Assembly (NCBI RefSeq): GCF_036785885.1
Contig: NC_092329.1
Span: 3,348,001 to 3,412,000 of the forward strand
DNA length: 64,000 nt
Source of the DNA: Coffea arabica
Lineage: Eukaryota; Streptophyta; Magnoliopsida; Gentianales; Rubiaceae
Direction: 5' to 3'
The notes beneath the pieces were generated by a model. It saw nothing but the letters and a program-made list of their open reading frames with translations, did no database searches and had not been told where the DNA came from. Shown here in pieces: positions 1 to 64,000 of the stretch. The position numbers and the translations under genes are program-made. Every line of letters begins with the position of its first letter. The stretch's first letter is position 1.

Positions 1-1063
1 GCATCTTTGTACATAGAGCTTGTAGATGTTGGCATGTCCACTCACTTTTAGCTTCTGTGGGAGTCCTTTGGATGTGTTCCTCTAAGCACCAGATATCCTA
101 ATCTAATGTTTCATGAAACTTTTGATCGGGGTAGGGTGCGCCCGTCCCCTTAATTGATTGGTCTGAAACCTGCCATGTTTGGCGTTAAATAATAATACAT
201 CAGTTTTGATGGAACCATGATTTGGTAGTGGTCTCCCCTTCCAATGTTTTTAAGGAAGAAAATGGGAAGAAAAGTATACTAGCAAGTACTACTGGCCCAA
301 TCCTATTACAAGGGTTGATTTGCCAGCAGCAAATTATGAAAGCGTACAATTCTGTTTTTCTCTTTTGGCTGGTTTTAGAATATAAGAGTAAGATTACCTG
401 TGCGACTAGCATCCATTGTGTATGCATAGGATCATTGTGAACGTTAAACCAGCCCATACCGTATACTTGGTCTTGGCCTCTCGTCATCATCTGAACCACC
501 CCTCATCTTGAGCCTTGACTCTTGATAAGGTAGGTGTAATTCTCAAATGTAGAATCACAGGAGTCGGTGCTTCGGCATTGTAGAAGAAATGATCCTTTGT
601 GCGCCAAAAACAATAAAAAGAAGTGAATTTTTCCAGTTCCTTGGAAGTCTCTTTCCCGGTAATTATTCTATCAACTCAATCAAAGAGGGGAGTTCCCATG
701 GACGGAATAATTAAATCATTAGTGTAGGGGAAATGGCATGTCTGCATATCTTTCGCTGGTTCTGTTTTATTCAGGTCCTAATTTAGAATTGGAAAGAAAA
801 AGTTTTTACTGCATGATGACAATTTAATCAGTCAAATAAGTTTGGATAAATAGAACAACCAATGTACCATTCGCAATTTTGTTCAATGGAGCAGGTGAAA
901 CTGAAACCAAAAGCACTGTCGGGGGAATCGGACTCTCTCAATCCCATTTCTGTCAGAAGTGCAAGTACATTGCACGCATTGACGCTAGAGATGACCATTC
1001 AAGCCATTTTATTAGAGGATTTGGTAACGAAGTAGTTGATTAGGATTACTGTGGATTTGCATG
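1..1063. other. Upstream intergenic DNA, no gene recognised
   Basis: No reading frame here resembles a protein I know. The short frames around 200-500 on both strands overlap each other and have no recognisable motif. The first 200 bases could be the 3' end of a gene lying to the left, but nothing in the sequence proves it. Confidence 0.4.
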
Positions 1064-1077
1064 TATAAATCCACGTG
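1064..1077 (+). promoter_or_regulatory. TATA box and adjacent G-box of the peroxidase gene
   Basis: TATAAAT lies at 1064-1070, 83 bases before the peroxidase ATG, so a start site near 1095 and a short leader are expected. A palindromic CACGTG G-box follows directly at 1072-1077. It sits between the TATA box and the inferred start site, which is closer than G-boxes usually lie. That it binds bZIP or bHLH factors is an inference. Confidence 0.5.
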
Positions 1078-1152
1078 ATTTTGCTTATGAAGTCCACAAA
1101 ACAAACTCGTTCTGAAAAAGATCTAACTACATAGGATTTCAGTTCCAGACAA

Positions 1153-2655
<1,503 letters not shown>

Positions 2656-2824
2656 AAAAGACTTGCGTGTCTACCATCCAATATTGCAGTTTGCGTTGGA
2701 TTTACTCCGAACCAGCTTATCAAAAGTTCTGGGAAGTTTTCAATGTCTTGAAGATGCTCTAGTGTTCTGAAGATCATGCATTTATCTTCTTACTCTAAGA
2801 AAATGTGTAGATTCACCTAATAGT

Positions 2825-2830
2825 AATAAA
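2825..2830 (+). terminator. Polyadenylation signal of the peroxidase
   Basis: An exact AATAAA lies 170 bases after the stop codon, a normal 3'-UTR distance for a plant gene. The cleavage site itself cannot be seen. Confidence 0.45.
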
Positions 2831-2849
2831 TACTTTCCTGTCTTCCTCT

Positions 2850-4075
2850 GCTTATTAGAAAATTTGCCTGGTTCTTGAATTGTGATGCGTCACGTACACT
2901 GAAAAACGAAGCCTTCAAATGCAACCTACATAAAGCAGCTTGGACTTTCAAGACAAAATCTAGTTCACGCATTCCACTGTCTCAAGAAAGCCTGAAAATC
3001 CACCGTCCCAAAATCCAACCGGGTGATTGGAAGTACCTTTTCCCATCAACATCTCATTACACCCATTAAGAGACCAAAACGTGGAAAAACCAAGTCAACT
3101 GGTTCCCCCAGCTAGGGGAGTTAAAGCCTCACCGAGCTTAACATGCCAAATTCGCAAGAGAACATGGACAAGAAGGTGGCTTATGGCCTTCATCAAATAC
3201 AAAGTAGATAATAAACTTGTGCGTACGCCATCTAATATCTGATAGGTGTTGCTATACTGCAGGAAAATTGCAAACTTCTCTGATGATTAGAAAGCAAAAA
3301 CTGCAAACTGGCAAGTCAAAGTTTTCAATTGTGAAAAAAGACTTGCTCAATTGTGAAAAAGACTTGCCTTTATCAACAAATCCATTTTTCTTCATCAAAA
3401 AAGAGGAACATCTAACTGAGTCGTCAGGACATTATGCATGCGAACAATGACAACAGATGCCCCCCAAAGCTACTATACGTGTCAAGGTTCTTTTGAAAAT
3501 TCGCAGCTCCATCATCCGCTATATATGATGTTAACCCCTGAAATTCAATATGCCTAATTAGATACTTGCGCAAAATTAACGCAACTAAATCTGCTAGTAT
3601 GAAAATATTCTTATACTTCAAAAGGGTTTCTTTTTGTTGTTTTCCCCCTGCATGCATTATGTTTTCAAATTATTATCAATGTGATCTAGGTCGGATGAAT
3701 GCCAAGTAAATTGAACTTTAGCCAAGCAGGGATAAGCTGTTTTAGTGGGTATGCTAAATTATTCTTTCCAGAGATATCATTTAAAGTGTTACAAGAAATT
3801 CTACAAAGCTCGAGTTCAAGAATGAGCAAAAATCTAAAAGCATAAATGATGTTTAAAATTTTCATGAAATGGACACAACAACTCACCAACATTCTTTGAC
3901 AAAAATTTTCAGGTGACTCATTGAGCATTATAAATCCTGTATAAGTCCCTTCAAATTGCTCAATTATAATAGCACAAAAGAGCACACAGTACATAATTTT
4001 ATCTGTATCTTCTTCCTCCTCAGGCAAAACGATGTAGCGGGGGAAACAAATATGCTCAACTATGACATTTGTTTT
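2850..4075. other. Intergenic DNA, nothing recognised
   Basis: AT-rich sequence with only short overlapping frames on both strands. I see no conserved protein motif, RNA gene or paired terminal repeat. Confidence 0.4.
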
Positions 4076-4862
4076 GGGATAATCTCATGAACCATCCTTG
4101 AGGTTTTTGATAATTTTATTGAGCTTTCTTGAAATTTCAAAAATTACACCGATCTATTTTGATTTGTCACTTTTGATAACTATGAATCTCAGACTTGGTC
4201 AACAATTTGAATGAATACCTCCAAAATACCCTCAGCTCATAAAGTTCAATTACTTTTCATAGCAATTATAATATGTTTCGCACAAATATAAGAAAAGAGT
4301 ATCAAGTTTTCAATTTCATATTTTTTTTTGTTTGATAAGCAATTATGACAATAATTCTATGGTTATGACACAATGCTTTTAATGGTGCTTTACCATAGAT
4401 ACATATTCTTTCTAAGTTGGAGAAGAAAATATCTTCATAAGACTTTTAAACTGCGTGAATTTTTGGATTGATGGAATTACCAAAATTTGATAGTATTTTT
4501 TATCATTTCTTTTTGAATTAGTGTTGCTTTTGATACCAAAAAAAATTGACAAATAACAACTTGATCACTTTCAAAGTTGTTTAAAAAAAATGGTCACTAA
4601 TCCAACATTTAGGGTAGTTGGTGTTCATGGTTTTCTATAGTTTTACTAGTAAAAATATAAAAATGAGGAATAAAAAGGCAAAAAGGAAAAGAAAAAATAA
4701 TTATAAACCATTCTTTGTATATGCATACCTTTGTATGGATTTTAATTAAAATGTTAAAATTAGCATTGCCACTCTAGGAGGATAAGGGCGGTAAATATAA
4801 TTTTTAAAACCTTAAGAGGGTTCAATGAAATTATCAGAAACCTCTCATTAAACTTCTGAGAC
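4076..4862. mobile_element. Putative MITE ending just upstream of the GT4 gene
   Basis: The block at 4100-4123 (GAGGTTTTTGATAATTTTATTGA) reappears inverted at about 4821-4845 with only two changes. The interior is very AT-rich and has no coding frame. Phrases such as 'fails to keep aggregate rank' do not apply here; simply, paired near-terminal inverted repeats with an AT-rich non-coding interior are what a non-autonomous DNA transposon looks like. The right end lies about 85 bases before the glycosyltransferase ATG, so it may form part of that promoter. I could not identify a target-site duplication, so the outer ends are approximate. Confidence 0.4.
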
Positions 4863-4945
4863 TTGTTAGATCTGGCCAACCGACGCCGGGTACTGGGCAA
4901 ACTACACCGCTGACATCTGAATGCTCATATTTACAGCTTAGCAGG

Positions 4946-7900
4946 ATGGCCAAGAATTCGGCGGCGGTGAGAGGATGGCCACTGATGGTTCTGCTATTGA
5001 TAATCCTCTTCACCGCAATTATTTTCTTCATCAAAGCGGCTTATGATTCTTGCAATGCCCACGGGTATGTCCAGACAGAAAGTTTCAATCGGTTAAAGCC
5101 AATTCCTTCACTGAGATTCCAAGAAAGTCCTCTGGCTTTCATGAAGTTCAAGCTCGTTCTCCTAGTCTCCCACGAACTCTCCCTTTCTGGTACTCTTTTT
5201 TTATTTGGTTTCCTCTACTGATGCCAAACTCTTTGAGTACAATTGAGATGGATATGCAGGATTATATATTTTTTGTGGGATTCTCATAATTGGGTCCATT
5301 ATATATTTCATTATTGATTGTGTTATTTCATAACCTTTAGGCTACAGGAGATAGAAAAACTGAAGCTTTTTCTTTGTTGCTCTCTTAAACGATAATTAGG
5401 TGGTCCTTTGCTATTGATGGAACTTGCATTCTTGTTAAGTGGAGTTGGCACAGAAGTTGTGTGGATTACTAATCAAAAACCCGTGGAACCGGATGAAGTT
5501 ATTTACAGCTTGGAACACAAGATGCTGGAAAAAGGAGTAAAGGTAGTCCTAGGAAGTATGCTATTAAGTTTTTATGTCATATTTCTGCTTCGATTTAAAT
5601 ATTTTTTTTTTTTCAATTCTCAGTTGGGTTAGGTGTAGCTTTGACTTTACTTGCTTAGTTATATGTCTTTAGGTTTTTCCAGCTAAGGGTCAGGAGGCTA
5701 TTGATACTGCTCTAAAAGCTGATATGATCATTTTAAATACTGCTGTTGCTGGGAAGTGGCTCGATGCTGTCTTGAAGGAAGATGTTTCTCGTGTTCTTCC
5801 CAAGGTTTTGTGGTGGATTCATGAAATGCGAGGGCATTACTTTAAACTAGAGTATGTTAAGCACCTCCCTTTTGTTGCAGGTGCCATGATTGACTCGCAC
5901 ACCACAGCAGATTACTGGAAGAATAGGACCCAAGAGCGTTTAGGGTAACATTCTTAATATGCTCTACTACATGTAATAAGTAATCCCTAATGCATTTCCT
6001 GTCCGGTATTTATCTTTACTTCAAATGGTGCAGAATTAAGATGCCTGATACCTATGTTGTGCACCTTGGGAATAGCAATGACTTGATGGAAGTGGCTGAA
6101 GACACCGTGGCAAGAAGAGTCCTTCATGAGCATGTCAGGGAATCACTTGGAGTGCGAAAAGAAGATTTAGTATTTGCCATTATCAATAGTATGTTTTCTG
6201 GTTCATGAAAAATATATTCTCCTTCATTACCTTCTTTCTCCAATTAAAATTTGTTGTGGTCTTATGTAGTAGCCATCAAAGCATGATAGCAATGCCTGGA
6301 TACATATTAGATAGTCAGGTTAAGAACTCACATACGGACGGCGGATGTATGAAATAATGTTATGGATTCACCTGCATTTTGTGCTCCACTGCTGGTTTCT
6401 AATTTGAAAATAGATTATTGTGGGTGATGCCTATATCTTCTCCAACTGAATGTAACTTACAAACTTCTTTTTTTCTTTCAATAAGTTGAAACCCTTCAGT
6501 GTCGCTACCTTATATTTTTGGCCTGTTTTTTACTTCAGTTCATCCTTGGAGATTCTTTACCGATTTGTGCGGTTGTGTTGATATAACTTATGTAGATGTA
6601 AGCAAATCATTGGACCATTATGTTGCCTGCTTGAATTCTAAAATATGTTGTGCTGGTAATTTATCTTTTATATCTTTTTCCTCACCTTCTAATCAGAAGA
6701 TTCCATTCTCCATGACCTTCTTTCACTTTGTTTTTATGAGAGAGAAGTATTGTCTACTGTATTGTGTTCGCTATTATGGCACTTACTTTAAAAGTTATTT
6801 CTTCTTTGTTGAAATTCATTTGCAAAGTTCCTTTCGATATGTATCTCCTGAGCAATGGCATTGTACTATTCTAGGTGTTTCTCGTGGGAAAGGTCAGGAT
6901 CTGTTCCTCCGGTCATTCTATGAGAGTCTGCAAATTATTCAAGAGAAGAAACTGCAGGTTCCATCATTACATGCAGTAGTAGTTGGAAGTGACATGAATG
7001 CGCAGACCAAATTTGAAACAGAACTTCGTAACTTTGTAGTGGAGAAAAGGATTCACGACCGGGTCCACTTTGTGAATAAAACCCTTAATGTATCTCCTTA
7101 CCTTGCTTCAATTGATGTGCTTGTCCAGAACTCTCAGGTACTTTCTGCTAATTCACCTCATTTTAATGCGTTGCCGTTGGGTTTTAAGCAATAACCTAGT
7201 TGATCACTATGATCGTAATGGTACTTTATGGCCACTTTGCTTCAATAAATGTTGGAAGATTACTTCATTCACATGGTACTTTATGCTCACATGTAGTAAT
7301 CCAGCAGTTTGAATTTTGTTGATCTTTCATGTTGATTCTCTTTACGTGGTTTTTGTTATATTCTCTGCAGAATTTCGACTCCTTAACCTTTTCTTAAAAT
7401 GTAGGCCAGGGGAGAATGCTTTGGGAGGATTACTATTGAAGCTATGGCTTTCCAGCTACCTGTACTTGTGAGCCTTAAACCGTTCTCCCTGTTTCTTTTT
7501 CATTTTGTATCCATTTCTTTTTCGTATGAAACCATTTAAATGACATTGCTTGAGCTAGAATTTTAGTTTTTCTATTATTACAATTTACTCATCCGTGAAT
7601 TCTCCACCTAATTCAGCATCTGAATGATCAACCTTTTTATTGTGAATGGTATTAATTATTCTACTAGAAATGGAAAAGTGAACGTCCTCTGCCTTTTAAA
7701 TCGGCTTCTTGATTGAGTTGATATTCAGGCTATTAGACAGTGAGATCATGTATTTGTATGCAACCATCTTTGGCAAGGATCATTCTTGCTTCCACCGAAA
7801 CATAATGGAGAAAAAGGTCTACTGATTATGTCAGATAACCCACAGCAGGCTAAATTATTAACTCTACACATCTAGTAAAACAGATTATTTCCGTGGGATA

Positions 7901-8236
7901 AGTAGTTAATAGTCTAAATTTGTTGTATTTCAGCTCTGTTCTGCCTGTAAAATTGTTTGGTTACATGAATTATTCTCATAACAGGGCACAGCTGCTGGAG
8001 GCACAATGGAGATTGTACTAAACGGAACAACCGGATGGCTGCATCCTGCTGGAAAAGAAGGTGTGACAGCTCTTGCAGAGAACATTATCAAACTTTCAAC
8101 CGATGTTAATATGAGGCTGAGAATGGGCAAAAAGGGCTACGAGAGGGTCAAAGAAATATTCCTGGAACACCACATGTCACATAGAATTTCTGTTGTTTTA
8201 AAGGATGTTCTGCGTAAAGCAAAGAATAATGCTTAA
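4946..8236 (+). CDS. GT4-family glycosyltransferase, membrane-anchored (7 exons)
   Basis: Exons 4946-5189, 5400-5542, 5673-5944, 6034-6188, 6875-7137, 7405-7467 and 7985-8236 join in phase to give 463 residues. A single hydrophobic segment at about residues 11-31 near the N-terminus suggests a type II membrane protein, probably in the Golgi or ER. Around residue 83 the SGGPLLLMELA stretch is the glycine-rich nucleotide-sugar loop of GT-B enzymes. The retaining GT4 signature EX7E is complete (Glu363 and Glu371, in ECFGRITIE), followed by GTAAGG. This layout fits the CAZy GT4 / glycosyl transferase group 1 family. The acceptor and donor sugars cannot be deduced. The gene ends 293 bases from the stop codon of the convergent TLC gene. 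A degraded copy of its last exon and last intron lies at 52830-53621. Confidence 0.88.
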
Positions 8237-8529
8237 ACTTTTCTCTTCCCCCATCCATGTCACTGCAAAATCATAACATAGGAAGGGGAATGAAAATCAG
8301 AGTACCAGAAAACCTTGATCATCTTTATGATAGTGTCAAAGATGTGCCGCTTTTTATAGGAATGACATTAAAAATTTGAAAACTGTATGATATGATTGAC
8401 TGGTGTATAACCACCTCTTGAAATGTCAGCTCTCATCAAACTTCAAAACTTTTTGAAGCACTTTAGAAGTAATTGTAGAATTTCTTGGAGTCAAGAGAGT
8501 ATGAAGGCGCTGAACTTCCGGCAAGGGGG

Positions 8530-9841
8530 CTAGCTTGACTGCATCCTTCTGGATGACGTCCGTCTAGATAGTTTGTACATAACCATTTTTGCAATCTTGT
8601 AGAACCAGAAAGCACTGACAAGCTGCAGCCCCAGAGCCATTGCCTGAAAGAAAAAGGAAGAAAAAAAAAAAGATGCTCATACAGCATAAAACACAATAGG
8701 ATAGCGGAGAAAATTCAGTCTCTCCAAGGCCGAAGGGCATAGTAGCAGTGTACTATGCTAGGGTAAATTAAACTTTCACTAGATAAAGAAACTACCTTTA
8801 TGAGCAGCGGATTGTCGGCGGAGAGAGTCACGTAAGTGAGATATGGTCCACCAATCATTCTTGCAGATGTGAAGACGATTGCAAACAAGATCTGTTCCAA
8901 ATTAAAATTGGTTACAGCAGATATTGGAGCAAGATAAATATGGACATGTAACATACCACAGTTTCATTTCAGCTCTCTGCTAAATAATGTAACCAAATTA
9001 ACTGCAGATAATGAATGTGTAACTCTAATGCAGGGTGACTGACAGATTTTATAATATCAAAATTTGGAAGATAATGAAGTTGGGAGTTATGGGGATATGA
9101 ACTGACATCAACAGCCAAATTGAAGTCTGTGTTTTTGTAGCCCAGCTCTTTGAGGATCTCCCTCAAGTGCAGAAATGGACTGGATATCTCCGTAATCCAT
9201 AATGCTGCCACCATTTCTGTTCCACACTGCATCACAAAATTTTGATGTGAGTGAATTATAATGAACAGAGAATAAAGAACTACCAAAGCGAGTAATAAAT
9301 ACCCTCTGATGGGCAAGGCCTGCTCCAAGTCCGATAATAGTGACTAAATGATGAACTGCATTATCAATCTTGACGTTCTTGTCAAACTGGCAACAGACCA
9401 GATCATATATGAGATAAGCAGTGGTCACCGCCAGCGTTTGCATCTGCAACAACTTTAAACTACTTTAGTACTAAAAGGGGAATCACCAATTTCTTTCGAA
9501 ATCTTGAACTTTGTATTCTTCCAAATTTGTTCAGCAAGAAAACCAGCAGAAAAAGACGAGCAAGCTTAACTGGCACTGATACACAACTAGATACTCTACA
9601 GAGGAAGGATTCAGTGACGTGCCTGTCTTGGAGAAGATTTTGAGGCCAAGGGAGAAACGGGGCTGCTCCAATCTTGAACAGAAAGACAAGCCAAAACAAC
9701 TGCCAAAGTTGCATGGACTGTTGAGACCAGGCGATTGCAGAAATCAAACGAACGTTTGGGAAAGATCCTTCTGGCTATCAAGAACAATGTTGTCCATGAA
9801 ATGACACCAAATACAACTACATTCGCCATATAATCCTCCAT
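8530..9841 (-). CDS. TLC-domain (TRAM/LAG1/CLN8) multi-pass membrane protein (5 exons)
   Basis: Reading on the minus strand, exons 9841-9623, 9443-9303, 9226-9107, 8891-8796 and 8643-8530 join in phase 0 at every junction and encode 229 residues. Several hydrophobic segments alternate with short loops. The family's conserved histidine pair appears as DNAVHHLVTIIGL, followed by EMVAALWITEISSPFLHLR and a late ALGLQLVSAFWFYKI helix. This is the TLC lipid-sensing family. From memory it is closest to Arabidopsis At4g10360-type proteins, small non-ceramide-synthase members. The exact function is unknown. Intron 1 begins with GC (9622-9621, context CAG|GCACGT) rather than GT; the only nearby GT would break the frame. 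The gene is convergent with the glycosyltransferase. Confidence 0.88.
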
Positions 9842-11728
9842 CTAGTTTGAGCTGCTGAAAATGCTGATGCTAATGGAAGCAGGGACAAGTTCTATTTGAT
9901 TAGATAGACAAGCTCGAGCTGTTGAGTAACAATGAGTAAAAGATTTAAGAGGAAGCTAAGCTAAGCTTTTTTGAGAAGGAAAAGCCAGTAATGAATGTTC
10001 CTAATCTTCATCAGGAATAGATCTTTCTACTTTCTACTTTCTGGTTTCTGGTTGGGAGTGTATGGAAAGAAAATTCCATAATTCAGGGCCCTCATCAATT
10101 TGAGATTTAAACCGATCAAAGAAAAATAATAATAGCAGGTCGGTTAGGTGGCATTTCTATGGTTTCGAGTGCGTTGTTCACCAAATTTGATATCCCCATT
10201 TCGAATTTGACCAAGAAAAAATAACCACGTACCCCAACTCATAACTACAACAAAATTCGTACATATATGGACAGGTAATCGATGGAGAACTGCATTTAAG
10301 GTCGATAATTCCGTTGCCCATGAAACAGCTCTTGGGTAGCCAGTTCATTGCAGAAAAGCCTGTACAAGTCAAATAGTATCAAGAATTTAAGTTGAAATCA
10401 ACAGTTAACGGACCACCCACGGGTTGCAATCTGATTGTCATCTTCTTCATTATTTCGTACCACTAAGACTTTAATGCGGTGGCCTCCTCCTTGTGATACA
10501 CTAGGAATCCCAGATAGAATATTCATTCGAGGGTTCCTCTACCTTTTTTCAAAGGAAATTATCATTTCTACATGATTGGACTCTTTAGGCTGAGCCCCCA
10601 GCATGATACACTTTCTTTCCTTGAGATTAGTACGAGTGTCACTTGCTCTCCGTTTTAATTCCACCAAATTTCACGTCAAATCTTAAATTATTAAAAACTA
10701 ATTAGTTTTCCTTTCAGAACAACATTTAAACAAAAAAATTTACACGAGTCTGCAGCTTCCAGTATACAAATTAAAATGAATTTTTTATAAGAAAAAAAAA
10801 ATTAGAAGTTACCATGAGTTGATAATAATCCTAGGTAAATTTGTTATACTTCATTGTACACCGAGATTGCCCACTTGAACCGTTGCTGAAATATATGTTC
10901 AATTTCATAATAAATGATTAAACAGAGATTCCAGAATTTTATATGTGATTTTGAATCTCAGCTTAGTGTACAGATATCCCAAGAAATTCTTAAATGCAGC
11001 GACTGTGATAGTTAGTAGATTATGTAGTAGGACCGACTGAATAAAAATAATTTGAAAATCTTCAAAGAAGTGCTTAGAAGCTAAATAATGGAAACCTCCT
11101 TGTTGTCTATTGATTAATTGGACTATAAGATACTAAGTAATGCATTCACATTTTGCGGAAAGTAATGGATTATATGATAAGGTGGAACAGATAGTAAGTA
11201 GAAGGTTTTGAATTTAAGACCTTTAATTTACCAAGAAAAAAAATTTTCATTTTTCTCTGGCTTAAAAAAAAGCCTAAACTCAATTTAATCAAATGGGTGC
11301 TAGAGTGGAAGCCCAAGTTTAATCGTGACAGGCCTCACTCGTCCCCATCTACATCATAATCATTTAGTCCTGGTCCATAATCAAGTAAGCTAATTTCAGT
11401 AATTAAGACTAGAACGAAGTATCTCCACAAGAATTTTTTGGCATATAATTAAAAGGGCCTACATTTCTTTCGCTTGCACCTCTTGTATTAGACTGAGTGT
11501 GCCATGGAATAGAATTAGATAAGATGATATAGTTTGGATACTTTTAAGTTCAAATCCTGTAGCCAACTATCCTTCATTGTTAACCTTTATGTATTGTCGT
11601 GATTCCCTATTGCGTTGGGTATGTAGCCTGTCCTGGCCATTTTCCCAACCCAAAAGGTTTGGCAATTGTGATCTGATCTAACCTTAAAATGGTTTGCAAG
11701 ACACAGTAGATCACAAAGGGATGGCGAC
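9842..11728. other. Intergenic DNA upstream of the TLC gene
   Basis: This stretch contains the promoter side of the minus-strand TLC gene followed by AT-rich DNA. I see no credible coding frame, RNA gene or bounded repeat. Confidence 0.4.
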
Positions 11729-11731
11729 TAA

Positions 11732-12645
11732 GGTTTTGTTTGATAAAATTGAATCTGAATTCTGAAATCTAAATACTGAATTAATTAATTTACTGAATTT
11801 TAAGCATTGAAAAGAAACATATGAATGTCTTAATTTTAATACTAAACCTATTTATACTGTTTGATAAATATTTATAACTGAATGCTTAATAAGTTTAATT
11901 TGACAATTTTGCCCTTATATCTTTTCATTCAAAAAAGAAATAGAACCTATGATTTGATTAGATTAAAATTGTTAGGTATGAAAATGACAGTATTTATTTT
12001 TAAATCAAATTAATATAAAAGATGAAATATATTATATGAGGAGTATGGAGAAGATATGAAAGTCATTAAAAAGGGAGAAAAGAGAAACTGAAAACCGTTA
12101 GATAGAGAATATCATATTATTTAATTAAATAAGAATTTTGAACATAATTAATAAATAAGGGTAAATTTGGTAGATAAGATATGGTAGTTGAAGTAATTAC
12201 TCTCTCTGTCCCATTTTGATAGTCCTAGTTTTTTTTTTCACACAGTTTAAGAAAAAGTAGTTAACTTCATTGGAAAAACAAATTTAGATTACTATTTTCC
12301 TAAAATAAACTTACATTAAATAAAGTTGGCTTTTCATATATCAATATGTTTTGGAAAATCTAAATGCATTAAATGGGGTAGATTATATTCAATACTAACA
12401 ATCTATATTAAATAAGGTAATTTATAGTAATAACAACATACATTAAATAAGGGTATTTTAGAGAAATTAAAAGACAACTATATTCTTCAATTGGAAAGTG
12501 GACTACAATTTGGGACAGACGAAAAACAAAAACAAAAAAATACATACAAGTTCAGCAGATAGATTTTCATTTACCAAACACTCAAAATATCTGAATATCT
12601 GAAAAGATTCAATTTCAGCACTTTTTTATGTTATCAAACTGATCC
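11732..12645. mobile_element. PIF/Harbinger-like MITE with TAA target duplication
   Basis: The left end GGTTTTGTTTGATAA is matched by the inverted right end TTATCAAACTGATCC. TAA flanks both sides (11729-11731 and 12646-12648), the 3-bp duplication expected of PIF/Harbinger elements. The interior is AT-rich and non-coding, so the element depends on a transposase made elsewhere. A second, Stowaway-like element appears to be nested inside it. Confidence 0.6.
12200..12526. mobile_element. Nested Stowaway-like MITE
   Basis: The left end CTCTCTCTGTCCCATTTTGATAG follows a TA dinucleotide (12198-12199). A degenerate inverted counterpart, CTACAATTTGGGACAGACG, lies near 12503-12521. The 'CTCTCTGTCCC' end is typical of Tc1/mariner-derived Stowaway MITEs. 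The right boundary is blurred by an A-rich run, so the end coordinate is approximate. Confidence 0.45.
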
Positions 12646-12969
12646 TAAAAAGCATGCGTCACGGAAAGTTTGGGCTTTTCAGAAAATGGTGTCGTTTTCT
12701 TGGCCAAATTTCTAGTGGGGGTGGGGCTTTTTGGGAGGGGGGTGATGCGGTTTCAAATAATTATATGATGCAAGAGATTAAAGTTCTATTGAACATATTC
12801 TTAATCTGATCATTGATTTTAAGTACAATTTCTTCATTATTTTTCTTGGTTCAAAAAAATTGAAAAAAATGGGTTAACCTCCCATTTTAAGGTTGCCTGA
12901 GGATTTAGAGATCCAGAATCCTAATCTTTCTTTTCCTTCTCCACTTCTTAAAATCCACCATTTTCTTGT

Positions 12970-13110
12970 TAAATGGAAGATGGGCAGGTGAAGAGAGAGG
13001 AGGAAGGGAGGGTGGCGGGGGAAAGAATGAAAAAAGAGAGGAAGAGAGAAGAGGAGAAAGAGGGGAAGGAGGAAAGGGAGGGAGAGACGGAAAAATGGAA
13101 GGAAGGGTGA
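12970..13110. repeat. Purine-rich GA tract
   Basis: About 140 bases consist almost entirely of G and A, in irregular GAGA/GGAGG runs on the plus strand. It is not a clean microsatellite. Such tracts can bind GAGA-type (BBR/BPC) factors or form triplexes, but no role is shown here. Confidence 0.6.
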
Positions 13111-14200
13111 GCCGGCTTTGGCAACTGCAGAAGAAGTGAAAATGATTGAGAAAGGTGGTGAGAGGATTGAGAAATTGGGTGTGTGCTTTTCAGTATTTTA
13201 GGTGTGCATTTAAAAATTTTGTAACGTTTTAAAAAATTCCTATGGATAGAATTGTTAAAAAAAAAACCAGTATATTAGAAACTGAAAAAAAAAAATTCAC
13301 CACCTAGAATTAACTTTCGTTTCTCCAGTATTCATAGAATTAACATTTTTTTAAAAAAAAAAATTAAAAGAAGGAGAAGAAGAACCGAAGAAGTAGTTGC
13401 TATGGCAGGTTGCTTTGCCATTTACCATTCTTTAATAACAGAGGAATCAACGCAGCACCAGCAATTCAATGACTAGCCACCGGAACCATCTCAGTCATAC
13501 CGTCCACTTCTTCAACTAATTTTGCTTGTACAATATCCAATTTTTCCATTGAGATCGAGCACCATAATAATAATGACTTTTAGAATCGTCGGATGCTATT
13601 ATTGTAATTCCAAAACAAGCCTTTCCACAGTTAGATCATTGTTGTTGTGTGGGTTTGCAATAGTACGGAATAAATCCAGTTTCTTCTTAATGAATGCTCA
13701 ATTGCTCATCATGATCATACTACTACTACATCCTTTGAAACTCAATTCTCAAGGAACGTTAATTTCCCAGGAAACAGGAACCAAACAATAAAAACAAACA
13801 AAAAAGATGGCCAAACAAGAAGTTTAGACCTTAATTACGGCAAGATCTTACACATCAAAAGTCGAGAATAACAATAACAATAGATATTCTAGTCTAAAAA
13901 CAGGGACATAATTAAACATCAAGTGAAAATTGAAAGAGCAGTAAGTCAACACAAACGATTCAATTCCCATGGTAATACTGCATCATTTACATGCCAAATA
14001 AGCCAGTCCCCACATCACTCTTTTTTTTTTTTTTTTTTTTTGACTGCTTAAGCAGTTTTCCATCACCTTATCTCAGATGCTAATTATAACTAAATAGTAA
14101 TATACTTTTAATTCAATAGGACGGCTACTACTCATCATCCCCCTCTCCACCACACATTCAATGGGCACAGTGAAGGCTGTTGGCAAACAAAATACTATTG
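13111..14200. other. Intergenic DNA downstream of the bZIP gene
   Basis: AT-rich, with an 89-codon frame at 13522-13791 that has no recognisable domain and looks like chance. A run of about 20 T lies at 14022-14041. The bZIP 3' UTR probably occupies the right edge. Confidence 0.4.
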
Positions 14201-14237
14201 ATCAGCAGGCCAAGTTGGTGATCAAAATAATCACCAA

Positions 14238-14708
14238 TTAATAAGGAAACATATCAGCTGAGGCCATGATTGGTTGATTAGGATAAATCAAGTTCCACGG
14301 GTTATTCATGAAAATCTCAGAATTGGGCTGAAGCTCCAGAGTGTCCAACATGCCATTGCTGGTATTCATGTAACTTAAGATCTCATTCAAAGACTGCAGT
14401 CTCTGAGTTAGTTCCGTCAACTGAGCCCCCAAGACTGAATTTTCAGCCTCCACATTCAAGAACTGTTGGGTAGTGATATTCATGGTTGAGAGAATCTGGC
14501 TGTTCTCCTCCTTGATTTGAGCCACCTGGGCCATCAGATCATCCAAATGCTTCTGTTTTCTCATTCGGGATCTCCTTGCAGATTCCCTATTGGATTGCAT
14601 TCGCTTCCTCTTCCTTTGGTCCATCAACAGCTGAGGGTCTCCTTCAGATCCAGAGTTCTTGATCTGACTAGAAGTTGACCCCGAAGAATTACCACTAGAA
14701 GAAGCCAT
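14238..14708 (-). CDS. Group S1 bZIP transcription factor (single exon)
   Basis: The intronless frame encodes 156 residues, typical of the small plant S1 group (Arabidopsis bZIP2/11/44/53). The basic region holds the diagnostic N-x7-R-x9-L spacing with Asn40, Arg48 and Leu58 (NRESARRSRMRKQKHL). A long zipper follows, with hydrophobic heptad positions at about 58, 65 and 72 onward. The serine-rich N-terminus and the NPW motif near the C-terminus also fit the group. S1 proteins dimerise with group C bZIPs and reprogramme amino-acid and sugar metabolism under low energy. The leader contains the conserved sucrose-control peptide (14906-15031), which confirms the subgroup and implies translational repression by sucrose. 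Which S1 member is the ortholog cannot be settled by eye. Confidence 0.93.
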   Translation of the reverse strand: MASSSGNSSGSTSSQIKNSGSEGDPQLLMDQRKRKRMQSNRESARRSRMRKQKHLDDLMAQVAQIKEENSQILSTMNITTQQFLNVEAENSVLGAQLTELTQRLQSLNEILSYMNTSNGMLDTLELQPNSEIFMNNPWNLIYPNQPIMASADMFPY

Positions 14709-14864
14709 GGTGACAGAACTACACTATTTACACCAAGCAGCTTATGATATACTATATAAAATAGTAATCCTAAACTTACAAATCCAGAAAAACAGACGCA
14801 GAACCCAGAAATTTATTTCAGTTAAAATAGCTTTATGATATGTCCTATTAAGCACTAATTACTA

Positions 14865-14873
14865 TTAATACAT
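14865..14873 (-). other. Two-codon uORF in the bZIP leader
   Basis: ATG-TAT-TAA lies between the sucrose-control uORF and the main start codon. It is too short to encode a functional peptide but could influence reinitiation. Very short uORFs also occur in the leaders of Arabidopsis S1 genes. Confidence 0.4.
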
Positions 14874-14905
14874 ATATATAAATCAAGCACTAGTGAGCGA
14901 GATGT

Positions 14906-15031
14906 TTATGAGAAAACATAAAACCAGTAGAGGAAAACAACAGAGAAAGATTGAACGAGATGGGTCCTGCGCCTGAGGGAGGAATTTATCATAAGCCCGG
15001 AACGGAGGATTTCACTAACAACAGGAGACAT
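14906..15031 (-). CDS. Sucrose-control upstream ORF (SC-uORF) of the bZIP gene
   Basis: ATG at 15031 down to TAA at 14906 encodes a 41-residue peptide starting MSPVVSEILRSG and ending in the deeply conserved RRRTHLVQSFSVVFLYWFYVFS-type tail (residues 20-41, shown here only by its key parts LVQSFSVV and YWFYVFS). The near-identical peptide in Arabidopsis bZIP11 (ATB2) stalls ribosomes when sucrose is high, lowering translation of the main ORF. It lies 198 bases upstream of the main ATG on the same strand with no intervening splice signal needed. All of the conserved C-terminal aromatic residues are present, so sucrose-induced repression of translation is expected. This is inferred from the family, not shown. 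Confidence 0.93.
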   Translation of the reverse strand: MSPVVSEILRSGLMINSSLRRRTHLVQSFSVVFLYWFYVFS

Positions 15032-15050
15032 GAGTCTCAAACTGGAACAT
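15015..15050 (-). other. Short uORF overlapping the SC-uORF
   Basis: An 11-codon frame from ATG at 15050 ends in TAG at 15015. It overlaps the start of the SC-uORF in another frame, so ribosomes initiating here would miss the SC start. It may set how many ribosomes translate the control peptide. That role is inferred. Confidence 0.45.
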
Positions 15051-15069
15051 ATGCAGCTTCAAGATTCAT
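15037..15069 (-). other. First short uORF of the bZIP leader
   Basis: A 10-codon frame starts at ATG 15069 and ends with TGA at 15037, only six bases before the SC-uORF ATG at 15031. It is the most 5' AUG that I see between the inferred transcription start and the SC-uORF. Confidence 0.45.
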
Positions 15070-15418
15070 GGAGACAAAAGAAAGTTTTTTTGTTAAGTAA
15101 GAAAAAAAAAAAAACCAACAAAGATTCAATCTTCTTCTTGCCAAGATCGAAACTTTTGTTGCCAAGATTGAAACTTTATGAGCTAGATGATCAAATGGGC
15201 TTTTGGTAATAAGCAAAGGGAGGAGGACACTGAACTAGAAATCAGAGCCCTAAGGAAGCAGAATCTGAAGGGAGAGAAAGCAAGGCAGCCCAGAGAAAGC
15301 AAAGCCTTACGTAAACTACAAAGAAGAAGATAGCAGCTGTGTAGAAATAAGATCTACAAAGGCTAAAAGGAGGAGGAGAGGAGAAGAGGAAGAGGTTTTT
15401 GAGGTAGAGGTGGGGAGG

Positions 15419-15425
15419 ATTTATA
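15419..15425 (-). promoter_or_regulatory. TATA box of the bZIP gene
   Basis: TATAAAT on the minus strand (context GCTATAAATCC) is followed by a CT-rich stretch. A start about 30 bases downstream, near 15390, would give a leader of roughly 680 nt, matching the long uORF-containing leaders of S1 bZIP genes. Confidence 0.6.
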
Positions 15426-15429
15426 GCAG

Positions 15430-18050
15430 AAAAACGGTATGCATGAAAATGAAAGGAAAGACAAAAAAGTTGGGAAGGGCCATAATTTAATGGTTAATAA
15501 ATGAAAAGGTAAAATGGGAAAAAGTGAAGGGCTTTGAAATCTCCTATGAGAGATGAGACTTGGGAGAGAGACTAGCGAAGTGGGGGCAGGGGGGGGGGCG
15601 GGTTTGGGAGAAGTGGGGGCTGGGGTGTAGACGAGATTTCCACAGCCGCCCAACGCCAAGTTCCAGCTGTATGGAGCAAACCATAGACGAAGAAGACACC
15701 GAAACTTTTTGTATGAAATCAATGCAGATGCACTTGTGCTTTCTGACAGATTTTCTTACCTTGTTTTCACCACCGTCTTGGCGGTAAATGAGAATCGTTT
15801 TACCATCATCTAAAATTATTTAAAATAATTATTTTTTTATAATATGATGGATATAAAATAAAAAATTAATTAAATATTTTAAAAAATATATTTACTATAC
15901 AAAAAAAAATTCCTATCCAAATAGGTGCTATTTGGTTCAACAAATTTAGTACAATTTAGTCAAATTTTTGTTAAGATGAATGCATGACTTCTTCCGGTTG
16001 AAAAAGTTGAGTGTGACGACAATCGTAATAAACTATAAAGAAACACATTTATTTCTTTAATTTTCTTAATGCTAAGTTGATTGTTTCAATCCCATTTTGC
16101 TGGTGAAGTAAAGCCAAGCATGAAATTAATACATATGAGCTACTTTGCTAAACTATTTCTTGTTTGAATGCTAGGAATATATGTAAAAATTTACACTTTT
16201 CAGTGAAGTGAAAATGCGGTTTATGCGCATAATATCTTAGAAATCGTGTTGTATTTATGAAGTACGTACAAAATAGATTAGTGTCGGAATTATCTTCGAA
16301 TAAAATTATTTTCTGGCTGCAAAAGAAACAAGTTTTGCTACAACGTACTAGATCGTTTTTGGAGCTACCTTGATGAACTTGTGGGTGCACTCTTTTATTG
16401 ACCATTAAAATTCTAGTCCATGTGAGGTTTTTTTTTTTTTTCCTTGGATTTGTCCGCATCTCTCCCTCTCACCTTTTTCTTAATAAATAAACAAGAGATT
16501 AATTTCATTCTTAATCACGAGCAAAATGTTCTAATTTTTCAGAATAAAATTATATAGTAATTAAATAAAATAGGTGCAGATTGCATCAAACAACAAATAG
16601 GACAACCTATAAGTTACCCCACACAAGCCGCGCGCAATCAAATCACATCTTCTGCACCAGTACCTCATAAAAAGAAAAATTAAAACTCATCCCAGTAAAT
16701 TTGAGTAGTTCTGTCGTTTCTTTCTGGCAAAAATCGTGGGGCATGACAGTAATAATACTCATTTCCCTCTTGAAGAATCTAACCCATTTTAATTTTACTA
16801 TATCCCTCTAGCTACCATTATTGCAGAGGCAGCCCAAATAAGGAAAAAGGGAAGGAAATAGGAAAACTTACGAGCGCTTAATTTGTACAGAATAGGAAAA
16901 CTTCTTCTTCAAAGTTATATATCCTACCGTAAATATTGCGTGGAAAAAAGTAGTCCAAACAAATATTATTCGAAATAAATATTATTCTTTAATTCACTTT
17001 TTTTTGTTTACGTAACGAATTTACGAATAATCGTACGTCCTCGCTCAAACCTTTTTCTTTCTTTTTCTTTTATTATTATAGGTTTAAAGGGTGACGGTAT
17101 CGCACTTTATTGGATTTCCTCGAATAGTTAAATCAGCAATTATGTACTAAACATCACACGGAAACTAATCTGAGTGGCAAAACATAAGGCATTATTCCAA
17201 GTCATAATCAAAAACTTGTAGATTAACTTGTTCCTTTTATCTAAATATCCAATCCACGCACGCCAAAAATCGAAAGAAAGATATCGCTGCGTTATATACA
17301 CCACCATTGTTTTAAATGACGTCACCTGGACCTCAAGTTTCTTTTCGAAACCACTTCAAATTTTATACACTAGCAAATTCTTCTTCTTCCTTTTTTCAGT
17401 GCAACAGGATAAGAAGTGATATCCTGGAAACATTGGTTACAGTAGTAAATTACTACAAGTTTGTTGATGACATGGTGGACTGGAATATAAAGTTTGTCTC
17501 CCTTTTTTGAGGGAAACTTTTTTTTTTTTTTTTTTTTTTTGAGGGAGACGTTATTGAAGATTTTTGTTTTTGCTAACTAACTTGTTTGGGACTGCATTCA
17601 AAAGCCTGCATATACTACTGATTCACCGAAAGATTATTGGAATTCTTTTTTAAAGTAAAGTTCAAATGGCAGTTATGTTCTTTATCCAAGTGGTCGACCG
17701 CATAGTCCATCAATGTCTAAACATTGAAAAGCAAAGCAAGTAATCAACCAACAATGTCCTTGAGGTATATTCTGTCTCTACTCTTAATTAGCTAATTTAT
17801 GTGGGTGATTATGGAGAAGGAGCTTGCCATGTGGATTGATCAAAGTTTTAATTAGGTGCAAAGTGTGTTGGATATATATATTTGTTGCGTGCCCGTGCAA
17901 AAAAAGGAGATACCCACCATCAATGGCGGTGTTTAATGTGCATAAGAACTTTTGTTGGATTCTGTCTTTAACCCCACAAATTATATTTGTTTTAGGAGCT
18001 CGCAGCCTGGCCTTCCCATATAATTTGTTTCAAATTATATTCGAAAGAAA
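15430..18050. other. Intergenic DNA, nothing recognised
   Basis: Contains the distal bZIP promoter (a G-run near 15590) and then AT-rich DNA with poly-T runs, including about 22 T at 17519-17540. A short frame around 17316-17510 has no recognisable domain. Confidence 0.4.
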
Positions 18051-18055
18051 ACGAT

Positions 18056-18275
18056 GCTCTTCATCATGATGTCCGTACCTGTTTCTGTTCCATATTTCAA
18101 AGTAGGGTCGAGTTAAGATGTTTTACCTGTAATCAATCGAGAAGTCATAGATTCAAGTCATTAAGGGTTAAGTCAATGCTCTTCATCACGATGTCTATTC
18201 CAGTTTCTGTTCCATATTTTGAAATATGGTCTAGTTAAGATGCTTAACCTGTAATCAAGAGGTCATAGATTCGAG
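18056..18275. repeat. Diverged tandem duplication, period about 122 bp
   Basis: A unit starting GCTCTTCATCATGATGTC at 18056 is repeated at 18178 as GCTCTTCATCACGATGTC. Both continue through TTTCTGTTCCATATTT, GTTAAGATG and TCATAGATTC. The copies differ by substitutions and small indels, so the duplication is not recent. No coding frame spans it. Confidence 0.7.
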
Positions 18276-21200
18276 TAAAATAAAAAAAACTAACGTTAGA
18301 CCGAAGACAACCGTGATAGCTTAATTTTCGATTTTCTGGACAGACTAACAAAACATCAAATTAATGTATAACTCAGATATTTTGAGCCATTAATGTTCTA
18401 CCTTTCCTTAAACATCATGAGACACAACCAACTTGTTGCTGATGTGAAATATTTTTTTGTTGTTCTCGTGCTAAGGGATATGAGTGTGATTATGGGTGGT
18501 GGGGTTGACATGTGGGTTGGAATTTTGGCATGTTCGACTTGTGAAATGTGCTACACGCTACTAGCCTTGCTTCAAATATCCATCGCCGTTCAATTATGTT
18601 CTCCGGGATGACAAGTAAATGCTAAAAAGTTAAAAACTACACATTCAATCTCAATCGAGTTATATATATAGTAGACGAACGTGTTATTTAAGAAACAATT
18701 TGACATTCTTTTCTTGCCTTATTTATTGTTCTTCTGCATAATGACGTTCTCCATTTTACTTATTCTTTTTCCCTTCCATTACTTGCAGTATCATTTTTTA
18801 TTTGACGTGGTAAGTGTGCACTAGGTTGTTAGTTTTTTTTTTTTTTGGCTCCATCTTTAATTTCATCGATTTTAACGCTTAGTTGGATGGAATGTTCGTT
18901 AGAGTCGGCACTCCTCAAATAGTATTAAGCAAGTAGAACTAAAAAATATATATATTCAAGAAAAAAAAAAAAAGGAAGCTGCATAGGTAAAATCAAACCG
19001 CGTTCTTGAAGATGCATGCTTTGCTTGGTAAAGCTTTACGTCGATTGATTTTTTTTTTTTCCTCGATAAAGAAGAGAATTCCATTCATTCCGAAGATAAT
19101 ATTTTCCCCATTCCTCCTAGTTAATCTTTTATGATCTCGTGGTTAACATTTTTCTTTCACAAACAGAACAGCTGCCCGAGAATTAGATGAATGAACAAGC
19201 GAATTTACAATTGAAAGCTCGAGACAGAACGGAATATATCAAGCTGTAATTTGGAGACAATGAGCATCATCAACTGCAAAATGAGGCTGTTGTCTGCCTT
19301 GAAAGTCAAAAACAAGGAGAATGCGTATCTGGGGATTCTTTTGACTTGAGCAGAAGCTTTTATTTGTTAGAGTCTTTAGACCCAAAACCTGCGGAGTCAA
19401 GCAGCCCCATGTGTGGTGTTTCTGTCACAGGAATCCGTAATTATTTTTTACAACAAAGATATCATTTGTATCTCCGGCAGCTGTATAAATGTATCTCATA
19501 AAATCACGAATCGAAAGATTTGATGCAACAGCTAAACTCCGGAGAAACCAAATCCTCATTACGATACGTTAGTCTACTGGGTTGTTTCCCAAGTGATTTT
19601 GTCTGGGTTTTGTTAGAAACCAAATCCTCTTCCTAAAACAACCATATTGATTGGACCACCCAAGGTGGTGGGATGATACACCAGCTCTGGATACTACATT
19701 ACCATAGAATATCGTTTGATGGACTAGGAGTCCCAAGAAGATTTCAAGGAAAACGGGAAAAATGTATTTCCAGTCTGAACTCTGAAATGTTTTCCTTAAT
19801 CCTCTTTCTCTCTCTCTCTCTCTCTCTTTTGTTTTTTTGGCTTCATTAAGGAGACAAAGTTAAAATGTTCACGACAGTATAACATTATTGTCACAAGCGA
19901 CAACTAAGGTGGTGGTGGTGGTGTGTTACAGCGCAGGCAGCTCTGCAATATATGGACATTGTTCCATATATAGTCCATACTCCATTCCCTCTAGCAAGTC
20001 AAATGTAGTACGTTTGTAGAATGCTACCAGGGATATACGTCAAAAATCCTGGCGTTATCAGCTTCTTGATTATTTCCAAGTTTCGTTTTGGTGATGATGA
20101 TGATGATGCCCAACAAAACGCGGCTGTTATTTTCGAGAAGAAGAAAACTCGACTGCTTCGCATTACTTCCTCTCTTTTGAGTTTGGCATTTTGTCCTCTC
20201 TTTCTTTGCTTTTCTAGTTTTCTTGGGACCCCGAAAGAAAAAATTGGAAAAAAAAAAGAGAGAGGAACATATAAGGATATATTGGCCAAATTAATGACGA
20301 CAACAGACAAAATAGACATCAGGAAGTTGCTGGAATTCCATAAGTTCCAAAGAATATGCTTCTCTCCATGGTCCATCCTTGACTTATTTCACCTTGACAA
20401 ACTCCCAAAGCCATCATCAATAATAGAATTAATCAAGCTTTGCCCTCTAGAGCTTTTGGGCGGTCACATTTTGCCTTAAGAAAACGAAAAATAACACTTC
20501 ACATCCCATGAAAACTAGTTAACTTTGGAAATTTTAACTCCACAAATAAAGAGCGAGTGTTATGATAACATAACATTGTTGGCCTTTTTTTGCCCCGAAA
20601 ACAAATTAAAGCTTGGTTTAACCTCTATTTTCCTCCTCTAAGTTTAAAAATAATGCATATCAACCATTTTTTACAATTTTGATTGAGTATTTAATATTTG
20701 ACTAATTTAGAAAACGAAAATAACAATATAATTATTTAAGCAGCTTTATCGATTTGATATTTTTTGTATAGTAGTTATTATAGAGAAGATGTACATCTTT
20801 TTAGCAATCAAACGAAATGGTAGCTAGTAAGCTATCACTAATCTCATAAAGAAAAGGATACTAATTAATGTTATTGAACTTACCTTTTTTTTTTTTTAGC
20901 ATTTTAAACCTTGACTAGCCTTCATGGAGGAGAAGGGTAAAGTGTATATTTGTAAGGTTAATGGTGGTAGGCAAAGTGTGATTATCCCTAAATAATACAT
21001 AAAAATGCAAATTCGGAACTCTATTGGTAATGATTTCTTCATTTCCGACCACTACAATAGGCCTCCGGGTGCTGCTGAAATGGAGGTATTACAACTCTAT
21101 GTTATGATATTAGTGATGGAATTTGAGGAGGGCCACTCTTATTAAGTAGCATTATTAAATGTTGATCGCCGCAAAGGTTACTTTTGCTTTGAATTATACA

Positions 21201-21950
21201 GCAGAGAGCTGCTGCAACTTGCGAAGGTACCAGTGGGCTCAACGTAATCCTGGGTTTTGTTCTTCCTTTGATAGCTTATACTTCCAGTGGGGGAAAGCAA
21301 CAGGCATTTATCTTTCAAAATGCTGGATTAGTTATAATTGCAATTGTGATGGTCAAGGTCCCAATCGACACTATTAGATAATTTGTCACAAGCTTCCGCT
21401 CAACTCTGACGAAACTACAGAATAGACCACAGAGCTTTTTAATTTGCGTGAATACATACAAACCTTAATAAGTAGTAAAACTAAGCCATGCCTGGGCTCG
21501 AGCCAAGTTATAATAAATGACCTCAAACTCTTACATCACCTATAGTAACGAAACACTGATGAAGAACTCCTTTACAACTATACCATTCTGTGTTGGGAAG
21601 AAAAGTAGGCTGGCCGGTTTGTAGGGCCTGATAACGACCAACATAAAAAGAGGAAAGCAATGGCTAGGGCAAAGGTGTCTGTTTGAACGTTGAAAGAGAG
21701 CATGAGATCCCCTGGACTAAGGACTAGTTGTTTTGCATTTCTATGTCTATAGTATCATGCCCACATTCCGAGGGCTTTCGTTTCAAATAGCCATGGCCCT
21801 TGGTAAGTTGTAATTAAAGAAATGTTTCTTCTCAGCAGGTGAAGTAAAGCTCTTGAATGAAACAGTCAGTCGTTGATCATCTAGGTTGCTTGATCTCCCT
21901 CCTTGCAATTAATATATAACTAGAGTTAGTAGTATTGATTAACTAGTTTC
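18276..21950. other. Gene-poor intergenic DNA with microsatellite
   Basis: The stretch includes a (CT)n tract near 19806-19829 and several A/T runs. A 152-codon plus frame at 20021-20479 has low-complexity D and K stretches and no known domain. A 72-codon frame at 21159-21377 has six cysteines but no recognised family. I support no gene here. Confidence 0.4.
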
Positions 21951-21961
21951 TTTTACATGTA

Positions 21962-22401
21962 CACTGCAGGAAATTTAGCCTTCTCGTGACTTGTCAAATT
22001 AATTAGAATCGAAGTCACAAATAACTTACTTTTTGTGACATGAAACAGGTGAATGTAGCAATAAGTTGATTTTAAATCACAAGAGGTGCAGTTTTAATTA
22101 AGTCACAGGTAACATAAATGACATTCATTTACAAGTCACAATTGATATTATGACTTGTAAATGAGGGTCACGGTTTACATAGTTTAAGATCAATTGTGAC
22201 TATGTAAATCGTGGCCTTTATTAATTTACAAGTCACAAAATCAATTATATCCTGTAAATGAATACTATCACTTTTATTATTTGTGGCATAAAAATCATAT
22301 ATATTTTTTTGTAACCATCATCAATTTCATGTCATCATAAGATTTTGTGACTTGCAACTACTTGACAAGTGAAAAAAAGCCCAAATTTCTTAATTATAGT
22401 G
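21962..22401. mobile_element. CACTA-type MITE with GTA target duplication
   Basis: The element begins CACTGCAGGAAATTTAGCC and ends in the reverse complement of CACTATAATTAAGAAATTT. Both ends are followed internally by a matching CTTGTCAA block. GTA flanks each side (21959-21961 and 22402-22404), the 3-bp duplication of CACTA transposons. The interior has repeated GTGACTT/AAGTCAC motifs in both orientations, the subterminal repeats expected of this superfamily. It is 440 bp with no transposase, so it is non-autonomous. Confidence 0.75.
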
Positions 22402-22404
22402 GTA

Positions 22405-24079
22405 TCTCATACATTGATAATATGTTTGTGAGAGTGGTTGTAGTTTTTCTTTAAACACATGAAAATCTAGCTTTATGATTTCATCTCCAAATTGTGGTCC
22501 AATTCCGACTTGCTTCTCCAGTTAAAGCAAAGAAAATGACTGAATGTGGCCATCCTAAAACTAAAAGCGGCCACAACTGTGACTAGGGTAACCCACACAA
22601 GTTGTGTCAAATCGTGCATGCATGAGGAACAGTACGTACGTACTAAAGTGACTAGCTCACATTAAAGGCAGAAAATTATGAAACTGCTCCTCTTCCCAAC
22701 CTTTTCAAACTTTTTAGTCAGGATTCATCTGCCGATAATTAACTTTTACCCTCTAACAATGCTACGGGGACAATAATTACCAATGTATGCTTGACAACTG
22801 GTGGCAATAATTTGTCCGTGCATGCTTCGTTACCTTGTGTATCTGTATATGAGACTTTGGTGGATCTAGAATCCCGTCATTCAACTGTTCAAGCCAAAAA
22901 AAAAAAAAGAATGACATATTTACTACGTACTACTTATTATGACAATATCAAGAGATTCATCACTTGTGCAAAGGCAAATTGTGCATTGTTTCGTCGTACA
23001 GATTAGATCTCGATAACGATATACAATTTTTTAGGCTCTCGTTCAGGAGAGATGGGCAGTTGGTCAGGTTAATTGTTCAACGCTGTGTATCAGTAACAGC
23101 ACTGCTCGAGAAGAATTATCAGGGATAAATACATGATGTAGCTCCAGAAAAGCTTTATATGTATTTGACTAATACCAGTACGAAGTTTCCATTGATTAGC
23201 AGAATTTCTTGATTTAACATTATTAATTATTGAAATTTCTTGATACAAAGCATCCGCCAGTGGATGATAAAACTATATATTGATTCTTGGATTAATAGAA
23301 GCTTCCATTGATTAGCAGAATCCGAGGACAGTCCCAACCCCTTTAAAAAGCTTGGTGGTAGCTAGTGGCTACTTTACAAAGGCACTAGTTCAACATTTGC
23401 CGCGGTGTTTCCGAGCTCACTAGCATTTCAACCACGTGATGCATTAACCAGAAAAGAAGATAAGAGAAAAGTAAAACAAGTCCAGTCCAGAGGCTGACGA
23501 AGGATATATCCCACAGCATCGATCAGTTGATACTTTTCTCAATCTACAAGACTCAATTCCGATCATCTGTGCCTAAATTTTACTCCCATTCAAAGCAGGA
23601 GGATGCTTTCAACTAAATGGTTTTCACAATCACAACCTTCCCTTAAACAGTAGAACAGACCCCCCCCCCCCCCCCAAACACAAAAACAAAAAAAAAAAGA
23701 TTATAAATGAAAATAGTGTTAGCTGGTAGTATTCCTGCTTATAAAATTAGCTAGAAGCAGCTTCCGCAAGCTAAATTTTATACAATCAGAATAGTGTTTG
23801 TCGTCTTTAGCAATCTTAGGACAAGGATTTAGAAAAAAAAAAAAAAAAAAAGTCTTGGGAGACAACATGTTTCACAAGATAACTTTTTCTACATTTAAAA
23901 GACTGCACAGACCAAATTCTTACTGACCCGATTCAATGTATTAGACACAAAGCAGAACGCTCACCTACCGCTTCCACAACCTCTCCATTAATTTTTTTTT
24001 CTTGGTACATAAAGGGTCTCCAATCTTGAACATTTTATAAACATTTCGAACATGGCTTGATACCAGTGATTAGTGAAGT
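22405..24079. other. Intergenic DNA with a spaced direct repeat
   Basis: The phrase TTCCATTGATTAGCAGAAT occurs at about 23187 and 23305. A run of about 16 C lies near 23660, and poly-A runs lie near 22896 and 23833. No gene is supported. Confidence 0.4.
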
Positions 24080-24084
24080 CACTG

Positions 24085-24852
24085 TGATGAGAACATGAAG
24101 ATTTGGATTCCCTTCAAATTCAAGGAAATTCAATTGATGGTTAATGGTACAATCGGGTTCAAGAATCCTTGAAGATTTGTCATGCTTATTTCTTGTTATT
24201 TATTTAAGTAAGTTTCCAGCAATACTTGTTAGTTAGTCTTGAGTTATTAAGGGAAATAAAGGCTAAGGTCATGTTGACCATAGTTAAGCCAATTGAGTCA
24301 GTTAGTTTCCTATTCTAATTGAATTAGAGTTTTAGGAAAGTAGTTAATTGCTTCCAAATTTATTTAGGAAGTTGTGTCAAGTCAAATAAGGAAGCTTGTA
24401 TTGTTTCCAATTTAGATTAGGGTTTTGAGTCTTGTAAGGTTATAAATAGCCAACTTTATTTAACTATTCAGGTAGATGAGATTGAAGATGAATTAATAAA
24501 AAGAGAGTTGTCTCCTTTTATGGAGTTCCTTGATGGAACTTGAGTTTCTTCTTGAGCAGTATCAAGTATTTAGCTTGGATACTTGTGGTGTTCAAGGTAA
24601 GATGATCACATCATCTTGTTCTTTCAAGCCAATAACCAATCCACTAGGTTTTTAGAGACGGGTTCTCTTTAGGTCTAGTAAGATAGTTATTGTTCCATAA
24701 CCAATAATCAATTCACTAGGTTTTGAGAGACGGGTTCTCTTTAGGTCTAACAAGGTAGTTATTGTTTCATAACCTGGTCAAGATAGATCCTTCCGCTGCC
24801 TGATCGATTCGATTTCTTCTCGAGTGGTGCTTGGAGAGTCGAGTTCGTATCA
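24085..24852. mobile_element. Solo LTR with 5-bp target duplication
   Basis: The 768-bp unit starts TGATGAGAAC and ends TTCGTATCA, so it has TGAT...ATCA termini. It is bounded by CACTG on both sides (24080-24084 and 24853-24857). A TATA-like ATAAATAGCC near 24444 fits an LTR promoter. There is no internal retroelement coding sequence and no second LTR nearby, so unequal recombination between two LTRs is the likely origin. Confidence 0.72.
24630..24774. repeat. Tandem duplication inside the solo LTR
   Basis: Two adjacent units of about 72 bp (24630-24700 and 24701-24774) each carry CACTAGGTTTT, GAGACGGGTTCTCTTTAGG and TAGTTATTGTT. They differ at several positions, so the duplication arose some time ago. 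It may be a feature of the LTR family. Confidence 0.75.
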
Positions 24853-24857
24853 CACTG

Positions 24858-25844
24858 TCACATTTCTGAGGTGCTTCATTTAATTTTCCACTCTCCTGCC
24901 GGTGGGCTAATGATTTAAACTGGAGGAAAAAAAAAAAGTTAGTATAATTCTCATCTCATCAAAGGGATGGAACCTTCTAATAATCGATGTAAAAGTGCGA
25001 AGTTTATATTCTTTGTCCCGTGAACATTGAAAAAGTTTCTGAGACCTGATAATAGTTGTTGTAGTAACATTTTTGAATCTTATAGCCCGTCACGAGTTCT
25101 TTTGAGTGTTGGATCGAGTTTTCAAGGTGCAGCGTTCCATCTTTCAGTCTGATTGGGCTCTGTTTTCTTTTTCTTGTACGTAATTTGGGCTTTTGATTCT
25201 ACAAGCTTTTTTTTTTTTTTTTTTTACTGTTGTGATTGTTTTACACGCAAAGCACAACATTTCCGTTTGCCATCCATGAACATGACAGCGTCGTAGGGCC
25301 GTCTCTGATGCAACTGGGGCTTTCTTTTACACATTTGAAACTGAGCACTTCTTATTAGAGGCCGAAATGAGAGTTCCAGGAGTATCAAAATCGTCAATCA
25401 TGCCGATGGGCTGGACAGGCATCAAGAAAGAGGGCACATTAAAGTGTAATTGTATATGGTATCAAATGTGTGGCAACACCATGTCATCAAGATGACAGGA
25501 ACTTGATTCTGCAGATTTCAATTCAAAAAGCCTATGGATGAACGGAAAGTAAACGAATAGATGGGCTGAACCTACTTTAAGAATCTCAAATTTTTGAAGA
25601 ATACGCTTCTGCTTCACTTAAAATAGTAGGTCTAATCAAGCGTTCATTACTGAATTAGTAGTACATACAATTGATGTTAATTAATGTGCACATAGGACAA
25701 TGCGTTCTTTTTTTTTTGTGTTGCATGCATTGATCATTACTTCACCAAGTTTTCTTTGATGTTTTAGATATCCAAATTCTGAGAGTGTTAATTCTTGAGT
25801 TCACAAGCCTCCATTATTGTCACTACCAAAACCGATCAGTCTCC
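24858..25844. other. Intergenic DNA, nothing recognised
   Basis: AT-rich, with a poly-T run near 25207-25225 and no credible coding frame. Confidence 0.4.
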
Positions 25845-25853
25845 TTAATTATT

Positions 25854-26320
25854 GGGCAAATTACACATAACCCCCTTGTGGATTCACAAATTATCTCACA
25901 TGACCTTCTTAACGTTTCAAAATATCCACATATTCTCCGTGTGATTTTATGTAATGTGAAAACTTGACGGAAAGTAGCTTCAATAAGGCCGTTTGTTGAA
26001 ATATCAATATTACTCTTATTTAAGAACTAAATTGAACGGCCGTCTAACCACCTTGCACGAAATTATAAGAGAATTATGTTGATGAATGCAAAAACTATTT
26101 AACTAAAGTGGATAGTGATGTACATCATCAGGGGATAAGTTGATATTATGGATTTTCAAGCTCATTTTTGGAGCAAGTCTAGTTCAGTTGCCACAATTAT
26201 TGGTTTTTTTTAATCAATTTTTCACTACATAGAACAACAGTGAGTTATATGTATATTTAAAACTACAAAGGAATTATGTGATAATATGAAAAACGGCAGG
26301 GGTTTATCTGCACTTTACCC
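25854..26320. mobile_element. Mutator-type MITE with 9-bp target duplication
   Basis: Ends GGGCAAATTACACATAACCCCC (left) and the inverted GGGTAAAGTGCAGATAAACCCC (right) are similar. TTAATTATT flanks the element exactly on both sides (25845-25853 and 26321-26329). A 9-bp duplication is diagnostic of Mutator-like transposition. The 467-bp interior has no coding capacity. Confidence 0.75.
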
Positions 26321-26329
26321 TTAATTATT

Positions 26330-28677
26330 CTCTAATATGATCCAAGGCAGGCAGGCACGAGAGGTGTTTAACCATTTTTCCTGAGAAGGAAGAAAAGATG
26401 TTTACCTATTTTTGACATTAGGGCCACTAAAACAATGCTAATAAGACATGCTATAGAACTCCAACCCCTAACTTCTCACTTGCAAAGTGGCAATTCCGCT
26501 GCACCTCTTTTGAGCGCTGGGCAGGCAAAAGGCAGACGACTACTCTTTCAAAGACCAACAAAGCGATTAGGTTTCTGCCAACTGTGGACTCTCTTGGAAG
26601 AAATTTGGAATTGAATAATCAAATTGCATTTTCCAAAGTCACTAGCGTTTCACGCATGATATGTTTCTAATAATAAAAAGCCAAAAAAAAAAAAGGGGAT
26701 AAAAGAGTGTAGCATTCATCATATGTGGTGCCACACTGGCAACGTATGATGGAGTCTCCCAACTTCCAAGCAAAAGAACACCAGACAACAGACAGCAAGT
26801 CCTGAATTCCCTGTCAGACCATGATATAAAGTAGTCCATGCACATATCTTTCCTTTCGGCGACAATAATGAATTTGGCGTGTGGTTTTAAGAATGAATGA
26901 ATGGTCTTTACTAATTTTACAGCGTTTGATCAGTTGGTTAGAGTTATTTCTAGCCCATTTGGGTTTGGCTGTGGCTGGCCTTTTTCTAGTATCTCGTGAA
27001 ATGCCTATCAACTCATTCTAGTGGGGTATTCTTTCATGAACACAGATTAAAGCTATAAACGGCCAGGTGGAGAAAAGGGAAGGTTTTACTTGTATTAATC
27101 TTGTGAGGTAGCAGTCAATTTTGCTTGTTTATATGGTTTCTAGTAGGTTGCCATTGGTGACGATATTGAAACTTCTCCGAATTTGACAGTCTAGCCAATA
27201 CGATCGAATTAGTTTTCACTATGTTTGTAAAATATTTCAAAATTAGAATTGTTTTGCCCCGAGCATATGATTAGTTCATTAAGGCATGGGATTAAGATAA
27301 TCCATCATCTCTCCTCTTCTTGTAGGTATTTGTTTTCCGGAAATGTACAAAGAAGTTGGAGGCTGAGGACAACTCAACGAGTCCGTCGGCACATTTGAGG
27401 GTAAAAGTTCCCATACTTTGACAACAAGGTCTTGGAAGTTTTGGGATTACAATGATTGATTAGTCAAAATTAATAATAAAGTTAGAGTTTTGCGTTCCAT
27501 CCATACAAGATTTTATCCACAAAGCAATTTGAGGATGTGGTTTACCTTCGTACGCCAAGCTCCCTCCTCTGGAAACCAGGACAAAATAAAACTGGCAATT
27601 AAAATCAAGGGTAGGTTAAATTATACTTCCTTGAGAAAAAAGAAATTCTTAAATTATACTTCGACATTTTGCTCGAGTACACCCTTTCAAGTTTTTTTTT
27701 TTCTAGTACACAAATAAAAACGGGGTTCTTCAATTACACTACTTTTATTATGCATGAACCACAAACCTTACTCGATAGTAGCATCTCCTAGAAGGATATC
27801 GACCGAAGACTGAAGCAAAATATTCATGGTGCCATTCTTACACTTTAACAAAGCTCTCTCTTGGTCCACCTGCAAGTGATACATGGTACTAGTGTTTTTG
27901 AATTAATACTGTGGTTTTTGTGCAGCACAAGTTTGTGGTTTTCACGATGGACTTGCATTCCATCAGTTTGCCACTACCGATATCAACTTTATACGTCGTC
28001 ACTGTCGACTTTGAATTGGCTGGGAGTTATGATCGACTCGTTTTCTGTCCAAGTTTGAACAATTTGATTTGGTTAGTTTAACAAATCAAGCAGCATTGTA
28101 CCAACAGGAATGATTGTCATCGAGGCATCCACAAGTCTTTAAGTTTTTTTTAATCCATAGCATGCACTAAAAGCTCTTTTCTCTTTCGTTTTAAAACTGC
28201 CAATGCATATCTCAATCAAAGTGATTGGAATGTGTCCCTTTAATTTTGTTTTAGGGCGAATAAGGAAAAAAAAAAAAAAAAACCAAAGAAATGGCTTGGG
28301 GGAAATTGCCCTTTAATACATGTCAAATCTTTTGATCCACTAAAAAGATTAACCTGTAGTACTATAAAGTCTTTTTTTTTTTTTTTTTTTTGGGTCACTG
28401 AAGAGATTACTAAACATAAAGTCTGGAGACACAAAGAATGCTAAACCATTTCAATTTCCACTTGCTAGTCGCTACAAGGCCGTGATTCTCTATATCCTAC
28501 ACTAGGGAGGAATCTAGTAGTACATCTCCATATCCAGCAGTAGATTTCAATCGTCCCATTTTCCCTTCCCTTCCCTTCAAATCTCTCTGCTCTGCTGCCC
28601 TTCTCTTTCAATCAACTCATCCATTCCACCCCTTTTCCTCTTTCTGCTTCATCACGAGCAGAGGCAGACAACACAAT
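26330..28677. other. Intergenic DNA upstream of the BAHD gene
   Basis: Largely AT-rich with poly-A/T runs (28266-28283 and 28372-28392). The last 150 bases are pyrimidine-rich, with repeated TTCCC and CTCTCTGC, and probably form the promoter-proximal region and leader of the acyltransferase. Nothing else is recognised. Confidence 0.4.
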
Positions 28678-31600
28678 ATGCTAAGATCTCCAGAACTTCC
28701 AGATTGTTTTTATTCATGCAATCCTGTGTTAATCACCCCCTCTAGCCGAACACCTCAGCACTCGCTATATCTTTCAAATCTTGATGATCAAAATTTCCTC
28801 AGATTTTCGATCAAGTATCTCTATCTATTCAGGAAGTCTGTAAACATTGATTGCCTTAAAGTTGCTCTCTCCAGACTTCTTGTATATTACTATCCATTAG
28901 CTGGGAGGTTAAAGAAAAGCCCGGAGAATGATCATAAACTTGAAGTTGAGTGCAATGGAGAAGGTGCAGTGTTTGCTGAAGGTTTTATGGATTTAACTGC
29001 TGATGAGTTTGCTGAAATTTTCCAAAAGCCAAACAGGACTTTTAGGAAACTCTTGTACAAGGTCGAAGCTCCAAGTTTCTTGGATATACCTCCTCTAGTA
29101 GTTCAGGTCAGCTTCTCAAAATGATCCTTTCAGATTTTCTGTTTTTCATAGTGAACATAATATAGTCATCGTACCTATCAGATAATTGATAATTAATCCG
29201 GAATACTACTTGCTAATTCTTCATTTTTTTTGTTTCCTAATATGGCTTTTGGCTCTCGAATTAATACTCCTTTTGATTTTATTTTAGTTTTTGATTTGAT
29301 GGTATCTGCAGGACAACTAGTGTGTCCAATGTTAGAAGTTCACTAGTATTAGAACGCTAAGGAAGTAAGGAGTCAACCCATATATTAATTAAACTATTTT
29401 GTTGGCTTCCAAAATAGTTTTGCCTCTTGATTATCTTCTCACCATTTATTCTTGTATGATTTCAACATCGGATGATGCTAACGGATAGCAAGGTAAAAAG
29501 GTACTAGTATTGTATATTCCATGTTTTGTTCGGAGATGATCACCATTCACTGCTTAGGAATTGAAGCTGGTTCAAATATGCAAAATAGGATTTACCAATT
29601 ATAGAATAAATTTGGGAAAGGATTTGTATACCTCAAGAAGAAAATTTTTTTTTTTTTTTTTAAGGTCCTAAGATAACTCAAATTTCATTTTCAATCAAAC
29701 ATCCCGGGTGGAGATGGTTCCAAGACAAACATGTGGAACTTTGCCTCGGCCAACACTCCCAAACTGAAGCAGCTTAAAGAAAGTTTCCCAGTCTTTTGTT
29801 TTAACAAAAACCTTCATATGATCTCCACTGCATGTAGGGTACCCCTGTTGTCTTTTTTGCTGTATGCAATCCCAAGTTCTTCATACACCATCAATTCTCT
29901 TTTCTATTTGTATCATCTTTACATTTTACTCTTTGGCCTCCTCCTCCTTTTGGAGGACTAATTTGGCTTCATCATGGTTCATTTTTTGGTTTCTGAGCTC
30001 TCCTTGTACCAAGTACCGTACTATAAAATCTGGCATGTAAATGTAATTCATAAATCTGTAAGAAAGGACAAATGTAATTTATAATTCCGCGGGAACACGT
30101 TTTTTTAATCAGTTTTTCTACTTCACATGTGTCAAATCGATATAATACATTTTTTTCACAAAACTTTAAAAAATAACAATCGAAACGGGCTCTAATGGTG
30201 TTGTTTGTGCGCTTACCCAAAACGTAAAATCGTGTTACACTCAGACATACTGGTTGATTTTTCGTCCAAGCTTTTCTAGTGCCATCCGTAATGGCTGGCT
30301 CAGCTATTGATTAGTGATAGCCTTATCTGTTTTCTATCAAAATCAAAGAAAAGAAAAGCAATAAAATTCCTACCCACCTCTAGCTACAACTTAGCACAGT
30401 ATAACTTAATCAACAACATAAAAATATGTAGAATAAAAGAAAAAACAAATCCAGGCTACCCTGTTGGATAAGGAAAATATTAATTGATGCATAACTGCTC
30501 TGAGTCTGAGATAAGTCCTGGCTCCAGCATGTGGGTGTCCCCCCACGAACTCTGCAGCAATCGATATTGGCTTTCTTTCTTCTGTTCCTTTCATTAGCTC
30601 GGCTGGTGCGGTGACCCTCAATCTTTTCTTTTTTTCTCAGAATTTATCAAATGACAGGAGTACCCTCGTCATAATTTCAATATAATATACCCTCACTTTT
30701 GCCTAATTTTCTTTTTTACTTTTTCACTGATGCCAGGTCACCAACCTCCGTCGCGGAGGAATGGTTCTCTGCACCGCGATCAATCACGGTCTCTGTGATG
30801 GCGTTGGCACGTCCCAGTTCCTGCATGCTTGGGCCCACCTGGTCACGAGACCTAACAGTGATCTACCAATCACCCCCTCCCACTTCCGTCACGTGCTGAA
30901 ACCCCGAAATCCTGCACAAGTTACTTTCCCTCACCCCACATTCACCGAATCAAAACCCGACAACCCCATTTCTCGATTGGACCCCAACATTTACCAATAT
31001 TTACAATCTCAACCCCTTGTTCCCGCATCCATAACTTTTAACCCCTCCGAAATTCTTAACCTCAGGAGGCAATGCATGCCCTCGCTAAAATGCACCGCCT
31101 TTGAGGTCTTAGCATCTCACACGTGGCGATGTTGGGTTAAAGCGCTCGGCTTGCCATCCTCAAATAAAGTGAAGCTTCTGTTTTCGGTGAATATCAGAAA
31201 AACATTAAACTACGAAATCCCGCAGGGCTTTTATGGGAATGCATTCGTGCTAGGATGCGCCGAGGCCACGGCCCAAGAATTGGTGGAGGACAACCTGCAT
31301 GGTGGGGTGAAATTGGTGCAACATGCAAAATCGATTTTAACCGGGGAATATGTGAAGTCTATGATCGATCATTTGGAGGACAAAACGTTGAAGACGGACC
31401 TTTCTTGCAGCTTGGTAATTTCCCAGTGGTCAAAATTAGGATTAGAGGACTTGGATTTTGGGGAAGGAAAGGCTTTGCAAATGGGCCCTCTAACTAGTGA
31501 TATTTACTGCTTGTTTTTACCGGTTATCGGAGATTGTGATGCTATTAGAGTTCTTGTGTCGATGCCGGAAAGCGTGGTGGATAAGTTTGAGCATTACATG

Positions 31601-31681
31601 ACCAAGTTTTCTTCACATGATAGTGAACGAAATGGACCAGATGCAAATGGTCTCGACAATGTTGAGACGAATGGATTCTGA
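28678..31681 (+). CDS. BAHD (HXXXD) acyl-CoA-dependent acyltransferase (2 exons)
   Basis: Exons 28678-29106 and 30737-31681 join in phase 0 and encode 457 residues, normal for the family. The catalytic HXXXD is complete: His160 and Asp164 in NHGLCDG. The intron falls at the usual BAHD position just before VTNLRRGGM. The second family motif, normally DFGWG, reads DFGEG (residues 383-387). The Asp is kept but Trp is replaced by Glu. BAHD enzymes move acyl groups from CoA thioesters to alcohols or amines in the cytosol. The sequence reminds me of the At1g27620 clade, whose substrate I do not know. A damaged fragment at 52678-52767 matches the DFGEG region. Confidence 0.9.
29107..30736 (+). other. 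Single 1.6-kb intron of the BAHD gene
   Basis: It begins GTCAGC and ends GCCAG. It is AT-rich and has a poly-T run near 29647-29661. No bounded transposon or nested gene is visible in it. Confidence 0.7.
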
Positions 31682-32197
31682 GCTAATTGAAAATTTTAAT
31701 TCTTTTTTGTTTTTAAAACTTTGTACTTGGAGATTGGAGAGTGACTAGTAAATGTTGCTTGCATTTTTGTGTATGGTATTGAGGAATCAATAAGCTAACT
31801 GGTTAAATTAAAATCTCTGTCCGATTATCATGTCTCTTTTATTTTGTGCTTTTTCCGTGACTTTGTAGATCGTAGCCCTTCATTTTCTCCTCCAAATGGG
31901 ATCTCACCTCTCAAGCGAGCTCTAATTAGCATTTAAGGGGCGAAGGTGTCGAATTTTGAAAATAGTTTTGCACAAATATATAGGGACAAAGAACTTGTCC
32001 CAGTGAAATAAATAAATAAATTCATGGGGGGCAAAAGATGCTATGCATCTCAATGGGATTTATACATTTGGGGCATTCCTTAATTTTTTTTGAAAGAAGG
32101 GCATACCTTAATATTGTCGCACATATCTTGGAAAAGCCTCAAAATGCAAAATTGTTTTCTTAGTCCAATTTTCTAGGTGACAAAACATACTATATGT
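31682..32197. other. 3' flank of the BAHD gene
   Basis: Probable 3' UTR and AT-rich intergenic DNA. No coding frame or bounded repeat is seen. Confidence 0.4.
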
Positions 32198-32404
32198 CCC
32201 GTTGCCAAATGAGTTTTTTTTTGTGTTTGTTTAAAACTTTATTGTAGTTTACTGTAAAAGTCGTAGGAAAAATTTTTGAAGTGTGTAAATTTTTGGATAT
32301 TTTGAAGTATATAGTTTAATAACTTTGAGAAATTTTTTGATATTACTGTAAATAAAAAATTTATAGCAGACAAATTTGATCAAAAACTTATTTGCCAAAC
32401 AGGC
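32198..32404. mobile_element. Short MITE-like inverted-repeat element
   Basis: The left end CCCGTTGCCAAATGAGTTTTT is mirrored by the right end AAAACTTATTTGCCAAACAGG. The AT-rich interior has no coding frame. The ends are imperfect and no target duplication was found, so family and exact borders are uncertain. Confidence 0.45.
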
Positions 32405-35400
32405 GGAAGTTTATTTAATAATTTAAGTGAAGTTGACTGGCTCAACAGATTTAGGTATACCCTCCTCTTCACCATGTTTTACCTCACTTTGTCAACAGTT
32501 TTTTTTTTTTTTTAATCACTAATTGCCAATTGAAGTGGATCTTAGGCCTACGCCGTAAGTGTTCATATCTAGAGTAAATAATCCATTTTCGACCAATTGA
32601 AGAAAACGTTTACTATTTTACCAGAATGTTTTCCAGGAATAATATCTAAAAGATTTTTCCCACTTGCCTTGCAATCTCCTCCATGTGGTTTTCTCTGTTT
32701 CTTGAGACCAAATTCATGTCATTGTCTTCTAACAATATGTCTTGTACGAAATCAACTTACTTTTCCCCAAACTATCGAGAATATAAAAGGATAGTGGTCT
32801 CAAGAACATGAGGCCACATGTAATTTTCATTAACCTGTCCTCCCACTCTCCTTGAAAAAATCGTTGCTAAGAGCATTGGTAACCTCCAGTTCCACCTCTT
32901 CTAACATCTTTGTCTGTCCATCTTTGGCCCATACGCAAAGTGAAGCATCACTCTCGATCCTCTGTTTCTGTGTCCTGGTGTGCTTTCTAAGCTCTAGCTA
33001 AGCTACTTGCAAGTCCCTTTTTACATCAGCAGTCAACATTTGTCCTTAATCTAAACAGGCACAGGATTAGGTTTGTGCTTAATGCTTATGATAGGCTGAC
33101 AGCATGCTATCAAGATAAGTGCATTGCGAATATGGAATGGCATTTCAGACTTGGCTTTTTCTTTCGGCGGTTATAGCCGGCCTATGGAGGCAGTTAATTA
33201 AGCATGGACTAATGTTTGGCTTTCTTTTTCTGGTTTGCCAATCTAAAAGTATAAATAAGTCTAATCAAACCGAACACTGCAATGTTCAAACTTTTTTTAT
33301 TAATTCTGTTCAAGCTTTGCCTGGTTTGATTATTAATTAGATAAGTTCAATCGAGTTTGCTTCGAGTAGTTTGAATTTTTTTACAGATAAAAAATCTTCT
33401 AATTTTATGCTAATTGAGCCAAGTTCAAACTGAATATGAAAGTTACCGAACACGAAATATTATTCAAGTTTGAGTTGATTAGTTGAAAAACCAAAACTTG
33501 AACGACCTCTTAACAAGCCGAACTCAGTTCGAGTATCGAATAATTTGGTTCGTCTTTCAGTTATAAACCAACCATCCAGCACGTTCATCAATATCTTTTC
33601 TCCTTGTGACCTGCTTGAAGTTCAAGGATCGTTAATTGCAAGAAATGGACTATCGCGATATTGAGTAGTTAGTATTACCAATGACAGGGAAAGTGATTAC
33701 TCATCATCAAAATTCAATGTGTGTATTATAATGTGCTAATAAAGAATATTAAATGCTATCAGTAGAATATCACTTTTGAGCTGAATTATGACCCATCATT
33801 ATCGTTGATGCATGATGATATTATTGTTATTGAACTTAGTGCTGCTTCATCTTCAAAAGCACATCATGCTCCTTATCTCCCGTGTTATCATTTTAGCCGA
33901 TGTGGCTTACATAAACTAACTAAAAAATTATCAACAATGCAAGTTGGAGTTCAATATTCTCTCACTTTTTCGTTCCTTGCCAACTTTCGCATCCTACAGG
34001 TTCAAGGCAATTGTGGTTTCAAAGGTGGGATACAATACAGCAGAATTCTACAGATATCTATTGTTTTCCTCAGCAGGGTCGCAATTAAAACAGCATAAGA
34101 TTAGGATGGTTTGTTAAGTTGATATGATCGATGGATGTCATCAAAACATTTTCAAGTTACTCAAAAAGAACTACAGTACGTACGATTTAAATTCATTTGC
34201 AAGAAACAGTACTACTGCCATTAGATCACAGAATATCAAAAAGAGGAAACCTGATTCTTGAAAAAAGAAATTCATGCATCTTTTTATAGGAGTCAATCAA
34301 ACTGCTTTATGCCAGAAAGCGATCACGCTAGGATAAATTACGATAGATGCAATGAACTCGCATAATTCTCTGGCACATAAAAATGGAGGCCGACGAAAAA
34401 ATTAACGCCATCACGGGGGCCAATAATTAACGCCACTACAGAATTTTGTTATCTTCGTTTAATGGTCGAACAAAGAAGAAACGATGGCTCATTCTTCCCC
34501 GCAGTATAGCTTGATTAATAAGGATCACACATCCAGAACATGTAAAAGAAAATAAAATAATGCACCCGTGGGTTTCAAAGTTAAAAGCTTCTGGCTTCCG
34601 AGTCTATTCTAATAATTGGTTGAAGCTTGCCCTAAAGCTTTCTTTTTTTTGACTATTCATTCAACCCCCAAATTAAGAAAAAAAATCTATGCATGTACAC
34701 CAAAGCCAATTAATTCAATGGTTAAACAAATTAAAGTACATGATTGTGAAGCAATACAAAGAGTATTAAAAATGTCGAATTTCTTCCAAGGATCTTCTAA
34801 ACTTCTACAAGTAGCATTTCAAAAAACCATGGGATTGTTTTAGAATGAGAATGAGAAATGTGTTGTTTAAGGTAATATATTCTTTGCCACAAAAAAAAAA
34901 ATTGTTTTACATATCTACACAATCTTTATTGTTTTAGTGACCATGTTCCAACATGCCATGCGAGTTATAAGCTTCTGTATTTGTCAACTAAGGCATGGCA
35001 TGAAAGATACCCCCAAGTTTAAAACTACCTTATTGAATAGTTTAGATGTAAAACTACCTTGTAAAATGCTTCTTATCGAAAAAAAAAATACAACTAAGTA
35101 GCTCACTCTTGTGTTCATTATTACTTTTTTAAAAAAAAATTTCTAACATGAAAGGAGTGAAATTTAAGAAATAGGAAAGAAACAGTAAATTAGAACCTGA
35201 AACCTCTGCATTCAGGGGCATATTTTTTATTCAATATTACTTTAGTCAAGTTAGCAGTATATTTTCTTAGATTTTTTCATACAATTTTAATAGTTCTGAA
35301 TTGTAGTTTATTTGTAAATTTTTATTTACTTATATCATCAATATATTTTCAAACATTTTTTTATCTCACATGCATTATATAAAAAAAAAAAGTGATTTAT

Positions 35401-36640
35401 TATCCAAACACACTCAGTAGTATCTTTGTGGACACTCAGTAAGATATTTACTTCAGAGCTTCAAAGATAACAGTTGTAGCCTATCTATATGTAGCATCTA
35501 CAGGCTTTGATTATCTGGCCTTCGAGCATGTTTACTACTGTATAACCAGTCGCTAATCATCCTCAGGAATGATGCCCCACTTTTGGTTGGGATTTTGTCG
35601 TTGACTCGTGAAGGTGGAGAATCAATTTAAGTCAGATTGGAATATATTGTTGCTTGTTTGTCTGTATACCTAAAACATAAGATCGACTTGACGAAATTAT
35701 GGCCGAACAAACGTCTAGAATGCGTCTTGCCACGTTTGGTGATGCGCTGTGCATTAGAGAGCATTGGGATAAATAAAATCAATATTCTGTTCATTCTCAT
35801 ATTTTAAGAGAGAATATCTTTTTTTTTTTAGCACAAGAGAATATCTATACTATGTATAAAAAAGAACCTCGAATAGGGTGTAAATATATTTTGCCATTTT
35901 TTGAATTTTGAATATACCCTTAGAAATTTTTACTCTAACTACATAATCACGTTTTGTCAGCATATAATTTTTCCTAAACATCATGCCTAGCTACCAAATT
36001 AATGATAACCTTATTAAAAATAAGAGTAATCTTTTATATATTATATATTGAAAATGTATGCACTGTTCAACCTAAATGCATATTACATACATAACACTTA
36101 GATTTCAAATTCAAATTAACATTATTTGTCATGCATCTAAGCCTAATAGTATATACACTGTTAGTTTATATAAAATTAATTATAACAAATTGTATTAAAC
36201 CAAAGATTTTTACGATGAATTCATGTAAACAATTAAACTTATATAAAATTATTTTTTTAATTGCACATTAACTGGATATGCCCTTAACACTAATGATGAT
36301 TAAACTCAAAAAATAAAAAAGATTTTACACTCTCGGAAAAGTAATAAAAGACAAACCGCACCTTCATCGACCAAAAGTCAATTAGTTATTTATTTATTTG
36401 GTGAGGACTGTCACGCGGTATTCAAACCAACCAATTTACTTTCGCCTTTCCAACTAAGAGATCACATAATTACGACCATCATGAAGTCATTTGCAGCAAA
36501 GATTTGAATTAAAAGTTTTACTCGAATATTCAGTAGGATACTCATTACTCCATGAGACACTAATGGCGTCTTCACTTATTTGACCAGTGGATCTAAACGC
36601 ATTTCGGTTTACTCGAAAATAAAATGAATAAAAGTTGTTA
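32405..36640. other. Gene-poor intergenic DNA
   Basis: AT-rich throughout. The block at about 33230-33580 has recurring TTCGAGT/CGAACTC-type words in both orientations and may be a degraded MITE. No reading frame shows a recognisable motif. Confidence 0.4.
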
Positions 36641-36648
36641 CTTTCAAG

Positions 36649-36979
36649 CAATGTTTTGAAAATCGGACCAAATCGATTGGTTCAACCGGTTGAATCACAA
36701 ATCGATCATGCTTCCGGTGCGATTCAATTACAAAAATTAAAGGATTAATTGAACTTGTCACAACCGATCAAAAACCGGTTGAACCGGTAAAAATCGATAA
36801 AAATCTGACAGATTTTTATTAAGTATTTATTTTCTAAAATAAATGTTTTAGTTTTATTCAAAATTCTTAATACTAAAATGAATAAAAAAATTATTAAATA
36901 TTTGAATCGATTTGAACCGATTGAACCGTGAACTGAAAGATTTTTCAGTTTACTCTCCGGTTTGAGTTTAAAAACATTG
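36649..36979. mobile_element. hAT-type MITE with 8-bp target duplication
   Basis: The ends are CAATGTTTTGAAA (left) and TTTAAAAACATTG (right), inverted relative to each other. CTTTCAAG is present exactly on both sides (36641-36648 and 36980-36987). An 8-bp duplication with CA-G-type ends is characteristic of hAT elements. The interior holds several AACCGGTT/ACCGATT words and no coding sequence. Confidence 0.75.
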
Positions 36980-37195
36980 CTTTCAAGGAACGGTCTCTCT
37001 CTCTCTATGCTGTAGTGAGCATTATGATCTTCATTTTGCCGTCTGTCGGACCGACAAAGGATGCTCGGTCTCGTTAGGTCTATTATGGATTTGGTGATAT
37101 AAAGCCCAAATAAAGTGTAGCTTTGAAGGTTTATGTCAACATTTAACAGTGCGAATTTAGTTGTGGCGCTATGCCTGTAAGGCCGCGGGGACTAT

Positions 37196-37427
37196 CTCAT
37201 TTGGATTGGGGAATTGGACGAAGAATTTGATATTCGCACAAATCACTCTGATTATTTGGATTATTTAAGAAATGTTTGAATTTATAATTCACCAATTATC
37301 AAAATACATTTTAAATACTGGAATAATAGGTGATTTATAATTCAAATACCTACTAAATAATTGTAACAACTACTCACACTTGTGAGTATTTCAAATCTTT
37401 CATCAAATCCCTCAATCCAAATGCAGT
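37196..37427. mobile_element. MITE, first copy of a family also seen at 59104
   Basis: It starts with CATTTGGATTGGGGAATTGG and ends with TTTCAAATCTTTCATCAAATC followed by CCTCAATCCAAATGCAG. The ends are inverted relative to each other, and both match the ends of the element at 59104-59389. No target duplication could be fixed. Confidence 0.5.
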
Positions 37428-37710
37428 CTAAAAGAAATTTAAAACCGGATATTACTAAAGCAACTAAAGAGAGGGTTCCATTGAAGCCTTCATTATTTCA
37501 ATTTTGCATGGAACTACAAAATTTCTCTTTCATTTCTTCAATCAGATTGAGATTGAAGGCACATCGCAACTTAGTGGGATATTGATTAATTTTCTCTTGA
37601 AGTTTATTCCTAGATTTAAGGAATATTTGAAACTCTTATAAGAAGGGGCCAAAGAAGAATCCTTAAGAGTTCTTCTCACTTCCAGGTTCAAGATTTGAAT
37701 CATAAGCCTA

Positions 37711-37859
37711 AGGCCCTGTTTGGACAGTTATTTTCACTGGAAAATTACGTCGTTTTTCGTGATCACATTTTCCTATTACCTTTTTTCCTTACATACATCA
37801 AATCGCTACAGTAATTTTTCTACAAAAAAATCCTAGAAAATGCAATCCAAACAAGACCT
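37711..37859. mobile_element. Small MITE (149 bp) with TA flanks
   Basis: The left end AGGCCCTGTTTGGA and the right end TCCAAACAAGACCT form an imperfect terminal inverted repeat. TA precedes and follows it (37709-37710 and 37860-37861). This could be a Tc1/mariner or a Harbinger derivative; the ends alone do not decide. Confidence 0.5.
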
Positions 37860-37861
37860 TA

Positions 37862-39921
37862 TAGTTGGGGGTAGGAAGGGTCTAGAAAGCTGAAAGGGGG
37901 TGGGAGGTTTAAACCAAAAAAAAAAAACTTATAAGAGGAAAGTGCATGGAGGATGACTTGAAAATTGAACCAGGTGCATCCAGATAGCGTCCCACTAGAT
38001 GTGCTGAATTTAGGAGACTTCAATCTATAATGGGACGGTGGGGGAGACAACGGCCCAAGTCTTTGAGCAAGCATTCAGCCAGGGCACGGTGGAGGGCGTA
38101 AAGTGGCAGGCGAAGGAATCTTGCGTGGAAACTCGACAATAGCCCAAAGTATGATTGATAGCGACTGACCAGAGCAGTGGGGGCCAACCCATCCAACTCT
38201 GCGGCCTGTAATAATGGGACGTCCGCAAGTCACTTCCTAATTCAATTTTCGGAATGTACGCATCCCCAGGATCCAAAAGTGTGACCAAGATTTTTTTAAG
38301 TTCAGACCAATATTTCTCATTTTTTTTCAGCAAAAAACAAAAATAGCATTTACTTCGCTTTAGTCCAAAAAAAAAAAAAAAAAAAAAAAAGAATTGACAA
38401 TTGCCAATGAATATTTGCCATAAATAAGCAAATGCCTTAATCGTATGCTCACGCTGACAAAGAGTCAGCTGTGTATAAATTAGATGTGACAGAAGCAAAA
38501 CCACAACCCTCCCCCCGCAAAAAAAAAAAAAAAAAATAAAAAATCCCAGATTAGATTGGATTGATTACATACATTAGAAGTAGCAATTGCCGCCGCCTTG
38601 CTGAGAAGCTTCAGTTAAAGACCAAATAAATACCAAACCTAAGCCGAGTAGCAGACAATAGGCGTTGAGTCAACGACTCAAACAGCCCATATTAATATGA
38701 GTACTATTTTAAGGCAGAAAATTCCAACTGAATTTTAAGAAACTTCCCATAAAATTCGCATCCAACGGTAAGAAAAAATTGAAGTAACCTCAACTACTAC
38801 TACTGGCTTTTCTTCTAGGGCTTCCACCGCTTCAGACTTCAATTCTCCCCATTTACTGCCTTGTTGCCGGCCGCTTCTTCGTTTTTTATTTTTATTTTTA
38901 TTTTTATCTCGCCAATATTCCTCCAACCATCGGTTCTCCGTTCACTTTCAGGTTCCTTCTTTACCGTACTGTCGCATCATGATTTGCTCTTTTTTGTTAT
39001 ACTACGTTAGTTCTTTTGAAATATGTTATCAACTAATTAATTCTTATCTCTGTTGTATTGGGGCTTGGATATTAGATATGTTTTTTGCTTCTTTATTTAT
39101 TTTTTCCGAACAAGAACTTGATGCAGTTTAGCATATTCTTGGTAGATTCATCATATGACTTGCTGAGAAGCTCTGTTTAAACTTAATTCGGATAGGCTAC
39201 ACTTCCGATTTGGATTCTGATAAAAAAAAGCCAAACGGAGCTTAAGTTTTACTGTCTGGTTTAAGCCTCTTATTTTCAGCTCTTGTTCATTCTTCATTGG
39301 ATAATTCTTGGAAATTGGTTTATTTGTCCGTGTTTCTTTTGGATTTTTTTTTTTGGGGGGGGGGGGGGTCTTGGTTAGGAAGATAGATGGTGGATTAACC
39401 TGCCGGAGAGTCATCAAATAGACTGCATCATCTTTTCTTTTATTGCAAAATGCATTCAAATATGGGATGTTAATTCGGATGACACTTCAAGATATCATCT
39501 TTTTTGGACATTGTTGGAACCTTGTCAGAACACATGACTTTAGAAGGACACTTCTGTTGAATTACCAAAAAGAATCACCATCTGCTTCATTAATGAGTTT
39601 GCATGCTGCTAACTCTTCGAGAATGATTGCAAGTTCTGTGAGAATTTTGTGTTTGCTTGGAAATATTTCCTTGGTTATGGTTAATGCTATGTAAATTGAC
39701 TATATATTAGGTTATTGTTGAATATCTGTAAGCCACTAATTTTAGTCACTATTCTGTTTCGTTTTTCCTTTTATTTTCATAAGTAATTAATGTCCCTTAG
39801 CAACGTGTATTTATGAGTCTGCCAGTGTGTTAGTAGCATAGAATAAAGTCTTTGTCTTGCCATTCTAATGCTTCTGTCATTGGCGCATTATTGAAAAGAT
39901 ATTATCTTTTTTCTTTATCAG
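37862..39921. other. Region upstream of cyclin T, including its likely 5'-UTR intron
   Basis: A GC-richer stretch at 37940-38270 has no recognisable protein frame. Long A runs lie at 38369-38390 and 38519-38536, and a G-run at 39354-39368. An acceptor TTTATCAG ends at 39921, 22 bases before the cyclin T ATG, so at least one non-coding 5' exon probably lies upstream, perhaps near 38800-38950. This is inferred. Confidence 0.4.
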
Positions 39922-39943
39922 CTACTGAGAAGGGAGGGAGACC

Positions 39944-42900
39944 ATGGCAGGGAAACTGCCAGGGGATCCTTCTTATCATGAAAGGGCAAGAAATTCAGCT
40001 ATAAATCCCGTGCAAGAGGAGCCTCTGTGTTTCACCGGCAAATGGTACTTCACTAGAGAAGAAATAGAAGACAATTCTCCATCGAGGAGGGATGGGATCT
40101 CCCACAAAGAGGAGTCGCATTCACGGAAGTTGTACTGTTCCTATCTACAAGAGCTTGGCATGGAGCTCAAAGTGTAAGCTCCAAATCTAGTCAAGAAGTG
40201 TATCACGTGGTAATAAGAAGTGTACCTGATATGAAAGTAAATGAAAGCCTTACTTTGCCAAAAAAACACACACACACACACACATGAACAAAGTGGCACA
40301 CACAGAGAAATAAAAAACAACAATTTCCCCCATTTTGGAAACCTTATGTGCAAGTAACCTCATACATCATTGTCTAGCTCTTGGTCCTTTGAGATTGAGC
40401 TCATGTTTTCTCAATCGACCGCAACTGATGTGGGACATCAGCCCAAGAATTCCAGGCCTAACCAAATGCTAAAGTTGAATGATCATACATTGAACTAAGA
40501 GCTTGTGTTTACGACTTAGTATAGTGAGTCCTGTATTACTCTACTTCTGTTAAAGTGAAGGAAGATTCTTTCCCCCTTTGGCTTCTCCTGCTTATGAGCA
40601 GGTTACTCAGAGTTTTCTTGAGGCTCAAATGTAGCTCTAGCCCATCATGGGACACTTTCCTTAACCCTTTCTAGAACCAAATTCAGAATTTTGCCATTTT
40701 CGCCACCATACCTACATTCTTTGACCATGGTAGTATCCGGCATTTTCTTTGTAACCATTACAGTCAACTGCTATTTTATCTATAACTAACTCAATCCTTG
40801 CTCTATTGGACAAGCTTGTCCAGGGCTTGGTTTTTTATTGCTTTTTTTGCTTCAGGTTAAAGATGTACTTGTTCTGTTTTATAGGCCCCAGGTGACCATT
40901 GCAACTGCAATGCTGTTTTGTCATCGGTTTTATATGCGTCAGTCTCATGCAAAGAATTATTGGCAGGTAAAAGTTATAGTTTATTGGTCTCATTGATTAT
41001 TCTTCGTTCTTTATAGCAGAGAGGACTTATGTAATGTTCATCATCATATTTCTTTCCATAGGATCCTATCAGCATGTACAAACATTCATAGGTTGACAAA
41101 AATGTGCAAGCACAATGATGCATGTATTAAACAATTTATGACTTAAATAGAACACAAGTACATAGTTATGTCCTCATTTAGTACCTTATCTATCTGTATG
41201 ATATATGGGGATGGTATACAAGGATTCAATATTAAACTTGTCCATATAAAAGGCGAAGAAGTAAGATGTAAGGTTCTTGTTTTGTGGTTGAAATTTTCCA
41301 ACACATATTCATAGCATGCCAGTAACTCATGCAATACATCAAACCCAAAGTACTTTTTGAGGGTTGCCGTAAGGTAAATTAAATTGGATTGGGTGATAGA
41401 AGATATGAAAGGAAGCTGGCTACTCTGGAGATTTGGTTGTGCATTTGGAATAGGATGGCACTTTGTAAGCAAAGGCACGCAAGATTATGTATTAGTTTGA
41501 CATGTTCTCAAAGAATGAACCATGCTACTTAATAACTTTGACTAAAATGGAATCCAAGATGAGAAAGTTGATTATTAACATTGTGAATTTCCCTGAACTA
41601 AAAATAGAATATTAATTTCATTGCAGCAAAATTTTTAGTACATGGATCCTCTATTATGTTTGTAGATGAGATAGGATTAACACTACCATCGAGAGTTCTG
41701 GGGCTTAAGTTATTTTAGCCATGTCTTTCGAAAATGATATTCATGATTTATGTCAGAGAGCTAGCTCATAGAAGTATTTAAACTCAAAATTTATGGAAAA
41801 AGCTGCTGGGTCCTAAAGAGATTTTATATTGTATCATCAGAGAATTGATATTATTGCTGCAAAATGGTCTCCAAAATAATGAATCTTGCTAGTCAGTAGT
41901 GTTCAATCTGTCTGAGTTGAAGATTGCTTCTTGAAACATCCAAATCTGCCATGCATGGAAAAAGGAGAAAGCTACCACAGGCACAAACCTCTTTTGTACT
42001 TAAATGGTGACATTCTTTGGTAATATGCGGCAACTTTAAGTGCTGTGTTTTGGTTTTTGCAGACTATTGCTACTGCCAGCATGTTCCTTGCCAGCAAAGC
42101 TGAAGAGACGCCTCGCTGGCTGAGTGATCTTGTTGTTGTGGCTTATAAGTTAGCAAATAAATGGGATCCTCTTGCTCCACAAAGAATTAGACAGAGGGTA
42201 TGGCAGCATTGTCTTTCGTTTTCAGTGCTTGTGTTTCTTTCATATCTGATTTCTGGGGAGTCCTTATCCTGATCTTTGTTTCTGTAGGATATTTATGATA
42301 AGCAGAAAGAAACAGTTGTACTTGGAGAAAGGCTTCTGCTGGCTACAGTAGCTTTTGATCTCAATGTTGAACACCCATACAAGCCACTTGTTGCAGCTGT
42401 AAAGAAGTTGGATATCCCACATAAGGAATTGGTAAAAGTGGCATGGAATTTTGTGAATGATTGGTATGCTGTAGACATTGTGTCTAATGTGTTTCACAAA
42501 TGTATTAGTTCTATTTTTCATAAGACCTTGACTGTTTGTTGTTTATGGGACCTGCAGGCTTCGTACAACATTGTGTTTGCAGTACAAGCCACACTATATT
42601 GCGGCTGGTTCTTTATTTCTTGCTGCAAAACTTCAAAAGGTGAAGCTGCCCACAACAAAAGGAAATGTGTGGTGGCTGCAATTTGATGTTTCACCAAAAC
42701 AATTAGAAGGTATGTTATGCATGTGTTGTGTACACCTATGTGTGTATTTTCCTTTCTGTCTTTTTGACTTTCCCATCTGTGTTCATGGATACTCCATCAG
42801 TATTTTGTTGATTCACAAATTTAAAGAATTGGTTATATATTTGTTAAGAAACGGAGCTTCCAGTCTGTTATGGAGAAGCTGTGAGTTTAAAGATGTAGTC

Positions 42901-43675
42901 CACATTTGAATTTTTATGAACTGCTGGTCCAATTTTTGCTCAAGCTTCCAATTTTTATCAAGTTTCTTGAAACAAGATTCCAAATCATATAAAGAAAGAA
43001 AAAGCTGGACTTAATAATGTGACTGCCCTGGGCTGATGTCTTTGTTCCCATAAATTTTCAGTTGTCATTCAGCAGATGCTTAGATTGCTGGATCAGAACC
43101 AGAAACAGGTATTGCCATCAGCAGTAAGTAACAAAACCGTATCCAAATCTACAAGTGGAAAGGCAACACTTAGTAGCCCAGAATCATGTATATCAAATGG
43201 TTCTATTGCTGCTCAAGATCCCAACAATCGATCGTTGTTGGACACTGATGGAGCTTCAACAGATGCTCATTCAACACGCTATCAAGCACAGCCATGCAAT
43301 GCTGTCCATAATAATGCCAAGGAAACAGAAGGTTGCCAGATAAGTGATTGTGGTAGCACAAACAGCATTGTTGAGGATGGTGGTGATGAGCTGAAAATGG
43401 GACAAATTGAACAGAACTCGGGTTCCAAGGGTGCTGCGTATGATGCTAGCTACAACAAAATGGATGTACATCGAATTAGAGAGAGATTAAAGAAGAGGAG
43501 ATTGGACAGGGGAACAGAAAAGAAGTCAGACATAGAGACTGATTTAGAAATAGGCAATGAGGCTTGGATAGAGAAAGAGCTTGAAAGTGGAGTAGAGAAG
43601 TTATCTGCCTCTCCGGAGAAGCGAAAAAGGGGCTGGTGCAAAAGACGCTTTCCACTTGTTGAGCAGGAAACATAA
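39944..43675 (+). CDS. CYCT1: Cyclin T (P-TEFb regulatory subunit), 6 coding exons
   Basis: Exons 39944-40173, 40885-40966, 42063-42197, 42288-42463, 42558-42709 and 43062-43675 join in phase to give 462 residues. Residues about 30-255 form the double cyclin box: [20 protein letters not shown] opens it, and [38 protein letters not shown] and [20 protein letters not shown] follow. The C-terminal third is polar, with a basic [14 protein letters not shown] patch and a lysine/arginine-rich tail that could serve nuclear import. Plant cyclin T pairs with CDKC kinases to phosphorylate the RNA polymerase II tail during elongation. The large intron 2 (40967-42062) shows no insertion I can bound. Which plant CYCT1 subtype it is cannot be decided. 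Confidence 0.92.
40266..40283. repeat. (CA)n microsatellite in cyclin T intron 1
   Basis: Nine or so CA units in the first coding intron. Too short to suggest any function; useful only as a polymorphic marker. Confidence 0.7.
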
Positions 43676-44027
43676 CCAGGATAGAAGGTTTCAAAATGAA
43701 TTTGTGAACTCTACTGTCTGAAGTGTTAAGAAACCTTCAGTTGGAAGGTTTGATTTCATCTACTTCGATTCGTAAGTACTTTAACTCAGTTATGCATTTC
43801 TGCTTTATAATGACGTCCAAGCCAAGGTTCTAATTCTGATTATCCATAATCTTGCTATTCATATAAAGCCATGTATGTAGTCCAAATGTTGATGTATATA
43901 TGCAAAAAAAAAAAAAAAAACTTTTATGCTGTTGTAGTGGTTTCTGTAAGGTAGTTTTTTCTGTGCAATGTAATATTATTTTTTCTCAATCAAAGCTGGG
44001 TTTTGCAGTTTTGGTTTTTGTTTTTGG

Positions 44028-44052
44028 GGGGGGGGGGGGGGGGGGGGGGGGG
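44028..44052. repeat. Long homopolymeric G run
   Basis: About 25 consecutive G on the plus strand, followed by GGTGGTGG and TGTGTGTGG. It lies 350 bases beyond the cyclin T stop, so it could be in a long 3' UTR. Runs of this length are prone to length errors in sequencing. Confidence 0.8.
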
Positions 44053-44144
44053 GTGGTGGGTGTGTGTGGTGGTGTTATGGAAAGTTAATATGCAGCGGGA
44101 AAGTTAATTGATACTTGCTCTTCCCGGAAAAATATGCTCACTAA

Positions 44145-44952
44145 GGGTCCGTTTGTTTCGGGTGAAAATGTTTTCCAGGAAAATATTTTCCTAATTTCCC
44201 GTGTTTGGTTGCACAAAAGTTATTGAAAACATTTTCCTATGTAAAATATTTTCACTCATCTTATGGAAAACAACTTCCCTTCCAAACTTACTGAAGTTGT
44301 TTTCCGAAATGCATGCATCCCGCCTGTAGTATGTTCCAAACTTACTAAAAACATCTTGTAATATGTTCTTTTTTTTTTAGTGTAAACAGGAGGACTCGAA
44401 TCCAAGACCTCTTCCTTACACTCCCTCCCCCGTACCACCCAACCCAACCCTCCCCCTAGTATATTCAAAAAAAAAAAAAAAAAAAAAAACCTCATCCTGC
44501 TCATCCTATGCTAGTAATTAATTATGTATAATAGGAACATTTTTTTCTAGAGAAACTTTCAGCAGTAAGAGTGCAAGATATATGTCACAATAAGCATTGC
44601 ATGTGATTGATATTTGACACTAAATGGCCAGCAATTTGTTCATTGCTTAAGGAGATATTTTTTATTCATATATACATTTCTCCAAGATTTTTTAAAATTA
44701 AACAATGAGATAAATTTTCTTATTTTGCATGGGAAGAAGTATGTAGTTATAATGTGTAGAAAGTAAAGATAGAGATAAAAGTGAAAATATTTCAAAAGTT
44801 AAACAAACACCAGAAAAATGAAGTAAGAAAATATTTTTAATAAGCTAACCAAACACCTGAAAATGATGAAAAGGAAATGATTTTCATGGAAAATTACTTC
44901 CACGGAAAATATTTTCCCAAGGAAAACATTTTACTTCCAACCAAACAGACCC
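44145..44952. mobile_element. PIF/Harbinger-like MITE with TAA target duplication
   Basis: The left end GGGTCCGTTTGTTTCGGG and the inverted right end GGGTCTGTTTGGTTGG continue into matching AAAATGTTTTCC and GGAAAATATTTTCC blocks, giving terminal repeats of about 50 bp. TAA flanks both sides (44142-44144 and 44953-44955). The interior is rich in GGAAAA/TTTTCC words and non-coding, apart from a probable SINE-like insertion. Confidence 0.7.
44379..44466 (-). mobile_element. Possible tRNA-derived SINE fragment inside the MITE
   Basis: On the minus strand, GGATTCGAGTCC (44403-44392) matches a Pol III B box. The block is flanked by a T run on the left and about 20 A on the right (44467-44490), and unlike the rest of the host MITE it is GC-rich. 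No clear A box or target duplication was found, so this is tentative. Confidence 0.3.
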
Positions 44953-45150
44953 TAAGAGAATATTGTGGCAAGCCTATAATACAGTTTCTCCTTCTTAGCT
45001 CAAATTTTGCTGTTTTTAGGTGGGTGAAACTTAGTAGAAAATTGCATTTTACACTTCATTTGTGAATGCATCCATTCCTTGTCAGCATAAGTAATAATTT
45101 GAGAACGAATTCAAACGTGTAACAGATGAAGAGCTTAAGCTTAAATCTAT

Positions 45151-47327
45151 ATCTGCTTAATCGCGTTTGAGAGAGTCCACGCTGATGCAACTGTAAAAGA
45201 ATGTTAGGAATCCATTGAAAAGGTAACAAATTGCAAAGCAATAGCTGGGCAGAGTGCCTAATAGGTTAATATCAAGGCTTTCGGGAGGAGTGCATCATTT
45301 GTCTTTCCTTAAAAAGGAAGAATCACTTTTATCAATTCAATGCTAATTTTTCTCGTTCCCTCCTATTATTTTTCCCTCCACCTATTTATGGATGAGCAGA
45401 AAAGCTTGTGCAACCTCCTTAAAAACACAAACTCCCAACTTTTTTGCTCTATTCCTCCGGTAAATAAATGTCATTGCATGCATTTACTGTCATATCTACT
45501 CGGTCTGTGATTGACATACATGTTGATGTGTCTGCCAAAACTTAACATTAGGGATGGCAGCGGTCACATACCCTCAAAAATTTCTCTTATCAAATATGAA
45601 TCTGCATATCTAAATCTTTTATCATATTTATCAAGTAACTTTACGAGTTTTTAACTCTTATTACCAAATCCTCTCACTTCCATCCCGCATCCTCTAACCG
45701 CTAATTTGAATAGTTTCGAAAAAGGGAATTAATTTTTATCATACTAAAATCAATACATATCATGTTAAGTCAAAACACTACACTGAAGTTTAAACTTGAA
45801 GAGAGCCATAGAAAAATTCAACATTTTATGAAGGGTAAATTAATAGTCTTCCAAAATAAGATTCAAATAACTATCTTACATTTTCCAGCAAGAAATTGTA
45901 CATAAAACGTGACAAAAAACAGTTTACAAGATAAACATGTGCTCCAACTGAATACAAATTAAAGAAAATAAGTGTGCTCTAAAGGTATCAATTCCTGGAC
46001 ACACACACACATGTGTCATGTGTGTGTGTGTCGAGTATTGGATAACGAGTTTTAGGATTCTCTTTTTAAATACTATCAGATTATCCATCGGCAACCCCTC
46101 ATTAATATCAAATCCTAACAAGTTATCCATCGACTGTCAATCAAATTAACCATTGGATAGAGTACTTGCGGGTATCAAATTTTACTCTACCCACTGCCAT
46201 CCCTATTTAACATTAATGGGGTCTATTTGGTTAGCATGATTCATTAAAATATTTTTTTCAAATATTATTCAATTTGTATCATAAATATAATTTTTAATTT
46301 TTTTAGTTCACATGTATCATATCATAAAAGTTCTATATGAAATGTTATTCCAAATAATTTTTTATAAATAATATCTATCCAATTGTAATTTTTGTAGCAA
46401 GTTCTTCATGAAAACTATGAAAGTTGGCTAATGATTTCCTTTCAAGATGAAAGATGCAATCTTCCTCTGCAAGCGTAGGTATTTTGGATTAAGCTGTCAT
46501 GCTTTTTAAGAAAAAAAAAAATTTATCGACAACGAACTAATGAAATAGTAACTCTCAGTATCGATTATCTCAGTTAAAATCACGAAAAGTAAATTCCAAT
46601 TTTAGTCTCACTTTAGGGTTGGAAGTGTTGATTCCAACTTCTATCATACCTAAACAGTCGATTGGCGATCTTGGTTTAGTCTAGCAAATTAACGTGGAAT
46701 ATAAAGATCATGGACATGACGTGAAGAAGGTGTCCTAGCTAAGTAAGGTACGGAATAAATGTATCAATTTGCTATTGAACGACATTGCCTTGTGTGTAGG
46801 GTACCCTTGTAAAGCCATATATATATTTTTTGAAAAGCAATATTGACTGGCCTATACATGAAGATCAGTTTCATTTATAAGGTTTAGTGGACGTGAAAAG
46901 CAGGATGAGCTGGAGGGTCCTATTGCTGGATTTAGTGCCCTAATCAGATTATTTGGTATTTTCCAACTTGAGTGCTTTGTCTTAATTCTTCTTCGCAAAC
47001 TTTAGACCTTCTTTTAAGGGCTATGCAAAAAATAAAAATGGCTTTTAGGATTCAAAGTTTACTGCAGATTCACATCGTGAGAAAAAAATAAAAAGCTTAG
47101 TGGGATGTTTTTCTTTCTGAACAGAACGGAAGTACGGGTTAAGGATCAAAGAATTCTATTTAACCTTAATTTATTCCTGGTTTAGGATTAAACAATCCTG
47201 TTGAACCTTAATTTATTCAGGATTAAAAAAAAAAAAAGCAAAGCAACTGAAAACGTTCCAAGTGTCAGTGGATCTTTCTCCATTGATCAGTGAATTTTTT
47301 TTAATACTCGTTAGTCATGATATTTGT
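45151..47327. repeat. Segmental duplication, copy A
   Basis: From ATCTGCTTAATCG to about 47327 this block matches 53632-55264 in the same orientation. Shared landmarks include GGAATCCATTGAAAA, GCAATAGCTGGGCAGAGTG, TAAATGTCATTGCATGCATTT, AAGGTACGGAATAAATGTATC and TTAGTGCCCTAATCAGATTA. Copy A carries an extra 657-bp hAT MITE. No clear gene lies inside the block. Confidence 0.85.
45549..46205. mobile_element. hAT-type MITE within duplication copy A
   Basis: TAGGGATGGCAGCGG at the left is mirrored by CCACTGCCATCCCTA at the right. The flanks are CTTAACAT (45541-45548) and TTTAACAT (46206-46213), an 8-bp duplication with one change. The matching place in copy B (about 54160) lacks the element. It includes a CA/TG palindrome near 46000-46032. 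Confidence 0.75.
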
Positions 47328-47825
47328 TTGGTCATAATGATTTTCTTTTCCAAGAACATAGATAATTAAAAAAAAAAAAAAGAAGGAACACTCAGATGTG
47401 AAATCATTCTCTAATCACTGTGAATATTATGAAGTAACAAGATTCTAGTTTACATACTTACGAGGAACCAAAACCAAAAAAAAGAGAGAGAGAGAGAGAG
47501 CAATTGTCTGATCATGAAGAGGCAGGCCAACGAATTTGTCTGGAAGCGCATAGGCAAATGATCAACATCTTTGCAGCAGTTGTATTGCGGATTCTTCTAC
47601 GTCTTCAAACTGGGTGAGGCTCCCAATTCTTCAACTTTCCCCCAAACATTCTTGAAGGTCATCGTCAGCTTTGATGACGATTTTGACGAAATTGTTGGGA
47701 TGTGGATGATAAGCGTTTATATGGGTGGTGTAGCGACCTCTGTAGTGCAGCCGTGCTGGCTTGTCTCCTCACCCAAGTCGCCAGCGGTTTCACGACCCTC
47801 CTATACAGGCAAAGGCTGAGGGCCA
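47328..47825. other. Spacer between duplication copy A and the split ORF
   Basis: Contains a (AG)n microsatellite near 47483-47500. Overlapping frames of 60-80 codons lie on both strands at 47571-47890. The base composition is coding-like around 47640-47880, so an exon of the split minus-strand gene could lie here, but I cannot tell which frame is real. Confidence 0.35.
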
Positions 47826-48077
47826 TCAGGAAACGCAGAAATACATGGTCGCGGAAGTGCAGGAAGGAATTTCCCAAATTTGTCCGATGACAGCCAGCAA
47901 GAAATACCAGAATTCAACACTGAGCGAGGTGTCATCACTTACTGGATAATGGTACTTGAGCATAAGTTTTTTCAACAAGAATATGAGAGCTAAGAGCACA
48001 ACATAGCCAAGAAATAAAATTTCTGCAGTGATAGCCTTGTTAACGACGTCTTCGCCCGAGTGATTCTTCAAGAGATC

Positions 48078-48748
48078 TGATGCGGCTGCCAAAAACAAGA
48101 TCCGAGCTGAGCTGCTGTGAGCTGAGCGAGCTGGTCAGGGACGAGCTGATGGGAGGAAAGCTAGCGAACTGAGCTCAGTCCTGGAACGCGATCCGAGCTG
48201 AGCTGCTGTGAGCTGAGCGAGCTGGTCAGGGACGAGCTGGCTAGGTGAACGAACCGACCTGCATATGGACAGACGGCGGGGCTAACAGAGAGTGGCCGAC
48301 CTGACGGGGAGAGAACGGACGACCTGTCCTGCAGAGAGAGAATTAAACGGAGAGGGGACTGAGGTCCCCGGAATAGCTCCGACGGCCAAGTCAGTTGAGC
48401 TTGAGAGTAGAGTAATAGTAGAGAATACTTATGTGTGCGTACCTTGAGTTGTCAAGTAGTGCTATATTTATAGGCTTAACGAGTAGTAGTTTCCATATAG
48501 GAGTCGGAGTCCCCTTAGGGTTCGGAGTCCTTCTAGGGTTTCGTATGACAACCCATAAAGGTCCGGAGGCGGCGGCCCATCAGGCCCACTTCATGAAGAG
48601 GCGGCGACTACGGCCGAACTGACCTCCCTCTACTCCGAGCTGCTCTGCCCAAGCTGCCATATCACAGCATCCGTAGATTAGTTGGCTGAGCTGACAGGTC
48701 ATCATGTCCGAACTGACACGTGACTACTGGGAAATTTGCCCCACTACA
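48078..48748 (-). repeat. 3' LTR of the gag-only element
   Basis: 671 bp. In element orientation it begins TGTAGTGGGGC and ends GCCGCATCA, so it has TG...CA ends. It contains an internal duplication of a CGAGCTGAGCTGCTGTGAGC block (about 48109 and 48191). Compared with the other LTR it differs at CATATGG versus CAGATGG and GGCTGAG versus GGCCGAG. Confidence 0.95.
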
Positions 48749-48761
48749 CTAGCCCCCCTTT
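48749..48761 (-). promoter_or_regulatory. Polypurine tract of the retrotransposon
   Basis: AAAGGGGGGCTAG on the minus strand directly abuts the 3' LTR, in the position where plus-strand DNA synthesis is primed. Confidence 0.75.
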
Positions 48762-49370
48762 GAGTCTAGAGTCATAAAAAAGTCGCATGAGTCTAGACCA
48801 AGTTTCTTGGCGAAGAGTCAGTTCGGTGTGAGACCTATGATTCCACGATTGCGGCCCTTGCTCGAGTAACTTGTAAGACCGAACTGAATAGGACCAGTTC
48901 GTTCTTTTGTATGAACTCCTCCTTTGTAAAGAGACTCTTGTGGACTGAATAGACTTTTGTTTCTTCTATGCTTAGCAAAATTTTTCATTCATGTCTTTCT
49001 TATCATGCTGTCTAAATACACTTGCGCGAACAGACCCCGGGCTAGCGCGCGAACTGACTTCCAAATAGTTCATATATTTGCACGAAAAGATAGGACCATG
49101 CGCGACCAAACAACTCAGGCTATGTATGGACAGAGTGAGTGAGTTTTAATGAAAGAGCCTCATACTCGGACTCGTTATTGGAGGTCTTGAAGTCGAACCT
49201 CAAGGCGCAAGCCAATTTCTCCCCCGTAGGGCTGATTAGGAGGAGTCCAACTCCACACCCTTGCTTGATACTCTATCAATATACAATGTCTGGGTTGGGA
49301 TGGCCTGTCCAGCATCCTCCTTGGTTTCTTCGGCCTGTACAACCTCGCCGACCTGTTTGGCTTCTACAGT

Positions 49371-49870
49371 TTATCCGACCTGCTCGGCCTCAGCTGCGTC
49401 TCTGGCCAGCTCGGCCTCGGCGGCTCTCGCGGCCTTTATGACCTCGGCAGTCTCTCCGGCCAGCTTGGCCTCATCTGCGTCTCCGGTCAGCTCGGCCTTG
49501 GCTGATCTCACGGCTCGTGTGATCTCGGCAGCTTCTCCGGCTTGTTTGGCCTCAACTGTGTCTCTGGTCAGCTCGGCCTTGGCTGCTCTAGCGGCCTTTA
49601 TGACCTCGGCAGCCTCTCCGGCCAGCTTGGCCTCATCTGCGTCTCCGGTCAGCTCGGCCTTGGCTGATCTCACGGCTCGTGTGACCTCGGCAGCTTCTCC
49701 GGCTTGTTTGGCCTCAGCTGTGTCTTTGGTCAGCTCGGCCTTGGCCGCTCTTGCGGCCTTCATGACCTCGGCAGCCTCTCCGGCCAGCTTGGCCTCATCT
49801 GCGTCTCCGGTCAGCTCGGCCTCGGCTGCTCTTATGGCCTGTACGATCTCTGCAGTTTCTCCTGTTCACC
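49371..49870 (-). repeat. Alanine-rich 27-residue repeats downstream of gag
   Basis: The plus strand repeats GGCCTTTATGACCTCGGCAG-type words about every 162 bp. On the minus strand this is an open frame of about 27-residue (81-bp) units of the form AKAELT-D-EAK-AGEAAEV, alternating between two unit types. The units look helical, like a coiled coil. The frame is shifted relative to gag, which stops at 49832, so a small indel may have separated a once longer gag tail. Confidence 0.75.
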
Positions 49871-50893
49871 CTTCAGGCGATTAGCTTCCACTGCATTAGC
49901 TTTCTCGTGAGCTCGATTCAGCATCTCCCGAACTGACTTGGGAGGTCTCTCCACAAACTCGCTGTATAGTTTCTGTTTACGCAGTCCGTTGATGAAGGCG
50001 GCCATGACGACCTTATCGTCCCGATCCCGGACCTGGAGGGACTCGTTGTTGAATCGGACCATGTACTCACGCAGCGATTCCTCAGGCCTTTGCTGAACTG
50101 TCATCAGGTGAGCAGTACTCTTGGAGAAGGCTCGTGACGAAATGAACTGAGCTGAGAACAGTCGTGCGAGCTGGCTGAAGGACCGAACTGACCTGGGGGG
50201 TAGTCCCTGGAACCACTGGCGCGCCTTTCCCTCCAGGAACATTGGAAAGGTCCTGCATCTGACCGCATCCGCGGCCGTTTGCAGGTGCATTTGCGTCATG
50301 AATGCGAACAAATGATCCTCCGGATCCGTAGTCGCGTCGTAGGATTTCATAGTCGGTATTTTGAATTTCGCAGGCAGCGGGTAGTTCTCAACGTCAGGGA
50401 CGAAGGGAAAGGCGATGTACTTATCCGCCTCAGGATCCCACAGCAGGTCCAGCTCATCCTGCCCCTGGTGCTGCCCCTCTCGTGGGGAGAGCTCTCCCCT
50501 TGAATACCTTCGGAAGGGGTTCGGGTGCTCAGTTCGGGAGTTCTTGTGGGAAGTCTCCATGACCTCGATCTGTTCATGCATGAGCTCCCTGCGCACCCGC
50601 TTCGGCCGGGGATTAGGACTTCCTGCTCGGGATTCTGACTGCCCAATTCCTTCCACTCCTTGGACCTTAGGCTCCTGGTCATGATGACCTCCCATCTGCC
50701 CTTTGAGGTAGTTCATGATTGTCTCGAAGGTAGGTAGGTTTTCCGCCACCGTCTGAACCAGCTGTTCAGGCGGGATTCGTGAAAGCCCCGTCCCCTCGTC
50801 TCCAGGAGTCGGACCCTGATGGGGGTTTTGGGGGCCACTTCGTTCAGTCCTCTTGGATCCGTCAGTGTTTCTCTGAGACCTAGTTTTTGACAT
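49832..50893 (-). CDS. gag: Retrotransposon gag protein
   Basis: From ATG at 50893 the frame encodes 353 residues. A charged N-terminus is followed by the retrotransposon gag capsid domain, about residues 175-300. It shows FKIPTMKSYDATTDPEDHL, MFLEGKARQWFQGLP and RPEESLREYMVRFNNE, all typical of plant Ty3/gypsy gag proteins. No zinc knuckle (CX2CX4HX4C) is seen before the stop. The frame is intact, so the protein may still be made and could package the element's RNA with help in trans. The preferred start is the ATG; an upstream in-frame TTG is less likely. Confidence 0.88.
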   Translation of the reverse strand: MSKTRSQRNTDGSKRTERSGPQNPHQGPTPGDEGTGLSRIPPEQLVQTVAENLPTFETIMNYLKGQMGGHHDQEPKVQGVEGIGQSESRAGSPNPRPKRVRRELMHEQIEVMETSHKNSRTEHPNPFRRYSRGELSPREGQHQGQDELDLLWDPEADKYIAFPFVPDVENYPLPAKFKIPTMKSYDATTDPEDHLFAFMTQMHLQTAADAVRCRTFPMFLEGKARQWFQGLPPRSVRSFSQLARLFSAQFISSRAFSKSTAHLMTVQQRPEESLREYMVRFNNESLQVRDRDDKVVMAAFINGLRKQKLYSEFVERPPKSVREMLNRAHEKANAVEANRLKGEQEKLQRSYRP

Positions 50894-50930
50894 GATTTGC
50901 AAGAGAAGAAATATACGTGTTTCCCACAGA

Positions 50931-50938
50931 CGGCGCCA
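50931..50938 (-). promoter_or_regulatory. tRNA primer-binding site
   Basis: TGGCGCCG on the minus strand begins two bases after the 5' LTR ends. It is complementary to a tRNA 3' end of the type CGGCGCCA. The tRNA species is not certain. Confidence 0.75.
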
Positions 50939-50940
50939 AT

Positions 50941-51611
50941 TGATGCGGCTGCCAAAAACAAGATCCGAGCTGAGCTGCTGTGAGCTGAGCGAGCTGGTCA
51001 GGGACGAGCTGATGGGAGGAAAGCTAGCGAACTGAGCTCAGTCCTGGAACGCGATCCGAGCTGAGCTGCTGTGAGCTGAGCGAGCTGGTCAGGGACGAGC
51101 TGGCTAGGTGAACGAACCGACCTGCAGATGGACAGACGGCGGGGCTAACAGAGAGTGGCCGACCTGACGGGGAGAGAACGGACGACCTGTCCTGCAGAGA
51201 GAGAATTAAACGGAGAGGGGACTGAGGTCCCCGGAATAGCTCCGACGGCCAAGTCAGTTGAGCTTGAGAGTAGAGTAATAGTAGAGAATACTTATGTGTG
51301 CGTACCTTGAGTTGTCAAGTAGTGCTATATTTATAGGCTTAACGAGTAGTAGTTTCCATATAGGAGTCGGAGTCCCCTTAGGGTTCGGAGTCCTTCTAGG
51401 GTTTCGTATGACAACCCATAAAGGTCCGGAGGCGGCGGCCCATCAGGCCCACTTCATGAAGAGGCGGCGACTACGGCCGAACTGACCTCCCTCTACTCCG
51501 AGCTGCTCTGCCCAAGCTGCCATATCACAGCATCCGTAGATTAGTTGGCCGAGCTGACAGGTCATCATGTCCGAACTGACACGTGACTACTGGGAAATTT
51601 GCCCCACTACA
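50941..51611 (-). repeat. 5' LTR of the gag-only element
   Basis: 671 bp, the same length as the 3' LTR and different at two positions by direct reading. On the minus strand, a TATA-like CCTATAAATATAGC near 51323-51336 is the probable promoter for the genomic RNA. Confidence 0.95.
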
Positions 51612-51759
51612 AGATCCATTACAGCTTTCGATTCTTCCTCACAACCTAAAAAGCAACGCAGAGCAAGAGTTGCCCAGCCAATAGAGATCAACGTCCACAT
51701 TGCACCTGACTTCCTGGTGCAACCACCAAGGACATCGGCCACAAAATTTCAAAATGTCA

Positions 51760-52677
51760 AATTTTTTTTAAAGTAATATGTGAGGCTACACTTTGAATAT
51801 ATACATGTATATATGTATATGTGTGTGTATATATAATTGTGAGTGTTAGTCAGATTATTTGTTTTATAAAATGTCAATTAAAAAAAAGTATTATCGTAGC
51901 TGCATATATGATGTGCAGCTACACTTTGAATTTTTTTTTTTTTTAATGTGGCTTACATCATAGATGTTGCACATATGACGTAGTTTGGTTTACACTTGAT
52001 TTTTAAATTTGAAAAATAAATTTGTTAATGTAGTTGGAAAATTTTTTTTCATTTTATACAAATCTTCAAAATTTAGAACATCATGATTGATTGTGTAAAT
52101 CTATTCTTTGGATTAAATTAAAATATTTCAATATGTACAAATTAAAAATTTTGAGCAGTTTTAATTTGGGATGTGTAATTGGATTACAAGTGCTATTTAA
52201 TTTTATTAGGATTTATAGATTAATAAATAAATAAACATAAATATAAATTGTGTACGAATTGAAAGAAAAAACTAATTTGGTACTAGTAAATGTGGATAAA
52301 TTTACTGTAGTTTTTAAAGACTATACTACATCTATACCAACTTTAAACTTATTTTTATACATGAGATGTTAAAATTTAATTCAGAAGTATGTCATTATCC
52401 TTATTCAAATTTTAAAATTTTTTCAAAAAATTGAAGTATAATATGTTAATATTTTTTTTACATGTTTTATCCGGTTAATTGAAAATTATGCAATTTTTTA
52501 AAAATATTTTTGAAATGTATGAATACGAAAGTTTTTTGGATGATACGTACGAACATATATTTATACAGATAAAATACGATTATTAACTATGTTTTTTGGA
52601 TATTTTTGATGCAATTATCCTAGGAACCTCAAAAGATAGTATTGATTTTACACATACACGGAAAGTTTTACCATAAC
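51760..52677. other. AT-rich DNA, nothing recognised
   Basis: Very AT-rich, with TATATGTATATGTGTGTG near 51805 and no coding frame. Confidence 0.4.
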
Positions 52678-52767
52678 GGATTTCGGGGAAAGGAAGGCTT
52701 TGCAGACGGGCCTAGTGATAATTACCACTTGTTTTTACTGGTAAATGCAGATTGTGATGCTGCTCAC
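52678..52767 (+). pseudogene. Fragment of the BAHD acyltransferase exon 2
   Basis: GGATTTCGGGGAAAGGAAGG through GATTGTGATGCTGC matches the resident BAHD gene at 31453-31543 (GGATTTTGGGGAAGGAAAGG... GATTGTGATGCTAT). It has an internal deletion of a few codons and frame-breaking changes. Only about 90 bp is left, in the same orientation as the source. It keeps the GAA codon that gives the odd DFGEG motif, so that change is older than the copy. Confidence 0.8.
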
Positions 52768-52829
52768 AAAATACCAGTGAAAGGCAAGTCTCTAAAGGTT
52801 TGGTTTCGCAAATCCTAATTAAAATTTGA

Positions 52830-53621
52830 GAGATGATGTCCGAAGAGGTGGTTATACAACTACCACAAAAATCAAATTTCAATCATATCAGACAATATTC
52901 AACACTGCCATTCTCACAGAAAAACAGCATATTTTTGACACTACCGTAAGGATACCCGAGGTTTTCTAGTACTCTGATTTTCTTTCCCTCTGCCTGTGTT
53001 ACGCATTTGCAGTGAGATAGACGGGAGAAGACTATATTACGAATTTGCAGTGAGATAGATGGGAGAAGAGACAAGTTTAAATATAATATTCTTTGTTTCA
53101 TGCAAAACATCCATTAGAACAACAGAAGTTGTATCAGACAGAAATTCTCTGAGACATGTAGTGTTCCAGGAATAGTCCTTTGGCCCTTTCGTACCCTTTT
53201 CTCAGCCATCCGTGGAAAGTTTGATAATGCTCTCTTGACTGCAAGAGAGGCCACCTTCTTTCCCAGCCATCGGGTTGTTCCATTTAGGAATTAGGACAAT
53301 CTCCATTGCGCTTCCATCAACTCTGCCCTGATACAAGAATAATTCACGTAACTAAAATTAATTTTATAAGCAGAATAAAGCTGAATACAACAAAATTGGA
53401 CTGTTATTCACTTATCTCTGCGGGAATAATATATTTTACTTGATGGATGGTGTAAATAATTTATCTGACACAATCAGACGACTTTTTTCCCAATTCTTTT
53501 CCAGTAGAAGCAAATATGACCATTTACAAATATGTGATTTCACAGTCTATTAGTCTGAATATCAAGCCAGTCAACAAGCTGATTTAGAACCAGATGACAT
53601 TCACTCTTCCATTTCCACTAG
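52830..53621 (-). pseudogene. Fragment of the GT4 glycosyltransferase 3' end
   Basis: On the minus strand this matches the resident GT4 gene from inside intron 6 (about 7660), through the last exon and into the 3' flank (about 8440). The former acceptor CAG|GGCA lies at 53330-53327. Landmarks include CAATGGAGATTGT, AATGGAACAACCCGATGGCTG, ATTCCTGGAACACTACATGTC and AATCAGAGTACTAGAAAACC. Deletions and stops destroy the frame. Retained intron sequence shows that the copy came from DNA, not mRNA. It ends about 10 bases from the start of duplication copy B. Confidence 0.88.
53000..53075. repeat. Local 40-bp tandem duplication inside the GT4 fragment
   Basis: TACGCATTTGCAGTGAGATAG is followed about 37 bases later by TACGAATTTGCAGTGAGATAG; each leads into GGGAGAAGA. 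The source gene has the block once, so it arose after the copying event. Confidence 0.7.
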
Positions 53622-53631
53622 AATAAGTAAG

Positions 53632-55264
53632 ATCTGCTTAATCGGGTTTGAGAAAATCCACGTTGATCAATTGTAGAAGAAAGCCAGGAATCCATTGAAA
53701 AGTTGACAAATTGCAAAGAGCAATAGCTGGGCAGAGTGCCTAATATCAGGGCTTTTGGTAGGAGTAGGGGATTAGGCTTGTCCATATTCCCGGGGCACAT
53801 CTTTTGTCCTTTCTTCAAAAGGAAGAATCACTTCTATCAATTCAATGCTAATACTTTCACCAAAAAAAAAAAAAATCAATGCTAATTTTCCTTTTTCTTT
53901 CCTATTATTTTCCTTTCTTTCCATTTATGGATGAGCGGTTACGCCTGGGCAAGCCCCGATGTTGGACACTGACGGTAGACCAGATATCATAATGATTCCC
54001 AATTCCATGAACCCCCCTCCTCTCTTTCCCTCCTCTTCCCAAAAAAAAAAAAAAAGAAGTTTGTTGTAATAGTCCAGTAAATAAATGTCATTGCATGCAT
54101 TTGCTATCATACCTACTCTGTCTGTGATTAATATACACACACATTGATATGTCTGCCTAAACATTAATGGGTTTGTTTGGGTAGCATGATTCATAAAAAA
54201 ATTTTAAATATTATTTAATTTGTATCATAAATATAAATTTTAATCTTTTTTTATTTCACATACATCATATCATAAACGTGCTATATGAAGTGTTATTCCA
54301 AATAATTGTTTACAAATAATATCAATCCAATTGTTATTTTTGTAGCAAGTTCTTCTTGAAAATTTTGAAAGTTGGCTAATGATTTCCTTTTGAGATGAAA
54401 GATGCAATAATCTTTCTCTGCAGGCTCAGGTATTTTGGATCGATCTGTTATGTATTTTAAGAAAACAAAATTTATCGACAACAAACTGTTCAAACAGTAA
54501 CTCTCAATATCAATTATCTCAGTTGAAGTCGTGAAAAGTAAATTCCAATTTTAGTCTCACTTTAGACTTGGAAGTGTTGATTCCAATTTCCATCGTACCT
54601 ACACAGTCAATTGACAATCTTGGTTTAGTCTAGCAAATTAACGTGGAATATAAAGAGCATGGACATGACGTTTGATCTGAAGAAGGTGTCCTAGCTAAGT
54701 AAGGTACGGAATAAATGTATCAATTTGCTATTGAACGACATTGCCTTTTGTGTAGGGTACCCTTGTAAAGCAACATTGACTGGCTGTACATGAAGATCAG
54801 TTTCATTTATAAGGATTAGTGGACGTGAAAAGCAGGATGAGCCGCAGGGTCCTATTGCTGGATTTAGTGCCCTAATCAGATTATTTGATATTCTCCAGCT
54901 TGAGTGCTTTGTCTTCTTCTTCTTCTTCTTCTTCGCAAACTTTAGACCTTCTTTTAAGGGCTTCGCAAAAAATACAAATGACTTTTAGGATTCAAAGCTT
55001 ACTGCAGATTCAGTTCGTGAGTGAAAAATGCTTGGTGGGATATATGCTTTCCTTTCCGAACAAAATGGAAGTACGGATTAAAGAATTCTGTTTAACCTTA
55101 ATTTATTCCTGGTTTGGGATTAAACAATCCTGTTGAACCTTAATTTATTCAGGATTAAAGAAGCAAAGCAACTGAAAACAATCTGAATTTCAGTGGATCT
55201 TTCTTTCTCCATTGATCAGTGAATTTTTTTTTTTTTTCAATACTCGCTAGTCGTGATATTTGTT
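53632..55264. repeat. Segmental duplication, copy B
   Basis: Direct copy of 45151-47327 with many substitutions and small indels, and without the hAT MITE of copy A. A (CTT)n stretch near 54913-54932 is expanded compared with copy A. The start-to-start distance is about 8.5 kb, of which 3.5 kb is the younger retrotransposon. Confidence 0.85.
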
Positions 55265-58200
55265 TCATCTGCCCTTTTTCTTTCCCCTTTTCTGAGACCC
55301 CGTCCTATCTTCCCTTCTTTGTTTTTCCTCTATGAAAAGATTGCGAAAGGAAAATGAAAATCAACTAGCTGCAGTTTTAGTTCATGTACATAACTTTGCC
55401 TAGAAGTTGGGTAGATAGTTTGTGTTCATTGTTTTAGTAACTGGCGGTCTCAAATGTCCAATTAGCAGTATATTTATTTTGGTAGTTTTATTTTGGCTGC
55501 AAAAGACGGATATTTTCAACAAGCTGGTAAACAAAAGCAAGATGATGAATTCAAACACCGGGCGGGCATGCGGTTTGACACCAAAAAGAAAGGAAAAAAG
55601 AGGAACCTATTTAGGTGCAGTACAAAAGACTTAAACAAGATATGATAGATATTACAGTGCTGTTGCCAATTGGCCTGGAGCTTTGACCCTAAAGTTGACC
55701 CTCAAGCTTAAAAGGTAAGAAGATTGTTTAGATTAATTTGACGTGGATGGACCCATAAAGTCATAATGGTCTATCCTCCAGAACTTATCAGAAGCTATTA
55801 GCGCCCAGATCGATGTGCCTTTTCTTTTCTAATTAATGCAATCGATGCAATATTATGTCCATAATCAATGTTAACATGTAGACTCACTGCGATCTAGAAA
55901 CCTTAATCCTAATAATTAAAGTAAAGTCCTTCGAAATAAAGTGATGGATGGATAACCCTCCTAAATAATAAAAGAAAAGGAAAAAAAATTTGGTCGGTAA
56001 GCCTTTTAATTTATCCAAAATAATATAGCAGGATTGACGCCTTTCTCAGGGAAAGGTGAATAGCATTTGGGAATAAACATCATCACGACCAACCCCTAGC
56101 AGCGTCATAGTGATTTTTTTTTGTTTTTTTTGTTTTTACTAGTATATAGATAAACCTTCGACGTTTTATTTGTATAAAGCTATCCCAATCTCTTCATCAA
56201 ATGATTCAAACCCTTAATCACCCGTCATTTAGGGAAACTTTTTTTTTATTGCAGAGAAAAAAAATCTAATTATTGTTGTTTATAGTAATTTCTATTGGAA
56301 TGATTGGATATATAGTTTATTTTTCTACAATAAATTGTTGAAATTTTCCATCCTTCTCGCTCAAAACTATATCCGTGCAGTTCATCTAACAGGTTATTCA
56401 AAATAGAAATAGTAAAAGTTGAGTCAAATAGATTGCTACAAATGAAACGTGTGGTAAAATATGAGTGTGACTTCAGAGTGGGGGAAAGCACGAGCAGGAT
56501 TGGGTGAAGAGTACGGGATAATGTTCCACGCTATTCGTTTTCTAAATGTTTTTAAGAAAACCAACATTTCGGATCCATCATTAGCTTTTCTTCTTTTTGT
56601 TTTGGTTCTCTTTTTTTTTTTTTTGTTAAAATCAGTGAGTCATCGCACATTCACGCCCAATCGGTTGTTCCTTGCTCATTTTCAGTAGCTTTTGTTTTTT
56701 AAATTAGGTTATCCTGCTCAGATCGTTTGGTCTAATTTGTCATGTCAACTCAGCTTTCCGGCCAAACCGGAAATGCTCAAAGCATCTTACAAAATCCTAG
56801 ACAATTTATAGAGCTGTTGACATGTTGCAATGTGTAGATACTTTTGACTGGAAAATATTCTCTGTCATTATTGTAGTACGAAATTGCATGATTAGAAAGC
56901 ACAAGAATCTTAGTGAACCTAAGCTATAAAGCCACTGATTCTTTGTCACCTTCATGTGGGGAAGGAATTAACCCAAAGGGGTTGCCGGGGAATGGCTGCT
57001 GGCAGGTATAGGGTGGGGAGAATGCACGGGAGTGCCTGCAGCCTCCCCATCCCTCCCCCAAGATTTTCTCTTTTCCCTTTTTTACCGTATGAGACTTAAT
57101 TTCTTAACAAAATCAAGATTTTACTTTTGTCTCGACGTACAACAAATAAGAAGTTCCACGAAGTTTCACAATGAAGTATAGATCAGGTGATCAATGCTTC
57201 ACTGGTAATTAGTAGTAAGTCACGAGTTTCAATCATCAAAAGTTAGATAAAGAATCAGTGTTGACCGTTTATCAGAAAAAAAGAATAATATGCATCCATC
57301 AATATATAGTTTGCGAACTTCATTTCATGGATCGGCCACTTGAAGGATTGGATGAAGAGGAGGAAAATGTTAGTTTAATGGTGACTAAAGAGGCAGTTCA
57401 GGACTCAGTTGGGAAATCAAAATCTCTATGATAAAGCATTCCAGTCCCTAGCCAATTTTCACAACCTTCCAGACCAAAAGGTTTGCAAATTAAGGTTAAT
57501 CTGCTGTTTATTAGGTTAATGTTGATTAGTACCAATTATAACAGCAAAGAAGAAATTAATTATGCTAGTAAGTAGACATGTTCTGAAGCAAAAAGGACAT
57601 TCAAAGCCCACCTTTATCTTGCATTGAACGAATCTTTTATGAATTGTTGAAGATGAGAAGATTATTTAAGAAAATGCTGTCGCAAACCTGACGCAGAAAC
57701 AGCTTTTTGTGAAATCAATCTTGGAAGCTAGTGAGACTAACAGGTATGGAAAGGTAACAAGAAAGGGGGATTTCAATAAAGAAAAATAGCTTTGAATCCA
57801 AGAGAAAAATAAAAATGGTAGAAAGGTGTGCTTGTGCGGGTGTCTCCCTGTCTGTTTAGCCATACTAAATAATAAAATACAAGGCGCAGGATGTTTGAGC
57901 ATGCTGTAAAGACTAAAGCAAAGAAAAGGGAAATAAAGCAACGGCAAAGTTGCCCATACTCTGATCTCACATTCTCCCATCTACCACTTTTCATAGGATT
58001 TGAACATTTGTGGGCCTCGTGGGATTATTATAGGTTTTCTTTCTGGGAATCACATCCTAATCATAGTTTAATGTGTTTCTTTATTCTTTCTATCTTCAAC
58101 CTATCATATACTATGTGTTTCCACACACGCATCCTTAGCAACAAACAAAATCATGAGATATAATACCCCCGGCTTTCTCGTTCTCTCTCTCTCTCTTTTT

Positions 58201-59103
58201 CACCTTCTTTGCTTCGAGAAGTTGAGGTTTTTAACCATCACCACTTCAACATAAATGTTAAGAATGTTTAACATGCAGCATGTTAAGAACATAGGCGTCC
58301 TCTTTCCCTTCTTCACCAACCAAGAGGTTGGTGTTAATGTCAAATTATATCCACTTTTACTTGGATTCTATGTTAATTTGTCCAAACAAACTCGTGAATG
58401 GTGTTGGTAATAGTTTGTAATGAGAATGTTGAAGTTCATTGTCCCACATTAAAAGAGGATAAAGTGCTTATTGTCTGTATATGCATCATTGTCTTGTTTC
58501 CTTTACAAACTTGTTCCAAAATATTAGTTTGGAGGGAAAGTTTGGTGGGAAAGTTATTTCAGTTTATATCTCATACACTTGAATATGAATTGAAAGATAT
58601 ATAAAATCTTGACACTTGGGGCACCTTGGGGCTTTCTGATTCGGATAAGTAGTTGGTTAACTACCTATGCACCTATTCAAAAAGGATTGCATTCATCACT
58701 TTGAAAGTCACCTTAAGAAAGTACTTTCACACCTCAAAGTCTCTGTATTTGTCTAGTTTAGATTTGTTATTTACTGCAAATTTCCAACAATTGGTGTGCA
58801 CTTTGATAAATGCATGGGATAATTCTTCTGCAATTGATGAAGGACGAAGTGCCACATATGCGTCATGCCTAAACATTACGAAATCATTTACTTGTATACA
58901 CTTGTTTGTATATTACAACCATTGTGGTATTAAGGGCAAAGCCCTACATATGCATTATCTACCGTTATCCTCCCCTGTTGCCATTATAGAGGATATGACA
59001 AAGAAATAATAATCAAGAAGGTTTTACCATACTTCGCTCTCAACATGATAAATTTTTTTTTAATATATCATAGGATTGTTATGGAGATTTTCATTTTCTT
59101 TTT
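55265..59103. other. Gene-poor intergenic DNA
   Basis: Several frames of 70-118 codons (for example 57666-57980 and 58653-59009) overlap frames on the other strand and show no known motif. Poly-T runs lie near 56612-56624. I support no gene here. Confidence 0.4.
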
Positions 59104-59389
59104 GGTTGTGTTTGGATTGAGAGATTTGACTAAAAATTTGAAATGTTCTCAAATCTCTTTAAGCTATTTAAATTATTTGGAAGGTATTTAGATGTGTAAT
59201 TCATCACTTATTTTAAGCGTTTAGATGTATTTAAATAATTTATAGATTAAATCCCCAAATATCTCAAGTAATTCAAACAATCTAGAAGGGATTACAAATC
59301 CAAATGCATCTCAAATAATCTAAACAATCTAATGTGATTTGATTGCATTTCAAATCTTTCGTCAAATCTTTCAATTTAAACACACAGCC
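59104..59389. mobile_element. MITE, second copy of the family at 37196
   Basis: The left end GGTTGTGTTTGGATTGAGAG is mirrored by the right end TTTCAATTTAAACACACAGCC. About 45 bp inside each end match in inverted orientation (AGATTTGAC / GTCAAATCT). A target duplication of TTCTTTTT is possible but offset by three bases from the ends as drawn, so the borders are approximate. Confidence 0.6.
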
Positions 59390-59409
59390 AAATTCTTTTT
59401 GCAACGTAT

Positions 59410-59763
59410 TTGGTGATGCCAAATGACCGTGTGACAAATTACTCCAAGCTTTTCATTTTGCATGGTAATCTTGTGGAAATAGTCTTTGTATGGAAAAGGA
59501 TTGTTTTGGCCTTGTCACCGATAAAAGAAGCATCTGAAGGGAACCAATATTGGAATTTGGTAGCGGGAATCCGAGGGTTGTTAGGCTATGAATGGGAATG
59601 CAGTTTGGAACATTCCTGGCGTGAAGGAAACTACCGTGCAGATCATTTAGCAAAGCTAGGTAAGAGTTTAGCTTCAGGGATAACTGTTTTCAAGAACCCT
59701 CCACACAGACGCTGGAAACGCTTCTCGGCCCGGATGTTTGTAGAGTGGCAATACCTCGTCTAG
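59410..59763 (+). pseudogene. Remnant of a LINE-type RNase H domain
   Basis: A 117-codon frame ends with LGYEWECSLEHSWREG and NYRADHLAKLGKS. The H-x-x-R-E-x-N-x-x-A-D-x-L-A-K-x-G pattern is the C-terminal part of the plant RNase H-like domain found at the end of LINE polyproteins and in derived proteins. The upstream RNase H core and any reverse transcriptase are absent, so this is a 5'-truncated remnant, as is common for LINEs. It lies 75 bp left of the Pack-MULE. Confidence 0.55.
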
Positions 59764-59836
59764 TTATTATGTAACGGGACCATGGTCCTCCACTGTACCA
59801 AAAAAAATCAAAATCAAAACTTGATCATTTTTTGAA

Positions 59837-60067
59837 GGGCAAATTATCCAATTGGCTCTTGAACTCTTTTTCTAGGTAAAAATAAGCCCCTCATCTATTT
59901 TTTGCTGACTTTAAGCCCTCGAACTTGTAAAATTGGACACCCGTGACCCTTTTAGCCAGTTTCTCCGGTTTTGCAACCGGAAGGTCAATTCACACGAATG
60001 CCAGTGTGCTTCTTCAAAGGACATTTTTGTTCGCATCTTCTAAGCAAAAAGGGAACAACTCCTCCAC
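59837..60067 (+). repeat. Left terminal inverted repeat of the Pack-MULE
   Basis: About 231 bp, matching the reverse complement of 61111-61341. It contains an ATG-led frame from the repeat (starting about 59943) that is not in frame with the captured deaminase. Confidence 0.9.
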
Positions 60068-60079
60068 CTCCTCCCCACC

Positions 60080-60780
60080 TTGGTTCAACCAGCCCAGTCC
60101 CTTGCTCGTCCTCCCATCTCCAAATTCTCCGTCAGGGCCGTCGGCCTCGGCTCCAATAGCCGCGTTTTTATAGGCGTCGATCTCGAGTTCCCTGGTCTCC
60201 CCTTACATCAATCCGTCCACGCAGAGCAGTTCCTCTGCAACAACCTCGCCGTCAATGGCTGCCCTCGCCTCATTGCTCTCGTCGTCTCCGCTGCCCCTTG
60301 TGGCCACTGCCGCCAGTTCTTCCAAGAACTCCGGGATTCTTCCTCTCTCCAAATCCTCATCACCTCCGACCACCCAAATCAAAACTTTTCAAAATCTCCC
60401 CTCTCCTTTAAGCCATTGCCGGAATTCTTAACCAACCCATTTGGCCCCTGTGATCTATTGGATAAAGAATCTCCCCTCCTCCTCGAACCCCATAGCACTG
60501 GGCTATCTTTTGATACTTCCCGAAAACAGGCAAATTTGTGCAATGGCTATTCAAAAGAATCCGAACTTGATGGGAATTTTAAAAATTTAAGCAATGGGTT
60601 TTAGGGAGAGTTGGAAGAAAGTGAGGCCCTTCTGAGGATAGAAGCCTTGGAGGCTGCCAACAAGTCACATGCACCGTATAGCAGGTGCCTATTCGGGGTG
60701 GCCCTGATGGATCCCGAAGGGAAAGTGTACAGGGGATCATATATCGAGTCTGCAGCATATAATCTGAGTTTGGGGCTGGT
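60080..60780 (+). pseudogene. CDA: Captured cytidine deaminase, truncated with one in-frame stop
   Basis: The translated frame begins LVQPAQSLARPPISKF, corresponding to about residue 30 of plant CDA, so the natural start is missing. It continues through the zinc site: HAE (60218-60226, the catalytic Glu) and PCGHC (60296-60310). FGPCDLLDKESPLLLE follows, then the second-domain landmarks [13 protein letters not shown] and [14 protein letters not shown] at 60602-60604 interrupts the frame, which then resumes in phase. The similarity fades near 60780, so about the last 80 residues of a normal 300-residue enzyme are lost. Plant CDA hydrolyses cytidine to uridine in pyrimidine salvage. The copy has the catalytic motif but no in-frame ATG, so activity is doubtful. 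Confidence 0.85.
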
Positions 60781-60784
60781 TCAT

Positions 60785-61110
60785 TGCAATTGCTGTGTGA
60801 TCTCTTCACTTGAACTCGCTCCTACTCCCTGCGCTTATGGATATGGTGGTCTCGCCGGAGACAACTATGGTGGTCTCGCCGAGAATAGCGGCTGCAATGG
60901 CATCTCCACTGGAAGGTTTGGATGAGAATAGTGTTTTAGCGTCTAATTTTGATAGGACTGGTGTCCAGAGTGGGGGAGAATTGGGCAGTCGAAGGAATAG
61001 CTATGATTCTGCTAGTGGGGAGATTCCTGAGAGTGGTGGTATCACTCTCCTGCAGAGAATGAGAAGAGAGAAAGCGGCGGCAACGAGGGTTTTGCAGAAA
61101 TGGAGGGAAG
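60785..61110 (+). pseudogene. Second captured segment in the Pack-MULE, origin uncertain
   Basis: From about 60810 a different frame stays open to 61226, running into the right repeat. It includes SYDSASGEIPESGGITLLQR followed by RVLQKWREEG. The last part resembles the region before the first repeats of some mitochondrial PPR proteins (…LQKWVEEG…). That is a weak resemblance from memory. A short GGTCTCGCC duplication lies near 60847 and 60874. Confidence 0.4.
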
Positions 61111-61341
61111 AAGGAGGAGTTGTTCCATTTTTGTTTAGAAGATGCGGACAAAAATACCCTTTGAAGAAGCACGCTGGCATTCGTGTGAATTGGCCTTCCG
61201 GTTGCAAAATCGGAGAAACTGGCTAAAAGGGTCACGGGTGTCCAATTTTACAAGTTTGAGGGCTTAAAGTCAGCAAAAAATAGATGAGGAACTTATTTTT
61301 ACCTAGACAAAGAGTTCAAGGGCCAATTGGATAATTTGCCC
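61111..61341 (-). repeat. Right terminal inverted repeat of the Pack-MULE
   Basis: Reverse complement of the left repeat with about 13 differences, implying a moderately old element or some loss of matching by drift. Confidence 0.9.
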
Positions 61342-61350
61342 TTTTTTGAA

Positions 61351-63488
61351 CCTTATTAATTTCATGATGATCCAAAACCATAAGCAGCATTTAATCTTCT
61401 TTCGAAATTGGTAAACAGAAGGAATAAGCTTATATGATGATCAATCCCACTAGCCCGTGTCCACATAAAATGTTCGTGAACATTGAACAGAGTATACACC
61501 CAGAGAATCATCATCTGTCATCCCTTTTCCTGCGTGTGCGATATATCTCATTCTTCCTCTGCCTGACTGCAGCGATGCAACTCAGTGTCAGAAACGATCA
61601 TGGGCGGACACCATTTCACCGCAAGAGGCCAGACAATTGATCCACGGAAAAAACCTAAGAGAAAGATGACGTCATAGGAAGGTCAATTTGACATCATTAT
61701 TATGATCATCAAATTGCTGTCCTTACATAGCGTGGGATTTCCTGTGGAGTAATAATGTCATCAAGTACAACAACAATATGTGGCCTTTTCAGTTCTCAAT
61801 GGTCCCCCACAAATATGTTTTTCATGTTATCATGGCGCCTTGTTCATTCCTCTTGGGTCTATTACCACTCCATCGCTCCGCGAAGACTTTCACAATTCGT
61901 TGACGAGAGTTCTGTATGCGCACATCTTCCTTGTACGTAACTGAAGAAATCGCCAAAAAGAAAACAAAATTCTCACTGACTAGTCTTACTGGATATGTAA
62001 TCCCCCATCTCATTGTTTTTTTGTGGGCAAATGGAATCCTTTTGCGTCTGTGGTACATTGGTACGTGTCTTTTAAGCTAGCACTAATTAAACTCGTTGCG
62101 GGAAAAAGGTACTTGAAGAATTCTAGAGTTTTCACCAACATTTGCAAAAGAGATTGTTGAAAATTTGAAGGATATAGAAAAAAATAAGTACTGAAGCTAG
62201 CTTTCGCCTGATAATTAAGCCAGACCACAAGGTGAGAACTCGGCGTCTCTTACCATTCTGGGGGGAAAAAGAAAAGGAGTTGCAACATTTATTTCAATGC
62301 TTTGATAATTCACCACATTGCAAAATTGTCTAACCACCTAAATATTTCCATTAGAGCTGGTAAAATAACAGTAATCTTCTATGATCGTCGTAAAGGCAGC
62401 ATTTGAGGTTCGAAACATTATAAGATTTTGTCCATCGCGTATTTAAAAATTAAATTAATGATACGTACATCTTTATTATTGTATACATGACAGAAGCATA
62501 AGGCTAGAAGCCTAGCTAGGGCCGAAAAGAAATAAAAGGCTAGAAGCCTTGAACCAAAGTGGATCGAGGAGGGCTACAAGGATTTACTGCTGGCTTTACT
62601 TGTAGTTAAAAAAGTAACACCATTAGTACGTATTAGCAAATGAAATGCTACACGCAATTAAGTTTCTAGCTTTATCCTTTCTCTTTTGCAATTACATTTT
62701 AAATGTTTATTACCTTGTCCTTGTTCTATTTTCTTTCTCTCTTTTTCCCTCGTTTGTGTTTACCTTTCGATATATGGACCACTAGGATTCATTGAGGAGG
62801 AGAATACAAAGGAGCCAGACCAAGATGTCCATTATCTATCCACCCTTTGGGGCTCCTGTGTGCTTGCCTCCATTAGATACCAACCGAATACAATATAAAG
62901 GCCTAGAACATGTGGTTATGAGAGAAGGCATGACCACCATCATTTCCCTCCTCAGACTTTTGTTGAAAGCCTTGGGATCGAAGGCAGAGATCTTAATCAT
63001 CGCGTAGGGAAACCATAATCATCCTCCTGTAATTGCAGAGTGTAAAAGTGCGCCACCATAGTTCACAGAGCAAAAGAAAAGAGAGATGATATTGTTATTT
63101 ATTTTGTGTATGAGATGGTCCGAAAAGTTGACTGAAAAGTGAAAGGGCAAAAAAAAATATAAATATATATATTCATTGAAAGAGAGTGTTGAAGGTCTGA
63201 GCAGAAAGATTATTCATTTCAAGTCCCCTTTCTTTCTTTCTTTCTTTCTTTTCAAGGCTGCTTTAAGAAGGGACTTTGAAAGAGTAAAGAGGAAAACTAT
63301 GAAAAGTTGCTAAAAGCAAGCAAAGCAAGGTATGATTGTGGGTGACACCTGATCAAGAACTAGTGTTTCTTTGCTTAGAGCTAGCAAGGATTTCTTTAGA
63401 TTTCATTACATTTCCTGCTTAAATTAATTCAGTTACTTCTTGGGATTTTCAAGTGATTTAAATATATATCAGTATCATTATTCTCATA
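61351..63488. other. Intergenic DNA upstream of the last gene
   Basis: AT-rich with no recognisable coding frame. A (TTTC)n tract lies near 63227-63252 and a TATA-rich AAATATAAATATATATAT stretch near 63156-63174. The right part is the likely promoter and leader of the gene at 63489. Confidence 0.4.
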
Positions 63489-64000
63489 ATGGAATCTACT
63501 TCAAAAATCCCTCATCACCACCGCCACCTCCAACAACAACATCCTCTTCAAGGTCATCAGCTTGTTGGTTCTTCTTCTACTTCTACTACTACTTTAGGCG
63601 CTTCAGGTTTTGGTGCTGCCCTAGGCTCTCATGCCTGGACCCCAAACACCAACTTGTAAGTCTCTCTCTCTCTCTCTCTCTAAAAGATACAAACGTTCGC
63701 CAACAAATTAAGCCCACAACTAAGTTTACTTTACATGAGGTAATGATGATATTTTGGCTACTTTACTACACCATTATGGATTGTTCATCGCACTTGGAAT
63801 CTATCTCTTCTTTTCCCTTTTTTTTTCACATTCTCTATTGATTTATATTTTGTACGTACGTCAATCAAAAAGTGCTTTCAAGCTCGAACTTAACTTTTTC
63901 ATGTTTTCTTGAACTCTTGAATTCGGGAAATGCCAAAAAAGAAAAAGGCTTATGATTTTATGCAGTCCACTGGAGTGTTTGGAAGAAAAAATGAGTGAAG
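63489..64000 (+). CDS. 5' part of an unidentified gene, cut by the window end
   Basis: Exon 1 (63489-63655) starts MESTSKIPHHHRHLQQQH and is rich in His, Gln, Ser and Thr, ending HAWTPNTN. It is followed by a GTAAGT donor. An acceptor TATGCAG ends at 63965, and the next exon continues in phase (FPLECLEEKMSE) to the window edge. The intron opens with a (TC)n tract. The His/Gln/Ser-rich start is common in plant transcription factors, but no DNA-binding domain is within the window, so I cannot name the family. Confidence 0.55.

Follow-up and report, generated by a model that had tools for sequence, protein, structure and literature searches.

How did a stretch of cytidine deaminase (CDA) coding sequence come to lie between two long inverted repeats, and what, if anything, does it do there? 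The question arises at C20:3348001-3412000 of the 1.198-Gb assembly G000, the 64,000-nucleotide stretch of DNA that was analysed as a whole and that we call the window. A sequence-only reading had described a complete Pack-MULE with a captured host CDA at this place, and that description is now supported by the terminal inverted repeats (TIRs), the target-site duplication (TSD), a parent gene, empty sites and a transposase-coding relative. The window element is almost certainly a Pack-MULE, that is, a non-autonomous Mutator-like transposon with captured pieces of a CDA gene and of a protein kinase gene, presumably moved by the transposase of related Mutator-like elements (MULEs). At the places examined, the contigs C3/C4, C5/C6, C7/C8, C11/C12 and C19/C20 align in the manner of haplotypes, and by these pairs the assembly looks like a phased diploid.

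Both ends of the element lie exactly where they had been predicted, and the long TIRs and the exact 9-bp duplication were likewise borne out (Table 1). The two TIR arms are identical at 216 of 229 positions (94.3%), with 13 differences and no gap, and TTTTTTGAA stands on both sides. In the other copies that were read, the ends are of this type and differ by point changes. Among 17 copies with such ends, a set that includes the window element and counts the C3 and C4 alleles separately, the TSD is exact over 9-10 bp in 15; the exceptions, in C3 and C11, have one mismatch each, the C11 case being a weak A-rich match. The TSDs were read with the right end shifted by 1 base in C8 and by 4 bases in C4. 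A genome-wide search with the 30-base TIR end, allowing up to three mismatches, returned 189 forward and 188 reverse matches, and the reversed control returned 0. Together with the TSDs of the 17-copy set, this argues that the structure is not due to chance. TIR-arm divergence was rejected as a measure of age: no copy measured has identical arms, and some of the divergence may have been inherited. No age is claimed.

Table 1. Features of the window element, in window positions. C numbers denote contigs; L014 is the parent CDA allele on C12. Percentages are nucleotide identities.
Feature	Positions	Strand	Description
Left TSD	59828-59836	.	TTTTTTGAA; identical to right copy; single copy at the empty C19 allele
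Mutator-like element, non-autonomous, intact	59837-61341		1505 bp
Left TIR	59837-60065	+	229 bp; first bases GGGCAAATTATCC
CDA coding fragment	60060-60783	+	Approximately parent codons 24-266 of 332; 96.1% to L014:3001-3724 over 724 bp, gap-free
In-frame TAG in CDA fragment	60602-60604	+	Common to C20, C15, C6 and C8
Internal-deletion junction	60781-60783	+	412 bp missing relative to long-form C4; TCA common to both sides
CDA 3' part, downstream of parent stop codon	60781-60843	+	98.4% to L014:4140-4202; element bases 945-1007
129-codon ATG frame	60837-61226	+	Kinase-gene frame; extends into right TIR
Kinase-gene piece 1	60852-60989	+	96.4% to gene in C4:3001000-3010900, reverse-complement 4107-4244, inside 700-aa frame
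Kinase-gene piece 2	60989-61042	+	90.7% over 54 bp, reverse-complement 4766-4819; 522 bp further along 700-aa frame
Kinase-gene piece 3, inverted	61051-61085	-	94.3% over 35 bp, reverse-complement 3339-3305; 5' part of frame
Right TIR	61113-61341	-	229 bp
Right TSD	61342-61350	.	TTTTTTGAA; exact 9 bp

The absence of a transposase, also claimed beforehand, follows from the cargo itself. CDA and kinase gene sequence accounts for all but 43 (8 + 8 + 27) of the 1047 bp between the TIRs, which leaves no room for a transposase. A Pfam scan of three of the six internal frames found deaminase only. The parent CDA coding stretch that matches the cargo has a GC content of 53%, compared with 37% for the window. 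A scan for bacterial promoters and terminators was discarded as meaningless for plant DNA.

Candidates for the source of transposase were found among longer elements with related ends. Three widely spaced TIR pairs were fetched from among the TIR-end matches listed (approximately the first hundred), and these delimit elements of 6-9 kb whose TIRs are 85-88% like those of the window element. The element at C3:3892123-3898285 (TIRs approximately 85-86% alike) has coding frames in two pieces, which match the MuDR DNA-binding domain DBD_Tnp_Mut (PF03108, 1.7e-6), the SWIM domain (PF04434, 2.5e-4) and the MULE transposase (PF10551, 4.3e-6), the last at 27.5 bits and just below the Pfam cut-off of 27.6. 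Frames of the longer element on C1 resemble those of this one, and the one frame scanned in the 9.3-kb C3 element gave no Pfam match. The TIRs are thus not unrelated repeats, a possibility held open by the sequence-only reading, and belong to a genome-wide family with a transposase-coding relative.

The CDA fragment occupies element bases 224-947, overlapping the end of the left TIR by a few bases, and at the protein level matches parent residues 24-267. It was recognized by PF00383 (3.9e-10) and PF08211 (3e-21), and by phmmer against Arabidopsis CDA1 (PDB 6l08) over residues 25-189 (E 2.1e-49) and 189-245 (E 1.6e-14). The CDA frame reads H at 60218, E at 60224, C at 60299 and C at 60308, which we take to be the zinc ligands and the catalytic residue. 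The second domain is matched 3' of the in-frame TAG over profile positions 42-94 of 130, and a weak stretch before the TAG covers profile positions 2-40 (15.8 bits, below the Pfam cut-off of 25). Of the earlier statement that both CDA subdomains and the whole zinc site had been captured, the part on the H, E, C and C residues holds, but the second domain is cut and is matched only in part. Nor is the captured piece a nearly whole CDA body, as had been stated: it has no start, is interrupted by the TAG and has lost the C-terminus, the last fifth of the protein, through the 412-bp deletion. The first ATG of its frame lies at 60707 (parent codon 241), 3' of the TAG, and stops lie upstream in the TIR. 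A functional plant CDA of the dimeric type would need a single open frame that begins with a start codon and spans the two deaminase domains, and the window copy has no such frame. At the site of the TAG, C4 and C3 have TAC, and the two parent alleles encode Asn and Tyr; a C-to-T change of CAG was accordingly rejected as the origin of the stop.

Capture of a host enzyme was correctly recognized by the sequence-only reading, but the kinase pieces beside it were overlooked. Their parent lies on C4 near 3.006 Mb, with an allele on C3, and contains a 700-aa open frame matched in two stretches by the Pfam Pkinase model (1.5e-35); presumably the gene is similar to At1g80870, a plant receptor-like kinase. 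The 522 bp skipped between the first two pieces fall inside this single open frame and so are not an intron; an exon-exon junction, as in a captured cDNA, was rejected in favor of an internal skip. The 129-codon frame is the longest ATG frame of the window element, followed by one of 72 codons.

This right end recurs with other partners. In the elements on C18, C1 and C11:13.88 Mb, the kinase piece begins at base 1019 and no CDA is present. In those at C11:4.69 Mb, C16 and C10, CDA extends to base 698, a third sequence follows, and the kinase piece starts at base 1053 or 1054. For the elements at C14:44.06 Mb, C4:20.1 Mb, C9, C14:2.8 Mb and C13, the shared part is limited to the final 290-390 bases at the right end. 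These differences among the elements fetched indicate that the right end has been joined to several kinds of left cargo. Among the elements L021-L028 (on C18, C1, C11, C14, C4, C9 and C13), which have the same TIRs and other cargoes, several contain an open frame that appears leucine-rich-repeat-like by eye.

The donor of the CDA piece is a single-exon gene with an intact frame of 332 aa beginning MDHLKF, present as alleles on C12 (L014) and C11 (L015). Its product matches the dimeric cytidine deaminase model TIGR01355 with 333 bits (cut-off 275), and no TIR match was found around it in the 8 kb fetched at either allele. A genome-wide CDA protein search gave 20 matches, two of them the parent alleles and 18 lying inside copies of the window-element family; the search scored the 23 best candidates as intron-free frames, which a diverged or intron-rich second CDA gene could escape. 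The CDA stretch in the element is hence not the sole copy in the genome; had it been so, this would have spoken against capture. The CDA-carrying insertion sites number nine: C20, C15, C6, C8, C4/C3, C22, C11:4.69 Mb, C16 and C10.

Four of these, C20 (the window), C15, C6 and C8, carry what we term the short form. The search for other copies with the same TIRs, suggested by the sequence-only reading, was productive, and three of those found are near-identical to the window element (C15 97.7%, C6 97.4%, C8 97.5%), each having unrelated flanks and its own exact TSD. The allelic stretch on C19 is 93-95% identical to both flanks of the window element, lacks the element, and has one TTTTTTGAA. The C6 and C8 insertions likewise have empty alleles, on C5 and C7 respectively, each with one copy of the target. 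The counterpart for C15 is a stretch on the same contig, 97-98% alike, which is a related site rather than a proven allele. An empty counterpart thus exists for four of the four short-form copies, counting the related site of C15, in keeping with transposition as a unit.

The long form, found at one site in both haplotypes (C4/C3), contains the full CDA stretch of approximately 1.2 kb, from codon 24 into the 3' flank, and in C4 has a 308-aa open frame that starts near codon 24 and ends at the natural stop. Element copies that still have this end start their CDA part at codon 24, save C16, whose CDA part starts at codon 27 with a 9-base alignment gap. This common start is consistent with one CDA capture. 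In a tree built without C22 and C10, and in which the C11 and C16 sequences have deviant letter composition, the short-form clade is supported at 100/97, and the branching that separates parent, long form and the remaining copies has weak support (64/73). On this tree a second capture would be formally conceivable, though the common junction argues against it. All four short copies share the TAG and have no ATG before it in the CDA frame, which suggests that the short form spread when already unable to make CDA. A further long-form CDA copy at C22:12184619-12192292 (L018/L019) is apparently interrupted in its CDA part by approximately 5.8 kb. The C3 allele of the long form (L013, C3:7000519-7002431) is far more decayed than that on C4, with arms 83.0% identical versus 92.9%. 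The right flanks of these two alleles are 98.2% alike, and in the 1 kb compared their left flanks match over only the 33 bp adjoining the element.

A degenerate host CDA paralogue that happens to lie between unrelated repeats, with no capture, would account for the CDA homology and for nothing further. We regard this as scarcely credible, given the empty allele with a single target copy, the near-identical elements at places with different flanks, the same codon at the TIR/CDA junction of separate copies, and the intact parent CDA devoid of TIRs. For the Pack-MULE, the following history may be proposed. A MULE would first have picked up the kinase-gene pieces that adjoin the right TIR; as three pieces of one gene are involved, one of them inverted, template switching during gap repair would be the easiest account. 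One kinase-carrying element would then have acquired the contiguous 1.2 kb or so of the CDA gene, from codon 24 into its 3' flank, next to the left TIR. The order of kinase before CDA is suggested by the sharing of parts among elements, a pattern that recombination of two elements would equally produce. A 412-bp internal deletion at a 3-base repeat, together with a nonsense mutation, would have given the short form, which, by then unable to encode CDA, would have inserted at four or more places, the window site among them, presumably mobilized in trans by transposase from related autonomous MULEs. After insertion, decay would have been mainly C-to-T, as for a methylated and silenced element.

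The pattern of changes bears on this last step. Of 14 changes private to the window copy, C>T and G>A account for 12 and the reverse changes for 0; for the four short copies together the figures are 49 of 69 and 4 of 69, after columns with a gap or with disagreement among the other three copies were dropped. At sites where the parent alleles agree, C>T/G>A changes make up 42 of 57 differences from the parent in C3 and 21 of 33 in C4. Such a spectrum is expected for methylated cytosines, and it suggests that the element is methylated. Parent-versus-element dN/dS values of 0.34-0.67 might be read as a sign of selection; this was rejected, as neutral simulation under the observed mutation spectrum yields similar nonsynonymous counts. 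With parent-branch changes included and C6 not entered, nonsynonymous changes observed versus simulated were 18 versus 18.5 in C20, 17 versus 19.3 in C15 and 24 versus 23.8 in C8, and for the long form 18 versus 21.4 in C4 (P 0.13) and 28 versus 32.9 in C3 (P 0.08). The changes after capture fit neutral, C-to-T-dominated decay; the slightly low counts in the long form would be compatible with weak constraint on C4/C3.

On these grounds the window element is most likely a silenced, neutrally decaying passenger. Expression of the captured CDA as a working or regulatory protein, in effect a new chimeric gene, could be argued from the retained H, E, C and C residues, the 308-aa open frame of the long form and the 129-codon ATG frame in the kinase part. 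That outcome is highly improbable, and for the window copy it is already largely refuted by the late first ATG, the upstream stops, the TAG and the missing last fifth, to which is added the neutral level of nonsynonymous change. Of the 129-codon frame, 43 codons are left in C15; a shift leaves it 108 codons long in C8, and C6 keeps it (130 codons).

An action in trans through RNA would be unlikely. Transcripts of the element or of a TIR hairpin would in this case give rise to small RNAs of 21-24 nt, and these would match the host CDA gene and reduce its expression. Cargo transcription from TIR promoters is often reported for Pack-MULEs and is not obligatory. One CDA gene (two alleles) was found as against nine CDA-carrying insertion sites, 318 of 1485 21-mers and 273 of 1482 24-mers of the window element are identical to a parent allele, the 229-bp arms could pair given read-through transcription, and the C>T-rich decay hints at methylation of the element. 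Sequence identity alone is, however, expected of any young Pack-MULE; the CDA piece lies in sense to the left TIR, and antisense RNA would require transcription from the right TIR; and the parent alleles retain an intact frame. The bolder form of this idea, in which the family would be a hemizygous, copy-number-variable silencer of the only CDA gene found, with small RNAs from the nine sites lowering the enzyme, is very doubtful. Were it true, pyrimidine salvage, and perhaps also cytidine pools, would vary between individuals with different insertion numbers. Having one CDA gene found against nine fragment sites, at least three of the insertions being heterozygous, makes trans-regulation of Pack-MULE parents testable within siblings.

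Pack-MULEs of rice, tomato, maize and Arabidopsis, such as tomato PM-ZIBP, are well described (PMC3310237). As outlined there, they share with the window element a non-autonomous MULE structure, long TIRs, a TSD of 9-11 bp, a fragment from a distant parent and a multi-copy family, and the size of the window element falls within their common range (PMC3310237). The cargo here is CDA plus protein kinase, and the copies examined have single TIRs, whereas most PM-ZIBP copies are described with tandem TIRs (PMC3310237). In the account of genic MULEs in Oryza, two or more parental genes contribute to 5-10% of MULE-derived putative genes, the cargo is GC-rich, and internal methylation increases with age (PMC4858842). 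The window element is similar in its two parents, GC-rich cargo and C>T decay; it differs from the genic MULEs described there in having no frame under detectable selection (PMC4858842). A maize Helitron carries the cytidine deaminase gene copy ZmCDA3, and it too is a transposon with a plant deaminase gene copy that occupies one haplotype, the other being empty (PMC1657028). As reported, the Helitron has no target-site duplication and its gene is putatively intact, unlike the window element, and ZmCDA3 was likened to nucleoside deaminases (PMC1657028). The CDA parent of the window element matches the dimeric CDA model instead.

No earlier CDA Pack-MULE was found in the open literature, the scope of a search outside which most subscription journals lie. 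Pack-MULEs with one or more parents are already known, and the CDA and kinase cargo adds a well-documented member. One genome here records both parents, an ancestor-like long form, the deletion, the dispersal of the short form, empty sites and a transposase-coding relative. Spread after the loss of coding capacity would indicate that amplification in this family is independent of a working captured protein.

Other repeats occupy the same window. At 48078-51611 is a young LTR retrotransposon with 671-bp direct repeats that are 99.7% identical and AGATC on both sides. The minus strand contains a gag frame (Retrotrans_gag, 1.2e-19), and as the 2.2-kb interior offers little space for more, the retrotransposon is probably gag-only and non-autonomous. 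A repeat pair at 46209-47329 and 54160-55265 (84.7%) encloses it. To the left of the Pack-MULE, a remnant frame at 59380-59763 gave a weak RVT_3 match (E 0.0028, below the Pfam cut-off) and is possibly the end of a LINE. A repeat of approximately 390 bp at 58404-58792, with many genomic copies, is a further difference between the haplotypes, the C19 allele lacking it. Short repeats were noted at 22123-22263 and 37198-37444, both self-complementary and MITE-like, and at 59088-59282, which is approximately 70% like 37250-37444 in opposite orientation.
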